DNA from: Leuctra nigra | Lineage: Eukaryota > Arthropoda > Insecta > Plecoptera > Leuctridae | Direction of reading: 5' to 3' | Assembly: GCA_934045905.1 (NCBI GenBank) | Contig: OW203767.1 | Coordinates: forward strand, 24,932,785-24,996,784 | DNA length: 64,000 bases | In this document: positions 1-64,000 of the stretch, piece after piece | Position numbering within the stretch: position 1 is the first letter of the stretch | Layout of the letters: each line of letters begins with the position of its first letter | Translations under genes and position numbers: made by a program | The notes under the pieces: generated by a model | Databases searched by the model: none | Told to the model about the DNA's origin: nothing | The model's input: only the letters and a program-made list of their open reading frames with translations

Positions 1-197
1 GCGGGTCTCGTGGAGTGCGAAGGGGTTCTGACGTCAGAAGAATCTGGAGTGAGGTTCGACCGCTAGTTTATAATTAGAGATGGTCTATTTGTTACCAATT
101 TGCAAAACAGTGTCTCGGAGATTTAAATGCTGGAGTAGGAAAGAGCTTTTGAAGCAGGAAGCATAGGTTTTGCAATACATGCTGGACATAATAAAAG

Positions 198-253
198 TTT
201 ATTACGAAGATCAAATGTTTCAATTACATAAAAACATAACAGATTTATTTATT
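198..253 (-). terminator. Poly(A) signals of the Hsp70-derived gene
   Basis: On the minus strand AATAAA occurs at 244-249, 248-253 and 198-203, 110-170 bases beyond the stop codon. This spacing suits the 3' end of the upstream minus-strand gene. Which copy is used cannot be told from sequence. Confidence 0.45.
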
Positions 254-364
254 ATTACATATAAGTGAAAAACTCTAAGCTTGGGAGATGTTTGGTTTTG
301 AATAGCATGTTTATGTGTATTTCAACATAAATTAGACAAAGTACCGCTCTCCCTTGCTGCTCAC

Positions 365-3300
365 TCACGAATGGCGTTCCATCTTCTCCAGTTGTCCTTC
401 AAACTCCTCTTTGCTTGCGTCTGGATTCTCTCCAATCCATCTCATCATGTCGTCACAGCTTCCTACAAATGCGTACCAGTCTGCATCTCTGTCTTTAGTT
501 ACTGTGTATTCCATTGACGCTTTAGCAGCCACAACATAGTTTTCAAGAGTAGCCCTTGCCGCGATTCTTTGCTCTTCTCCGATTTTACTCTGTTTCGGAT
601 CCAATAACTTGGCAACTATCTCATCGTATTTACGTTCAATGGCATCACATTGGTCCTCGAGCACACGTCTACGAGCTTGCTGGTTGTTATTCAGCCATTT
701 CAATGTCTCATCGCAGAATCTAATCATCTTCTTCCAGTCGTCATTACGAACTTGTTCAAATACAGGTTGATGCAAAGAAGATTTGACTCTGTTTACGAAC
801 GTTGCCAGCCGATGTCGAGCTTCGAATTTTTGTTCATCCCAATCAGGAGCTCTCCTCTTATCCTCAGCTTCTTTCATACGCTGATACTCCCTCAAACTTG
901 ATATTGCTTGCTCATGCTGTCTTTGAAGGTCGTTCAGTTGTCTTTCACACATGTCCTTGCTTTCTCCCGGGTTGTTGAAAAGCCACTCGCATATTTTGTG
1001 GCAGAGTTTGACACATTCGTACCTTTCTATATTCCGCAGCTGATCATAAGCCGGTTGATTCATATCAGTCTTGACAAGAGCTACATATTCCTCCAGCTGA
1101 CGTCTTGCTGTGATTCTTTGTTGCTCCATCTCTCTCATCTGACGTAGTTTCATCTCCTCCTCCTTCTTGTGAAGAAGATCTTGGTACTGATTCAGCCTCT
1201 CTGTTGTATCATGATACTGGCGCTGCAGGAGCTGATAGAGTTCTTCACATGCGTCTTTGCTAGCTTCAGGATTTTTACTCAGCCAATTGTGTATGTTGTT
1301 GCATAAATTAACACAATCTTCCCAGTCCGGATTGCGATGTTGATCTTGAATTTGATCCATCTCAGTTTTGATTGTGATGACACTTTGTCGAAGTTGTTTT
1401 TCAGCTTCAAGTCTTTGTTGTTCCAACTGTTCCATTCGTGTCTCCTCTTTCTCTTGATTCCTCAGACTTTCTATTGTGACTTCGTATTGATGATTCATGT
1501 TCTCATGTTTTACTTCAAAGTCTTCCTTGGATGTATCTTGGTTGTTACGGATCCAATTGAGTGTTTCGTCACATAACTTGTCGAAGTTTTGCCAATCGAC
1601 ATTACGATGTTTGGGAAGAACTTGACTCATTTGAGATTTCATTTCAACAACGTGTTTCTCTAAGCCATGTCTTGCTGTCGTTCTTCCTTTTTCTACTTCT
1701 TCAAATTTAACTTTATTCGCTATATCCTTTTGTACTTGTGCCTCCTGCAATAATAATGCAGCAAGAGTAGAATCATATTTACTTTTCAAAACAGCCAGCT
1801 GATGTTCAAAACTTTCTTTGCTTTCTCGCTGATTGGTACGAAGCCAGTTCAAGGTTGTACCACATTGTGTGATAAACTCTTGCTTTTCTGCACTGTGAAA
1901 TTGAGAATAATCTGGTTTGAACATGTCAGACCTGACGTCCAACACGAAGCTCTGAAGTCGATTTCTTGCTGCATCTCTCCCTTGTTCTACTTCTTGGGCT
2001 CTCTTCCTCTCTTCTTCGGCTCGCTTCTTCTCTTCTTCGCCTCTCTTCCTTTCTTCTTCGGCCCGCTTCTTCTCTTCTCTCTTCGTCCCTTCTTCGGCCA
2101 GCTTCTTCTCTTCTTCCCCTCTCTTCTTCTCTTCTTCCCCTCTCTTCCTCTCTTCTTCGACCCGCTTCTTCTCTTCTTCGGCTCGCTTCTTCTCTTCTTC
2201 TTCTTGCACTCTCTTGATGTGTTCTTGATGAAATCTCAGACTGTATGTTGTGACGTTATACTGCTTTGCCACGTGTTCGTACGTCTTCTCAAACGCTTCT
2301 TTACTCTCCTCTTGGTTATTGCGAATCCATTGCAATGTTTTGTCACACAATGAAACAAACTCTTCACAATCCAAATTACGATGTTGGAAAGAAACCTGGT
2401 TTATTTCAGATTTAACTTCAACAACGTAATTTAGCAGCCGATCTTTTGCTGCCTTTCTTTGTTGCTCCAGTTCTTCACTTATACACCTCTTTGCAGCATC
2501 ATTTTCATCTACTTTAGCCAATTGGTTTAATTTTTCAACTGTAGATTCATATTTACCTTTTATTACAGACTGCTTGTGATCAAATGCTTCTTTGATGCCG
2601 TTCTGATGATCACGAATCCAAGTAAGTGTTTCATCACAATATGAAACAAAATTAGCTCTGTCCAAAGTATCAAGTTGCGAATATAATGGCTGAAACATGG
2701 CGGCTCGAACATCTTTGACATATTTCGCAAGCTTACACCTTGTTGCAACTCTTCTCAGCTCTGATTCTTCTAACAGCTTTGCTGCTTGTTCCTTCTCCAG
2801 TTTAATGTGGGTTTCCTGGATGTTTCGTAGCTTTATGCCTACCTTTACGTACTCGACTTCCATCTGCTTAAGTTTCTCTTCGAAAACGCATTTGTCTGCT
2901 TCTTGGTTGTTTATAATCCATTCCAATGTTTCAGCGCATAATTTGTTAAACTTCTTCCAGACCGGATACCGAAATGTTCCACTCCACTGTTTGTGAGCAG
3001 CGCGAACTTCTTCCACATATTCCTGAAGCTTGGAGCAAACTGCGATTCTTTCCTGTTCATTTATTTTGCTAAGTTGATTCTTGTTCTTTTGTATGCTGGA
3101 TGTTGTAGTTGAATTTTGTCGTTTAATAATATTGTGATGTTCAACATATTCATTCTTACTCGCCCCCTGATTAATTTCTAGCCACTTCAAAGTATCAGCT
3201 AAGAGCTTTACGTATTCATTCCAATCCGAAGTGCGAAATTGTTCTTCAACTTTGTTCATGACAACCTGGACTCCAAGAATATATTTCTTCAACTGGTTTC

Positions 3301-6064
3301 GTGCCGCATCAAGTTCTTCAAGTTCTTTCATCTTGAGCTTCTCCTCTTCCTCCGTTCTGTGAATATGTAACTGGCGCTCCTTCAGTTTCGTCATTGTAAA
3401 GTTGTACAGTTGTTCCAGAATTAACAGTTGTTCTTCGTACTGCTCCTTGCTTTTCATCTGATTGTTCTGGTGCCAAATCAACTCCTCGACACATGCTCTG
3501 ACGAAGTGATCCCAATACGAGTAACCAGGTTGTAAGTTACTCTCCTGCAACATGTCTGACTTCACTTGGTCGATGTATGTTTCCAGCTGATTGCGCGCTT
3601 CGACCCTCTGCTTCTCCATGTCTTCCTTGAGTTTCTTCTCTTGCTGCTTTTTATCCATTTGAAGCTTCTGTCCTTTAATCCTGCCTTTCATAGTTCCATA
3701 CTCTTGTCTCAAATTGGCAAGTTTCTCTTCGAACACGGCTTTGCTCGACTCCCGATTCTTTTCAATCCATTCTTCTGTTTCTTTGCAGCGTTGAACAACA
3801 AGTTTCCAAGTCGTCTGGCTTACGTGACCTTCAACCTGAGACACGGCCTTCTGAACTTCACTGATGAATGTCTCCAGCTGGTCACGTGCTCTGATCCTCT
3901 CTTTCTCTTCTCTGCGTTGCTCTTGTGCTCTGATCCTCTCTTCCTCTTCTCTGTGTTGCTCTTGTGCTCTGATCCTCTCTTCCTCTTCTTTGCGTTGCTC
4001 CTCCTGTAGTTGTGTTTCGTACTTCTGTAGACTCTCTTTTGTAGCGTCAAGCGCGCTCTCCAAGACGGCAAGTTGTGTTTCAATCTCTTCCTGATTAGCA
4101 TTCTGGTTGTCTTTGATCCACAACTCCGTGTTGTCACAAAGTTTCACGAACTCGGTCCAGTCTGAATCGCGCAGTTTCTCTTCGATGTTATGAATATCAC
4201 GTTTTACTTCAACAATACGCGTTGCAAGACGTTTCAGATGTTCTGTTCTCTGGGTTTCCAAGATGTTATCGCCGTCATTTCCTCGTACTCTCCTGACAAG
4301 ACTTTGATGTAGTTGTGTTATTTGCTGAAGTCGGGAAGTAAACTCTTCAATGCATTCCTCTTGGTTTTGCTTAATCCACCACAATGTGCCTTTGGCTTTA
4401 AGATTCAGATCCGTCCAGGCCTCGTCCCGCTGTTTGGTGTCGATGTTGTTCAAGAATGTCAGAGCGCTGTACGCGTGCTTCTCCAGCTCATGACGTGCGT
4501 TGACTCGCGCATGCTCACATCGCTCATCCTCCAGTTGCCGCTCAGCCTCGGCTCTCAGCTCATCCACTTCGGCTTTCAACAGACACTCAGTGACGACATA
4601 CTTGTACCGGATGTCGTCATCACCGCAGTACAATGGTGCTACTTGCAGAATACCGTTCTGGTTGACTTCGAGATCTAATTTAATTAGCCGATTGCCAGAT
4701 GACAATGACGAGATTTCCAAGTCGCAACGTCCAACGCAAGTCTCTGAGTTAACCAAATCATTTCCTCGCTCATAGACTTCAATCTTGATGACATCTTGCT
4801 TGTCATTGATGGGCAGAATCACTCTCTTCGAACATGGATAGACTGTGTTGCGCTCAATGACGTCACCAGCTATCCCTGCAATAGTATACGCGGAAGTGAC
4901 GTCAGAGATGTGTAGAGATGGAGCAGCGCCGCTCAGCACGGCCGCTTGGATCGCTGCGCCGACTGCAACAGCCTCGTCCCGGTTGATGGTCAAGTCGAAC
5001 TCTTTGCCGCCAAACATTTCCTGCAGCAGACTCTGAATCTTGGGGATGCGCGTCGATCCTCCGACAAGAACCACGCGATCGACACTCTTCTTGTCCATCT
5101 TCGCGTCCCGAAGCACCTTCTTCACGTACTCCATGGTCGACGCGAACATGTCTGCGCACAAAGTCTCGAATACTTCTCTGGACACAGTGGTGTGGAAGTC
5201 AACGCCGTCGAGAAGGTCGTCGATCTCAATGCTGGCTGTCGGGAGACTTGACAACGTTCTCTTGGCTGCTTCAACCGCGACCCTCAGTTTCTGCATCGCT
5301 CGAGGATTCGAGAAAATATCTTTCGAGTCTTTGAAGATGAACTCGTGAGCTAAATGTCTGAGGAGCACGTTGTCGAAGTCCTCGCCTCCCAAGTGACTGT
5401 CTCCAGCAGTCGCCTGAACGGTGTATTTAGATCCATCTTCTATAGTTATGATGGATACATCTAAATGTCCACCTCCAAGGTCAAAGATAAGAAGGTTGTG
5501 TTTACCTTGAAGTTGTTTGCCGAGTCCGAAGGCCAGCGCCGCCGCAGTCGGCTCGTTGATGATGCGGACGACGTCGAGGCCCGCTATCGTCCCGGCGTCG
5601 ATGATGGCTTGACGTTGAGAGTCGTTGAAGGAGGCGGGGACTGCAATCACGGCCTCCTTGACGTCCCCGACGAGCGTCTCGGCAATCTGCTTCATCTTCT
5701 GCAGCATCATCGCGCTGATCTCCTCGGCAGTGAAACATCTCTCATTCTTCTTGAACTGGACACTGACCTTCGGTTTGCCTCCAACGTCCACCACAGTGAA
5801 AGGCCAGAGTTTGACGTCGTCCTGAACCTCGGGGTCGTTGAAACGGCGACCGATGAGACGTTTGGTGGCAAAGACGGTGTTCGTCGGCTTCCTCGTCAGC
5901 TGATTCTTCGCCAGGATGCCAAGATGGCGCTCTCTGTCATCGAAAGCCACGTAACTTTGCGTCGTCCTCTTGCCCTGCTCGTTGGGGACGACGGTGACGA
6001 CGCCGTCCTGCCAGACGGCGACGCACGACGTCGAGGTGCCGAGGTCGATGCCGATTACAGACAT
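365..6064 (-). CDS. Hsp70-derived protein with about 14 tandem C-terminal lid (SBD-alpha) repeats
   Basis: Single uninterrupted 1,899-codon frame without introns. Residues 1-385 are a full Hsp70 ATPase domain: IGIDLGTSTS (4-13), catalytic-type Lys68, NEPTAAALAFG (Glu171), DLGGGHLD (195-202) and VGGSTRIPKIQ (334-344). Residues about 388-478 match the substrate-binding beta domain (VIERNTVYP, NQNGILQVAP). From about 520 to the end come some 14 copies of an 85-105 residue unit resembling the Hsp70 lid: ARxxLExYVxxVKSxM, then LCDETLxWIxNNQ, then SKExFExxL. The key Trp recurs near residues 563, 649, 768, 867, 961, 1049, 1150, 1246, 1406, 1505, 1594, 1691, 1789 and 1874. Normal Hsp70s have one lid and 640-660 residues. 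Glu/Lys/Arg-rich helices separate some units, the longest near 1290-1370. The EEVD tail and any signal peptide are absent, so a cytosolic location is inferred. His200 replaces the usual Thr of DLGGGT, and the DLLLLD linker is lost (SLHISDV). Family assignment is secure; function is unknown. Confidence 0.93.
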   Translation of the reverse strand: MSVIGIDLGTSTSCVAVWQDGVVTVVPNEQGKRTTQSYVAFDDRERHLGILAKNQLTRKPTNTVFATKRLIGRRFNDPEVQDDVKLWPFTVVDVGGKPKVSVQFKKNERCFTAEEISAMMLQKMKQIAETLVGDVKEAVIAVPASFNDSQRQAIIDAGTIAGLDVVRIINEPTAAALAFGLGKQLQGKHNLLIFDLGGGHLDVSIITIEDGSKYTVQATAGDSHLGGEDFDNVLLRHLAHEFIFKDSKDIFSNPRAMQKLRVAVEAAKRTLSSLPTASIEIDDLLDGVDFHTTVSREVFETLCADMFASTMEYVKKVLRDAKMDKKSVDRVVLVGGSTRIPKIQSLLQEMFGGKEFDLTINRDEAVAVGAAIQAAVLSGAAPSLHISDVTSAYTIAGIAGDVIERNTVYPCSKRVILPINDKQDVIKIEVYERGNDLVNSETCVGRCDLEISSLSSGNRLIKLDLEVNQNGILQVAPLYCGDDDIRYKYVVTECLLKAEVDELRAEAERQLEDERCEHARVNARHELEKHAYSALTFLNNIDTKQRDEAWTDLNLKAKGTLWWIKQNQEECIEEFTSRLQQITQLHQSLVRRVRGNDGDNILETQRTEHLKRLATRIVEVKRDIHNIEEKLRDSDWTEFVKLCDNTELWIKDNQNANQEEIETQLAVLESALDATKESLQKYETQLQEEQRKEEEERIRAQEQHREEEERIRAQEQRREEKERIRARDQLETFISEVQKAVSQVEGHVSQTTWKLVVQRCKETEEWIEKNRESSKAVFEEKLANLRQEYGTMKGRIKGQKLQMDKKQQEKKLKEDMEKQRVEARNQLETYIDQVKSDMLQESNLQPGYSYWDHFVRACVEELIWHQNNQMKSKEQYEEQLLILEQLYNFTMTKLKERQLHIHRTEEEEKLKMKELEELDAARNQLKKYILGVQVVMNKVEEQFRTSDWNEYVKLLADTLKWLEINQGASKNEYVEHHNIIKRQNSTTTSSIQKNKNQLSKINEQERIAVCSKLQEYVEEVRAAHKQWSGTFRYPVWKKFNKLCAETLEWIINNQEADKCVFEEKLKQMEVEYVKVGIKLRNIQETHIKLEKEQAAKLLEESELRRVATRCKLAKYVKDVRAAMFQPLYSQLDTLDRANFVSYCDETLTWIRDHQNGIKEAFDHKQSVIKGKYESTVEKLNQLAKVDENDAAKRCISEELEQQRKAAKDRLLNYVVEVKSEINQVSFQHRNLDCEEFVSLCDKTLQWIRNNQEESKEAFEKTYEHVAKQYNVTTYSLRFHQEHIKRVQEEEEKKRAEEEKKRVEEERKRGEEEKKRGEEEKKLAEEGTKREEKKRAEEERKRGEEEKKRAEEERKRAQEVEQGRDAARNRLQSFVLDVRSDMFKPDYSQFHSAEKQEFITQCGTTLNWLRTNQRESKESFEHQLAVLKSKYDSTLAALLLQEAQVQKDIANKVKFEEVEKGRTTARHGLEKHVVEMKSQMSQVLPKHRNVDWQNFDKLCDETLNWIRNNQDTSKEDFEVKHENMNHQYEVTIESLRNQEKEETRMEQLEQQRLEAEKQLRQSVITIKTEMDQIQDQHRNPDWEDCVNLCNNIHNWLSKNPEASKDACEELYQLLQRQYHDTTERLNQYQDLLHKKEEEMKLRQMREMEQQRITARRQLEEYVALVKTDMNQPAYDQLRNIERYECVKLCHKICEWLFNNPGESKDMCERQLNDLQRQHEQAISSLREYQRMKEAEDKRRAPDWDEQKFEARHRLATFVNRVKSSLHQPVFEQVRNDDWKKMIRFCDETLKWLNNNQQARRRVLEDQCDAIERKYDEIVAKLLDPKQSKIGEEQRIAARATLENYVVAAKASMEYTVTKDRDADWYAFVGSCDDMMRWIGENPDASKEEFEGQLEKMERHS

Positions 6065-6994
6065 CGTGACGTCACAACGTCACCAGCTCGGTGCTGAACG
6101 ACTTAATTGTGTGACGTATGATACACGTTTACATCGCTACTGAAACTACGGGCAAAGATATTATGAACAACTACGGGTCAAGACTGACGACTATGCTGTC
6201 TCTGTGAGTGATAAGCATGTAATCTTATCTGAATGACACGCGATGATATCACTGCGACAACATCGACTACTTATCGATCCCCTCAAATAAGATAAAAGTA
6301 CTTCTGCTTCGAGGTGATTTCAGGGGAAATAATTAAAATGTGAATGGTTTTATATTGATATTGATTAATGATGTTAATATTGGTGTATATTGATTATTAC
6401 CAGCTTATTACCTAATCTTGATAAATTGTATTTTATTTTATAAAATTTAGGCAAACATTTCAATTCCAATACTGAAATAAAGAACCGACCAGATATATTC
6501 TATTTTTAGCCGATTTTGTTCTTTCTCGTTATGGCATTAGTTGACATTTGAAGTGAAGTAAAACACGAACCAAAAAGTTATTATGCAATTGGCTAATACA
6601 ATGTTTTTCCAGTAAAACTTAATTAATTTTAAATGTATAAATACATATTTTCAAAGATATATTGGTTAGTTATGGTGGTTTTATCATCGTAATAGAACGA
6701 GTACAAAGTTATTGCTACCAGAGTTTTGCAGAGTTATGTTATGTTGCTATCGCTCGAAATAAAGTTATGCCGGTATGTGCATAACGGAATCGGAATATCG
6801 GAATGTCCGGTTTGTGGGAATGTCCATGATCAGTTCAATCCAGAGATTACTTTTGATAAAATTATTAAGTAACAAAATATTGAAATTGCAATCTAAAATT
6901 TCCCATTTCTAATAACATAATTTAATTCTAATTTTGTCAGCATTCTGAAACTCCAAGTATCTTGAATGTCTATACAAATCTATGTGTTAAATAC
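6065..6994. other. Intergenic region upstream of the Hsp70-derived gene
   Basis: No gene is visible. A palindromic CRE-like TGACGTCA lies at 6067-6074, three bases upstream of the start codon and so probably in the 5' leader. I looked for inverted nGAAnnTTCn heat-shock arrays, as inducible Hsp70 genes have, and saw no convincing one. The rest is AT-rich sequence without clear structure. Confidence 0.4.
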
Positions 6995-7599
6995 TGCACT
7001 GAGAGAAATATTCCTCGGAGTTCTTCAAATACAAAGGAACTGTTAGGCTGCTCCAGATAAATGAAAGGTTGCTATTGCGACAACTATCTATTTGGCTAAT
7101 GCAGACTAACAAGTTCGTCAAACATTTTAGTAAAATTGTTCATGTGAAACAGCCTAACTGTATATGAGGTGAACATTTAGTATGTACTAATACTGTTCTT
7201 CAGGTATACATAAACTGTTTAGCTGGCCTTTGGGTTCATTCACGTAAACAGTTATGGTAGGCTACTTACACTGTTCTTCTGTTACATAAACAGTTCAACT
7301 GATTTACCAATACTGTGTAGCTCGTACACATAAACTGTTAGGGTAGACTACACATATTATTATTCTGTTACATAAACAGTTATGCTGTTTTGCCTATACT
7401 GTCTAGCTCGTACTATGTGTACCATAACTGTTATGGTAGCCTACACACATTATTCTTCTGTTACATAAACAGTTATGCTGTTTCACCAATACTGTCTAGC
7501 TCGTACACATGTCTTGTATATAGCAACCTAACGTTATCAGGAGTAACCCAACAGTTCCTTTGTATCTGATAAACTCCGAGGAATATTTCTCTCAGTGCA
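6995..7599. mobile_element. TIR element (non-autonomous) with internal tandem repeats
   Basis: Inverted termini of about 60 bp start TGCACTGAGAGAAATATTCC at 6995 and end in the reverse complement at 7599; the match extends through the GGAACTGTT block with few mismatches. The interior has no coding capacity. It holds three to four imperfect copies, 85-95 bp apart, of a block containing TAAACAGTT and TGTCTAGCTCGTAC (about 7315, 7401 and 7494). No clear target-site duplication was found, so the superfamily is open; the CACTG start resembles CACTA/Chapaev-type ends. Confidence 0.7.
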
Positions 7600-7750
7600 C
7601 TTTGCTGAAACGGAAATTCATATCAAAGTTTTTGGTTAAACTGTGGAAAAGTGAAAGTTTTTAAAACTATTTTATTAAAAAAATCAATTTGCTCACTTTA
7701 TATTAAGAATGCAAGTTTCCGGAGGGACAAGTAGTGTGACACAATAGTGT

Positions 7751-7801
7751 GTGGCCAATCAGGAGGGCCAACGCAGTGGCGTTGACCCTCCTGATTGGTC
7801 A
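7751..7801. repeat. Hairpin with CCAAT sequences in both arms
   Basis: GGCCAATCAGGAGGG is followed after a short spacer by CCCTCCTGATTGGTC, giving arms of about 22 bp around AGTG. Each arm has a CCAAT/ATTGG box. It may be the remains of a small foldback element or a regulatory palindrome; nothing shows which. Confidence 0.55.
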
Positions 7802-7977
7802 GCTTGGCCCTTCTGTCAGCTTGGTATGAACATGTCTGTTTCAACATTGCTAGGTGAAACAAGTATAACATTGCATGAAATATAATCATGGTGGAGCGAA
7901 CCAGACGGAAAACACCCATGTTGACAACACCACAACAAAGTGCCTAATTGATATTGTGATTAAAATGTGCAACTGAC

Positions 7978-8044
7978 CTTTGAATACTTCTACGTAGGCT
8001 TCAAGTCTCCATTCATTCAGAATATTGCATGTGAAATCATCCAT
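7978..8044 (-). pseudogene. Possible isolated exon of a SAM-domain-like gene
   Basis: A minus-strand ATG at 8044 opens a 22-residue frame containing ILNEWRLEAYVEVFK, ending at AAAG followed by a GTCAGT donor. The W-x-L-x-x-Y-x-x-x-F spacing resembles the first helices of a sterile alpha motif. No further SAM exon was recognised between here and 6994, so this is either a remnant or a first exon whose partners I cannot see. The stretch is short, so chance is a real alternative. Confidence 0.25.
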
Positions 8045-8089
8045 GTTGCAAAAACTTATGGTTGTACACGCACTCACTATAACCTCCTC

Positions 8090-8574
8090 TCTACCTCCTC
8101 CAAGACCAACTAAAATGCGTCTTTACGTTTGATGACGCCCTGCAGCTGAACTGTTCTTCAAAATCAGATGCAGTGGTATGGTATATCAAATGCACACGAA
8201 CAGTTCGACTGATTTCATGTGGGATGTACAGTTCTTCTATACAGTATCTCTTCTCAATATCAGTAGAATAGTTTATCAAATGTACAAGCAATGTTTATGT
8301 GCGGTGACAAACAGTTTTTCTACGTGATGAACAGTTGAACTAATTCATGAATTACATTGTGTGATAAACAGTTCTTCTGGGTAGGTCAACTGTTAGTCTG
8401 ATTTTCTTATTTGATGAACTATTTATGCCATACAACTAAACTGTGCGTCTAAAATACTTGATAAACTTATTGCTGTGCACCAACTTTCCGTTTTTCAAAT
8501 GTTAGAAAAACGTTTATGTGTAGCAGCTAAATTATCATTTGACAAACTGTTCGGCGTTCGATTTCTCTCAGTGT
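8090..8574. mobile_element. Diverged relative of the 6995-7599 TIR element
   Basis: The right end at 8574 reads GATTTCTCTCAGTG, matching the right terminus of the element at 7599, and the interior repeats AACAGTT...CTG motifs in the same style. A matching left terminus was not found, so this appears to be a truncated or older copy. There is no coding capacity. Confidence 0.4.
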
Positions 8575-9263
8575 GGTATTTTGTCACATTCGAGTATCTC
8601 ATCGTAATTATCTTCAGATAATACTTCAGTTAGTATGTGTAATAATACTTTTCCAGACAAAAATTTGCACCATGAAATTAAAAATACAATATATATATTT
8701 TATAAGTTACATATTAGAATCCCGACGTCCATCTTGACTCTCCTCCGACATTCTTCTCCGCCACATGTTTTTGCAACCCCGTCATGCCGCCGGTGTTTCT
8801 GATCCCGTCAATCTCCTCTCCTCCACCCACGGCCCAGGGCAAGATGCAGCATCCAGCGCTCATGTAAGATGCACCACCATTGGCTCGCCGCGGAAACAAG
8901 TTCATTGAACCGCCAGCTCCCATTGGCTCGAGACTGCGGCACGTCTAGGCAGTGTCCTGGAAATGTTCCGAGAGAGAGAAGAACTCGAAGACCGCTCAGT
9001 AGCGCTCCGAGTCTTGTCGAGAGAGGATCGCTGGCAGTTGCTGTGAAATATGACGCGAGCTCGTGTGATTTATAATAAGATTCATTCACGCGGTAATATT
9101 CATGTGCTTGGTGTTCATTCGTTGAGCGAAGTTATTGAACATTTTCGTGTTTGACTTTATAGTGACATTACATTTGGTGACAGTGACAAGTGTCAATCTG
9201 GATATTAGTGGAACTCGTTAAGTTGTCGACGAGTATGTGTGGATTGTTTGTCGTCCTGAATTG
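8575..9263 (+). promoter_or_regulatory. Probable promoter and 5' UTR region of the Mieap-like gene
   Basis: GC content rises from about 8720 toward the start codon at 9264, as expected for the promoter-proximal part of the downstream gene. No TATA box is evident at a useful distance. Short frames on the minus strand at 8714-9089 have no recognisable domain and look like GC-driven chance. Transcription start is not determined. Confidence 0.35.
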
Positions 9264-12200
9264 ATGTCAGTTTTGACGACAATGAACCGTGTCGATCGTT
9301 ACTACGACGCCCACGCGGCTCACCCTCCCCAGCTCCGTCGCTCGCACAACACGATGCTGATGCTGCCGCCGCCGCCGCTCGTCGACTCGGGGACGTCGTC
9401 GGCGTCACGCTCCTCGACGTGGACGTCGTACAACAGCGCTAACGGCGGAGGCGTCGGCGGAGGATTCGCCCTCCTCGAACACGGCGAGTGCATCAAACCG
9501 GAGCGTAACAACAAACGAAATAACATCCAGAAGTTACAGTGGCGTAACTCGAGATGGGTTGACGGATTCCCCGGTGAGGAATACGATCAGAGGTTGTCGT
9601 CGATGACGATCGCCGACGTGAGCCCACGCTTCGCCGTCAAACGCATCATCCTCTTGTACGAGAACTTCCAGTACCGCGAGGCGGCGAACTTCATCAACCG
9701 TCTGAGTCACGGAACGTTCAAAGTGATCCTCAACGACCTCCCCATAGACTTGTTCGTGGAGTCGATGCCGCACAGTCTGTCCATCCTGGAGGCGCTCTAC
9801 GCCAAAGTCTTCCTCTCCGACGGCCTCAACTTCAGCATGAAGCTTCTCCGCCCCGACGGCGTCATCATGCAGATGGTCAAGTTCTTCTCCAGCCAGGAGA
9901 TCGAGAAGGCCAGCGGGAAGTGGGAACTCTGTGGTCCATTTATCTGCAGCTGTAAGAAACTGCTCAAAGTGATCGTCCTCTCCGATCCCAAGGTCAAGAA
10001 AGTCCTCCAGGCGCGACGTCGCACTCTGGACAAGGCGATCGAGGGTCTCGGCGCTCACGGACTCGTCGGGACGACCGACGAGACGCTCATGAACCTCCAC
10101 GACGCTCTCAAGGTCGAGTTCCAGAGGGTCGTGGAGACGTACAAGGGGGCGCTGCAGAAGCTCGAGGAGCTCGCTCTGGCCGGGAACAACAACAGCGCCG
10201 TCTCCAAGGGGCCGGCGCCGGTGCAGGCGTCGCATCAGCGTCAACTCAGTCTCAAGAAGCCGGACATCCAGGACAGACTGATCAAGAACAAGACGCTGTT
10301 GAATGTCGTCGAGCCGACGCTCGGGAATCACTCTCTGGACATCCTCCTCGGGATCCTGCAGCGGAGGATCGACTACGACAAGGATGTGTTGTTCCAGTTC
10401 ACGCAGCTCAAGAAGGAGATGAAGGATGTGGAGGCGGGAGCCGTCGTGGCGCCAGTGCTTATGCGCTATTCGCACGGCTGCGAACAGGTCGGTGGAGCTA
10501 TATACACTATTTGGCTAATTATACGCGATACAATGTTTTAATCAACACTCGAAATTAATAAAGAATTTAGCATATTAAAACACTACAATTGGAAAACAAC
10601 AGCAAAAAATAGAGTTTTGATAATAAAACTAGCGAAAACAAAATTTTACTAACAATGAGTCATCATTCAAATAATTGGTCCGTGTAACTCGTTAGAATCA
10701 CAATAAACCATAATCATGACACGACAGTCAGCACTATGTTTAAATCCTACTCTGCGAAATAAGCTTTGTGCGTTCCTAAAACAGTAATAATTAGGTATGT
10801 TGGATTGTAAGAAGACTATAATAATAGACGCAGCTCAAAATGCATAACTCGCACTGCCCGTAAACATCATTGATATACACCTAGGTACCTACTTTAAATT
10901 GTGTATAATGTTACTTTTACTTGAAAAGATGAATCTGCAATTTACATACTTCTACACCAACAATACCGAGCACGAAATAGACTGGAAAAACAGCAACAAA
11001 CTGTCCGTTTCATTATTATGTTAATATTTCGCCTTGCAGAATATTTATTCTATTTTCACTTGGAATGTCTGATCATAAATACCATAGTAAGCAGGAAATA
11101 CAAGGATGCTAAAAACATATATTTTTATATGTGAATTAGTTGAATCTATAGGAAAAAGCTCTGTGCAATGCTTTGATAAAGGATATTGTCAACGGGTTAT
11201 TTAATTTTAAACCAATCAAAGGATTTCGCTCAAATTAGTACAACATTTCAGATCGATTAGTTGAAGAATTTGGTCTATGGTAATTTGACCAAGACAGTGC
11301 AGGCAAAAACACAGATAAACAAACTATAGCTAACAAAAAAGCACACAAACAGAGAAAGAGCCATAAGAGTCCGAAGTAACGCTTATGATAAGTTGGTAAA
11401 TCCGATTGCAAACATATCATGATTACTGACAAAGAAGTCGGGTATTCCGCCACAAGTTAAAGTTCAAAAGAAAACAACTCGTTTTGCTGTACTTTCCTAT
11501 CATTTCACCACACACAATTATTATTATTCTCATCTCGCTCGCCCTCTGACCTCTCTGTCTTTCTCCCCGGCATCTCACTTCCACACATCAAACAGGGTGT
11601 CTCTATACGTGATCTTGAGGCCAATTAGGAAGCTGAGGAATCTCGTTAGGCAATAGAAATACACAAGTAGCTTGAACATGGAATTCATAATGGATTGTCC
11701 ACAAAGTATGTGAAACAGGTGGATTTTAGTGCAGCGAGAGTTACTTGCAATTAAAGACGAGATCGTCAAATAATAAAATACCTACACATCTACATTAAAA
11801 CGTTCCAATGGCATTTTGGAATGGAATCTTCACTATTTAAATTTTTCGCAATCTCCACAACTACCTAAAGGCTGTTAAAAATCTGGCATAAAGTGTGATA
11901 TATTTATTTTAAAGAAAACGAAACAAAATTACATTGTAAAATAGTTGTGGAGTTAGCTATAGGTATTTATTTTGTGTTTAAAAGTCAAATGTCCTAAGTA
12001 GGTACTTACAAATTTGAAAATTTTACTGAAAAATTAGAGCGTAACCCGAAAGTAATCTTCTAATTACGTATTATTATTATTTGTATTGCCTATTTTATTA
12101 TTTAGCATAGTGATTTTTTTATATGTACCTAGTAAAAAGATGTGCATATTAGCAGGTAACACTTTTTGTGAATTCAGTCCCAGAATAATAAAATCAAAAT

Positions 12201-15200
12201 CGGGATAACAATAACGAAAATAGTCAAGGAAGTAATCAGTTTGGAAAGATTTAAAAGTGGGATTAAGTTTTCGCTTGCATATCGTTTGATCGTTCTATGC
12301 GTCCAAACCAAACTCAAGAAGGCGTACCAATTTACTTGCGACAATATTCATAAAAAGCACAATTGATCTCTTTCATTGCGCTTGCTGAAATCATAGCCAT
12401 GTGTGAAGCAGCCGAACTGGTTGGAGAATCTGGGGGATTGAACCCGGATCCCCTGCATGAGGCGTGAGTCGCGGGTTCGAATCCCCGTGCTCGTGGAATG
12501 TTTTGTCGTGCGTCCTCGATGTCAATGCATCCTCCAGCTAAATGTCTAGACTGGAATTCTTACCGTTTTGTTTTCGTTTGCGTCGCTTTCTTTGTGTTTT
12601 CGATGTAAGAAAATGAAGAGGAGTGGAACTTTGAGTTACAGAATCGTGCGTTGTAATTTAGATCCATACCAAAGTGTGATAATCCTAACCTACGGGGCAT
12701 TAGAAAGATGGGAGTTATGCATGATGATAGAGAATATGTCAAAAGTGTTTTCATCATCTGTTAGCTGTATTCGTTCGATAAAACTTATTATTTATTATTA
12801 CATGTTCATCATTCAATATCACACTATTTTTTTTTAAATATATTTGAACTGCTACACTTTTCATTTCTTACATTATGTTTCTAAATACTATTTAGAAATT
12901 TGAGCAAAACATTCTATTTAATTTATATCGAATAAATACCCATCTCCTTTAGTGCAAAATCTGCTGTAGGTTATTCATTCTAGCGGATCATCTAATTTTA
13001 CAACTAATCGACAAAGTAATGCATTGTGGAAATCCATTTTAATTATTCTTATCTCAAAAACAATAATTCGACGTTCATCCAATCACATTTTGTAATGATG
13101 ACTTCAGTCATTTTGTATGAGAATTCTGCTTTTATTTTTGAGATTGATACATGATTTCAAAAGTGTGCATTGCAAAATCGATAAACTGGACTTTGGGTCT
13201 TTGTGTCTGCAAAACCAAATTGCATGTGAAAGATTTTAGAAGTCTCCCAGCTACTTTCAGAATTGCTCTATTCTATCAAATTAAATTACACAAATTAAAT
13301 AGCAGGTCGTTTCCTTCCTCAATAAAATAATATAAACACACTTTTGTTTTTTAGGCTGCATTCAACTTGCTTTTACAACTCGCAATTGAACAAATGCCGA
13401 AAGTGCACATTCACTTGATTGCTTCCAACTTGTGTTTTTAACGGTATAAAAACAAACTGTCAACGTGTAATTTTTAAACGTTTTCGTGTGACAGCGACGC
13501 GAAAGTAAATGACATCAAGACAGTAATTGAGACTTAAAACATACAGCAGCAGGAAACCTTTTACTTGGCCCAATTACTCTAATTTCACGTTACAAACTTG
13601 AAATATTATAACTGAGTTTGACGTGTAGCTTCCATGTCAGTTCAGAATGGAAGGTATCATTATACCCACTCCATTCACAACCCGTATTATACTGGATTTG
13701 TTGCTAATTAATCATTTCATATTTAAATTTTAGTACTTCAGGAAGAAATTATGAATAATCCCGTTCCACCGCATCAACTAAAATGTTAAGACAACAATTT
13801 CATAAAATTTCACCTGGTTTCAGATTGTGATTTTTGAATAGGGATTTTAGATGACTAATGATTGATATTTGCTTCCCTGAGTTAGATTATTGACTTGTTC
13901 ATTTGGATAGAACTAGCAAAGGTGTCATAATTATTTGAGAACAACATAAGTTCTCAAATAAGAAGAAGAAGATCATAATATGGGAAAATATCCATCAATT
14001 TAATATTTTGCAAAATGAGAACACTAATCTCAAAAACTTTCGTATGCCATTAAAAAAAATAAAAAATCATCAAATGCAATTCTTCACTGTTTATACTACC
14101 TATCAAATTTTTAGTAGCGACATACAATTTTATACCGAATTAAATTAATTAAGACTGGCGTTTATTTAATTTATAATTTGCCCACGAGTCTATTTATGCG
14201 CATTCTAGTGACGTGAGCTTGTTTCTACCCTCTTGCAAATCGTTTTAATTGCGCCTAGTGTAATGCGTGCTGGTGTCGTCGCAAGTGTAGCCCGTGCTCG
14301 CTGTCATTGATTGATGATCTCTGGTTCCTACAGGGCAGGATATGCCCTGGTATATTACACGCTCCTGCCCTCCCACTGAAACACCGAAACACTCATAATT
14401 AATATTCCAATTAGGCGCACTGCTTCGAGAAAACTCATTTAATTAGGCGATATTGTTGTTCTTGGTTCACCGCCCAACTCATTTTTGCATAACTTCTGTA
14501 GAGATGGCAGAATAGTAGAACAGTTGAGCAAAATAGATTGGATTGTTGTCTTGATGTTACAAACATAACTTTATTTGTAATTTTTCACAAGCGTGACGAT
14601 TTTTTTTTTTGATTTATAAGAAAAGAACTGCATTGTTCTATTGATGAAAATTAGATAATTAGATAATGAAGTTATCATTTCACGGAATTTGTATTCATTA
14701 TAAATTACGTAATGCCACTTTAATGTCTACTTCGAGGGATTTCTCAGAGAAAATAGATCGCGAACATATCTTGGATTGGATTTATTAAATCAACACGATT
14801 CAAAATTAATGATGTATAATTAAGTATAATTGTGGTTATTATCAATTGGTTTGATGTCATTAAGTAATATAATTGAGAACTTCCTTTTGTCGTCAGTTAC
14901 TATACGCAACAGTTAGAACACTAAAAAGTTCTCAAACATTGATATTGTTTCTTCTTATGTCCATAATCTTTATGATCAGAAACTTTGTAAGAAGTTTAAG
15001 TTTTGTTCAAATGTCCATTTCATTTGTTATAATTTAGATGTCATTAAATCATGAATATAACAATACCTAAATAAAACTTTTAACTATACCATATAAAATC
15101 ATACAATTTTATTAACATCAATTAAAATGAGCTACCCACACATCCTGGTGTTAAACTAGATCAATGATGCATCAAATAATCGAACTGACCTCAACTTTCA

Positions 15201-18200
15201 AGCATATAATCGATAGTAATCGATTAAATCGATCGATCTATAGAACAACACATAATGCGCTCCATGTATATACTTATACCTGCATAGCCAAACCACCACG
15301 CCCCGTATCAATATTCTACTTATTCATGGTTAGATCGGTAAATACAGGTGTCTAGTTGGTGCATGCAAGTTGTAGTTGTTAGTGTCTTCTTCGTATTCTG
15401 ATGTGACATGGATAACATCATGGGGTAACATGCCTTGCAATGCAAGCATAATACTTGTTGTTATGGTTGTGATTGCTTACCTACTCATTCAGTGAACTGA
15501 CATTCTGTGGGATGAAACTAGAGTAGTTCTTTTATCTACCTGACAGGGAATGTGTAGGTATGCAATTGCGACGGTGAAGATAATGTTTGAAATACGTCGT
15601 CGTAGCCTTTGACTTGTTGAAATTGTGAATAAATGAATTATTAGTTTGTATATAGTCACGTCTATAGGTCCTGATAAAACTTGCCCCCTATATCGCGAAT
15701 ACCAGTCCTACTTGCCTAGAAATATATAGATATTTATAACGAAGCGGCTGTACAACTTTTGTGGCCAATTCTCGATGTATATTAGACTTGAAACCACTCT
15801 CATTTGGTGTAAATAGTTTGCCCATTATATTTTCCAAGATGACTCCAGAAGTTAAATATTAGATTTTTTCGGAGGGGGGGGGGGGGGGGAGGGGGGGGTG
15901 TAAATGCAATTTTTTATTTATAATGCCGATTCATAACAATTCTAATGCGAGTTGTGACATAAAGTTTTTTTTTTAAATTTATTTTGAAGAGGAAGATACT
16001 TTCTCATTTGTACTCTGATTTTTTTTATCACGACAGCTGAAGATTTTTCGGACCACGAAATCGCTTAAAACGTTTCATTTTATTTTTCAATATCACTTTC
16101 TTATTTAATAATTACTGATATTAAATCCAATGATATTATTTAATGAGTGTAAACGCAGCGGGTAGGTGTGTAGACAACAGGTTACGACTAATGAAAGTGC
16201 AGTGAACATGACACTGGCAGTGCGAACTTCCGTCTTTCCGGGTGAAATTAGGAGATATTAGACCCCTTAGGTTGAAATAACAGGTATAAAGTTAATAAAG
16301 TGGCAGTTTTTAAGAGCGATTATACTGACGGTTAATTTGTTCTATTCATGTTTAAATCAATTGGTTAAGGAGACATACGACTAATTTCTAACTTGATACG
16401 TATCTTACCTTGTAACCAAAATATCACAGTTTCACTGTCGTTTGTGTTTATGAGAACTTTCACGCAGTGTTAAATGATTTAGCCCATTGTGTAAAATCGC
16501 AAAAAGCCGGAGTCGTTTAAAGACCACATTTTAAATTATCTAGTTAGCTCTGATTTTCAAAAAATTTCATATGCAGTACCGTGATCCTAATATCTATTCA
16601 TGTTATGATCCATTTTTGAAAAACACTAATAGATATGAGGATCACGGTACTGCATATGAATTTTTTTGAAAAGCAGAGCTAACTAGATAATTTAAAATGT
16701 GGTCTATTCAATTAGGTACAACAATTATAAACGAATGATAATGAAAAAGATAATAATTATAATATTAAAAATCATCATCCGTAATAAAATTCCCTAAGAA
16801 CTTATCAGTCTAACAGAATGTTTGAATCAAGACTCAAAATAAAAATTTAAATGGATAAATTTAACACAGAAACATGTTTGAAAACAATAATTGAATAGCA
16901 GTAAAAACATCATTATACTTAATTGAAAATATTCGGTTAAAACATGTTTATTTATTTCAAGTTCGGCTCGAATGTAATGTTTTCAAAATATCGCCATAAC
17001 TTTTGAACCGTTAAAATTATGATCAAGGTCGAAAATAATTAACATAGCTAACTCGACCAAAAGCTGAAAAAATATGGACATTTTAGTTTGAAGTCGAGTT
17101 TGGGCACACATATTTTAGAAGTTGGTGTTTATATTGCAAAGGTCGACTAAAATTAGAATTGTATACTATTTTTCACTTTTTTCATAATTGTAATAGTTCA
17201 AAAGTTATGACTATATTTAGGAGAGACTATAGATAAATATATCTATATTTAATCACACCGCATTATTTGTATTGTTAATTTTTCTTTTATGATATACACC
17301 TGCAGATAAGCCTGCATGGCTTTGCAGGATTTTGTTTGATGTATTTTTTGTAATAATGTACTGTGTGTATCTGTGTGACTAATTAAAAAAAAATAAAAAA
17401 AATAAATAAAAAATCTCTAGTGTTTACCTTTGACTGCAACCGACAGCTAAAACCAGTTAAAAATGTTGGTCCCACATCACATGTAATCCTGGATTAAAAA
17501 TGTTTACCTCAATCATCAGCTGACTTCCTTACAAAACCACAAAGCGAAAAACGATCAATAAAACTTGGCAAAAATGCTAATCCCTCCGGATATGTAATAC
17601 AAAAAAAAAACACGCGTGGATTAAAATCACCTGTTTGATTGCATTCCAGTGGCTGTTTAGTTGTTTCCATCAAGTGGGTCACCTAGTCTTGCAACCCACT
17701 TCGCCGCATAGCATACTTCTGCTTGCCTCGCGCTTCGTATGTAGCTGAGCCGTGTATTGTTGTCGTGGGAATTGAATGGCTGTCACATGCTGATGTAGCT
17801 TATTAGTTGCGCTTCCTGATGGCTGTGGGGTCGCATGGCAGGTTACTATTATAGTATTGTTGCTTGCTGACGTGACTCACTGATTTGCTGGTGATAAAAT
17901 AGATTTGTTGGACAAAACCAGCGACAAAACATTGCATGCAGAAGGATGAGAGGTTACTTTCCTCATTTCTACAAAATAATGTTACCATTCTTCGTTCAGA
18001 CGTTTTGGCGGATTTTAAATTGTTCATGTTTGATGCTTTATAATTTCAAGCAATGAGAGTAAAAGGTTCAAGTCAGTGATATGAAAAAGTCAGTTTAAAA
18101 AAAATATAAAACAAAGGTAATTTTCAATTTTAATTAATAAATTGCAAATACTTTAACAAAATATTTCAATTCTTTACAGATTCACAGCTTTATAGATTTC

Positions 18201-21200
18201 TGTCACTCTGAAATAATCTCAAACACGTTTATTTTTTATTTTTATTTTATTGCTGGACACAAAATGCCTCTTCTTACCTTCTAGAAACTTGTTTCTTATC
18301 TTTACTCATTTTACGCATTCTGTCAACTGCAAAAGTTGTTGACTTCTTTTAATGTTTAATTAATTGAAGGCATATTTTTTCTCGTCCTGCTTTATGGGTC
18401 CGTATAGCAACTCTTTTACTTTGCTTCATTACCACTCATCAAGTTGTCAAAAACATCCAATTAAATTTCAAACAAACAAGTTTTTCATGTAATCTACACA
18501 CATCTATACGCCATAAAATAAGATTTCACTGTTCAATTATTTGTGCACGCCATTTTTTCTGTATCTGATGTATCGGTGAAACGTATAGAGATTAAGTTTC
18601 TAAAAACAATCAAACTCTTCAAATCGTATTTTTTATGGAACCTGATAATAAAAACTCTTGATTTTTTTTTCTGATGAAGATATAATTTCGTTTTCTCTCA
18701 CGAAAATTCTGTAATTTCCACCAATCTATAAAAATCATCGACGCCCACAAACTAAAAGTATATTATTACCTTGGCCATGATTTGTTAGAACAAAGTTCAA
18801 GATCACTACCATTAAAGTACCATTACATTGTAGAATTCCAATTCGCACCTCCCATTGACAGTTTCTAAAACTGTAAAACATTCTCTACTCTCTTTTTCGA
18901 CACTGTACATTAGCGTTTGACTCATTCAAAACACAGATTTCGCTTTCCCCTTAAGTAACTTTTAAAAGTAAACATCATTTAATTAAAGTACTTCGTTTGA
19001 AACATCAGTGGGATAGTCATGGTAGGTCAGGCTTGAACTTCAAAGACGTCGAACTCGGAGCATTTGCTACAGTTCTCAAGGTAGACAATTGCAGTTGAAA
19101 TTGTGACGAGACTGACAATAGTTAGTTTATGTTTTGTCAATTGTTTGGGAAACTCATAATGAAGATACTCAAGAAAGATATGACATCATAATTGTAGAGG
19201 AAATTAAATATGAAATAGAATTTCGGCAAATTGAACTTTCTCCATGTCGATTGTTTCATTTTGAAAATGATGATAAACAATTATTTTTGAATGATCTTTT
19301 GGTTATTATAATACTCTTGGAATGCTATTATATATTATTTTTTTAATCAGAAAGGAAATTTTGCAGGAATTTAATGGATTTGTTGATTAGAGAAATAATG
19401 CATTTAAAAAAAGCAATAAGTCAATAATATTTTTTTAAGAGGGACCGTCGGCTCCAGGCGGTCTTCCTAATCATAATAACTATTTTTCTTACTAAGGCCA
19501 CTACCCCCCCCCCCCCCCCCCCGTTCCAAACACTTTACAATCATCTTTAAATCAAATCCGCTCACAGACAAGAGGCACTCATAAAAATAATGTTGCCTTA
19601 AACTTCACAAATCTACCAAATGAAAATCAAAACCATCACCTTCACTTATTTCACTGACAGCGGTTTCAAATGATCCGATTAAATGATCGATTGTTATTCC
19701 TAAATCGTGGCAGAGTCAAAACCTTCTAATATTACAACAATGCTAAGCAACGAAGTTTCATTCACGAGTCCAACACAATCTTTACAGCATCCTCTAACCT
19801 GAATACTCTCAAACCATCACATATTCGTGAATGTATTCAAATTTTCGAACGACCTTAGCCAGCTATAGGAAACCCGCACGAACGAATGGATCTGATCTGG
19901 CCTTAATTTGAATGTATGCAAATTTTCTGGGCAACTTCCAGAGGTTTTCTGCATGCTTTAGACGTTCACTTGTTTTCCTGGCTCGGTTTTATGTCAGCTG
20001 CACCACGTTTCTTCGTGAACCACTTTTCAATCTTACTTTCATCTAGATCTGTCAAAGGTGATGAGTTTTATAGTTTTCGTGATCTAGAATGAAGATGGAT
20101 GGAGATAAGAACTTGTATTATTTTCTAAAGTGAGTTTGAATATGATCTCTTTTGTCACCTGTACTGAAGTGAATTTACCAATAGATCTCCTTCCCATAAA
20201 CTTCATCAATTCACAGACAATAAGTTTCATAATAAAAAATGGCCGATTTTTGTAGGGGTAGATTATCTAAGCAATATTGTTGAATTCTTACAGAATTTAA
20301 TAGTTTTACAATCTGCAAATTGATAATAATAATTAAACTCTACTTAAATGAGAGGTAGGTCCTTACTTATACCCCACTGACAGATGATATTGACAGTTAA
20401 AACGCTTTTGGCAACATACCTGTCAAAAGATAGGAACTTTGTTTGGTTGTACCACAGTAATCTAGTGGAGCGGTCGCTCCACGCCAGCCAAGTCGTACGG
20501 CGCGCACACTCTCAAATAAAGGCTGGAGCAAACCCACTTTTACTGTAAGCATCAAAGTGGCATTTTCGGCCTACTGGATCTTAAAATTGGGAAATCTCAC
20601 ATTGTTGCGATATATCTTAATTTCGAGCTATGGCCCACCCTACAACATATACCAAATTTGGGAACAATAGGTTACGCCCTTTGCACGCTAGAGGGCCGTG
20701 AAAACAGTGTTTTAGGGCGGTTTTCATAATAATAATCAGTAATAATCTCAGTACCTAGTAGTAGTAGTAGGCTGGAGCTAAAATCCGGTAAACAGGCCAC
20801 AGCCTAAACGGCTGAACCGATTGATCTCACATTTTTACCACGTGTGCACTTTTGGCGTCTGATTTAACCTTCACCCCATGAATTTTTTGTGCCGCCATTT
20901 TGAAACCGGAAGTGACGTCATATCTCAACAACGGCTAGACCGATTGGAACGAAAATAGCGCAAAACTATTCGGACGGTCATCTATATGGATAATCAATAG
21001 CAACAGACTAAAATTTATGTTAACGAAACCGGAAATGACGTCATGAAATTTAATTCATCGATTGGCATTTCGGCAACAAATTTGATCCAATTATTTTGAT
21101 ATTTATGTAACGTATGTTCTTTTGTGATATTATTTGACTTGATATAAAACCAACCGGAAGCCGCCATTTTGAAACCAGAAATGACATCATATCTTAATAA

Positions 21201-24200
21201 CGTCTTAATAGATTTAAACGAAACCAACGCTAAACAATTTAGACGGTCAACTTTATGTATTATCATCAATAATATTTGCAGTTTCCCATACTGAAACCGG
21301 AAATGACGTCACACATTTTAAAAATCGCACAAATTTACATTTTGATGCAATAAATATACTATTTGAGACTGCTTATAATAAAATGAAATCATGTTTAAAT
21401 TATAATTCAAGAGGTCAGTGATTTCAGCAGCCATTTTGAAATCGGAAGAAACGACGTAATATCTCGAAAACTGGTTGACAGATCGGTATGAAACTAGTGC
21501 TAAACGATTCGGAAGGACATCTCTATGGAATAGGAACAGTCAAACTAGAATTTTCCTATTTATGAGGCCGGAAATGACGTCATTCAAATTTATAAATCAT
21601 TATAATCCCCTCCTATACAATAAATACATATTCAGAAAGCTAAAAATGATACACATCATTTATAGTTATAAATTCTATGTGGCAGTGCAGAAAGTTCAGC
21701 GGCCATTTTGAAAACCGACGTGTTGCCATATCTCGGAACTGGGTTGACCGATTGGAATGAAACCTTTGTTTTTTTCATGAGAATAACCAAATTGTAAAGG
21801 GTAATTTTTTTTAAAGGATTTAGTAATTGTTCATGTGATATGTGTCACACGTAAGTTGTAAGAATAAACTAAAAAAAGTAGTGATATCCCCATAAAAAAC
21901 ACTCCGTGTAAAAATACCAGCCAAGTCTCTTCAACTTAAAAAAAATAATGAAATCTAAAAATTCTGCACTGAAAAGTAGTGATATCAAAAAATTAGCCAA
22001 GTCAAAACTTTATTTGAAAATCAAAAAATACTTGGCGCATCGTTTTTTTAGGGCATTATAGGTATACTATGTATATGTATATTTCATGTATAATTTATAA
22101 TTGGCTTATACTTCCAAGCTATTTATGTACACGATGCGCCAAGTATTTTTTGATTTTCAAATAAAGTTTTGACTTGGCTAATTTTTTGATATCACTACTT
22201 TTCAGTGCAGAATTTTTAGATTTCATTATTTTTTTTAAGTTGAAGAGACTTGGCTGGTATTTTTACACGGAGTGTTTTTTATGGGGTAATTAGGTTATTT
22301 GACATATCATCAAATAATATTGTATTATTAAATAAAATGAATATAGCACAAAATATGGAAATAAAAATTTACTTAAATTGTGTCAATTAACAACGGATGT
22401 ATATAATTTCAGAGTTTTCTAAATTAGAGGTATTTGTTAAAAAAGGGACACATTTCTCTACTATGATATTAAATTGTCACTCTTGCTTAAACATCACAAT
22501 CTACATAATTATGGCTGAGGTGATGATATGGCATAGTTATTGTATATCACTGGCAACATATGGTCATTCCATTCCTTTCATTAGCTTTTGTTCAACGAAA
22601 GTGACATCGAAATGTTTAATTTATAAATCACAATCTCTTGATCTCTTCATATCACATTAACTTTATACAATTTCAATTTTATGTTACTACTATTTTATAC
22701 ATTTGAAGCACTAAATGAGCGTGTAGCCTTCTATGATTACAATAGAAATGTTATTCTTTAGTTGAGATTAAAATCAGTTAAATGAAAAAGAATGCAGCTG
22801 AAACCACAAGCGAAACGTTCTAGTCCAAGAAAAAGTGAACACAATTCTAAATTTATAAAAAACATACTTTCAGCTTCACCTTGAACTTCACCGACCACAA
22901 AAATGCATTACGTTTTTCTATAAAATCATTTTCCGGTCTCTTGCCTCACATGAACGACTTAAAAATCTCGCAATAGGTTTCTTCAGTCAATTAGTTTTTG
23001 AGTTATATAAAGTTAACGCGCGATTAGACGGAGACAAACAGACAGTTAGAGAAGAAAGATGTCGGTCGTTGCTCTCTCAGGAGCCACAGCCTCCTGGAAA
23101 TCTCGTATCATCCCGACACATGAGTGTCCCTCGGCATCCTCAATGACGATATGATTGGTGATTGAGGTGATTATCGGGCCAAAGTGCCGTGCCGAACTTA
23201 ATAATTAGTTGAGATGTAAAAAAATGTTCCGTACTGACAGCTGTTACTTGTTGCCAAATGGTCCACATGAGGAGAGGGAGAAAATATACATAAACGGGCT
23301 CCATTCTTGTGTTATGCGTTTTAACAGTTTAAAACATTATTTTGAGTTAGGTAAACAAGCTTTTTGCTTCTAAGTTAACTTTAGACAGAAAAAAATCTTT
23401 ACAAACCCTAAACAAAGCTTTAAAAAGTTTTTCAAGCAAAGTTCACTTTAAGTATACTTATATTGACTTATACTTAAAGTATACTTATGCTATACTTATA
23501 CATAAACTTGAAAAGTTAAACTATTTTACCTCTCATGTGCAAGTTGACACCTTAATTTTATCAGTCGAAATTGTGCATTGAAGTCTTGGTAAACCTAAAA
23601 GGTTGCTTAATTTTGGTTCTAAGTGGACTTTTCACAGATTAAAAGATGATAATCACAAATACTCAGATTTTAAACTTTATAAAGTTTACTTTAAAGTCCA
23701 GTAAACCTAGTTTGAGTTAGTTCAGTAACTTTTGCCATCTTACCTTATAGATCAAAACACAAAATTACCTCAAATTAGCCGTACAATTTTATTGTAGGTA
23801 CACCTGATTTTTTCTGTTTTTTTCATATTTTTTTTCAAAGTGTACATACATTGATTTTTTTTAGTTGTCCACCCCTCTATATATATCCTTTTTACGTATA
23901 GCGTCTAATCTTTTCTCTGTGGTCCAAATGTATATATACACCACAGCATCCAACAATGTATTCATCATCGCTTCTCGAATGTTTGTACTCACACGTCACA
24001 TCCAACGGTTTTCGACAGTGTTTAGGCGATGTTGATTCGCCTGTTGTTCGATGCTGCACGGGAAAGTTGGACAGCTATGAGAGGTCAATTCACGCCAGAT
24101 GATCGATCTAGGAATGATTGGAGGGTTCGATGTGTTGTTTGTATTGTTGTCTGTAGCGGTTTGACGCAACGGTGTTACAACAGTGCCATCTGGAGGACGT

Positions 24201-27200
24201 GTTTATTATCGACAATAAATAGTATTGAAATATTGAGGATGGTTTTGTGTTGGACAATTTACTGTTGATTAGGGAGCGGCTATTCTACGGCACATGTTGT
24301 ACATTTTCCGTTTGTTTATTGTTATGTGTAGATAGGTAATTAATTTCACTGTCTATCAATCTATCATTGCCACTTGAGAAATACCATCCAATGAATTTCC
24401 AAATACTTATTTAAACCAGGAATAGAAAGCTATTTATTTTAGAAAAATTTAGATACATTAAAAAAATATTTAAATAATTATTGAAGAAATATATAGGTAG
24501 TTTGGCGCAGAGGTGACGCTCTGAACTTGTATTCCGGAGGCCCGGGTTCGATTCCCGCGGATGTGTTCGTGGTATACCCTCAAGTCGACTGGCAAATCGG
24601 GGAAGTACCCTAATAGGCCACGAACGCCATCTTACCACCTTCCATCCTTATACCTACTCTTCACCATCATCTCCCAATCATCATCATAATCATTCATCCG
24701 TCGTCATTAGCCTCGCTGCAGAACATATCAAAAACAGGAAATCATGATATCAACTTGATATGTTTACATAAAAAAGCTCAAAATTAGGAAAGGATAGTTC
24801 GATTACTCGTGTGTATTTCCTATCCATTCAGTCACACGAACATTAGATAAGTATGTAATATTCTTAAAATAATAAACTTGAACTTGGACAAGACAGACAA
24901 TTATTATGAACACGTCATAACTGTACGTATGTTTATTCAAACTATTGTCTATTGACAATAATAAGGACCTTCTTCACAGCCGACAATAACTTTTAGTGAC
25001 ATCCATTGTTTCACCACTCGAGCCGGACTAATTGCATTTCGAACGAATCTTCTGAAACACAAAGTGCCGTTCTGTGAGTAGATGATCGTGATTCTGGCAA
25101 TGATAGTTGTAAACACGGCAATGAAAGTGGTCGTGGAGTGACAGGACATAATCGCAACAGGTGTGCGGACACGGAGGTGTTTTCTCACCTGATGACGCGA
25201 GGTGGTTGAACTTAGACTCATTGTTTATACCACTTGACAAATAATTAGTTAATTTTAAATTGTTATATAAGTGGTGATGAACATTTTACGAACTTGTAAT
25301 GTTTACATAAATTTGCCTAAATCTTTATGGTTGGAGTAAAAGAGTAACTACCCAAATGTCTATACACAATTTGAGTAGAAAATAAAGATGATATAAGAGT
25401 GTGGTGTCTCGATTTTAATACACATCTGGTAAAATTTTCGTTCTAATCGGTTCAACCATTAATGCTGTGCAATATTTAGATTTTTTCAGGGAGAGTATCT
25501 TATTTTGATTAATGTCAATCAAAGATACGATTTCCATGGCCTTATAGTTTGTTACTTACATACTTTAATCTATACATGAAAATAGGGAATCAACTTGAAA
25601 AATTAGTAAACGAGAGGTTACAAATGGCGACCAACTTAGGGGTACCTATAGACGCGAACGCATACGATGATAAATTCAATATAGGTAATGAATTCACAAT
25701 TAACTATGCGTTCACACAACGCTACGACGCAAACGGAAGACCAAATCCAAGTTTTCGCGTCTTGCATGCGTCCGCGTCAGTTGTGAATGGTCCTCACATG
25801 TAAACGCCAACATGAACCTGACCGTGTATCTGTCACATAGGTGCTGGAGCTGATGAAGGAAGTGGCCGAAGACGACGAGGACTCCAGTGACATCTCCGGT
25901 TACCACTCTGACTCTGACTCGGCCATCATGATGTCGGGGAACTCGCCCTATGTCAGCAAACGCGCCCGATACAACTTCCTCACCAGATCAGGTAAATATA
26001 TTGATGGAGGAAATATCGATATATTGAAATATTGAAATATCGATATATTGAAATATTGAAATATCGATATATCGATATATTGAAATATTGAAATATCGAT
26101 ATATCGATATATCGATAATTAGTGAATATTTCATATTTGCAGTGCAGCGTTTACCAGATTTATGGACAATTTCTCAGATTATTCATATTTTCTTATGATC
26201 TGGGCGGTTATAGTACGGCCAGCGAGCGTGGAGAAACTCCTTTCATAAGATGAGCAGTATTGTTCGACCCTTGTTCGACAGTTCAGCTCTGACAAGATAC
26301 AACTCTTTTTATGACCTGCCACCCCTTCCACCTACACTGTTGCCATTTTAAACAACTTTCCTGGAATTTTAAAAGCCAACTGCATTGAAAGATATTTGGC
26401 ACCACAACAAAACAACCCTTTCCCGATTACCTGCAGTGGTTGAGAGATATTTACAACCGGGCAAGCGTCAAAACACTCCGGATTACAAGCTAAGCCCATT
26501 GTTGAATTTTGCACAGCGTTTGGTGAACTTTCTCTACGCTCGCTGGGTGTACTGTACCTTATATTTTGGAACGGCTGTGTATATCAATTTACATTTTATT
26601 TTGACATTCCTAGCTGTTTTAGGAGCAATTTAAGGCATTTATGCGAAATATCAATATTTCCATAAATTTATTTCGATATATCGATATAAATATTTCGATA
26701 TTTCGATATTTCAATATTTATTTCGAAATATTTAAATATCGATATCTCGAAATATTTAAATATCGAAATATCGATATATATCGATGTATAAATGATATCG
26801 ACAGTCGATATCAAAACCCAGGTTCGCTCCATCCCTAGGTAAATAGCCGACAGACGCCTTTCAAAATGATCAAATGACGAGGAAGTGCGCCGGTGGCGCT
26901 CCTGATCTTGAATAAAAAGTTGAAGTGAGAGGAGTTGTGATGTTCGGCCTGGTTAGGTGGATTCGATTTACGTTTTCAAATATGATTTATTCACTAATTA
27001 ATCATGTATACAGGTTGTCAAATGTAACAAGCGCAGCACTCCTTATTACACTGCGAACTACACACATTAAAAATTAAAGAAAGTTGAAATTTGAATGGGA
27101 AATATTAAGTGCCGGCTTTTCAGTTTTCTGTTAAATCAGTTGTTAAGTACTTAGTTGTAAAGGCGTGTGTGTCATTGGTTGTTGCAATGGCAATCTACAA

Positions 27201-30200
27201 CCTATCAACTGTTTTAATTTTAGAGGACATTGCAGTCTATAAAAAAACATGATTTCAAGCGTGATTTATTCCTCAATATTTTACTAATTTCGGTAAGAAT
27301 TCAAATTATAATTTCTCTATATTTTTTTGCTATATAGCTCAAATTTCCTCATATATTATGAAAATAATGAATACAGTAACCAAATATTAAAATTAGATAT
27401 TTCATAAAATAAAATAAGAATGAAATCTTATAAAAGTTAGCTTGTTCATAGGAACGAGATTTGCTCTGAATGAATTCATATTTTCTGAAGAATCGCAGAG
27501 AGCTGTTTGATTACTTTCTTATCCCAAATCTAGAAACTTGATTCCTCCCAGAACAATGCAAGAATCCTCCCATAACCCGAATTGCGGTCATTATAATTAT
27601 ATCCCATCATATCAATTATTTTTCACATAGTTACAACAATTTGCTACGATCTCTTCAATATAGGGCTAATAACATATAATATTGAGTATCATACGTGCCA
27701 ATTTATATTACACCTGCAGTCAAATTCTCACGTCCTTCATATACATTAAAATCCCACTCACAATCCCACCTCTCAATAATAAATCACGAACCAACAATTT
27801 ATTTTTTTATAATTTTATAATAATTCAAAACTTGTTGTTTTCATAAACATCTTCAACAGTAACTAAGTGGCCACTCACTTTACAGTTAACGCAATTGCAC
27901 AATTCTTTCACCGATATATAAGATAATAATAACCCGAAACTGTTACATCTACTTTGTTGATGATGATTTCATTGGAATTTACGCGTTGCTAGCAGGTGTC
28001 AATGATGTAATGAATAAAATTAACAGGTTCAATTCCGAAGTGTACGAAAAATATCCATTCATTATTTTCTATCCGAAAAGAATAAGTCCTTAATGAGTTG
28101 CCTCCAGACTGTTCTCACGTTTTGCGTGAATCGTGACTTGACAAATGAGTTATCAAAGGCGGGAACGAGAAAAACACCTCCAGAAATAGGTGTTTTTGGT
28201 CCAGATTAATTAACCAAACTTTAATGTTCTTCTGACGAGTTCTTAGAAAAAGTTATTTTGTGAGTTCAAAAGGTTAACTGATTGCTTAATTTTTTTGGAG
28301 TGAAATTAAACTGTTTTTCGAAATAACGATAATTAAAATTGAGACGTTTCTTTTTTAGATTTACGTTCAATTTTTGCGTGTTCCAAATTAATTGCTCGGC
28401 AACTTGCAGGTGCAATAATTTCGGAATACAAAAACGCAATAAAAGCGAATGTTAATTGCAGTAAAAGTAATTTGGTACGAACATGCACCGTCATTTGAGC
28501 TCCAGTTAAAACGCGGTTTAACGAAAGTGAGTTCAAAGTACATCTGGAATGCTCAGGCATCTCGTTTTTCCCACAGTATTTTGTAGTCTTTGCAGATAAA
28601 AGTAGAATTTTATTACTTTTTGATGATGTCAGATAAAACCGGTTGCATTCTGGTCTGAATGTGTTCATTGACTGTAAGCGCTGGTATTCAAAAGGTGCTG
28701 CAAGCGCAAGCGATTTTGCTGCTTTTTGTAGACACTTTTTGCGATACGATTGGAGACGAAATGGGTAGACCAAATTATTTGAAATTTTAATCGTGATTAG
28801 ATAAAAGACAAGCTTAGGGTTATCCCTTGGTACATTTTTAATTTTTTGTTTCGTTAATTAGTAATAATTAGTGGATTTTTGGTGAAAAATTTGCTATTTT
28901 CTCGTCTCCCTGGGCGCCGTATAAAATTAAATTTCAAAAATGTGCTAAGTGATAACCCTAAGTTTGTCTTTCATCTAATCATGATTAAAATTTGAGATCA
29001 ATTGGTTAACGGGTTTGGTCTCCAATCGTATCGCAAATTTCATCGTTTTGCGCGGTTTTGTTGAATAACCGGCGCCTAATTAACGATGCAATAAGCAAAA
29101 ATTAAAAAGGGCTACTAATATACAATCAGACTGATCATGTGAACATTCTGTAAAAGTTACACTCACGTATGAAACAATTTTTCTCTCTCAATTTTCTAAA
29201 ACGGCCGAGCGCTAGTATCACCTTAACACACAATCATATTCAAAGAAATGTCACACTATTTCTACAAACTCATAATTACCGTGTAATAGTCCTCAACGTT
29301 TTGATTTTTGAAATTCGTACTCAGGATAACAAAGTTAGAGGAGTTGTTTCTTTCATTTTATTTTCTACCTAAAAAAAATATGTAGAAGGTTTCTGAAATT
29401 AGACCGGCGTTTTAAATGGACAAGGGCTTATATTTCTAATCCGATTAGTTGTGGGTATTGTCGTACAGGTTATACCTTTGCATTGTCTTAAAACATTGTT
29501 CGATTCTAACGCCTACTACGGCAGTAAGACGAGAAAATACGCTCCTCATTACGCGGGTCCAAAATAGGCCACCTTCCCCTATCTATATCCCAGTTCCGAA
29601 AAAAAATATGAATACATATTTTTGACTGTTTTGGAAATAAATCGTAAAATATCTTATGAATTATCAGGCTGTAGGGGAGACGGGAATCAAATCTTCACAT
29701 CCTCGCCGTTAGCGAGAATTTTTATGGCAAAGACTTCGTAAATGGGACGTAAATTGACTGTGACAAAAACTCTAATAACTTACTTATTTATACAAATAGA
29801 ACTCTGATTTCGAAGTGGAGTGTACATACTGTGTTCTGACACTATTAAATCAGTAAAATGAAGGATGTGTTAATATTAAATATGCCCTATTTCGAATTTA
29901 AAAAATTAACATTTTTTAATCTAGAGAGTTTTCACGACCCCAAGTTCATTTCAGAATTATCGTGAATGACATTTTAAAACATAATCTAGTTGGATCAACC
30001 ATTTATTTCACTTCAAAAATGTAAAAAATTGAATTTGCTAAAAATAATTTTTTCTCCCATATACGAAGTCTTTGCCAGAAAAATTCTCGCATCCCGGTCT
30101 CCCCTATATAAACTATCATTCTGGTTGATCGCTAATCACGTTCTTGTCAACAGTTCGGTCCACTAGCAAGTGCAGTGGGCGCCCGCCTCTGATCCTGAGC

Positions 30201-33200
30201 TCGGGCCTGGGCTCCACGTCGTCGGACAGTCCCCCCGGCTCGATGCTGGGCCCGGGCCGCAAGACCACGGGCCCCAGTCCCGACAACGGGTCCACCACGT
30301 CCAGCAACAACAGCAGCACGCTGCGGTCCAGTCCCAGACAAGTGAAGCTCAAGAATCAGATGAACAAGATCAACTCGGCGGCGGTGCCGTGCTGTCAGAG
30401 TTGTCAACCCCGTGCCTCGTTGCAGGTACAGCTCTTAGGAATTTAAAACATAAGAATGACATTATTTTTATAATCGCATTATAATCATCAATAAAACAAC
30501 ACCATAACACTTTTGTAACTTACCGCATTGGACCAACGCATTTTCCCATTGTTTTCTATTTTGCAATCGCGAAATGGAGGCGTTTGCGATTTATGAATGA
30601 TCTACATACATTTTTTAGCTTAAATATAGTAGGTTAAAGTACATCTATCAAAAGTCCTTGTTGAATAGAAATGCTTCAAATTTTCCTCAAATATGCCTCA
30701 AGCAATACCATTTGCAAATACGAAAAGAAAAACATGCGTCACGGGATTAATTTAAGAGATATCTTAAAAGGAAATCTTGAAATTTCCCATAAGATAACAT
30801 AGTGAAGCTTCAAAATTACACTTATATCTTCTGTAGAAATCGTAATATAAACTACAAAGTAAAAATATTGATTTCATTTTAAATGCTATTTTTTAAAAAT
30901 ATTTTAGACGTTTAAAAATGTGGGGGTACGCGATTAAATAAAGATATATTCAAGAATAATACCCTAATTTAGCCAGTTTCTACTAGAAACTGCTTAAAAT
31001 CAAATCAAGTACTTAATTCGTACTGCATGAAATTATTTAAAATAATTGTAAATTCTTTATAAAATATCGTATTTCTACAAAGTAATATTATGATATTCAT
31101 CAACAATGCAAAATATAGTTGTAAAATATTTATTTCATTGATTTGTAATTTAATTTGTGATTCACTGACTTGAATTACGTGGACTATCGATGGTACTACT
31201 TTAAGTTTCATTGCATTTCATTTTTTTGGAAAATATTCAATCGTTCCTCAACAAAATATTATTTATTTTGTAGTTTTGGAAGAATCCAAAAATCTCGATC
31301 GATAATTAATTTCTGATCATGTAACAACTTTCTGTAATGTTCTTATTTTTAGGCAACCACAAAGTCTGCGCCCATGGTGTAAATATCCTATAGTAATTGT
31401 CTAATTTCGATTTTTATAGCCCAATTTGCTCATAAAATATTTTTTTTTAAGCAATTATAATTTACAACATAAAAATAATTGTTTCATGTTAGCTAATCAT
31501 TTTGAAATGTTATGCACTTTTTAACAAATGTTTTGAATTTGTGAAATTTTATTGCCCAATTTGCTTCATAAAGTTTATTTTTAAACAATTCCAGTTCACA
31601 ACATAATATAAAGGTGTGAAGTTTGTTTTGAAACGTGTGTCTGTGGCAGGTGACGCCGCCGAGCGAGGGGAGCGAAGCAGTGTCTCTTCGCTCCGAGATG
31701 GAAGCGCTCCGAGCCGAGCTCAACCGATCCAAGACTCGGGTCCAGGTTCTGCAGGAATCCGAGCGGCAGCTCAAAGACAGGTACAATCTGACACAGACAA
31801 AAAAAACGTTCTACATTAAAACTGGGCTAAACGTTATTAAATTAAGCTGTCAAATCATTTGATTAATATTTCGTGTTTGATTCCTTATTATTATTTTTTT
31901 TTAGATTTTTGTCATGTTGGTACTTTGTTGCAAAATACGAAAATATTTAGCAGTTTTTATGAGAAAACAATACTTATGAAACGATTGTTTTGTTATTTAT
32001 GCTAATTTTCCTTTATCTACAGATTCTTTTTAGGTTCACACGCCATAACGTTTGCTACTCCCTATGTTACTTCGACGTGACAAATGACATCATACAGTAC
32101 ACAGTGTGATCAGTAAAATATTGAAAAATCATGGCAACTCTAATTTCTAATCTCTAAAACTCTAATCCTGGACAATCTTATATATTTTATTAATATAGAT
32201 ATAGGTGTAGAATATTATTTGAGCATACTCAATAATCCAAAACAGCCAGGATATATTTTTGAGTTTTTGCTTTTTGAGGGTCATTCAATAGAGAAGGGGC
32301 AAGAGGGAGAAAAGCAATGCTTTGAGAAGTGACATAGATCTTTCATCGACAACAGTTCAGACTGGACTGATTGTATGAAGCTTACACTCAGTGTTGGGTA
32401 AGTTCCTTTTGAAAAGGAACTAGTTCCAGTTCCAAGTTCCTCGCCGAAAAAAGGAACTAGTTCCAGTTCCAGTTCCTTCAATAATGAAAGGAACTATTCC
32501 GTTCCTAGTTCCTTTATAAAAGGAACTTAGTTCCTTTTAGTTCCCTTTTAAAGAAAGGTGTCATTTTAATTGGAACATTAAAAATTACAATCTGCAAATT
32601 AAAATTGAAAAATAAAAATTGAATCACTGTATCACAGCAGATTCGAAAAGATTATAAGAGAGATAAGAAGATTCGGTATGAGTTATTTTTAGATGCCAAA
32701 TTTTTCGGAGTACAGCGAAGTTAGTACAGCCAAGTTTAAAAAAAAGGAACTTTGCAACAATCGTTACAGTTCCTCAAAAAAAGGAACTAAACCGTTCCAT
32801 AGTTCCTCCCTAGAAAAAAGAAACGAAGACGTTCCATAGTTCCTAAGAAAAGGAACTAGTTCCTAGGAACAGAACTATTTCGTTCCGTTCCTACCCAACA
32901 CTGCTTACACTCGCTCTTACCCCCTGAAATTCAAATATGTAGAAACTGACGTTAGAAACGTTCTTGCTCGTATTGTTTAACGTAAACGTTGTTCCCAGAC
33001 TGTCGCTGTGTCCTCCGCCTCCAGCGCCGCCCGGCATAGACAACGCGATCTGTCGCGACGTGCTCGTCCGTCGCTACGCCGACCTCTACAGCCGCGCGCG
33101 CGTCGACACTCTCGACGCGCTCGACTCGCTGCCACAGCTGCGGGACTCGCACGAACTTAAGTCTAAAATATTGTTTTCGGTTATCGTGGTGAGTTGTTGT

Positions 33201-35815
33201 GCGTTTCTTCCGAGGACCTCTCTTTACTTTTCCGATGAGCGGCCGAGATTCTTCACGGATACTTTTACTATCACAGTTATATGAAGAACAAACCTTGATG
33301 CTTTCATGCGGTGTTACTTTTACATATCGTTTGTTAATTTCTTAACTTTGGTTCGGTAAATGGTGTTCTTTTTTGACATAATTAATAATTTTAATACAAT
33401 TTAATGTAATTTTATCTTTAAATTAAATGAATTTACCAATAAATGGCTATAATTATAGGACTTTAAAAGTAATAATAGTTACTAAAAATTACGGGGTAGA
33501 TCTGCTTTTTTTAAAGCACAAAAGATATCTGTTAGTGTTTATTAATTTATTAGTAAGACAGAAATAGATTTCTGAAAACTCAAACTGTTGGTGATTTTTT
33601 TAAGACTGTAGCCTACCATAAAATTTCTGAATTCGTCATTTGGCATGACGTGGTTGTTAACAATAATATCACTAAAATGCTAACACAATGAGCATGTATT
33701 TTAAAAAGCATAATGCATCAAGGATTTTGTTACTTTTGTTAGGCTTTCTTTAGATTCCTCTTCAGGCTATCCTTTTTGACTTTTAATGCAATGACAGATG
33801 ATTAATTGTAGTTTTAAGTTACAACACGAGAAAAGATGAAACTTTATTTATCCACTTTTCGTGTTGAACCATGATTACAATTACGACTTACTACTAAAGA
33901 CTGATTGATAATTTAATAATTCAGTTATAATAAGTTAATTTAGATTTAAGAATTAACAATAAAATTAAAAGCGTGATATTAAATATGATAATTTGCATTC
34001 TAATACGATTAACTGTTGCTTATTACAGTGTTAAAATGTTAACCACCCAACTGCTTGTCTCCGCATAACTCTACAAAGACGCTAACAAACTGTGACAACT
34101 GCAACTTACCTGACCTAAACTCCGTTTCATGGGGTGTAGAGTCCTCGATGGCATGGGCAGGTATAGGACTACCCATGTTAAACAGGACTCTAGACTGCAT
34201 GAAACGGAGTATAGGGGTTGACATCTAATCGTTTTAGTGTACACTTAATTTAATTCAATTCATATGATTATTTGATGTTATTATTTAAGCAATATTTATT
34301 TGTTTAGTTTTTATAAAAAATCTATATTTTTAAAAGTTAGGAATTTGGATTTTTTTTCTTCAACTTTTTGTTGTTGTTGATACAGTAGGTATATATTCTT
34401 TCATTTTGCTTTTTTGTTTCATTATTTTTTGGGTTTTTCTGATTTTATTTGCTTAATTTTTTAAATTTTCTTTTGTCATTTTAATCTGTAAATTTTCTTG
34501 AGAAATTTCACTTTATTTCTTTATTTTGTATACCTATATATTTCTCTATATTTGAATGTTGTTTCAATTTTGTTAAATTTCCTATTATTTGATTCAGTAT
34601 TCTTTTTTTTTTAATTGTCTTTTTCAAGGTGTACATTGATATTATTGGTTGCCGACCCCTCGGACCGACCCACCTGCTGACTGCTAACACTTCCACCCCT
34701 TTATTCCTATGTCTATATTTTCTTCTTTCCCTGTCGCTGTGTCCCGCCGCTCTGCCCCGCACCCTCCACCGCCCTCTTAACCCCTTGTCTTGTGCCCAGC
34801 TGGCGTTCCGATCGGCGCAGTCTCTGCTGGCGCTGAAGCGTGACCACGTGCGCCGCATCCTGCACATCCCCACTCCGCCGCCCAGCGGGGTCCACGCCGA
34901 CCACGACACGGCACAGCTGGAGACCAGCGTGCAGGCGTACCTGCGCAGCTCCGTGCAACACTTCGACCTCACCAAGATCAGCGAGGTACAGTTTCAACTG
35001 TTTCATTTTCAAAAGCATATTTTTTTATTTCTTTAATTAATATCTGCATAAACAAGAGAAGGAGAAAAGATTTACAAAAATGTGCTCTAGAAAATGGACT
35101 TCCGGCCTTTTACCTCTGAGATTCTGAATTAATTTGAAGGGTACAGGGAAAGAACGCCATAAGTCACATTCGGTTGAAACTGAGATTAACGAAGTTTTAT
35201 GTTGAAACTTGTATCTATCTTCCATACAAATCGATACTTCAATTGCGTTTTTTAAGACTTTGTGGCATTATTTTCTAAAAACCGAGGGTATATTCTGAAA
35301 GCTCATAAAAATCACTGAAAGATTACAACTTAAATTCATTTTTTCAAAAAATGGACTTACAGCATTTGTTTCTTGTACCCTTCATTTATGTTAACAAAGT
35401 CAGGCCCAGCTTTTCAATGCCAATGTCATTGGTTGTTGCCATGACAATATAGTCCTAATCAACTGTTTAAAATGTAGTAGTGCATCGAAAAACTGGCCCA
35501 TAATACATTTGATTTATTTTGTCTCGGCAGGAGGTGTGCACGCAGATCTGGGCCACGCTCTACGACTACCCGTGCCTGAAGTCGTGCCCCGGCCTGGTCG
35601 AGTACGTGAAGGAGGCCGTGCGCCTGGCGTGGGCGCTCGCCAACCAGGCGCCCGCGTATCACCTCGAGTACGAGCAGCGCACCGTGCGCAAGGACGTGCA
35701 CGTCAGGTTCCACACGTCCAACCTCGAGACGGAGCACATACGCACGTATCTCTGGCCGGCGCTGTTGGAGGGGCAGGGGGGGCCGTGCGTGCACAAGGCC
35801 GTCGTCGTTACGTGA
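9264..35815 (+). CDS. Mitochondria-eating protein (Mieap/SPATA18)-like, seven exons
   Basis: Exons 9264-10487, 25841-25991, 30154-30425, 31650-31780, 32999-33188, 34800-34985 and 35531-35815 have GT-AG borders and consistent phases, giving 812 residues. I chose ATG 9264; ATG 9282 is possible. Exon 1 (1-408) holds a Gly/Pro/Ser-rich head and a well-formed helical block (FAVKRIILLYENFQYREAAN, LPIDLFVESMPHSL) that I cannot name. Exons 2-3 are Ser/Gly-rich and probably disordered. Exon 4 is a short coiled coil. Residues about 605-812 resemble the Mieap C-terminal domain: LDALDSLPQL, SVIVLAFRSAQSLL, EVCTQIWATLYDYPC, VRLAWALANQAP and a final YLWPALLEGQGGPCVHK. In mammals Mieap acts in mitochondrial quality control; that role is inference here. 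Introns carry several transposons. Exons in the 15-kb first intron cannot be excluded, although phases join without them. Confidence 0.75.
12430..12500. repeat. tRNA-derived (SINE-like) remnant with opposed B boxes
   Basis: A plus-strand B-box-like GGGTTCGAATCCCCG near 12475 is preceded by a reversed B box (ATTGAACCCGGATCCCC) near 12436. Two tRNA T-arm sequences in opposite orientation suggest two abutting SINE fragments. No complete cloverleaf is present. Confidence 0.35.
15871..15898. repeat. Poly-G tract
   Basis: A near-pure run of G interrupted by a single A. It may adopt a quadruplex and its length is likely to be unreliable in the assembly. Confidence 0.8.
16521..16705. mobile_element. 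Foldback/MITE-like inverted repeat
   Basis: Arms of about 80 bp start AGACCACATTTTAAATTATC at 16521 and end in the reverse complement at 16705, around a loop near 16605-16625. Arms match almost perfectly. There is no coding potential and no obvious target duplication. Confidence 0.75.
17230..17411 (+). repeat. A-rich tail, possible non-LTR retroelement 3' end
   Basis: A segment with a small GC-richer island (CCTGCAGATAAGCCTGC) ends in a simple A/AAAT tract at about 17382-17413. The shape resembles the 3' UTR and tail of a truncated LINE, but no coding part remains, so the call is weak. Confidence 0.3.
19504..19522. repeat. Poly-C tract
   Basis: A run of 19 C residues in Mieap-like intron 1. 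Length is likely unstable or mis-assembled. Confidence 0.8.
20461..22286 (+). mobile_element. Unclassified repeat family, copy 1: four ~270-bp modules plus long hairpin
   Basis: Copy 1 of a family shared with 43475-44824. It starts TCTAGTGGAGCGGTCGCTCC, which itself folds into a hairpin, and ends CACTCCGTG-complement then ATGGGG. The body has about four tandem units of about 270 bp, with GCCATTTT landmarks at 20894, 21163, 21430 and 21702. Units contain CCGGAAGTGACGTCA or CCGGAAATGACGTCA (20906, 21029, 21297, 21568). The 3' part is a long inverted repeat with 155-bp arms (21888-22042 and 22132-22286). No protein is encoded. The edges were set by comparing the two copies. No target duplication was seen, and the class is unknown. 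Confidence 0.8.
22287..24491 (+). other. Mieap-like intron 1, central part
   Basis: AT-rich intron with no recognisable gene. A cluster of short direct and inverted CTTAAAGTATACTTAT-type repeats lies at about 23445-23520. Otherwise I see nothing structured. Confidence 0.4.
24492..24727 (+). mobile_element. tRNA-derived SINE, copy 1
   Basis: The head has an A-box-like TTTGGCGCAGAGGT and a B box GGGTTCGATTCC, followed by a body (AATAGGCCACGA...CGCCAT, ...ATCATCATAATCATTC, CATTAGCCTCGCTGCAG) shared with the copy at 57492-57781. The A-tail is absent or degraded, so the 3' edge is approximate. Confidence 0.75.
24728..25548 (+). other. Mieap-like intron 1, right part
   Basis: Noncoding by inspection. 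Minus-strand frames at 24949-25240 have no domain. Nothing else is evident. Confidence 0.35.
25582..25803 (+). pseudogene. Coding-like fragment of unknown origin
   Basis: A 70-codon stretch, open to a stop at 25801, has more coding-like composition than the surrounding intron, with balanced residues (RLQMATNLGVPIDANAYDD, RYDANGRPNPSFRV) and few of the Phe/Ile/Lys/Leu runs that AT-rich noise gives. It ends 38 bases before the acceptor of Mieap-like exon 2 but is in no frame needed there. I recognise no family. It may be a captured gene or transposon piece, a cassette exon, or chance. Confidence 0.25.
25999..26836. mobile_element. hAT-type element inserted at the exon 2 splice donor
   Basis: Flanked by perfect 8-bp duplications GGTAAATA at 25991-25998 and 26837-26844. 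The right end in reverse reads TAGGGATGGAG and the left TATTGATGGAG, so short inverted termini agree with two mismatches. Subterminal regions are dense ATATCGATAT/GAAATATT repeats (26005-26115 and 26641-26812). An interior plus-strand frame near 26385-26500 (WHHNKTTLSRLPAVVERYL) resembles a decayed hAT dimerisation region. The element no longer encodes a transposase. Confidence 0.8.
26837..28737 (+). other. Mieap-like intron 2, left part
   Basis: AT-rich intron starting with the second copy of the GGTAAATA duplication. I found no gene or clear repeat. Confidence 0.4.
28738..29039. mobile_element. Foldback/MITE-like long inverted repeat
   Basis: The left arm (TTTGCGATACGATTGGAGAC ... GCTTAGGGTTATC) and right arm (GATAACCCTAAGTTTGTCTT ... 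the complement of the start) pair over about 90 bp with some mismatches, leaving a loop of about 120 bp. There is no coding potential. Confidence 0.65.
29674..30104. mobile_element. TA-flanked MITE (mariner-like ends) just before Mieap-like exon 3
   Basis: Termini GGGGAGACGGGA at 29674 and CCCGGTCTCCCC to 30104 are inverted, and the match continues inward with interruptions (TTAGCGAGAATTTTTATGGC against GCCAGAAAAATTCTCGC). TA dinucleotides flank both ends, as for Tc1/mariner insertions. The right end lies 49 bases upstream of the exon 3 acceptor, so it contributes to or displaces the branch-point region. Confidence 0.7.
30426..31649 (+). other. Mieap-like intron 3
   Basis: AT-rich, with no exon or repeat recognised. 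The donor is CAG/GTACAG and the acceptor GGCAG/GTGACG. Confidence 0.4.
32399..32903. mobile_element. hAT-type MITE with GGAACTAGTTCC-type palindromes
   Basis: Ends CAGTGTTGGGTAAGTTCC and GTTCCTACCCAACACTG are inverted and are flanked by perfect 8-bp duplications CTTACACT at 32391-32398 and 32904-32911, typical of hAT insertions. The subterminal parts are arrays of AAGGAACTAGTTCC-like palindromes. At 505 bp with no reading frame it is non-autonomous. It lies in Mieap-like intron 4. Confidence 0.9.
33189..34799 (+). other. Mieap-like intron 5
   Basis: AT-rich, with a small inverted repeat at 34119-34210 and a T/C-rich polypyrimidine stretch leading into the acceptor at 34799. A lower-AT stretch at 34630-34799 precedes the exon; I read it as intronic because phase and homology start at 34800. 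Confidence 0.45.
34119..34210. repeat. Small inverted repeat
   Basis: ACTCCGTTTCATGGGG...AGAGTCC pairs with GGACTCT...CATGAAACGGAGT, arms about 27 bp with a few mismatches. It is probably a small foldback element. Confidence 0.6.
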
Positions 35816-37160
35816 CCGCTCAATCATAAGGTATGTCACCACGTTGAGGAAATATGGTAAGAATGTTCGGCCAAACCGGGTCAAACCGTATCAACCGGAG
35901 TCCATTGGAAGTATCAGTAAAACCCCGTATAACAATATAGTGAGATAATTTGACAACTTTCTATACTGTTGGTGGCATGATAGATGAGGAATAGAACACA
36001 CATAAAAAGGCTCCAATCTGGCTTTTAATTCTGAGAAAGTCCACTTGCAATCTGTTGAATATGAATGGTTGAGATTTTTCTTCAATTTGACTTTGATCAT
36101 TTAAAATCTATTGAAACCATGACGTTTACCTAAAACAAATTGAGCCTTTTTTGTGGATTCTATCATTTTTCTTCTCTCTTTGGACGGATGTTATCGCCTT
36201 AATGACTGGAATAGAACAATCTGCACATCCATGACAAAATAAAGTAAAAAATTAAAATAAAACTTATTTTTAATAAAATAAATAATATTTATCTAGAAGA
36301 ACATTTACATTTCAAATAATCTTTTAATTCTCAATTTTCTTATTATTTTGCACAATTTTCTTAACCGGCAAGTGACAGTTGATCCCCGGTTTTGGCAGAT
36401 ATATTTCACATCGGATCTTTCAACACAAAAAGTTTTAATAAAACCCAGATCATTTGAAATAAATTAATAATAATTAACCGGTTGATTTGTTTCAGTTACA
36501 TCACCCACCGACAACCAATCAACACTGACACCAGGCACGTAGCCCGCGGAGTTTCAGAAGCCGAAGGAAGACGTCAAACTCGATGCTGGAACGTGGAAGA
36601 ATCTGCATCGCTCGTCAAAATCATACACGCCAATGTCACAGAAGATGTCTGAATGTATAATATGTATCATAATAACACTCGAAATTAATTCATGTTTGGT
36701 GCCATTTAAATATCCCTTACCCCAATTTGAAATGTATGTAATTATTTATATTTAATTATTTTAACAATATTATACATGGGTATATTGTTAATATTGGGAT
36801 TATCGTAATGTTAGAAATATTCTGGGAAGAATATTATTTTGTAGTTGTGGCTTGTTGCCAGGATTGTTGTAAATGTGCCTGTATTTTTCTCTTTTTATAT
36901 GTTTTGTACTGTTGCTGTTATTACTTGTGTTTAATGTATGCAGCCTGTCAGCATTAATTGGCATGTTATTTGTTATTATTAATTTGTATTATTATCATTA
37001 ATTATTATAATCTTGCTGATTTTATATTTTATACTTGCTATGGCATATTTACTTACCTTTTTACATTATTAAGCAAGCAATTTGTGAATGAGTCTAATTA
37101 CAGTGGTTCTTCACATTGCAGATAATAAATTGAAAGAACTCTAAAATAAATCTACTTTAC
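35816..37160 (+). other. Probable 3' UTR of the Mieap-like gene, possibly with an intron
   Basis: After the stop, AAG/GTATGT at 35830/35831 and TTTCAG at 36490-36495 could bound a 3' UTR intron. AATAAA signals at about 37123 and 37144 mark a likely 3' end only some 180 bases before the Rcl1 start codon. The intron call rests on splice-site shape only. Confidence 0.4.
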
Positions 37161-37325
37161 TATTCCTGACATGACATCATCCTTTCCATGTTTGTAGATA
37201 TTTTACAACAATTTAGTTCATTTACGCCATTGGCGCCCTTCTTTTGAACTGTAGAATATGAACGGAAGTCGTGTTATCGCAGGTGCGTAAGCAAGCTGCG
37301 CAGAACGAAAAAATTAGCATTCAAT

Positions 37326-38459
37326 ATGGCGACGTCGCGAGACAATGTGCTCGTCTACAAAGGTTGTAATTTTCTTCGACAGCGACTAATATTGGCTACT
37401 TTGAGCGGAAAACCAGTAAGGATAACAAACATCAGATCCCAGGACGATGATCCAGGACTTAAAGAGTTCGAGGTAAATCTTATACGGCTAGTAGACAAGA
37501 TTACGAATGGCACCAGGATTGAGGTTAGTGAGACGGGAACGTCACTGTATTATCAACCAGGGTTACTTATTGGTGGAACTTTAGATCACGAGTGCTGTAA
37601 ATTGAGAGGAATTGGTTATTATCTAGAAGTATTGATTGCGTTGGGACCTTTCTGCAAGAAACCTCTTCAAGTCACGTTGAAAGGTGTCACAAACGGCAAC
37701 GCCGATCCATCTGTCGACACAATATTGAATGGGGCCATCCCAATCTTGAAAAAGTTCTTAGTGGTTGACGATGGTCTGGAGTTGAAGATCAAGAAACGTG
37801 GAATGGCTCCTGAAGGTGGCGGCGAAGTTATTTTCAAGTGTCCAAGCCGGCGACAGCTGAAACCCATTCAGTTCACCGACTGCGGTAAAGTGAAACGTAT
37901 TCGCGGAACGGCGTACGCAGTTCGCGTTTCACCAGCGATGAGCAATCGCCTCGTGGACGCAGCGAAGGGCATTTTACTTCAATTCATTCCGGACATCTAC
38001 ATCTACACCGATCAACATCGCGGTGCAAAGTCGGGCAAGTCGCCAGGGTTCGGCATCAGTCTTGTAGCGGAGACAACTACCGGCGTGTTCTACACAGCGG
38101 AATCGATGTCGAATCTCGCTGGCCAATCGTTGTCCGTCCCCGAGGATATTGGAAAAGAAGCGGCATTCAAGCTGCTGGAGGAAATATATCGCGGCGGATG
38201 CGTTGACTCGACGTTTCAAAGCCACGCAGCACTTTTCATGGGCTTGTCGCCGAAGGACATATCGAAGTACAAGTCGGGCCCTCTGTCGCAATACACCATC
38301 CACTTCCTGCGTAATCTCCGAGACTTCTTCGGCATCACGTTCAAGCTGGAGACGTATCAGTGGACGGATGATGAAGAAGAGCTGAATCTCGGAGCTAATA
38401 AAGTGATGATGACGTGCATGGGTGCGGGATACGTCAACTTGAGCAAAAGGACAACGTAG
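37326..38459 (+). CDS. Rcl1: RNA 3'-terminal phosphate cyclase-like protein Rcl1
   Basis: Intronless 377-residue frame, close to the usual 370-375 for Rcl1. It begins with the family pattern (YKGCNFLRQRLILATLSGKP, 11-30) and carries ITNIRS, the LDHECCKLRGIGYYLE segment (86-101), KKRGMAPEGGGEV (156-168), RGTAYAVRVSP and a C-terminal GANKVMMTCMGAGYVNL. Rcl1 is the catalytically inactive relative of RtcA; in yeast and animals it works with Bms1 in the nucleolus at early pre-18S rRNA cleavage. These family facts support a role in small-subunit ribosome assembly. The ATG is preceded by TCAAT and gives the expected N-terminus. The gene lies head-to-tail behind the Mieap-like gene with very little space. 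An AATAAA at 38587-38592 is a good poly(A) signal. Confidence 0.95.
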   Translation: MATSRDNVLVYKGCNFLRQRLILATLSGKPVRITNIRSQDDDPGLKEFEVNLIRLVDKITNGTRIEVSETGTSLYYQPGLLIGGTLDHECCKLRGIGYYLEVLIALGPFCKKPLQVTLKGVTNGNADPSVDTILNGAIPILKKFLVVDDGLELKIKKRGMAPEGGGEVIFKCPSRRQLKPIQFTDCGKVKRIRGTAYAVRVSPAMSNRLVDAAKGILLQFIPDIYIYTDQHRGAKSGKSPGFGISLVAETTTGVFYTAESMSNLAGQSLSVPEDIGKEAAFKLLEEIYRGGCVDSTFQSHAALFMGLSPKDISKYKSGPLSQYTIHFLRNLRDFFGITFKLETYQWTDDEEELNLGANKVMMTCMGAGYVNLSKRTT

Positions 38460-39919
38460 TTTCAGTGCAGTTGTTTTAATGTTTGTGCAACTTTCTAAAA
38501 TACAATTATAATATTATTTAAATATCATCAAATTGTTTCTGTTTCTTCAATTTTCCATATCACCCTCTTGTAATGAAAATTATAGTAATAAATGAAATGT
38601 GGAACGGCTACAACCCAAATCAACTTTACTCTCCGCTTTTTGATCATGACAGAATAGCATAGAGGCAAGTAAGGCTACGTGAGCTGTTGTTGACCAATGA
38701 GAGAGCATTATACTCGCTTCTCTCACATCATAATGTCCATGTTTTAACAATTGCTCATACTTTATTCAATTTATTCGTATCATACTTTATTTTATTTATT
38801 TTATTTTATTGTTTTTTATTTTATTTCATATTTTTATTCACTTTGTTGAATAAAATAGAGATTGTTGAGGATATTAATGGCAAAGTCTGAAAGTTTATTT
38901 CAACTCCCAAAGTCATTATTATTCTTTGGACATATCATTCTTAGCTGAAGATTTAAAACCCAAACTTGGGTAGTAAATGAAATCTATCAATATATCACTG
39001 TGAATAACATCTGGGATAAAATCAGTAGATTGTAGCTCCAGCTTATGTGGGTCCATAGACTATTCGAGAAAATAAGGAACACAACTGACCTCTGGTGGAT
39101 TTTGTGGTACTAGGTAAATGGCGGCTATCAAGGGCGCATTTGCATAAATATAAATACAAATATTTGATATAGTTGTTTGTTATGGCCAAAAAAGTACATT
39201 TATAGCTAAATATCAATTTAATTTGATTTTTGTTTTTTCACTGCTTTATGGAAACACGAAATGTAAAAACAAACAAATTAATATGTGGACCTGATAGTAG
39301 CCATCTTGCCAGAAGAGGCTCCATCACGTATCACTTATTTGTGGGAATAAGATGTCTATGTGTGGGTCTAGAGAGCCTGAAACCCCAGATTTAGATTACA
39401 TTCAAAAATAAAAATTAGTTCGATGACCTGATAATTTTTTGTACCTACCTACTGAATATCAAAATGATATTTGGTCAGCCAATATTTTCATGAATTTTAC
39501 AGAAATAAATGATTACTTATTTATCAAATCATTTTGATTTGCCTCTCAATTTATATTACCTACTTGTTTCTTGCACTACTTGGGAAAACTCCATGGAGAA
39601 AGAGTATGGTCAAAATTATCCCGCATAAATGTTGATGAGGAAACACCAACATAGAACATGAAATATAAGTGTAATTCTTACCTGATTTTCTTTAATAAGT
39701 GTCATATTTCAGTCAAATCATATTTTATAAAATTAGTAGTACTTATATTAGTTATTTCTTTTAAAATTATCCTTCTTAAACACTTTTTAAAGTACATGTA
39801 TTTTTTAGTATGATTCAAAGGCCGGTTCTGTCGATCGCTGCTACCTTCATGTGCTAATGTGCAGGGAGGGAGTATCCGTCAGCTGTCAGTGTCAGTTGAA
39901 AACACATTTTGCAATTATA
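38460..39919. other. Intergenic region between Rcl1 and DENND10
   Basis: Contains the Rcl1 poly(A) signal at 38587-38592, T/A-rich low-complexity sequence at about 38780-38840, and otherwise nothing I can assign. The promoter of DENND10 should lie in the last few hundred bases, where sequence around 39820-39905 is less AT-rich. Confidence 0.4.
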
Positions 39920-41709
39920 ATGGCAAATCTTATTCAGTTATTGTCATGTAATATAATTGGTGAGTTTAACTACTTTGGCTTTTTCTTTTGATTGTTCTTT
40001 TGGACTCTTTTATCTATGTGCGTGCTCTAAAAAACCACCTTACTAGCATACCTACTTGGGTTATGTTCGTCTTCCAATACTTTCCATCTCTATTCAAGTT
40101 CTTCTTCATGCACACAATGTTTCGGAATCAGTTGTTAATAAATACTCCACTCTTTATTTTTATTTCTGATCCATCTTCTCTGGTTTTAGAACGGGATAAC
40201 AATGGCGATGTTTTGTGGACCTGGACATATCCGTCAGTCACGGAAGCTCAACAATCTTTGGTGATGAGAAAATGTAGTCTCGATGGAGATCACATTCCAG
40301 TTCAACCATTCATGTACGGACGTCAGGGTAAATCGTGGTACTACATCACATGCACTGAAGTGTTCGACTCGGATAATTTGCCGAGAGTAAAACAGTTTGC
40401 GCTAGTCTTGTGGAGCAACGATTTAGCTCCGGAAAAATATGACACTTTGGGCAGAATATTAAGTAAAACGTTATGTAAAACAGGAAGCCCTGCAGCTATG
40501 CTGCGATTGTATCTGTCGGTTGTAACTAGAGGATCGTGTACGACTGATGAAAACGGAACATTCCTTGCTAGAGACTTTGGAAATCATCCTCCAAACACTT
40601 TACTCAAAGGTAAAATGGTTCTTATTAAGCCAGAGTAATTTGTAACATTTTACAGTAACTGTAAAACAGTTACTTACTGGTAACTGGTTGCAAAGTACTT
40701 TTAATAATTCGTTTTGAAATTTTAGAACTGATTCGAGCTTTTGGATTGGAAACGATTTTAATTTACACCGCCTTACTATTAAAGAAACGCATTGTTGTTT
40801 ATCATCACAGTTTACAAACTTTACTCAAGGTAAGAGTATTTCAAATTAAAATATTAAATTCAATTCCTGTTCTTGTCAAATGTATAATTTTTCACCTAAT
40901 TTTCAGTGGATTCGAACATTTCCTGCCTTGATGTCTCACAGATCAATTTCTGACACATTGTTCCCGTGGGTTGATTTTTCTCCTGACGAACTTCTAGACT
41001 TAAAGGTAAGCTTGCTCTGCAACATATTGAACATATTTTATTTTGCTTTTATTCAGAAGGTGAAGACGTCAGTGAAGAATTAACAGAAAGAGTGATAATG
41101 ATTGTTGTTACTATTAGAGTCACACGAGCTACGTGGCGGGATTTCGAGACAGCAGCGTTGGTTCCAGAACAGAGCTGTACGATTTGCTGGTGAATCTACC
41201 GGCAAGGGAAATCACTGTCTCACCTCAAGCTAAAGGTAACACTGTAGTCACATCTTGGATTGAATTAACTCAGTTTTCTTCATAAATGATCCATCCATAC
41301 AACATGCTGGTACTACTACAATGTCACAAGATATTCAAAATAACTTTTTGTTCTACAAACACTGGTTTTTCTTTCGAGTAAAGAAGCCTGTCTTATGACT
41401 TCCATTCTTTCTTTCATGATTATTTATTCCGTAACAGAGAGCATGGTGATGACGAAGACGCACAAGGACATCGCAGTGTTCATGGTGCAGTCGGCGAGCA
41501 ACGATGCTATCACCGAGAAGCAGTTGGCTCGAGACATCGCCGAGAAGACCTCGGACTTGCTCAGCCAGCTCGGTGCCCTCGCCACGGTGGACGGACCGGA
41601 CGGCAAGAGGATGGTGACGATAGAGACGCTCCGAGAGAAGAACCTACCTCCTGCGCTCGACAACTTCCTCTTCAACCTCGCCATCGCGGAGAACATCATG
41701 ATGCTTTGA
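39920..41709 (+). CDS. DENND10: DENN domain-containing protein 10 (FAM45)
   Basis: Six exons, 39920-39959, 40190-40609, 40726-40829, 40907-41005, 41118-41235 and 41438-41709, have GT-AG sites and matching phases and give 350 residues (human DENND10 357). The short first exon codes [13 protein letters not shown] and joins to [16 protein letters not shown]. Conserved blocks include [68 protein letters not shown] and a C-terminal [25 protein letters not shown]10 is a small DENN protein linked in mammals to late-endosome/multivesicular-body function and Rab27; nothing here tests that. It converges on DDX41, with stop codons 771 bases apart. Confidence 0.93.
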
Positions 41710-42480
41710 GTCTGGCCGGAAGACTGGAGGTATGTTCCCGCTTGTTATAATTTAGAGCCAATTCAAAAGCATAGACAGGGAACTCTGTGGGATATTTTTG
41801 GTTTGGTATGTTGCAATGTACGATTTCCATTAATAATATTCTTTTCCTCGTTAAACTTTAGTCGAGTCTACATTGTGCTTCTATGAAGTGTTCCCGTATT
41901 TACTCGAAATTAAGCCTCACCCAAAATATTCTTGGTCTACTGGGCGTCAATTGAACAGATTTGAGGACACAGATGAAGAAACGGTTATTTTCTGTTAACA
42001 CAATAATAGACTTTCAAGGTAATCGAAATGAAGTTGGTTCAACAGTTGTTTAGACTGTGACAGGCTACTGTGGCATGGTAACCTGTCTCTCTAATCTGGG
42101 TCTTTCTCTAATCAGCATCGGGTCATAACTCGCAACATCTAGTTTCCGGGGGTATCCTCTATAAAAGTTTAAGATATGTCTAAGTACTACTTGAAGTTGT
42201 AACTAAATTATTTGAATGAACTGTAATAAGTTGGATGGCATTCAAAATCACATCTTAGAGTGGATCCAATTTTTAAATTTATTGAGGAGGTAGTAGGTAC
42301 CAAATTTATAATATCAAATAAAATTAATAGGTATAATAAAATTCACTTTGCTAAAATATCTTTCTAATAAGAAGTACCTAGTTATAGATTTACCAAGTGA
42401 GACCTAGGTAGATAGTACCAGTAATTGATGAAGTCCATAAAAAAGTACCTAAATAAATAATATAACATTCTATGTACATG
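41710..42480. other. Convergent 3' region between DENND10 and DDX41
   Basis: Holds both 3' UTRs. Plus-strand AATAAA occurs near 42316 and 42338, and a minus-strand AATAAA (TTTATT on plus) near 42277. Overlapping 3' ends are therefore possible. No gene is seen. Confidence 0.45.
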
Positions 42481-50910
<8,430 letters not shown>

Positions 50911-51313
50911 AATAAGTATGGAATCGACAAGTTTACAAGCATTCGTTCAGAAAAGAAAAACAAAGATGGCGGCCTCTGATTTTGACTCACATAGTACATG
51001 CCGAGGCTGTTTTCTTCAGAAAAACTGTGAAAAAATCATATCTTTAAACAAAGATAAAGCACTAAAACTTGATTTTAAATATCTTTTGTTTTTTTCATCA
51101 TCAAATATATCTAAATTTGTGCATAAATAAGTCATTAACGAATCGGAAGTGAAAACAGTTGCCATTTTGACTCGGAAATAATACTTTTTCCTGTCCATGT
51201 TACTTGTACGTGTTGCGGTCATATTCTCGTATGTTTTATAGGTTGAAAATCGTGAATTTACCTGTATATTGTGACTCTTCTCAAGTGAAATAAATTCGTA
51301 ATTATCTACAGTT
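50911..51313. promoter_or_regulatory. Divergent DDX41/eIF3a promoter region
   Basis: Only 403 bases separate the DDX41 start codon (minus strand, 50910) and the eIF3a start codon (plus strand, 51314). Both genes are housekeeping-type, so a shared bidirectional promoter is likely. No TATA box is placed well for either. CCATTTTG at about 51161 is YY1-like. The interval must also hold both 5' leaders. Confidence 0.6.
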
Positions 51314-54300
51314 ATGTCGAGATACGGTCAAAGGCCTGAAAATGCCCTTAAGAGGGCAAATGGTGAGTTACAACTTGGGCATTGGTCTCAATATGGTTTC
51401 CTAGGGTTGTTGGCCATTTCAAATATGGAGGGTGGCAGGGTATCAGTTAATCCTAAAAAAGATAATAAAATGTTCCATCAATATGCAGCTCCCTAATTAA
51501 ATAATGTTGATTTCTAGAATTCATCGAGGTTGGTAAGCCCGCTCGTGCGTTGGACACTCTTTACGAAGTCTTTCGCAACAAAAAATGGGCTTACAACTGG
51601 AGCGAGAGCGTCTTGGAGCCGATCATGTTCAAGTACTTGGACTTGTGTGTCGAGCTCAAGAAATCGCACATCGCCAAGGAGGGTCTCTTCCAATACCGGA
51701 ACATGTTCCAATCCGTGAACGTTTCCTCGTTGGAGAATGTCATCCGAGGCTATTTGAGAACGGCTGAAGAACGAACGGAATCGGCTCGGGAGCAGTCGCA
51801 GCAAGCTGTCATCGACATCAACATTGATGACCTTGATATGTTACAAACTCCTGAGAGTATTCTACTTAGGTAAGTACATTTACTAGCTAATTTTTATTTT
51901 TGATTTGCAAGTAGAAAGGTACTACCTACCTACCTACTCTGTTTTTTTTGTGGAAACGAGTAAGACTACCTATACCTATTGATGTTACGTCTAGGTATTG
52001 CCAAGGGTTATGGGAGGTCTGGGTGGCCACATTTGAACAAATTTGTATGTCAAGCCATGCTTATAGGGTTGCCAACTTTACAAGAATTGAATTACGGACA
52101 TTACAGCTCTAAAATTCTCGAGGTAAAAAAGGTCTCATATATATAAGGTGACCATACGTACCGGTTTTACCGGTACAGTACCGTTTTTAATGCTCTTGTC
52201 CCGGTGTCCCGAGAACCTTTGCGAAACGGCTCATTTGTCCCGGTTTTGAAATTGCCGCTTAAAATGTCCCGCCCGGTAGTTCACTCTAACGGCGCTAGAT
52301 GGAACTTTTGTCTACAGCGGTCACATCTAAGATGCGTAAAAGAAGATGCGCACGGATTTCGATATTGTTGAAAGTTAAGATGGCGTGTGTTTAGTTGTCT
52401 ACCAGCCAATAACCAATAACATATATAACCAATAACCAATAACCAGCCAATAACACCAGCCAATAAATGGATAGTGTAGAAAAGCGGCCTTTCAACCTCG
52501 GAATGGCGTGATGCAATCAAAATGACAGAGAATGTTGCACTGGTACGAGTGCTCCATGGCAGAAGCGTGAACGGAAACCGTTGCCGTCGTTGCGGCAGCG
52601 AGATAGAAACCCTTCCACACGTTTTGGGCTTCTGCAAGCATGGTGAATTACTACGAATAACTCGACACCACAGCATAAGGACTGCGATTGCCAATGCGCT
52701 GCGAGTCAAGGGATGGCAAGTGTCTGGAGAGGTTCATGGTGTGGGACTAGACGACAGCAACCGAAGAGTGGACATCTTTGCCATGGATAAATCACAGAAG
52801 GCATACATATTAGACCCTACAGTTCGTTTCGAGTCCCACATAGGGCAAGCGCAAGAGATTGATGACGAGAAGCGCCTTATTTATGAACCAACAATCCCCT
52901 ACTTTAAAGACAAGTATGAGGCAAGAGACATTGAAGTCATTGGTCTCTTCATAGGCGCTAGGGGAACTCTGACTACTTTTTTTAAACAATTTTGTACTAA
53001 GTTTAAGTTAGATAGGAATTTCATGAAATCTATTAGTATATTAGCTTTAAAAGGATCAGTAGCAATTTTAAGGAATCATTTATATAGATAGCCAGAATTC
53101 AACTCAGTAGATTTAAGTTTTCATTAATTATTATTTATTAATACTATATTTGTTGTTTCGTTCATTCTATTCATTACCTACATATTTTCATGATACTTCA
53201 TAGTGCATCTATATATTTACAATAACGTCATTTTCATTTATATTATACTGTGTCCATGTGGCAACCATGTTATCATGGCAGTGTTTTTACAATAAAGTCT
53301 CTCTCTTTAGCCGGTTTGTGTTCCTGTCATTCATCTGTCTGTGATATTATTATTACTGTTAGAACTTTTACTTATGGCTCCTCGGAGGAAGTGCAAATTT
53401 AACCAAGACTTAAAGAAAGAGTTTGTGTTTATGAAAAAGGTAAAAACTGATAATGACCACGAAATAAAGTGCATGGTCTGCGAGACAATACTGTCAATAG
53501 CTCACGGCGGTAGGTCGGACATCAATGACCACATAAAAACTCCATCATCCAACCACCAGATCTAGATTTTTTCACGTTATTTTACCTACTTTCCTGAAAA
53601 TAACTATACTTTTAAAGTGATTTTAAGCCATAGGTAATTGAGTGATGCATTTCAAAAAATTTGCTGCGCAGCATTTTTCTGGGGGGCAGGTCCCCCAGAC
53701 CCCCCTTCGTATCACTCAAAAACTTTGTCCTGGTTTGATTCCTCTCGAATATGGTCACCACTCACCTTACATATATATTGCTATTTGGGGAAAACACCTA
53801 TGAGTAAGAAGCGATCTCGCGTGAGGTAGGGCCCTTCAGAACCCTGCGGGTCCGGGCCACACAGGCCCGGGAAAATGTTGAATTTCGAGAATGCATTTGG
53901 GCCATTTTTATGAGTAGTGGACTGCAATCTTCGGCGATTTATTTGATACTTTTATTTACTAAATGTGGTGTAAGTTTCATATTTTCCTCAATTCCAGACA
54001 TTATGCTGTCCGGAATGAGGTAGGTAATTCCGGCATCCGGACAATGTATCCGGACAAAGTATCCGGATAAAATCCGGACGGTTGGCATTCTCTACAGGCT
54101 TATCAAGCAAGATTGATGGTATTGTGGGCTTTAATGTGTAGGAAATATTGTGCCTTAAATTATATTGTTGAAGGTACAGCCACATTCAATACTTCCTATA
54201 CCGGTTTTCCATATATCAACATGGGGATTTGGCCGGCTTCTTTTGAATGTGACCCTACCTAGACATAGCAAGGAAAAAAATTAACGCAGAAAATATCAAG

Positions 54301-57300
54301 AAAAAACATCCACAGGATAGGTATTAAAAAGGGACGAGAATTTATTTACGTGGGTACCTAAGGTACTTGGTAAAATGTCATCCTTTGTTTTTGAGTCAGT
54401 ATTAGGTACTTTGTTTGGCGATGCTCCTACATGATCAAATGTCTTGTTCCCTCTAGCGCCGTCTCCGGAGAGGACGCTCAAGACCGCAGCGACCGCACGA
54501 TCCTCACTCCCTGGGTGAAGTTCCTGTGGGAGTCCTACTGCCAATGCCTGGAGCTCCTCCGCACCAACGCCCACGTGGAGACGCTCTACCACGACATCGC
54601 GCGCATGGCCTTCTCGTTCTGTCTCAAGTACAACCGCAAGACGGAGTTTCGCAAGCTGTGCGACAAGCTGCGCAAGCATCTCGAGGACATCAGCAAGCTG
54701 CCGGCGCAGACGGTCAACGTCAGCATACACAAGGCGGAGACGCAGCAGCTGAATCTCGACACGAGGCTCGTGCAGCTCGACTCGGCCATTCAGATGGAGC
54801 TGTGGCAGGTAAGCAGCTTGCTACTGGACCATGATCTATTCTGTCACATCACATTTACAACTTTCAGATTTATGCACATTGCAATGGCTCTTCTACTTTT
54901 CGAGTCCTCGATTCAGCAAACAGCCATGGCAAAGACAATACAAACAAATGTCATTGAGAGAGAATGGTAGGCTGGCAGACCTGAGCTATGTATTTTATTT
55001 TAAAGAATACTACATTGTGATTCTCCTCAATTACAAATGTAATTTTCTTTAACCAAACATTTAAAAAATTGAGGATGCTTAGAATTAGATACTTATTTGT
55101 GGCTCAATCAATCAACTACCTATAGTATTGCTATTTAAAACGTAGGTTTGACGTCTCAGCCAACGCAAGCCGGCAAATGATTGGTGGAAGCTTTGTCAAT
55201 GACGTGACATCTTTAGCCTGGCCACGACATGCAAAATTGGGAGTTATGGAATTTATGGAATAAGAAGTTATTTACCTACCATTTGCACACTAGTTTATTG
55301 ACCCCCTAGTATTGAAGTTTTTTGTAACGAACTATCATTTGTAGCAGGTTACTTCTTTGTTGTCATGGAAATAAAAATAGTCTAGTCATGGTACAAAAAT
55401 GTCATAAAACATGAATCATTTCTATGCAGGAAGTAATTCAGTAAAACGTGTGATCTTCTGTTTGTTTTGCTAATGAACGCTTACACGTGGCTTGCAGGAG
55501 GCGTACAAGGCCATCGAGGACATCCACGGCCTGATGAACCTGTCGAAGAAGCCGCCGGTGCCCAAGACCATGGCCAACTACTACCAGAAGCTGGCCATGG
55601 TGTTCTGGAAGGCCGGCAACTACTTGTTCCACGCCGCCGCGCTCTTCAAGCTCTTCCAGCTCTCCAAGGACATGAAGAAGAACATCACTTCCGACGAAAT
55701 GCAACGGTACTCATCTTGCCATTGTTATACACTGACACTTGTTGATAGGTGTCACATTGATTTCACTGGGAAACACCTTGTAAAATGCACGGTATTAGGT
55801 ATTTATCAGAAATATGAATCATGAATTCACTTAGATCGTTCTTGCTTTAAAGATTGGCCTTCATACTTGGTTTAGGAGCTTCAAAAATCATTATTTTAAA
55901 TTTTATAAGTACCTAACCTAGCAGATCATTTTAATTAGATTGCGATTTAAAATTTAGTCGAAGGTGTTCTACTTTTTGAGATACCTAACTAAAAAAACAG
56001 TAATTTTGTGAATTGTGACAATGATTTCAAACAATAACTCCCACCCTAGCCATGCAGTGCTAGTAAGCTGGCAAGTGTGGTCAGCTGTTTGTAATGTAAA
56101 CAAACCTTACAGATTATCCTTGTTTTTGCATTGCTTAGTTCTGCTATCTCTGAGATATGATCAGAGCTAGACATTTGCTGCTCGGAATGTAATATTTTGA
56201 TGAATGCACAAAAATAATGGAAATTGCGTTTCTAAAGTCCTGCCTATATTGTACCTACATTACTTGAACTGATTAGAACTATCGTCTAATATTTAATATG
56301 TCCCCAGCATGGCTTGCCGCGTTCTGCTGGCCACGCTGTCCATCCCGCTGCCGTCCGCTCACCCCGAGTTCGACCGCTTCATTGAGACGGACAAGAGTCC
56401 ACTGGAGAAGGCCCAGCGCCTGGCCGTTCTGCTCGGACTGAACCAGCCGCCGACGCGGGCCTCGCTGCTGCGCGACATCGTGCGCGTCAACGTCGTCTCG
56501 CTCGCGTCGCCCAACCTCCAGGAGCTGTACGGCTGGCTGGAGCAGGAGTTCGACCCGCTGCTGCTGTGCGAGCGGGTCGCGCGGGTGATCGAGGAGGTCG
56601 AGCAGACGGGGGAGCAGCCGCTGCAGCAGTACGTGCAGGCGCTGCAGGACGTCACGCTGGTCCGGCTGGTGCGACAGCTTGCGCAGGTGCGTTACACTTC
56701 GGACCACGATATGAAGCATCTTGAACGCTTTTGTTTTCTCTCTTGTCAGTTGTAAGGACACATTATGTTTTAGAAGTAATGGTACACAAAAACATTTTGT
56801 TGTAACCTACTTTCTTTTTCCATTTTCTTCATTTACATTGATCATGGATCAAAGTTTTTCAATGTCCTAACATTAATTGTGGACTATTTTCTTTCCTCTA
56901 GACCAAAAATATTCTTAACTTCGTCTTCTGATGTCGAATTGGCTTCAGCTCCATATTATCCACTCAACCACCTACCTACCTACTTTTTTTTTAACCTACT
57001 AGATGAGTCCTCTCTTTGCATTCTATCCTTCGATATCAGTTTTCACTTTTTTAGGCATAATCAAACATATCCTATAATTAGAGAGTATACCTATCACTTT
57101 TGAAATTGGGATAGGTAGAACTCACAATTTTAATTAAAAATAAAAGTAAAATGAAATGGTTAACATCCTGTAATCGCCACTCAAGCCTGTCTAACCGCCA
57201 CTGACGCCACGGCTGCAGGTGTACCAAACGCTGGAGTTCTCTCGGCTGCTGCAGCTGAGCAAGTTCGCGACACAGTTCCACCTGGAGCGCCTGCTGGTGG

Positions 57301-60300
57301 ACTGCGTGCGACACAACGACATGCAGATCCGCATCGACCACGGCTCGCGCTGCGTCCACTTCGGCATGGACCTGTCCGAGTCGCAGCGCGAGGACGCGCC
57401 CGAGGGGCCCACGCTGCAGTGCATGCCCAGCGAGCAGGTGGGTACCTATACACATTGTCTGAACATTATTCTCCTAGGTGTACAGGCTAGTACGGAACAG
57501 GTTGGCTGAGTGGTAACGCTCTGAACTTGTATTCCGGAGGTCCGGGTTCGATTCCCGCGGCCGTCCTTCCTGACTGGGTTTTTTTTCGAGGGTTTCCCTC
57601 AGTCGACAGGCAAATACTAAGATGGTACCCTACTAATAGGCCACGACCGCCTCCTTCCCACCTTCCATCCTTACCTACTCTTCACCATCATCTCCCAATC
57701 ATCATCATAATCATTCATCCGTCGCCATTAGCCTCGCTGCAGGACAGTGCGATGTTAAGCCTCAGACCAAAAAAAAAGGTTCAGGCTAGTTTCATCTGCC
57801 GTCGCAGCGGTCAAGACCCCGAAATATGGCTGAAGGTCAAGGGTGTCTGAAGCTGTTTTGTATTCCAATGTTAACTTATTTGGCTTCCACTGAAACAAAT
57901 TTTCCATGTTTGTGCCGGATTTTGATGTGCAAATCGTGGAATAAGCCAAGACCGGTATTCTTCTTTAAATTTCCTTGTGATAAAATCACATTTGATGTCA
58001 AAATATAAGAAAAGTAAACGAAATACGTAGGCAATGGGCTCCTTGCCTAAAACACTAAGAAAAGTATGTTGACAAGTAAACACTCACCCTAGTCATCTTC
58101 GATTTAAATTATAACAAAAATTAAATTAGTAATTACACAACCATAGCAACGCATATTAACCAGGGTGATGCAACTAGGTACCCTATTAATTAGTAATTAC
58201 TAGGGGTGTGCGAGTACGCAAAATTTTGAGTTCGAGTCGAGTTTGGGGGGTAAATCAAGTCAAAAAGGGTTAAACTCAACTTTTTCGAGTTTTAAAAAAA
58301 AATTTTTTTTTTTTTTAAGACAATATATTCTATTTTGCCTACATCCTTAACAGACCCCTACCTACTTCTTCCATCAATAATTCACTCCTCAACTTACAAG
58401 AACACATGAATTTCTGTTCAAATGTCACGCAATGAAATAATAATGAAGCATTGTTGGATGAAATTGTTGAGATTTGTAAAATATGATATTCCTGCTGATA
58501 AGTGACATAACTCGTCTAAGTGCTTTTGACAATACTTCTAGGTATGCAAAAACCCAGAATTCTTGGCCTAAGGAAGTTCTAGGGTCTTTGGCCTTTACAT
58601 TCTATGTAGTGCCTAGTACCTAGTAGTATTTCTAGTTGCAGATTGCATGGATTTTTTCCCCCAAAATACAGTAGCTGTTTAAGCTTAGATCTTTACTTGT
58701 CATTCCAAGCTACAAATTTCTAGTAGCAGCACTTCAAACCCCAGTAGTATGAGAATCAAAATTATTTACCTATACACATCTTATCTTACTTATAGTTACC
58801 CAGTTCTGTCTGTCTGTCTGTGTGTGTGTTTGTCAGGAACGGTTGCGCGCTTCGATTTGACATTGGTATTTATTGAAAACTATAACTAAGATGGTGGCGT
58901 TACATTGCCAAACATGTCTAAAATTACGTCTTCTGCTTTTTGTGAATAAAGAAATAACCAAAACTTACCTAAGACGCACACTATATGCTTTTGTATTTGT
59001 AACAAATCTACTCTAATGTATAGTAACTGTCAAATCAATTACTTTACATAGAAAACGTCATGCCGACAATTTCGTTCAAACTGACATATTCAAATTTTCT
59101 TCCCTCTGAGTTATACATGGGCCGTGAACCTGAATAGTGAATACCAACAAACCAAAGCCGATTGAATTGAAAATTTGTAATACATTTTATTTTGTTAAAT
59201 ATGTACTTTTCCATCGTTTCTTATTAGTGTTGTCATGTTACTGAAGGAATGTCTCTATTGATACGGTTTTTAGCATCAATGTTTAGTTTTTACAATATAC
59301 CTATCAAGTGGAGCCGAATATAGCAACGTGAAGAATGTGCTCTCATTGGTTGACAGCAGTCACGTGACCGTACATACCTCTCTGCTATTCGGTCATAATC
59401 GAAAAAGCAGATGGGGTAAACTTGATAGTTTGTCCGTGTTTTAGAAGTAGAAGGTCGGAAGTCCATTTCAATTATTCTTGAGTTGAGCTAATAAACCAGG
59501 TTTTCCGACTTCATCAAACCATAATTTTGTAAAGGGGACATGAGTCATTAGAATATAATAACATAATAGAACAGAATATAATTATATTAACAGTTTAGGA
59601 ATAAACTGTACTTTAGTAATAAGATATTAAGAAAATACACATGTGGATTTTCCAGTGGCTGAAATAGTCAGCTGTTGTAGCATCAAGTTTCAGTTCAGTG
59701 AAATGATCAGATTCTAATCTATTAAAATGAACATTTATAATGAAGAATTGCAGCTACAGTTCTAATGGGTGATCGGTAATTATTTGATTGAATGCGTTGG
59801 GGTAATGTAAGAGAATATTTCAATACAGCTGTATTTATTGACATCAGTCAAATGGTAATTGGAGGAGCTTGATTATATCATTCCAAAAGGGTGCAACGGA
59901 AAATTGAGAAAATGTATTTCCACCCTTCTACCTCGGAGAGACAAATATAATGAAACCCAACCCCCACACACTAAGTTATCATTCTTTCTGGGATAGCATA
60001 CCTCTATGTATCATGAATCGCCACAATGCAAAAAGGCTGGCGTTTTTTTTCTTAATTTGTTTTACTTTGTAAACTCATTTGAAATGGAATTTTCCATAAT
60101 AGTTATGGTTAAATTACTTTCCTTCGTTACTTATTTTCGTATTCTGTTGGGCATTTTAGTCATGCTAACGACGTTATGTGTGTAGTGTATTATAACTATA
60201 AAGTTATCAACAACGCACACTCTGCTGCCAAATATCTCAACTCATGCTAATTTACGCATACCCCACTGGTGCGCATTGGTCATGTTTTACATGACGGGTC

Positions 60301-63300
60301 CCTCTAGTCTTATAATAAGAAATTACATGAATTAGCAACCCTACAATGTATAGATGATGTATGATTAATGTAAATATTTCTATTCATTTTGTGATGGTCG
60401 AATAATAATTTTATGACCTAATAGTACATAGGTGAACATTTGCTGAACGTGACTCGAACTCGAAAAACTCGATTCATCTCACTGACTCGACTCGAACTCG
60501 ACTCGACCTTAAAATATCAAACTCGCACAGCCCTAGTAATTACTGAAAAGATAAATATGAGGGTTGGATGATGATGATGATTGTGTGAATAGGAGGAAGT
60601 GGCATCTGGAAAGTGGGAAACGGCCATAGTTGCTATACCTAGATAACCAACTTAATAATAAAGAGATAAATATGAACAGTTGATAGCTAGTGAACGCATG
60701 ACAACGTTCCCCCGATGTCCGCAGGTGCGCGGCCAGCTGGTGAACATGGCGACCGTCCTGCACCGCGCGATGGCCACCATCAACCCGACGAAGAAGCGGG
60801 TGGAGCGCGAGAAGTTGCGCGCGCAGATGGTGCAGCACTACCACGAGACAAAGGTGCGCGAACACCAGCGCATCCTCGCGCGTCACAAGATCATCGAGGA
60901 CCGCAAGGAGTACCTCGAGAAGTGAGTGCCGTTCGGTGTCGCAGATAATAGCAGTCAAACAGAAAGTTTAAAATTTCATTAACATTAATTATTACATCAT
61001 TGGCATAAGTACTTATTTATTTGTACTCAAAGACAGCTCAATATCCAGCTGACCTATTATGAGTATTTTAAAATTTTCTAACAATGTCCCAGTATAAACA
61101 AACCTATTTTGTTATGGTGTATTACAGGGCTGCCGTTTTTACGGATATTATCCGTTTTTACGGATTAATGAGTACAAAAACGGACACGCGGATTTGTTGA
61201 CACATTAACGGATATTGGTGATTCATGGTTGAACGACTTTTTCTCTGTTGAAGGAGATAATATTTCAAATTTATTACGAAAATGTATAGTTTGACAAGTT
61301 ATTTTCGTTTCCTGTCCAACAATTTTCAGTGCAGGGATTGTTTCAAAACATCCTTTTGTGTAAGTAGGCTAGCTATACTAGGGTGAATGGTTGCGAGTGA
61401 TTGGAGAGGGAGGAGGGGGGGTGGGGGAAACTAGTCGACCTTGAGCAATGCCTTGAGAGACTAGGGGCGCATCTGTCTCAGGTCTGAGGCATCCACTTGT
61501 TAGTTGTTTGCAGCTGGTCGTGGGTTAATGACCTGATTAGTGATTGCATCCCTCAGTTTTGCGTGTGCTTATAGTTTTGCAGTTTCATAATGCTCATTAT
61601 GAATATTGTGTTGGAAACGGGAGAAAAATATTTATAATTAAATTAATTATGAATTCAAAATTACAATTCCATCCACAGCTGTCAGTCCAGAACCCAACCC
61701 CCTCCTCTCATGTCCCATGTTGCGTGAGGAATTCAATAGCTTATCTGTCAAGTGGCCCACTTGATGCTTGAAATATGGGAGTTTTACATCATTTTAAAGG
61801 TTTTTAATGGGCATACGGATTTTTACGGATTTTTCATGCTTTTTAAAAGGATATTAATTTGTATATGGCGGCAGCCCTGGTGTATTATAAAGTTTACCCT
61901 TTTTGAAAGCCTTACTTTTCTTGGTTTTCTGAACAATATTTTGCATATCTTCAATTTCTTCACTTGAAATATAAATAATAAATATTCATCCACACTTCCC
62001 TGCATAAGTTGCGTTCTTGCTTGATAGCAAGCATCATTTTTAGAAGTGTTGAGGACATCTTGATGAACAACAGCCATGTTGATAGTTCAAACAAGTCATT
62101 TGTAATTATTTACTTGGGATTAATTGGCTCATCACTTGTTTAAGCACGTGATTTGAAGGGTCTCGTAATCAATTACATGTACACTTCTGTTTTGATTGGA
62201 CCCACTGTTTGTGCACGGACTGACATTGTTTGTCGCGCAGGATGAACACCGTGCGCGAGGAGGAGGAGCAGAAGCGACAGGAAGAGATCGCGCGCCAGCA
62301 GCAGATCGCCGAGCTCAAGCGGCTGGAGATGGAGCGTGAGGAGCGCGAACGCAAGCGCCACGAGAACGAGATCCAGCAGATCAAGGACAGACACCTCAAG
62401 GAGAAGATGCAGCAGATCTCGCTCACGTCGCACGGCCAGAAGATCCTCAAGAAGATGGACGAGGAGGTGAGTCTTGAACGTTATGTCGAGAATTCAATTT
62501 CGATTATAATCAAGTTGAGCCCAAATACCAGTAAATTCTTGCCTCATGTTTACATTTCATAATAAGTTTACACCCAAAGGAGCATCAATTGATAAGAAGG
62601 AAGTTCCGAACAAATTTACATATGGTTTGGTTATACATCTCGCCAATCCATATCCAATCTATCATCTACCTACATGTTTTACACATGTTTTGGTAAAATG
62701 TATACAGTACAAGGGGACTGTGTACTGTGAGCTTGTGTGAATCTTGAGTTACTTGGACGCAAATGTACTGTTGAGACGCATGCACGCAAGTGCAATGAGA
62801 CATGGTGACAGTATCGTCACTGGTGGTATGACAGTTCGTTGTGATCATTCTCTACCTTCATTACATTCTCCTCGGAGATCTTTAACCCTCATCAGTGCGT
62901 TGTGTCTAATGTCCGTCCGTTCGACCGGGTAGCTCAGTTGGTAGAACTCTCGCCCGGCAAGTGAGAGGTCCCGGGTTTGAGCCCCGGTTCAGTCGGATAT
63001 TTTCACAACACGCATCCCTTCCTTAAATGTACTGTGATTCCGCTGCGTAATGACGACTTATTCCGCTTTCGCCTCTGCTCCAGGACATCAAGAAGCTTGA
63101 CGCCGAGCAGATCGCGGCCAAGGAAGCGGAGGAGCTGCTGAAGGAGCGGCGCGAGCTGCAGCAGAAGCTCAAGTCCCAGGAGAAGAAGGTGGACTACTTC
63201 GAGCGGGCCAAGCGCATTGAGGAGATCCCGCTGTTCGAGCGCTCGTTCGAGGAGAAGGCGGTGGCGGACCGCAAGAGCGGCGAGCTGCAGGAGGCGGAGC

Positions 63301-64000
63301 GCATCCAGGCGCTGGTGCGCGAGCGCGAGGGCGCCGTGCAGCATCGAGAGAGGCTCAAGCGCATGATGGAGGACAAGGAGGCGTTCGTGGAGAAGCTCAA
63401 GTCGGAGCGGCGCTCGCTCTACCAGGTCAGTGACCTTCCAATCGGAGACTCGTAGCGTGATGTTAGTTGACTCATAGTTGTGTATGGCGTCATCCATACA
63501 AGTTACAACTATGATTGCCAGTTTATAGATCCTTACAAAGACATTTTATAGAAGATTGTACATACTTGTAATTTGTGAAAATTGAGTGAAAACTGTAAAT
63601 TTTGTTATTTTATTTCTGAATGCTGATTACAAGAGGAATTTTCATATAAAACATCGATCTTGTCCCAAAATTGAGAATCCTGATTTAATCCCATTGATAA
63701 AATAACAGTGACATTTCAATTGCATTTAACTAGGACCTAGTTGTTGAGGAATAGAGATCAGAGAAGTTCGAAGCTGTCATGTAGAGAGGGATGTTTATTC
63801 ATCGTTCTTCCGCTCGCGCAGGACAAGCTGAAGGAGTTCGACAAGACGCTGGAGGAGGCACGCAAGAAGCGGCTGGCGGAGCGCAAGCTGACCCGGCGCG
63901 AGGAGCGGCGCCAGCAGTATGTGCGCGAGAAGCAGGAGGCGGAGGAGCGCAAGATCCGCGAGGCCGAGGAGCGCGCCGCGGAGGAGGAGCGTAAGATCAA
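51314..64000 (+). CDS. eIF3a: Eukaryotic translation initiation factor 3 subunit A, 3' end beyond window
   Basis: Ten exons are visible: 51314-51362, 51518-51869, 54457-54808, 55498-55706, 56308-56686, 57219-57437, 60725-60921, 62241-62466, 63084-63425 and 63822 to the window edge. All phases agree, giving at least 834 residues. The N-terminus [16 protein letters not shown] joins [19 protein letters not shown]. Blocks [70 protein letters not shown] and [10 protein letters not shown] form the helical part of the PCI region, completed in exons 5-6. From exon 7 on the protein is the charged helical spectrin-like region ([39 protein letters not shown]). eIF3a is the scaffold of the eIF3 complex on the 40S subunit. 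The remaining Arg/Glu-rich C-terminus lies outside. The introns hold hAT elements, a SINE and an R2 fragment. Confidence 0.95.
52140..52290. repeat. Interspersed repeat with GGTGACCATACGTACCGG
   Basis: A compact GC-richer block with repeated CCGGTTTTACCGGTAC and GTCCCGG motifs lies in AT-rich intron. A block rich in TCCGGACAA/TATCCGGA repeats at about 53985-54095 may be the other side of the same element, interrupted by the R2-like insertion. Ends were not resolved. Confidence 0.35.
52398..52466. repeat. CCAATAA-type short tandem repeat
   Basis: Repeated AACCAATAACCAATAAC/CCAGCCAATAA units sit immediately before the 5' break of the R2-like fragment. This may be a microsatellite grown at the insertion junction. 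Confidence 0.6.
52480..53305 (+). mobile_element. 5'-truncated R2-type non-LTR retrotransposon, 3' end
   Basis: A 204-codon frame, open from 52480 to a stop at 53089-53091, encodes the C-terminal end of an R2-clade polyprotein. It has the zinc-binding [18 protein letters not shown], the restriction-like endonuclease segment RRVDIFAMD...[11 protein letters not shown], then IYEPTIP and [13 protein letters not shown] short AT-rich 3' UTR follows, ending near ATAAAGTCTCTCTC. The reverse transcriptase is missing, so this is a dead 5'-truncated insertion in eIF3a intron 2, outside the 28S rDNA where classical R2 inserts. The frame is still open, suggesting a recent insertion. Confidence 0.8.
53374..53565 (+). 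pseudogene. BED-type zinc finger fragment of a hAT-like gene
   Basis: From the ATG at 53374 the frame reads [20 protein letters not shown], then [20 protein letters not shown] and [11 protein letters not shown]. This matches the C-x2-C...H-x-x-x-x-H layout and HGG-x-x-DI-x-x-H signature of the N-terminal BED finger of hAT transposases and related domesticated genes. The frame stops right after the finger. It is probably a transposon remnant in eIF3a intron 2. Confidence 0.55.
57492..57781 (+). mobile_element. Full-length tRNA-derived SINE with target duplication
   Basis: The head reads GGTTGGCTGAGTGGTAACGC (A box) and GGTCCGGGTTCGATTCCCGC (B box). The body matches 24492-24727 and ends in an A-tract at 57769-57777 plus a few bases. 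Direct repeats CAGGCTAGT at 57483-57491 and 57782-57790 are a target-site duplication. At about 290 bp it looks complete. It inserted in eIF3a intron 6. Confidence 0.9.
58201..60535. mobile_element. hAT-type element, 2.3 kb, no intact transposase
   Basis: Ends TAGGGGTGTGCGAGTACGC and ACTCGCACAGCCCTA are inverted, with perfect 8-bp duplications GTAATTAC at 58193-58200 and 60536-60543. Subterminal regions have GAGTTCGAGTCGAG repeats on the left and CGACTCGAACTCGACTCG on the right. The interior shows no recognisable transposase or long frame, so it is a non-autonomous or decayed copy. It lies in eIF3a intron 6. Confidence 0.9.
60545..60650 (-). repeat. Interspersed repeat shared with 48005-48112
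   Basis: Reverse complement of the 48005-48112 repeat, including a (GAT)4 run. It starts directly beside the target duplication of the hAT element and ends about 75 bases before eIF3a exon 7. Confidence 0.5.
61125..61879. mobile_element. hAT-type element, 755 bp, non-autonomous
   Basis: Inverted ends CAGGGCTGCCG and CGGCAGCCCTG are flanked by perfect 8-bp duplications GTGTATTA at 61117-61124 and 61880-61887. ACGGATTTTTACGGAT-type repeats lie inside both ends (61138-61165 and 61815-61835). No transposase frame is seen. It lies in eIF3a intron 7. Confidence 0.92.
62923..62995 (+). tRNA. tRNA-Ala(GGC)-like sequence or tRNA-derived repeat head
   Basis: Folds into a cloverleaf: acceptor GACCGGG with TTCAGTC (one mismatch, two G-T), D arm GCTCAGTTGGTAGAAC, anticodon stem CTCGC/GTGAG with loop CCGGCAA, and a T arm CCGGG/CCCGG with loop TTTGAGC. 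The anticodon would be GGC (Ala), followed by a TTTT run at 63000-63003. Oddities are C instead of T at position 33, a T-loop lacking the TTC core, and an anticodon rarely used by animals for Ala. A pseudogene or SINE head is therefore as likely as a working tRNA. It lies in eIF3a intron 8. Confidence 0.45.

What the first reader, a model, noticed from the sequence alone, without database searches (positions are those of the whole stretch)
365..6064. An Hsp70 whose lid domain is repeated about 14 times
The C-terminal 1,380 residues are not generic coiled coil. Each 85-105 residue unit aligns with the helical lid of Hsp70: A-R-x-x-L-E-x-Y-V-x-x-V-K-S, then L-C-D-E-T-L-x-W-I-x-N-N-Q-x-x-S-K-E-x-F-E. 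Canonical lids show AKNALESY...KCQEVISWLDANT..EKDEFE at the same spacing. The frame stays open for 5.7 kb, so selection has kept it. An Hsp70 engine with a chain of lids could act as a multivalent holdase, a scaffold or an elongated filament. I know of no described protein of this form.
Basis: partly seen in the sequence, partly recalled or inferred. Interest (0 to 1): 0.92.

Follow-up and report, generated by a model that had tools for sequence, protein, structure and literature searches.

The report
Hsp70 with fourteen tandem lid domains
A gene of an unnamed, probably insect, animal joins the ATP-binding head of a heat-shock chaperone to a chain of fourteen copies of that chaperone's small helical lid, which are predicted to link end to end into a long rod; no comparable protein turned up in the searches made here.

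Summary
Window 365-6064 (-) is one open frame of 1,899 codons: an Hsp70 ATPase domain, a strongly diverged beta substrate domain, and 14 lid units (the native one plus 13), without EEVD. A profile of units 2-14 alone retrieves Hsp70 lids from the PDB (best E 1.3e-12); no spectrin or myosin is among its 29 hits. An independent lid profile finds the 14 units in order. AlphaFold2 models three consecutive units as lid bundles joined by unbroken helices, pLDDT 92.5, pTM 0.53. Units average 29% identity and differ most at third codon positions, without a stop: an old array kept by selection. Among ordinary-length Hsp70s the best hits are insect inducible ones. Linker, beta domain and catalytic Thr204 are changed, so a normal refolding cycle is unlikely. 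Best reading: an Hsp70 turned into a long spectrin-like rod with a nucleotide-binding head; the function is inferred. Two environmental Hsp70s carry two clear lids and a weaker third in tandem, a small precedent. Species, transcript and orthologue are not established; the own-genome search did not complete (15 tries).

The parts
365..6064 (-). whole intronless reading frame, 1,899 aa
   Evidence: upstream in-frame stop at 6080-6082 and AATAAA at 248-253 and 198-203
4919..6064 (-). Hsp70 nucleotide-binding domain, about residues 1-382; Thr204 to His, Tyr149 to Ser, Thr14 to Ser (human numbering)
   Evidence: best hits among the fetched proteins 62-65% identical
4514..4918 (-). linker and strongly diverged beta substrate domain, residues 383-517, including the start of the helix leading into lid 1
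   Evidence: 21 of 69 conserved positions kept; low model confidence
4250..4513 (-). lid unit 1 (native position), residues 518-605
3899..4249 (-). lid unit 2, residues 606-722, with charged linker
3886..4000 (-). 39-bp DNA tandem repeat, 2.9 copies, 94% matches, in the linker between units 2 and 3
3608..3898 (-). lid unit 3, residues 723-819
3314..3607 (-). lid unit 4, residues 820-917
3050..3313 (-). lid unit 5, residues 918-1005
2753..3049 (-). lid unit 6, residues 1006-1104
2459..2752 (-). lid unit 7, residues 1105-1202
2204..2458 (-). lid unit 8, residues 1203-1287
1979..2203 (-). long Glu/Lys/Arg-rich segment, likely a single alpha helix, residues 1288-1362, on 42- and 21-bp DNA repeats
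1685..1978 (-). lid unit 9, residues 1363-1460
1415..1684 (-). lid unit 10, residues 1461-1550
1118..1414 (-). lid unit 11, residues 1551-1649 (weakest, 499 of 500 shuffles beaten)
830..1117 (-). lid unit 12, residues 1650-1745
569..829 (-). lid unit 13, residues 1746-1832 (best match to the lid profile)
368..568 (-). lid unit 14, residues 1833-1899, C-terminus without EEVD

Best explanation
The gene is a diverged, intronless relative of the inducible cytosolic insect Hsp70s whose C-terminal lid bundle has been copied in tandem to 14 units (make-up shown; kinship from best hits). The last helix of one lid runs unbroken into the first long helix of the next, so the tail should be a stiff helical rod, spectrin-like in plan but made of another domain (predicted for units 9-11). 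At about 6-7 nm per unit plus a charged single helix the rod would be roughly 90-100 nm long (inferred). Linker, beta domain and Thr204 are altered, so the protein probably no longer refolds clients; the head would be a nucleotide-dependent docking point, for example for J-proteins and exchange factors, and the rod a spacer or many-site scaffold (inferred).
For: Lid identity. Rod: helices 54-120 and 151-208 span neighbouring units, pLDDT 92.5. Protein-level selection. Uneven loss of conserved positions, 194/253 in the head against 21/69 in linker plus beta domain. Charged, repeat-built linkers. Kin.
Against: pTM 0.53 leaves the angles between units open, and the alignment had only 4 rows from the same protein. 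The model of residues 1-722 is weak, pLDDT 71.3, and has no canonical Hsp70 run as control. No transcript, orthologue, partner or localisation is known. Thr204 change need not kill the ATPase: the title of PDB entry 1ats calls Thr204 not essential (listing), against the T204A data of PMC9438496 (passages) and the PMC7294093 table.
Confidence: 0.5

Rival explanations
1. Multivalent holdase: lids, or lids unfolded by stress, bind clients or co-chaperones so that one chain holds many. The cysteine aligned with human Cys574 is kept in 12 of 14 units; glutathionylation of Cys574 and Cys603 unfolds the human lid, so the array could be a redox-triggered holdase.
For: Cys column 12 of 14 units, aligned with human Cys574; PMC7294093 abstract and passages.
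Against: The same cysteine is in 108 of 111 ordinary-length Hsp70s, so it may simply be a core residue; the human effect involves two cysteines; PMC7294093 has the unfolded lid bind the beta domain's own pocket, which is diverged here. The modelled lids look stably folded.
Confidence: 0.2
2. A still working Hsp70 whose extra lids merely tune the ATPase cycle or bind a co-chaperone many times.
For: Head keeps 194 of 253 conserved positions, Lys71, Glu175, Asp199 and Asp206. PMC3315512 (abstract and passages): the lid sets the rate-limiting step in worm Hsc70.
Against: 21 of 69 conserved positions in linker plus beta domain, PLSL deletion, Thr204 to His, no EEVD; one lid already covers the one pocket.
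Confidence: 0.2
3. Artefact or decaying gene: assembly chimera, or a frame no longer used.
For: No orthologue or transcript seen; third-position GC falls from about 0.8 at the 5' end to about 0.3-0.5 in much of the lid region.
Against: Units 17-49% identical, so neither assembly nor recent slippage made the array. No stop, while 0 of 200 neutral runs stayed open at each of four divergences, with at least 9 stops at 0.1 substitutions per site. GC3 declines unevenly along the gene with no clear step at a domain border. Upstream stop and poly-A signals in place.
Confidence: 0.1

Closest known systems
Inducible cytosolic insect Hsp70 (Hsp68-like, Hsp70 A1-like)
   Same: Domain order head, beta domain, lid; best ordinary-length hits, mostly 47-50% over the overlap (120 of 7,974 hits listed); intronless frame here, as is usual for inducible Hsp70 (recalled)
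   Different: 14 lids instead of one, diverged linker and beta domain, Thr204 to His, no EEVD
Environmental Hsp70s P0030 and P0033 (unnamed sources)
   Same: Hsp70 with lids in tandem: two in each by the independent profile, a weaker third (E 4.6e-4 and 1.2e-4) with a profile that includes their own first two lids
   Different: Two or three lids; sources unnamed, and no match to them in the viral contigs searched
Hsp110/Grp170 (atypical Hsp70s)
   Different: Beta domain shortened rather than carrying a long insertion; many lids
Spectrin-repeat proteins
   Same: Three-helix units whose last helix runs on into the next unit (spectrin plan recalled)
Isolated Hsp70 lid domains (PDB 3lof, 1ud0, 2lmg, 5z8q)
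   Same: Same fold and sequence family; they show that a lid can be solved alone
   Different: Single domains, not chains

Membership tests
Hsp70 superfamily | Actin-like Hsp70 nucleotide-binding domain with Lys71, Glu175, Asp199 | tested here: met
   PF00012 E 1.6e-165; residues kept
Hsp70 superfamily | Helical lid (SBD-alpha) | tested here: met
   14 units
canonical Hsp70 chaperone | Hydrophobic interdomain linker and intact beta strand 1 | tested here: not met
   VLLVDV of the reference aligns with LHISDV, PLSL missing
canonical Hsp70 chaperone | Catalytic Thr204 | tested here: not met
   His; conserved in all 111 rows to two decimals
canonical Hsp70 chaperone | Working peptide-binding beta domain | tested here: inconclusive
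   21 of 69 conserved positions in linker plus beta domain kept; the weak model decides nothing
canonical cytosolic Hsp70 | C-terminal EEVD | tested here: not met
   ends EKMERHS
canonical Hsp70 chaperone | ATP-driven client refolding with J-proteins | not testable with these tools
   needs purified protein
Hsp110/Grp170 | Long insertion in the beta domain or before the lid (recalled) | tested here: not met
   beta domain shorter than the reference, no insertion
spectrin repeats | Spectrin-repeat sequence signature | tested here: not met
   no spectrin among 29 PDB profile hits; no Pfam spectrin for the whole protein or for the 10 units tested, at E up to 1
spectrin repeats | Three-helix repeats joined by continuous helices | tested here: inconclusive
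   [not shown]

The most novel reading that the evidence does not exclude
A chaperone has been remade into a cytoskeleton-like element: an ATP-gated Hsp70 head on a spectrin-like rod about 0.1 micrometre long, built from lids and independent of spectrin, in which the repeated buried cysteine lets oxidative stress soften or unfold the lids one by one, so that the rod is a redox-responsive tether or holdase.
Probability: 0.2. Interest if true: 0.92.

Novelty: new variant of a known kind. Interest (0 to 1): 0.75.

Why it matters
Hsp70 is among the most conserved proteins and its domain order is rarely altered (recalled). An old array of 14 lids would show that the lid can leave its gating role and become a building block. 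It gives a direct test of what a lid does by itself, a second evolutionary route to a spectrin-like rod, and a natural helical repeat for protein design.

Tried and rejected
Generic coiled coil or spectrin: rejected by the unit profile against PDB and by coiled-coil windows of P0026 and P0034 (74 of 78 windows were reported, best 6.8 bits, against 13.5-38.5 for the units). Assembly chimera: no support. Heat-shock elements: the GAANNTTCNNGAA pattern with up to one mismatch has no match between 6065 and 13,798, and its 34 hits in the window are not above chance (mean 28; 18 of 100 shuffles reach 34). Other lid or Hsp70 copies in the window: none outside the frame by tblastn at E 1e-3 and a lid HMM on six-frame ORFs at E 0.01.

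Trees did not place the protein. One search was spoiled by a wrongly cut row (P0017); the query branch (4.36) is far too long to trust; only identities are used. One search used 6 of 13 rows because rows of one name collapsed; one search replaces it. Alignment A2 matched shared units to themselves and was dropped for A4. Proteins with two or more lids far apart (P0001, P0004, P0009, P0011, P0025, P0064, P0067, P0081) are not counted as tandem; by the rule of under 150 residues between lids, 3 of the 181 fetched proteins qualify, P0007, P0030 and P0033, and P0007 also carries a second full Hsp70 part and may be a gene-model fusion. The model of residues 1-722 was too weak to judge the beta domain; its fold search returned Hsp70 structures. 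In the second-look fold list a missing family proves nothing.

Limits of the protein searches: candidates come by shared 5-residue words and length (1,044-3,323 residues; 495-1,575), about 8,000 were scored each time, and one search lists the best 120 of 7,974. By total bits six proteins of 823-1,506 residues, several of them with repeated or fused Hsp70 parts, rank above the insect Hsp70s. In one search (lid region alone) none of 7,981 candidates scored E up to 1; charged linker words may have crowded out distant relatives. Scans of viral contigs and prokaryote genomes gave no relative. Paper searches: 10; none lists a tandem-lid Hsp70; the library lacks most subscription journals. Papers opened: PMC12978162, PMC3696110, PMC3315512, PMC9438496, PMC9275713, PMC7294093, in each case passages found by terms (for PMC3315512 and PMC7294093 these included abstract text); the rest seen in listings.

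Full report
WHAT IS THERE. Window 365-6064 on the minus strand is one open frame of 1,899 aa. An in-frame stop lies 6 codons before the ATG, and two AATAAA signals lie within 170 bases after the stop. Residues 3-592 match Pfam Hsp70 at E 1.6e-165. The rest holds thirteen further lid units, so that with the lid in the usual place there are 14.

HOW THE UNITS JOIN. In the model, helix 54-120 (67 residues) runs from the last helix of unit 9 into the first helix of unit 10, and helix 151-208 does the same for the next pair. That is the plan of spectrin-type rods (recalled). With 0.15 nm rise per helical residue and about 19 residues of return helix, each unit would advance about 6-7 nm; fourteen units plus the charged helix after unit 8 would give roughly 90-100 nm (inference; pTM 0.53 leaves the angles open). 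The linkers sit on DNA repeats: 39 bp, 2.9 copies, 94% between units 2 and 3; 42 and 21 bp in the long charged linker. They are therefore likely to vary in length (inference).

AGE AND SELECTION. Units share 17-49% identity, mean 29% over 91 pairs, while their mean identity to 63 ordinary lids is 21-30%. Relative to random, mismatches between units at codon positions 1, 2 and 3 are 0.70, 0.63 and 0.83. Under neutral drift the lid region would gather on average 21 stops at 0.1 substitutions per site and 61 at 0.6; 0 of 200 runs stayed open at each of four levels. So the array is not an assembly artefact and has been kept as protein. Leu (column 10) and Trp (column 47) are invariant in all 14 units, Asn 51 is kept in 13 and Cys 41 in 12. 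That cysteine aligns with human Cys574. It is also in 108 of 111 ordinary-length Hsp70s and 61 of 63 by a motif count, so it is inherited, not new; the native-position lid of this protein has lost it.

THE HEAD. In an alignment with 111 Hsp70s of 615-680 residues (those that carry a name there are insects, as far as I read the list; many carry none), 343 positions are at least 97% conserved. The protein keeps 194 of 253 in the ATPase domain, 21 of 69 in linker plus beta domain and 7 of 21 in first lid and tail. Lys71, Glu175, Asp199 and Asp206 are kept; Thr204 is His, Tyr149 is Ser, Thr14 is Ser (human numbering by a constant offset). PMC9438496 (passages) reports for T204A lower kcat and higher Km, no stimulation by DnaJB1 but recovery by BAG1, and for Y149A a higher kcat. 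A table in PMC7294093 calls T204A a mutant that binds but does not hydrolyse ATP. The title of PDB 1ats says Thr204 is not essential for hydrolysis (listing). None of these tested His. So the ATPase is probably altered, not certainly lost. PMC3696110 (passages) ties the leucine-rich linker to oligomer formation; that motif is weakened here. PMC3315512 (abstract and passages) reports that lid truncation leaves ATP hydrolysis and cofactor binding but ends refolding.

ORIGIN. Among ordinary-length proteins the best hits are insect Hsp70s (beetles, butterflies, locusts, biting midges and others) and unnamed sequences, mostly 47-50% over the overlap; six longer proteins, several with repeated or fused Hsp70 parts, rank above them by total bits. 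The best 15 heads among the 181 fetched proteins are 62-65% identical. The species is unknown. Other frames in the window include RCL1 and eIF3a by Pfam, 3 of 8 frames tested having a hit. Third-position GC falls from about 0.8 to about 0.3-0.5 along the gene, unevenly and without a clear step.

KNOWN OR NEW. Protein searches found no relative with a comparable array, within the limits stated under Tried and rejected. Two environmental Hsp70s, P0030 and P0033, carry two lids in tandem by the independent profile and a weaker third, E 4.6e-4 and 1.2e-4, by a profile that includes their own first two lids. Ten paper searches list no tandem-lid Hsp70. I call it a new variant of a known kind: an Hsp70-family protein by head and lid, not a canonical Hsp70 chaperone by linker, catalytic Thr and C-terminus, and spectrin-like in plan only.

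MOST LIKELY WORKING. Shown: domain make-up, number and identity of lids, protein-level constraint. Predicted: lid bundles joined by unbroken helices, for units 9-11. Inferred: a long rod with a nucleotide-binding head that positions or tethers partners. The redox reading rests on one inherited buried cysteine and on PMC7294093 (abstract and passages), and is offered as the bold case only.

Noticed in passing
window 6210-6275: Three GATAAG motifs (6210, 6224, 6270) within about 65 bases, 150-210 bases upstream of the ATG, the densest spot among 21 in the window; about 2e-6 per 70-bp stretch by Poisson, times some 900 stretches. The motif was picked after looking. GATA factors drive gut, fat-body and blood-cell genes in insects (recalled).
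   Followed up: partly
[not shown]
   Followed up: no
P0030 and P0033 (environmental, unnamed): Hsp70s of 1,159 and 1,077 aa with two clear lids and a weaker third in tandem; no relative in the viral contigs searched.
   Followed up: partly
P0026 (Orchesella cincta) and P0034 (environmental): Hsp70 part at the C-terminal end of a long protein; P0034 also carries PF02263, a guanylate-binding GTPase domain (name recalled).
   Followed up: no
P0018 and P0021: Hsp70-like proteins with PF05203 (P0021 also PF05204 and PF14528), which are intein or homing-endonuclease families (names recalled): Hsp70 inteins.
   Followed up: no
window 52522-53091 (+): 189-aa frame resembling the C-terminal end of an R2-type retrotransposon protein (recalled; no Pfam hit).
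   Followed up: no
window 62922-62996 (+): tRNA-Ala-like match with anticodon GGC, 40.9 bits in Rfam; unusual for an animal (recalled), perhaps a pseudogene or the head of a SINE.
   Followed up: no
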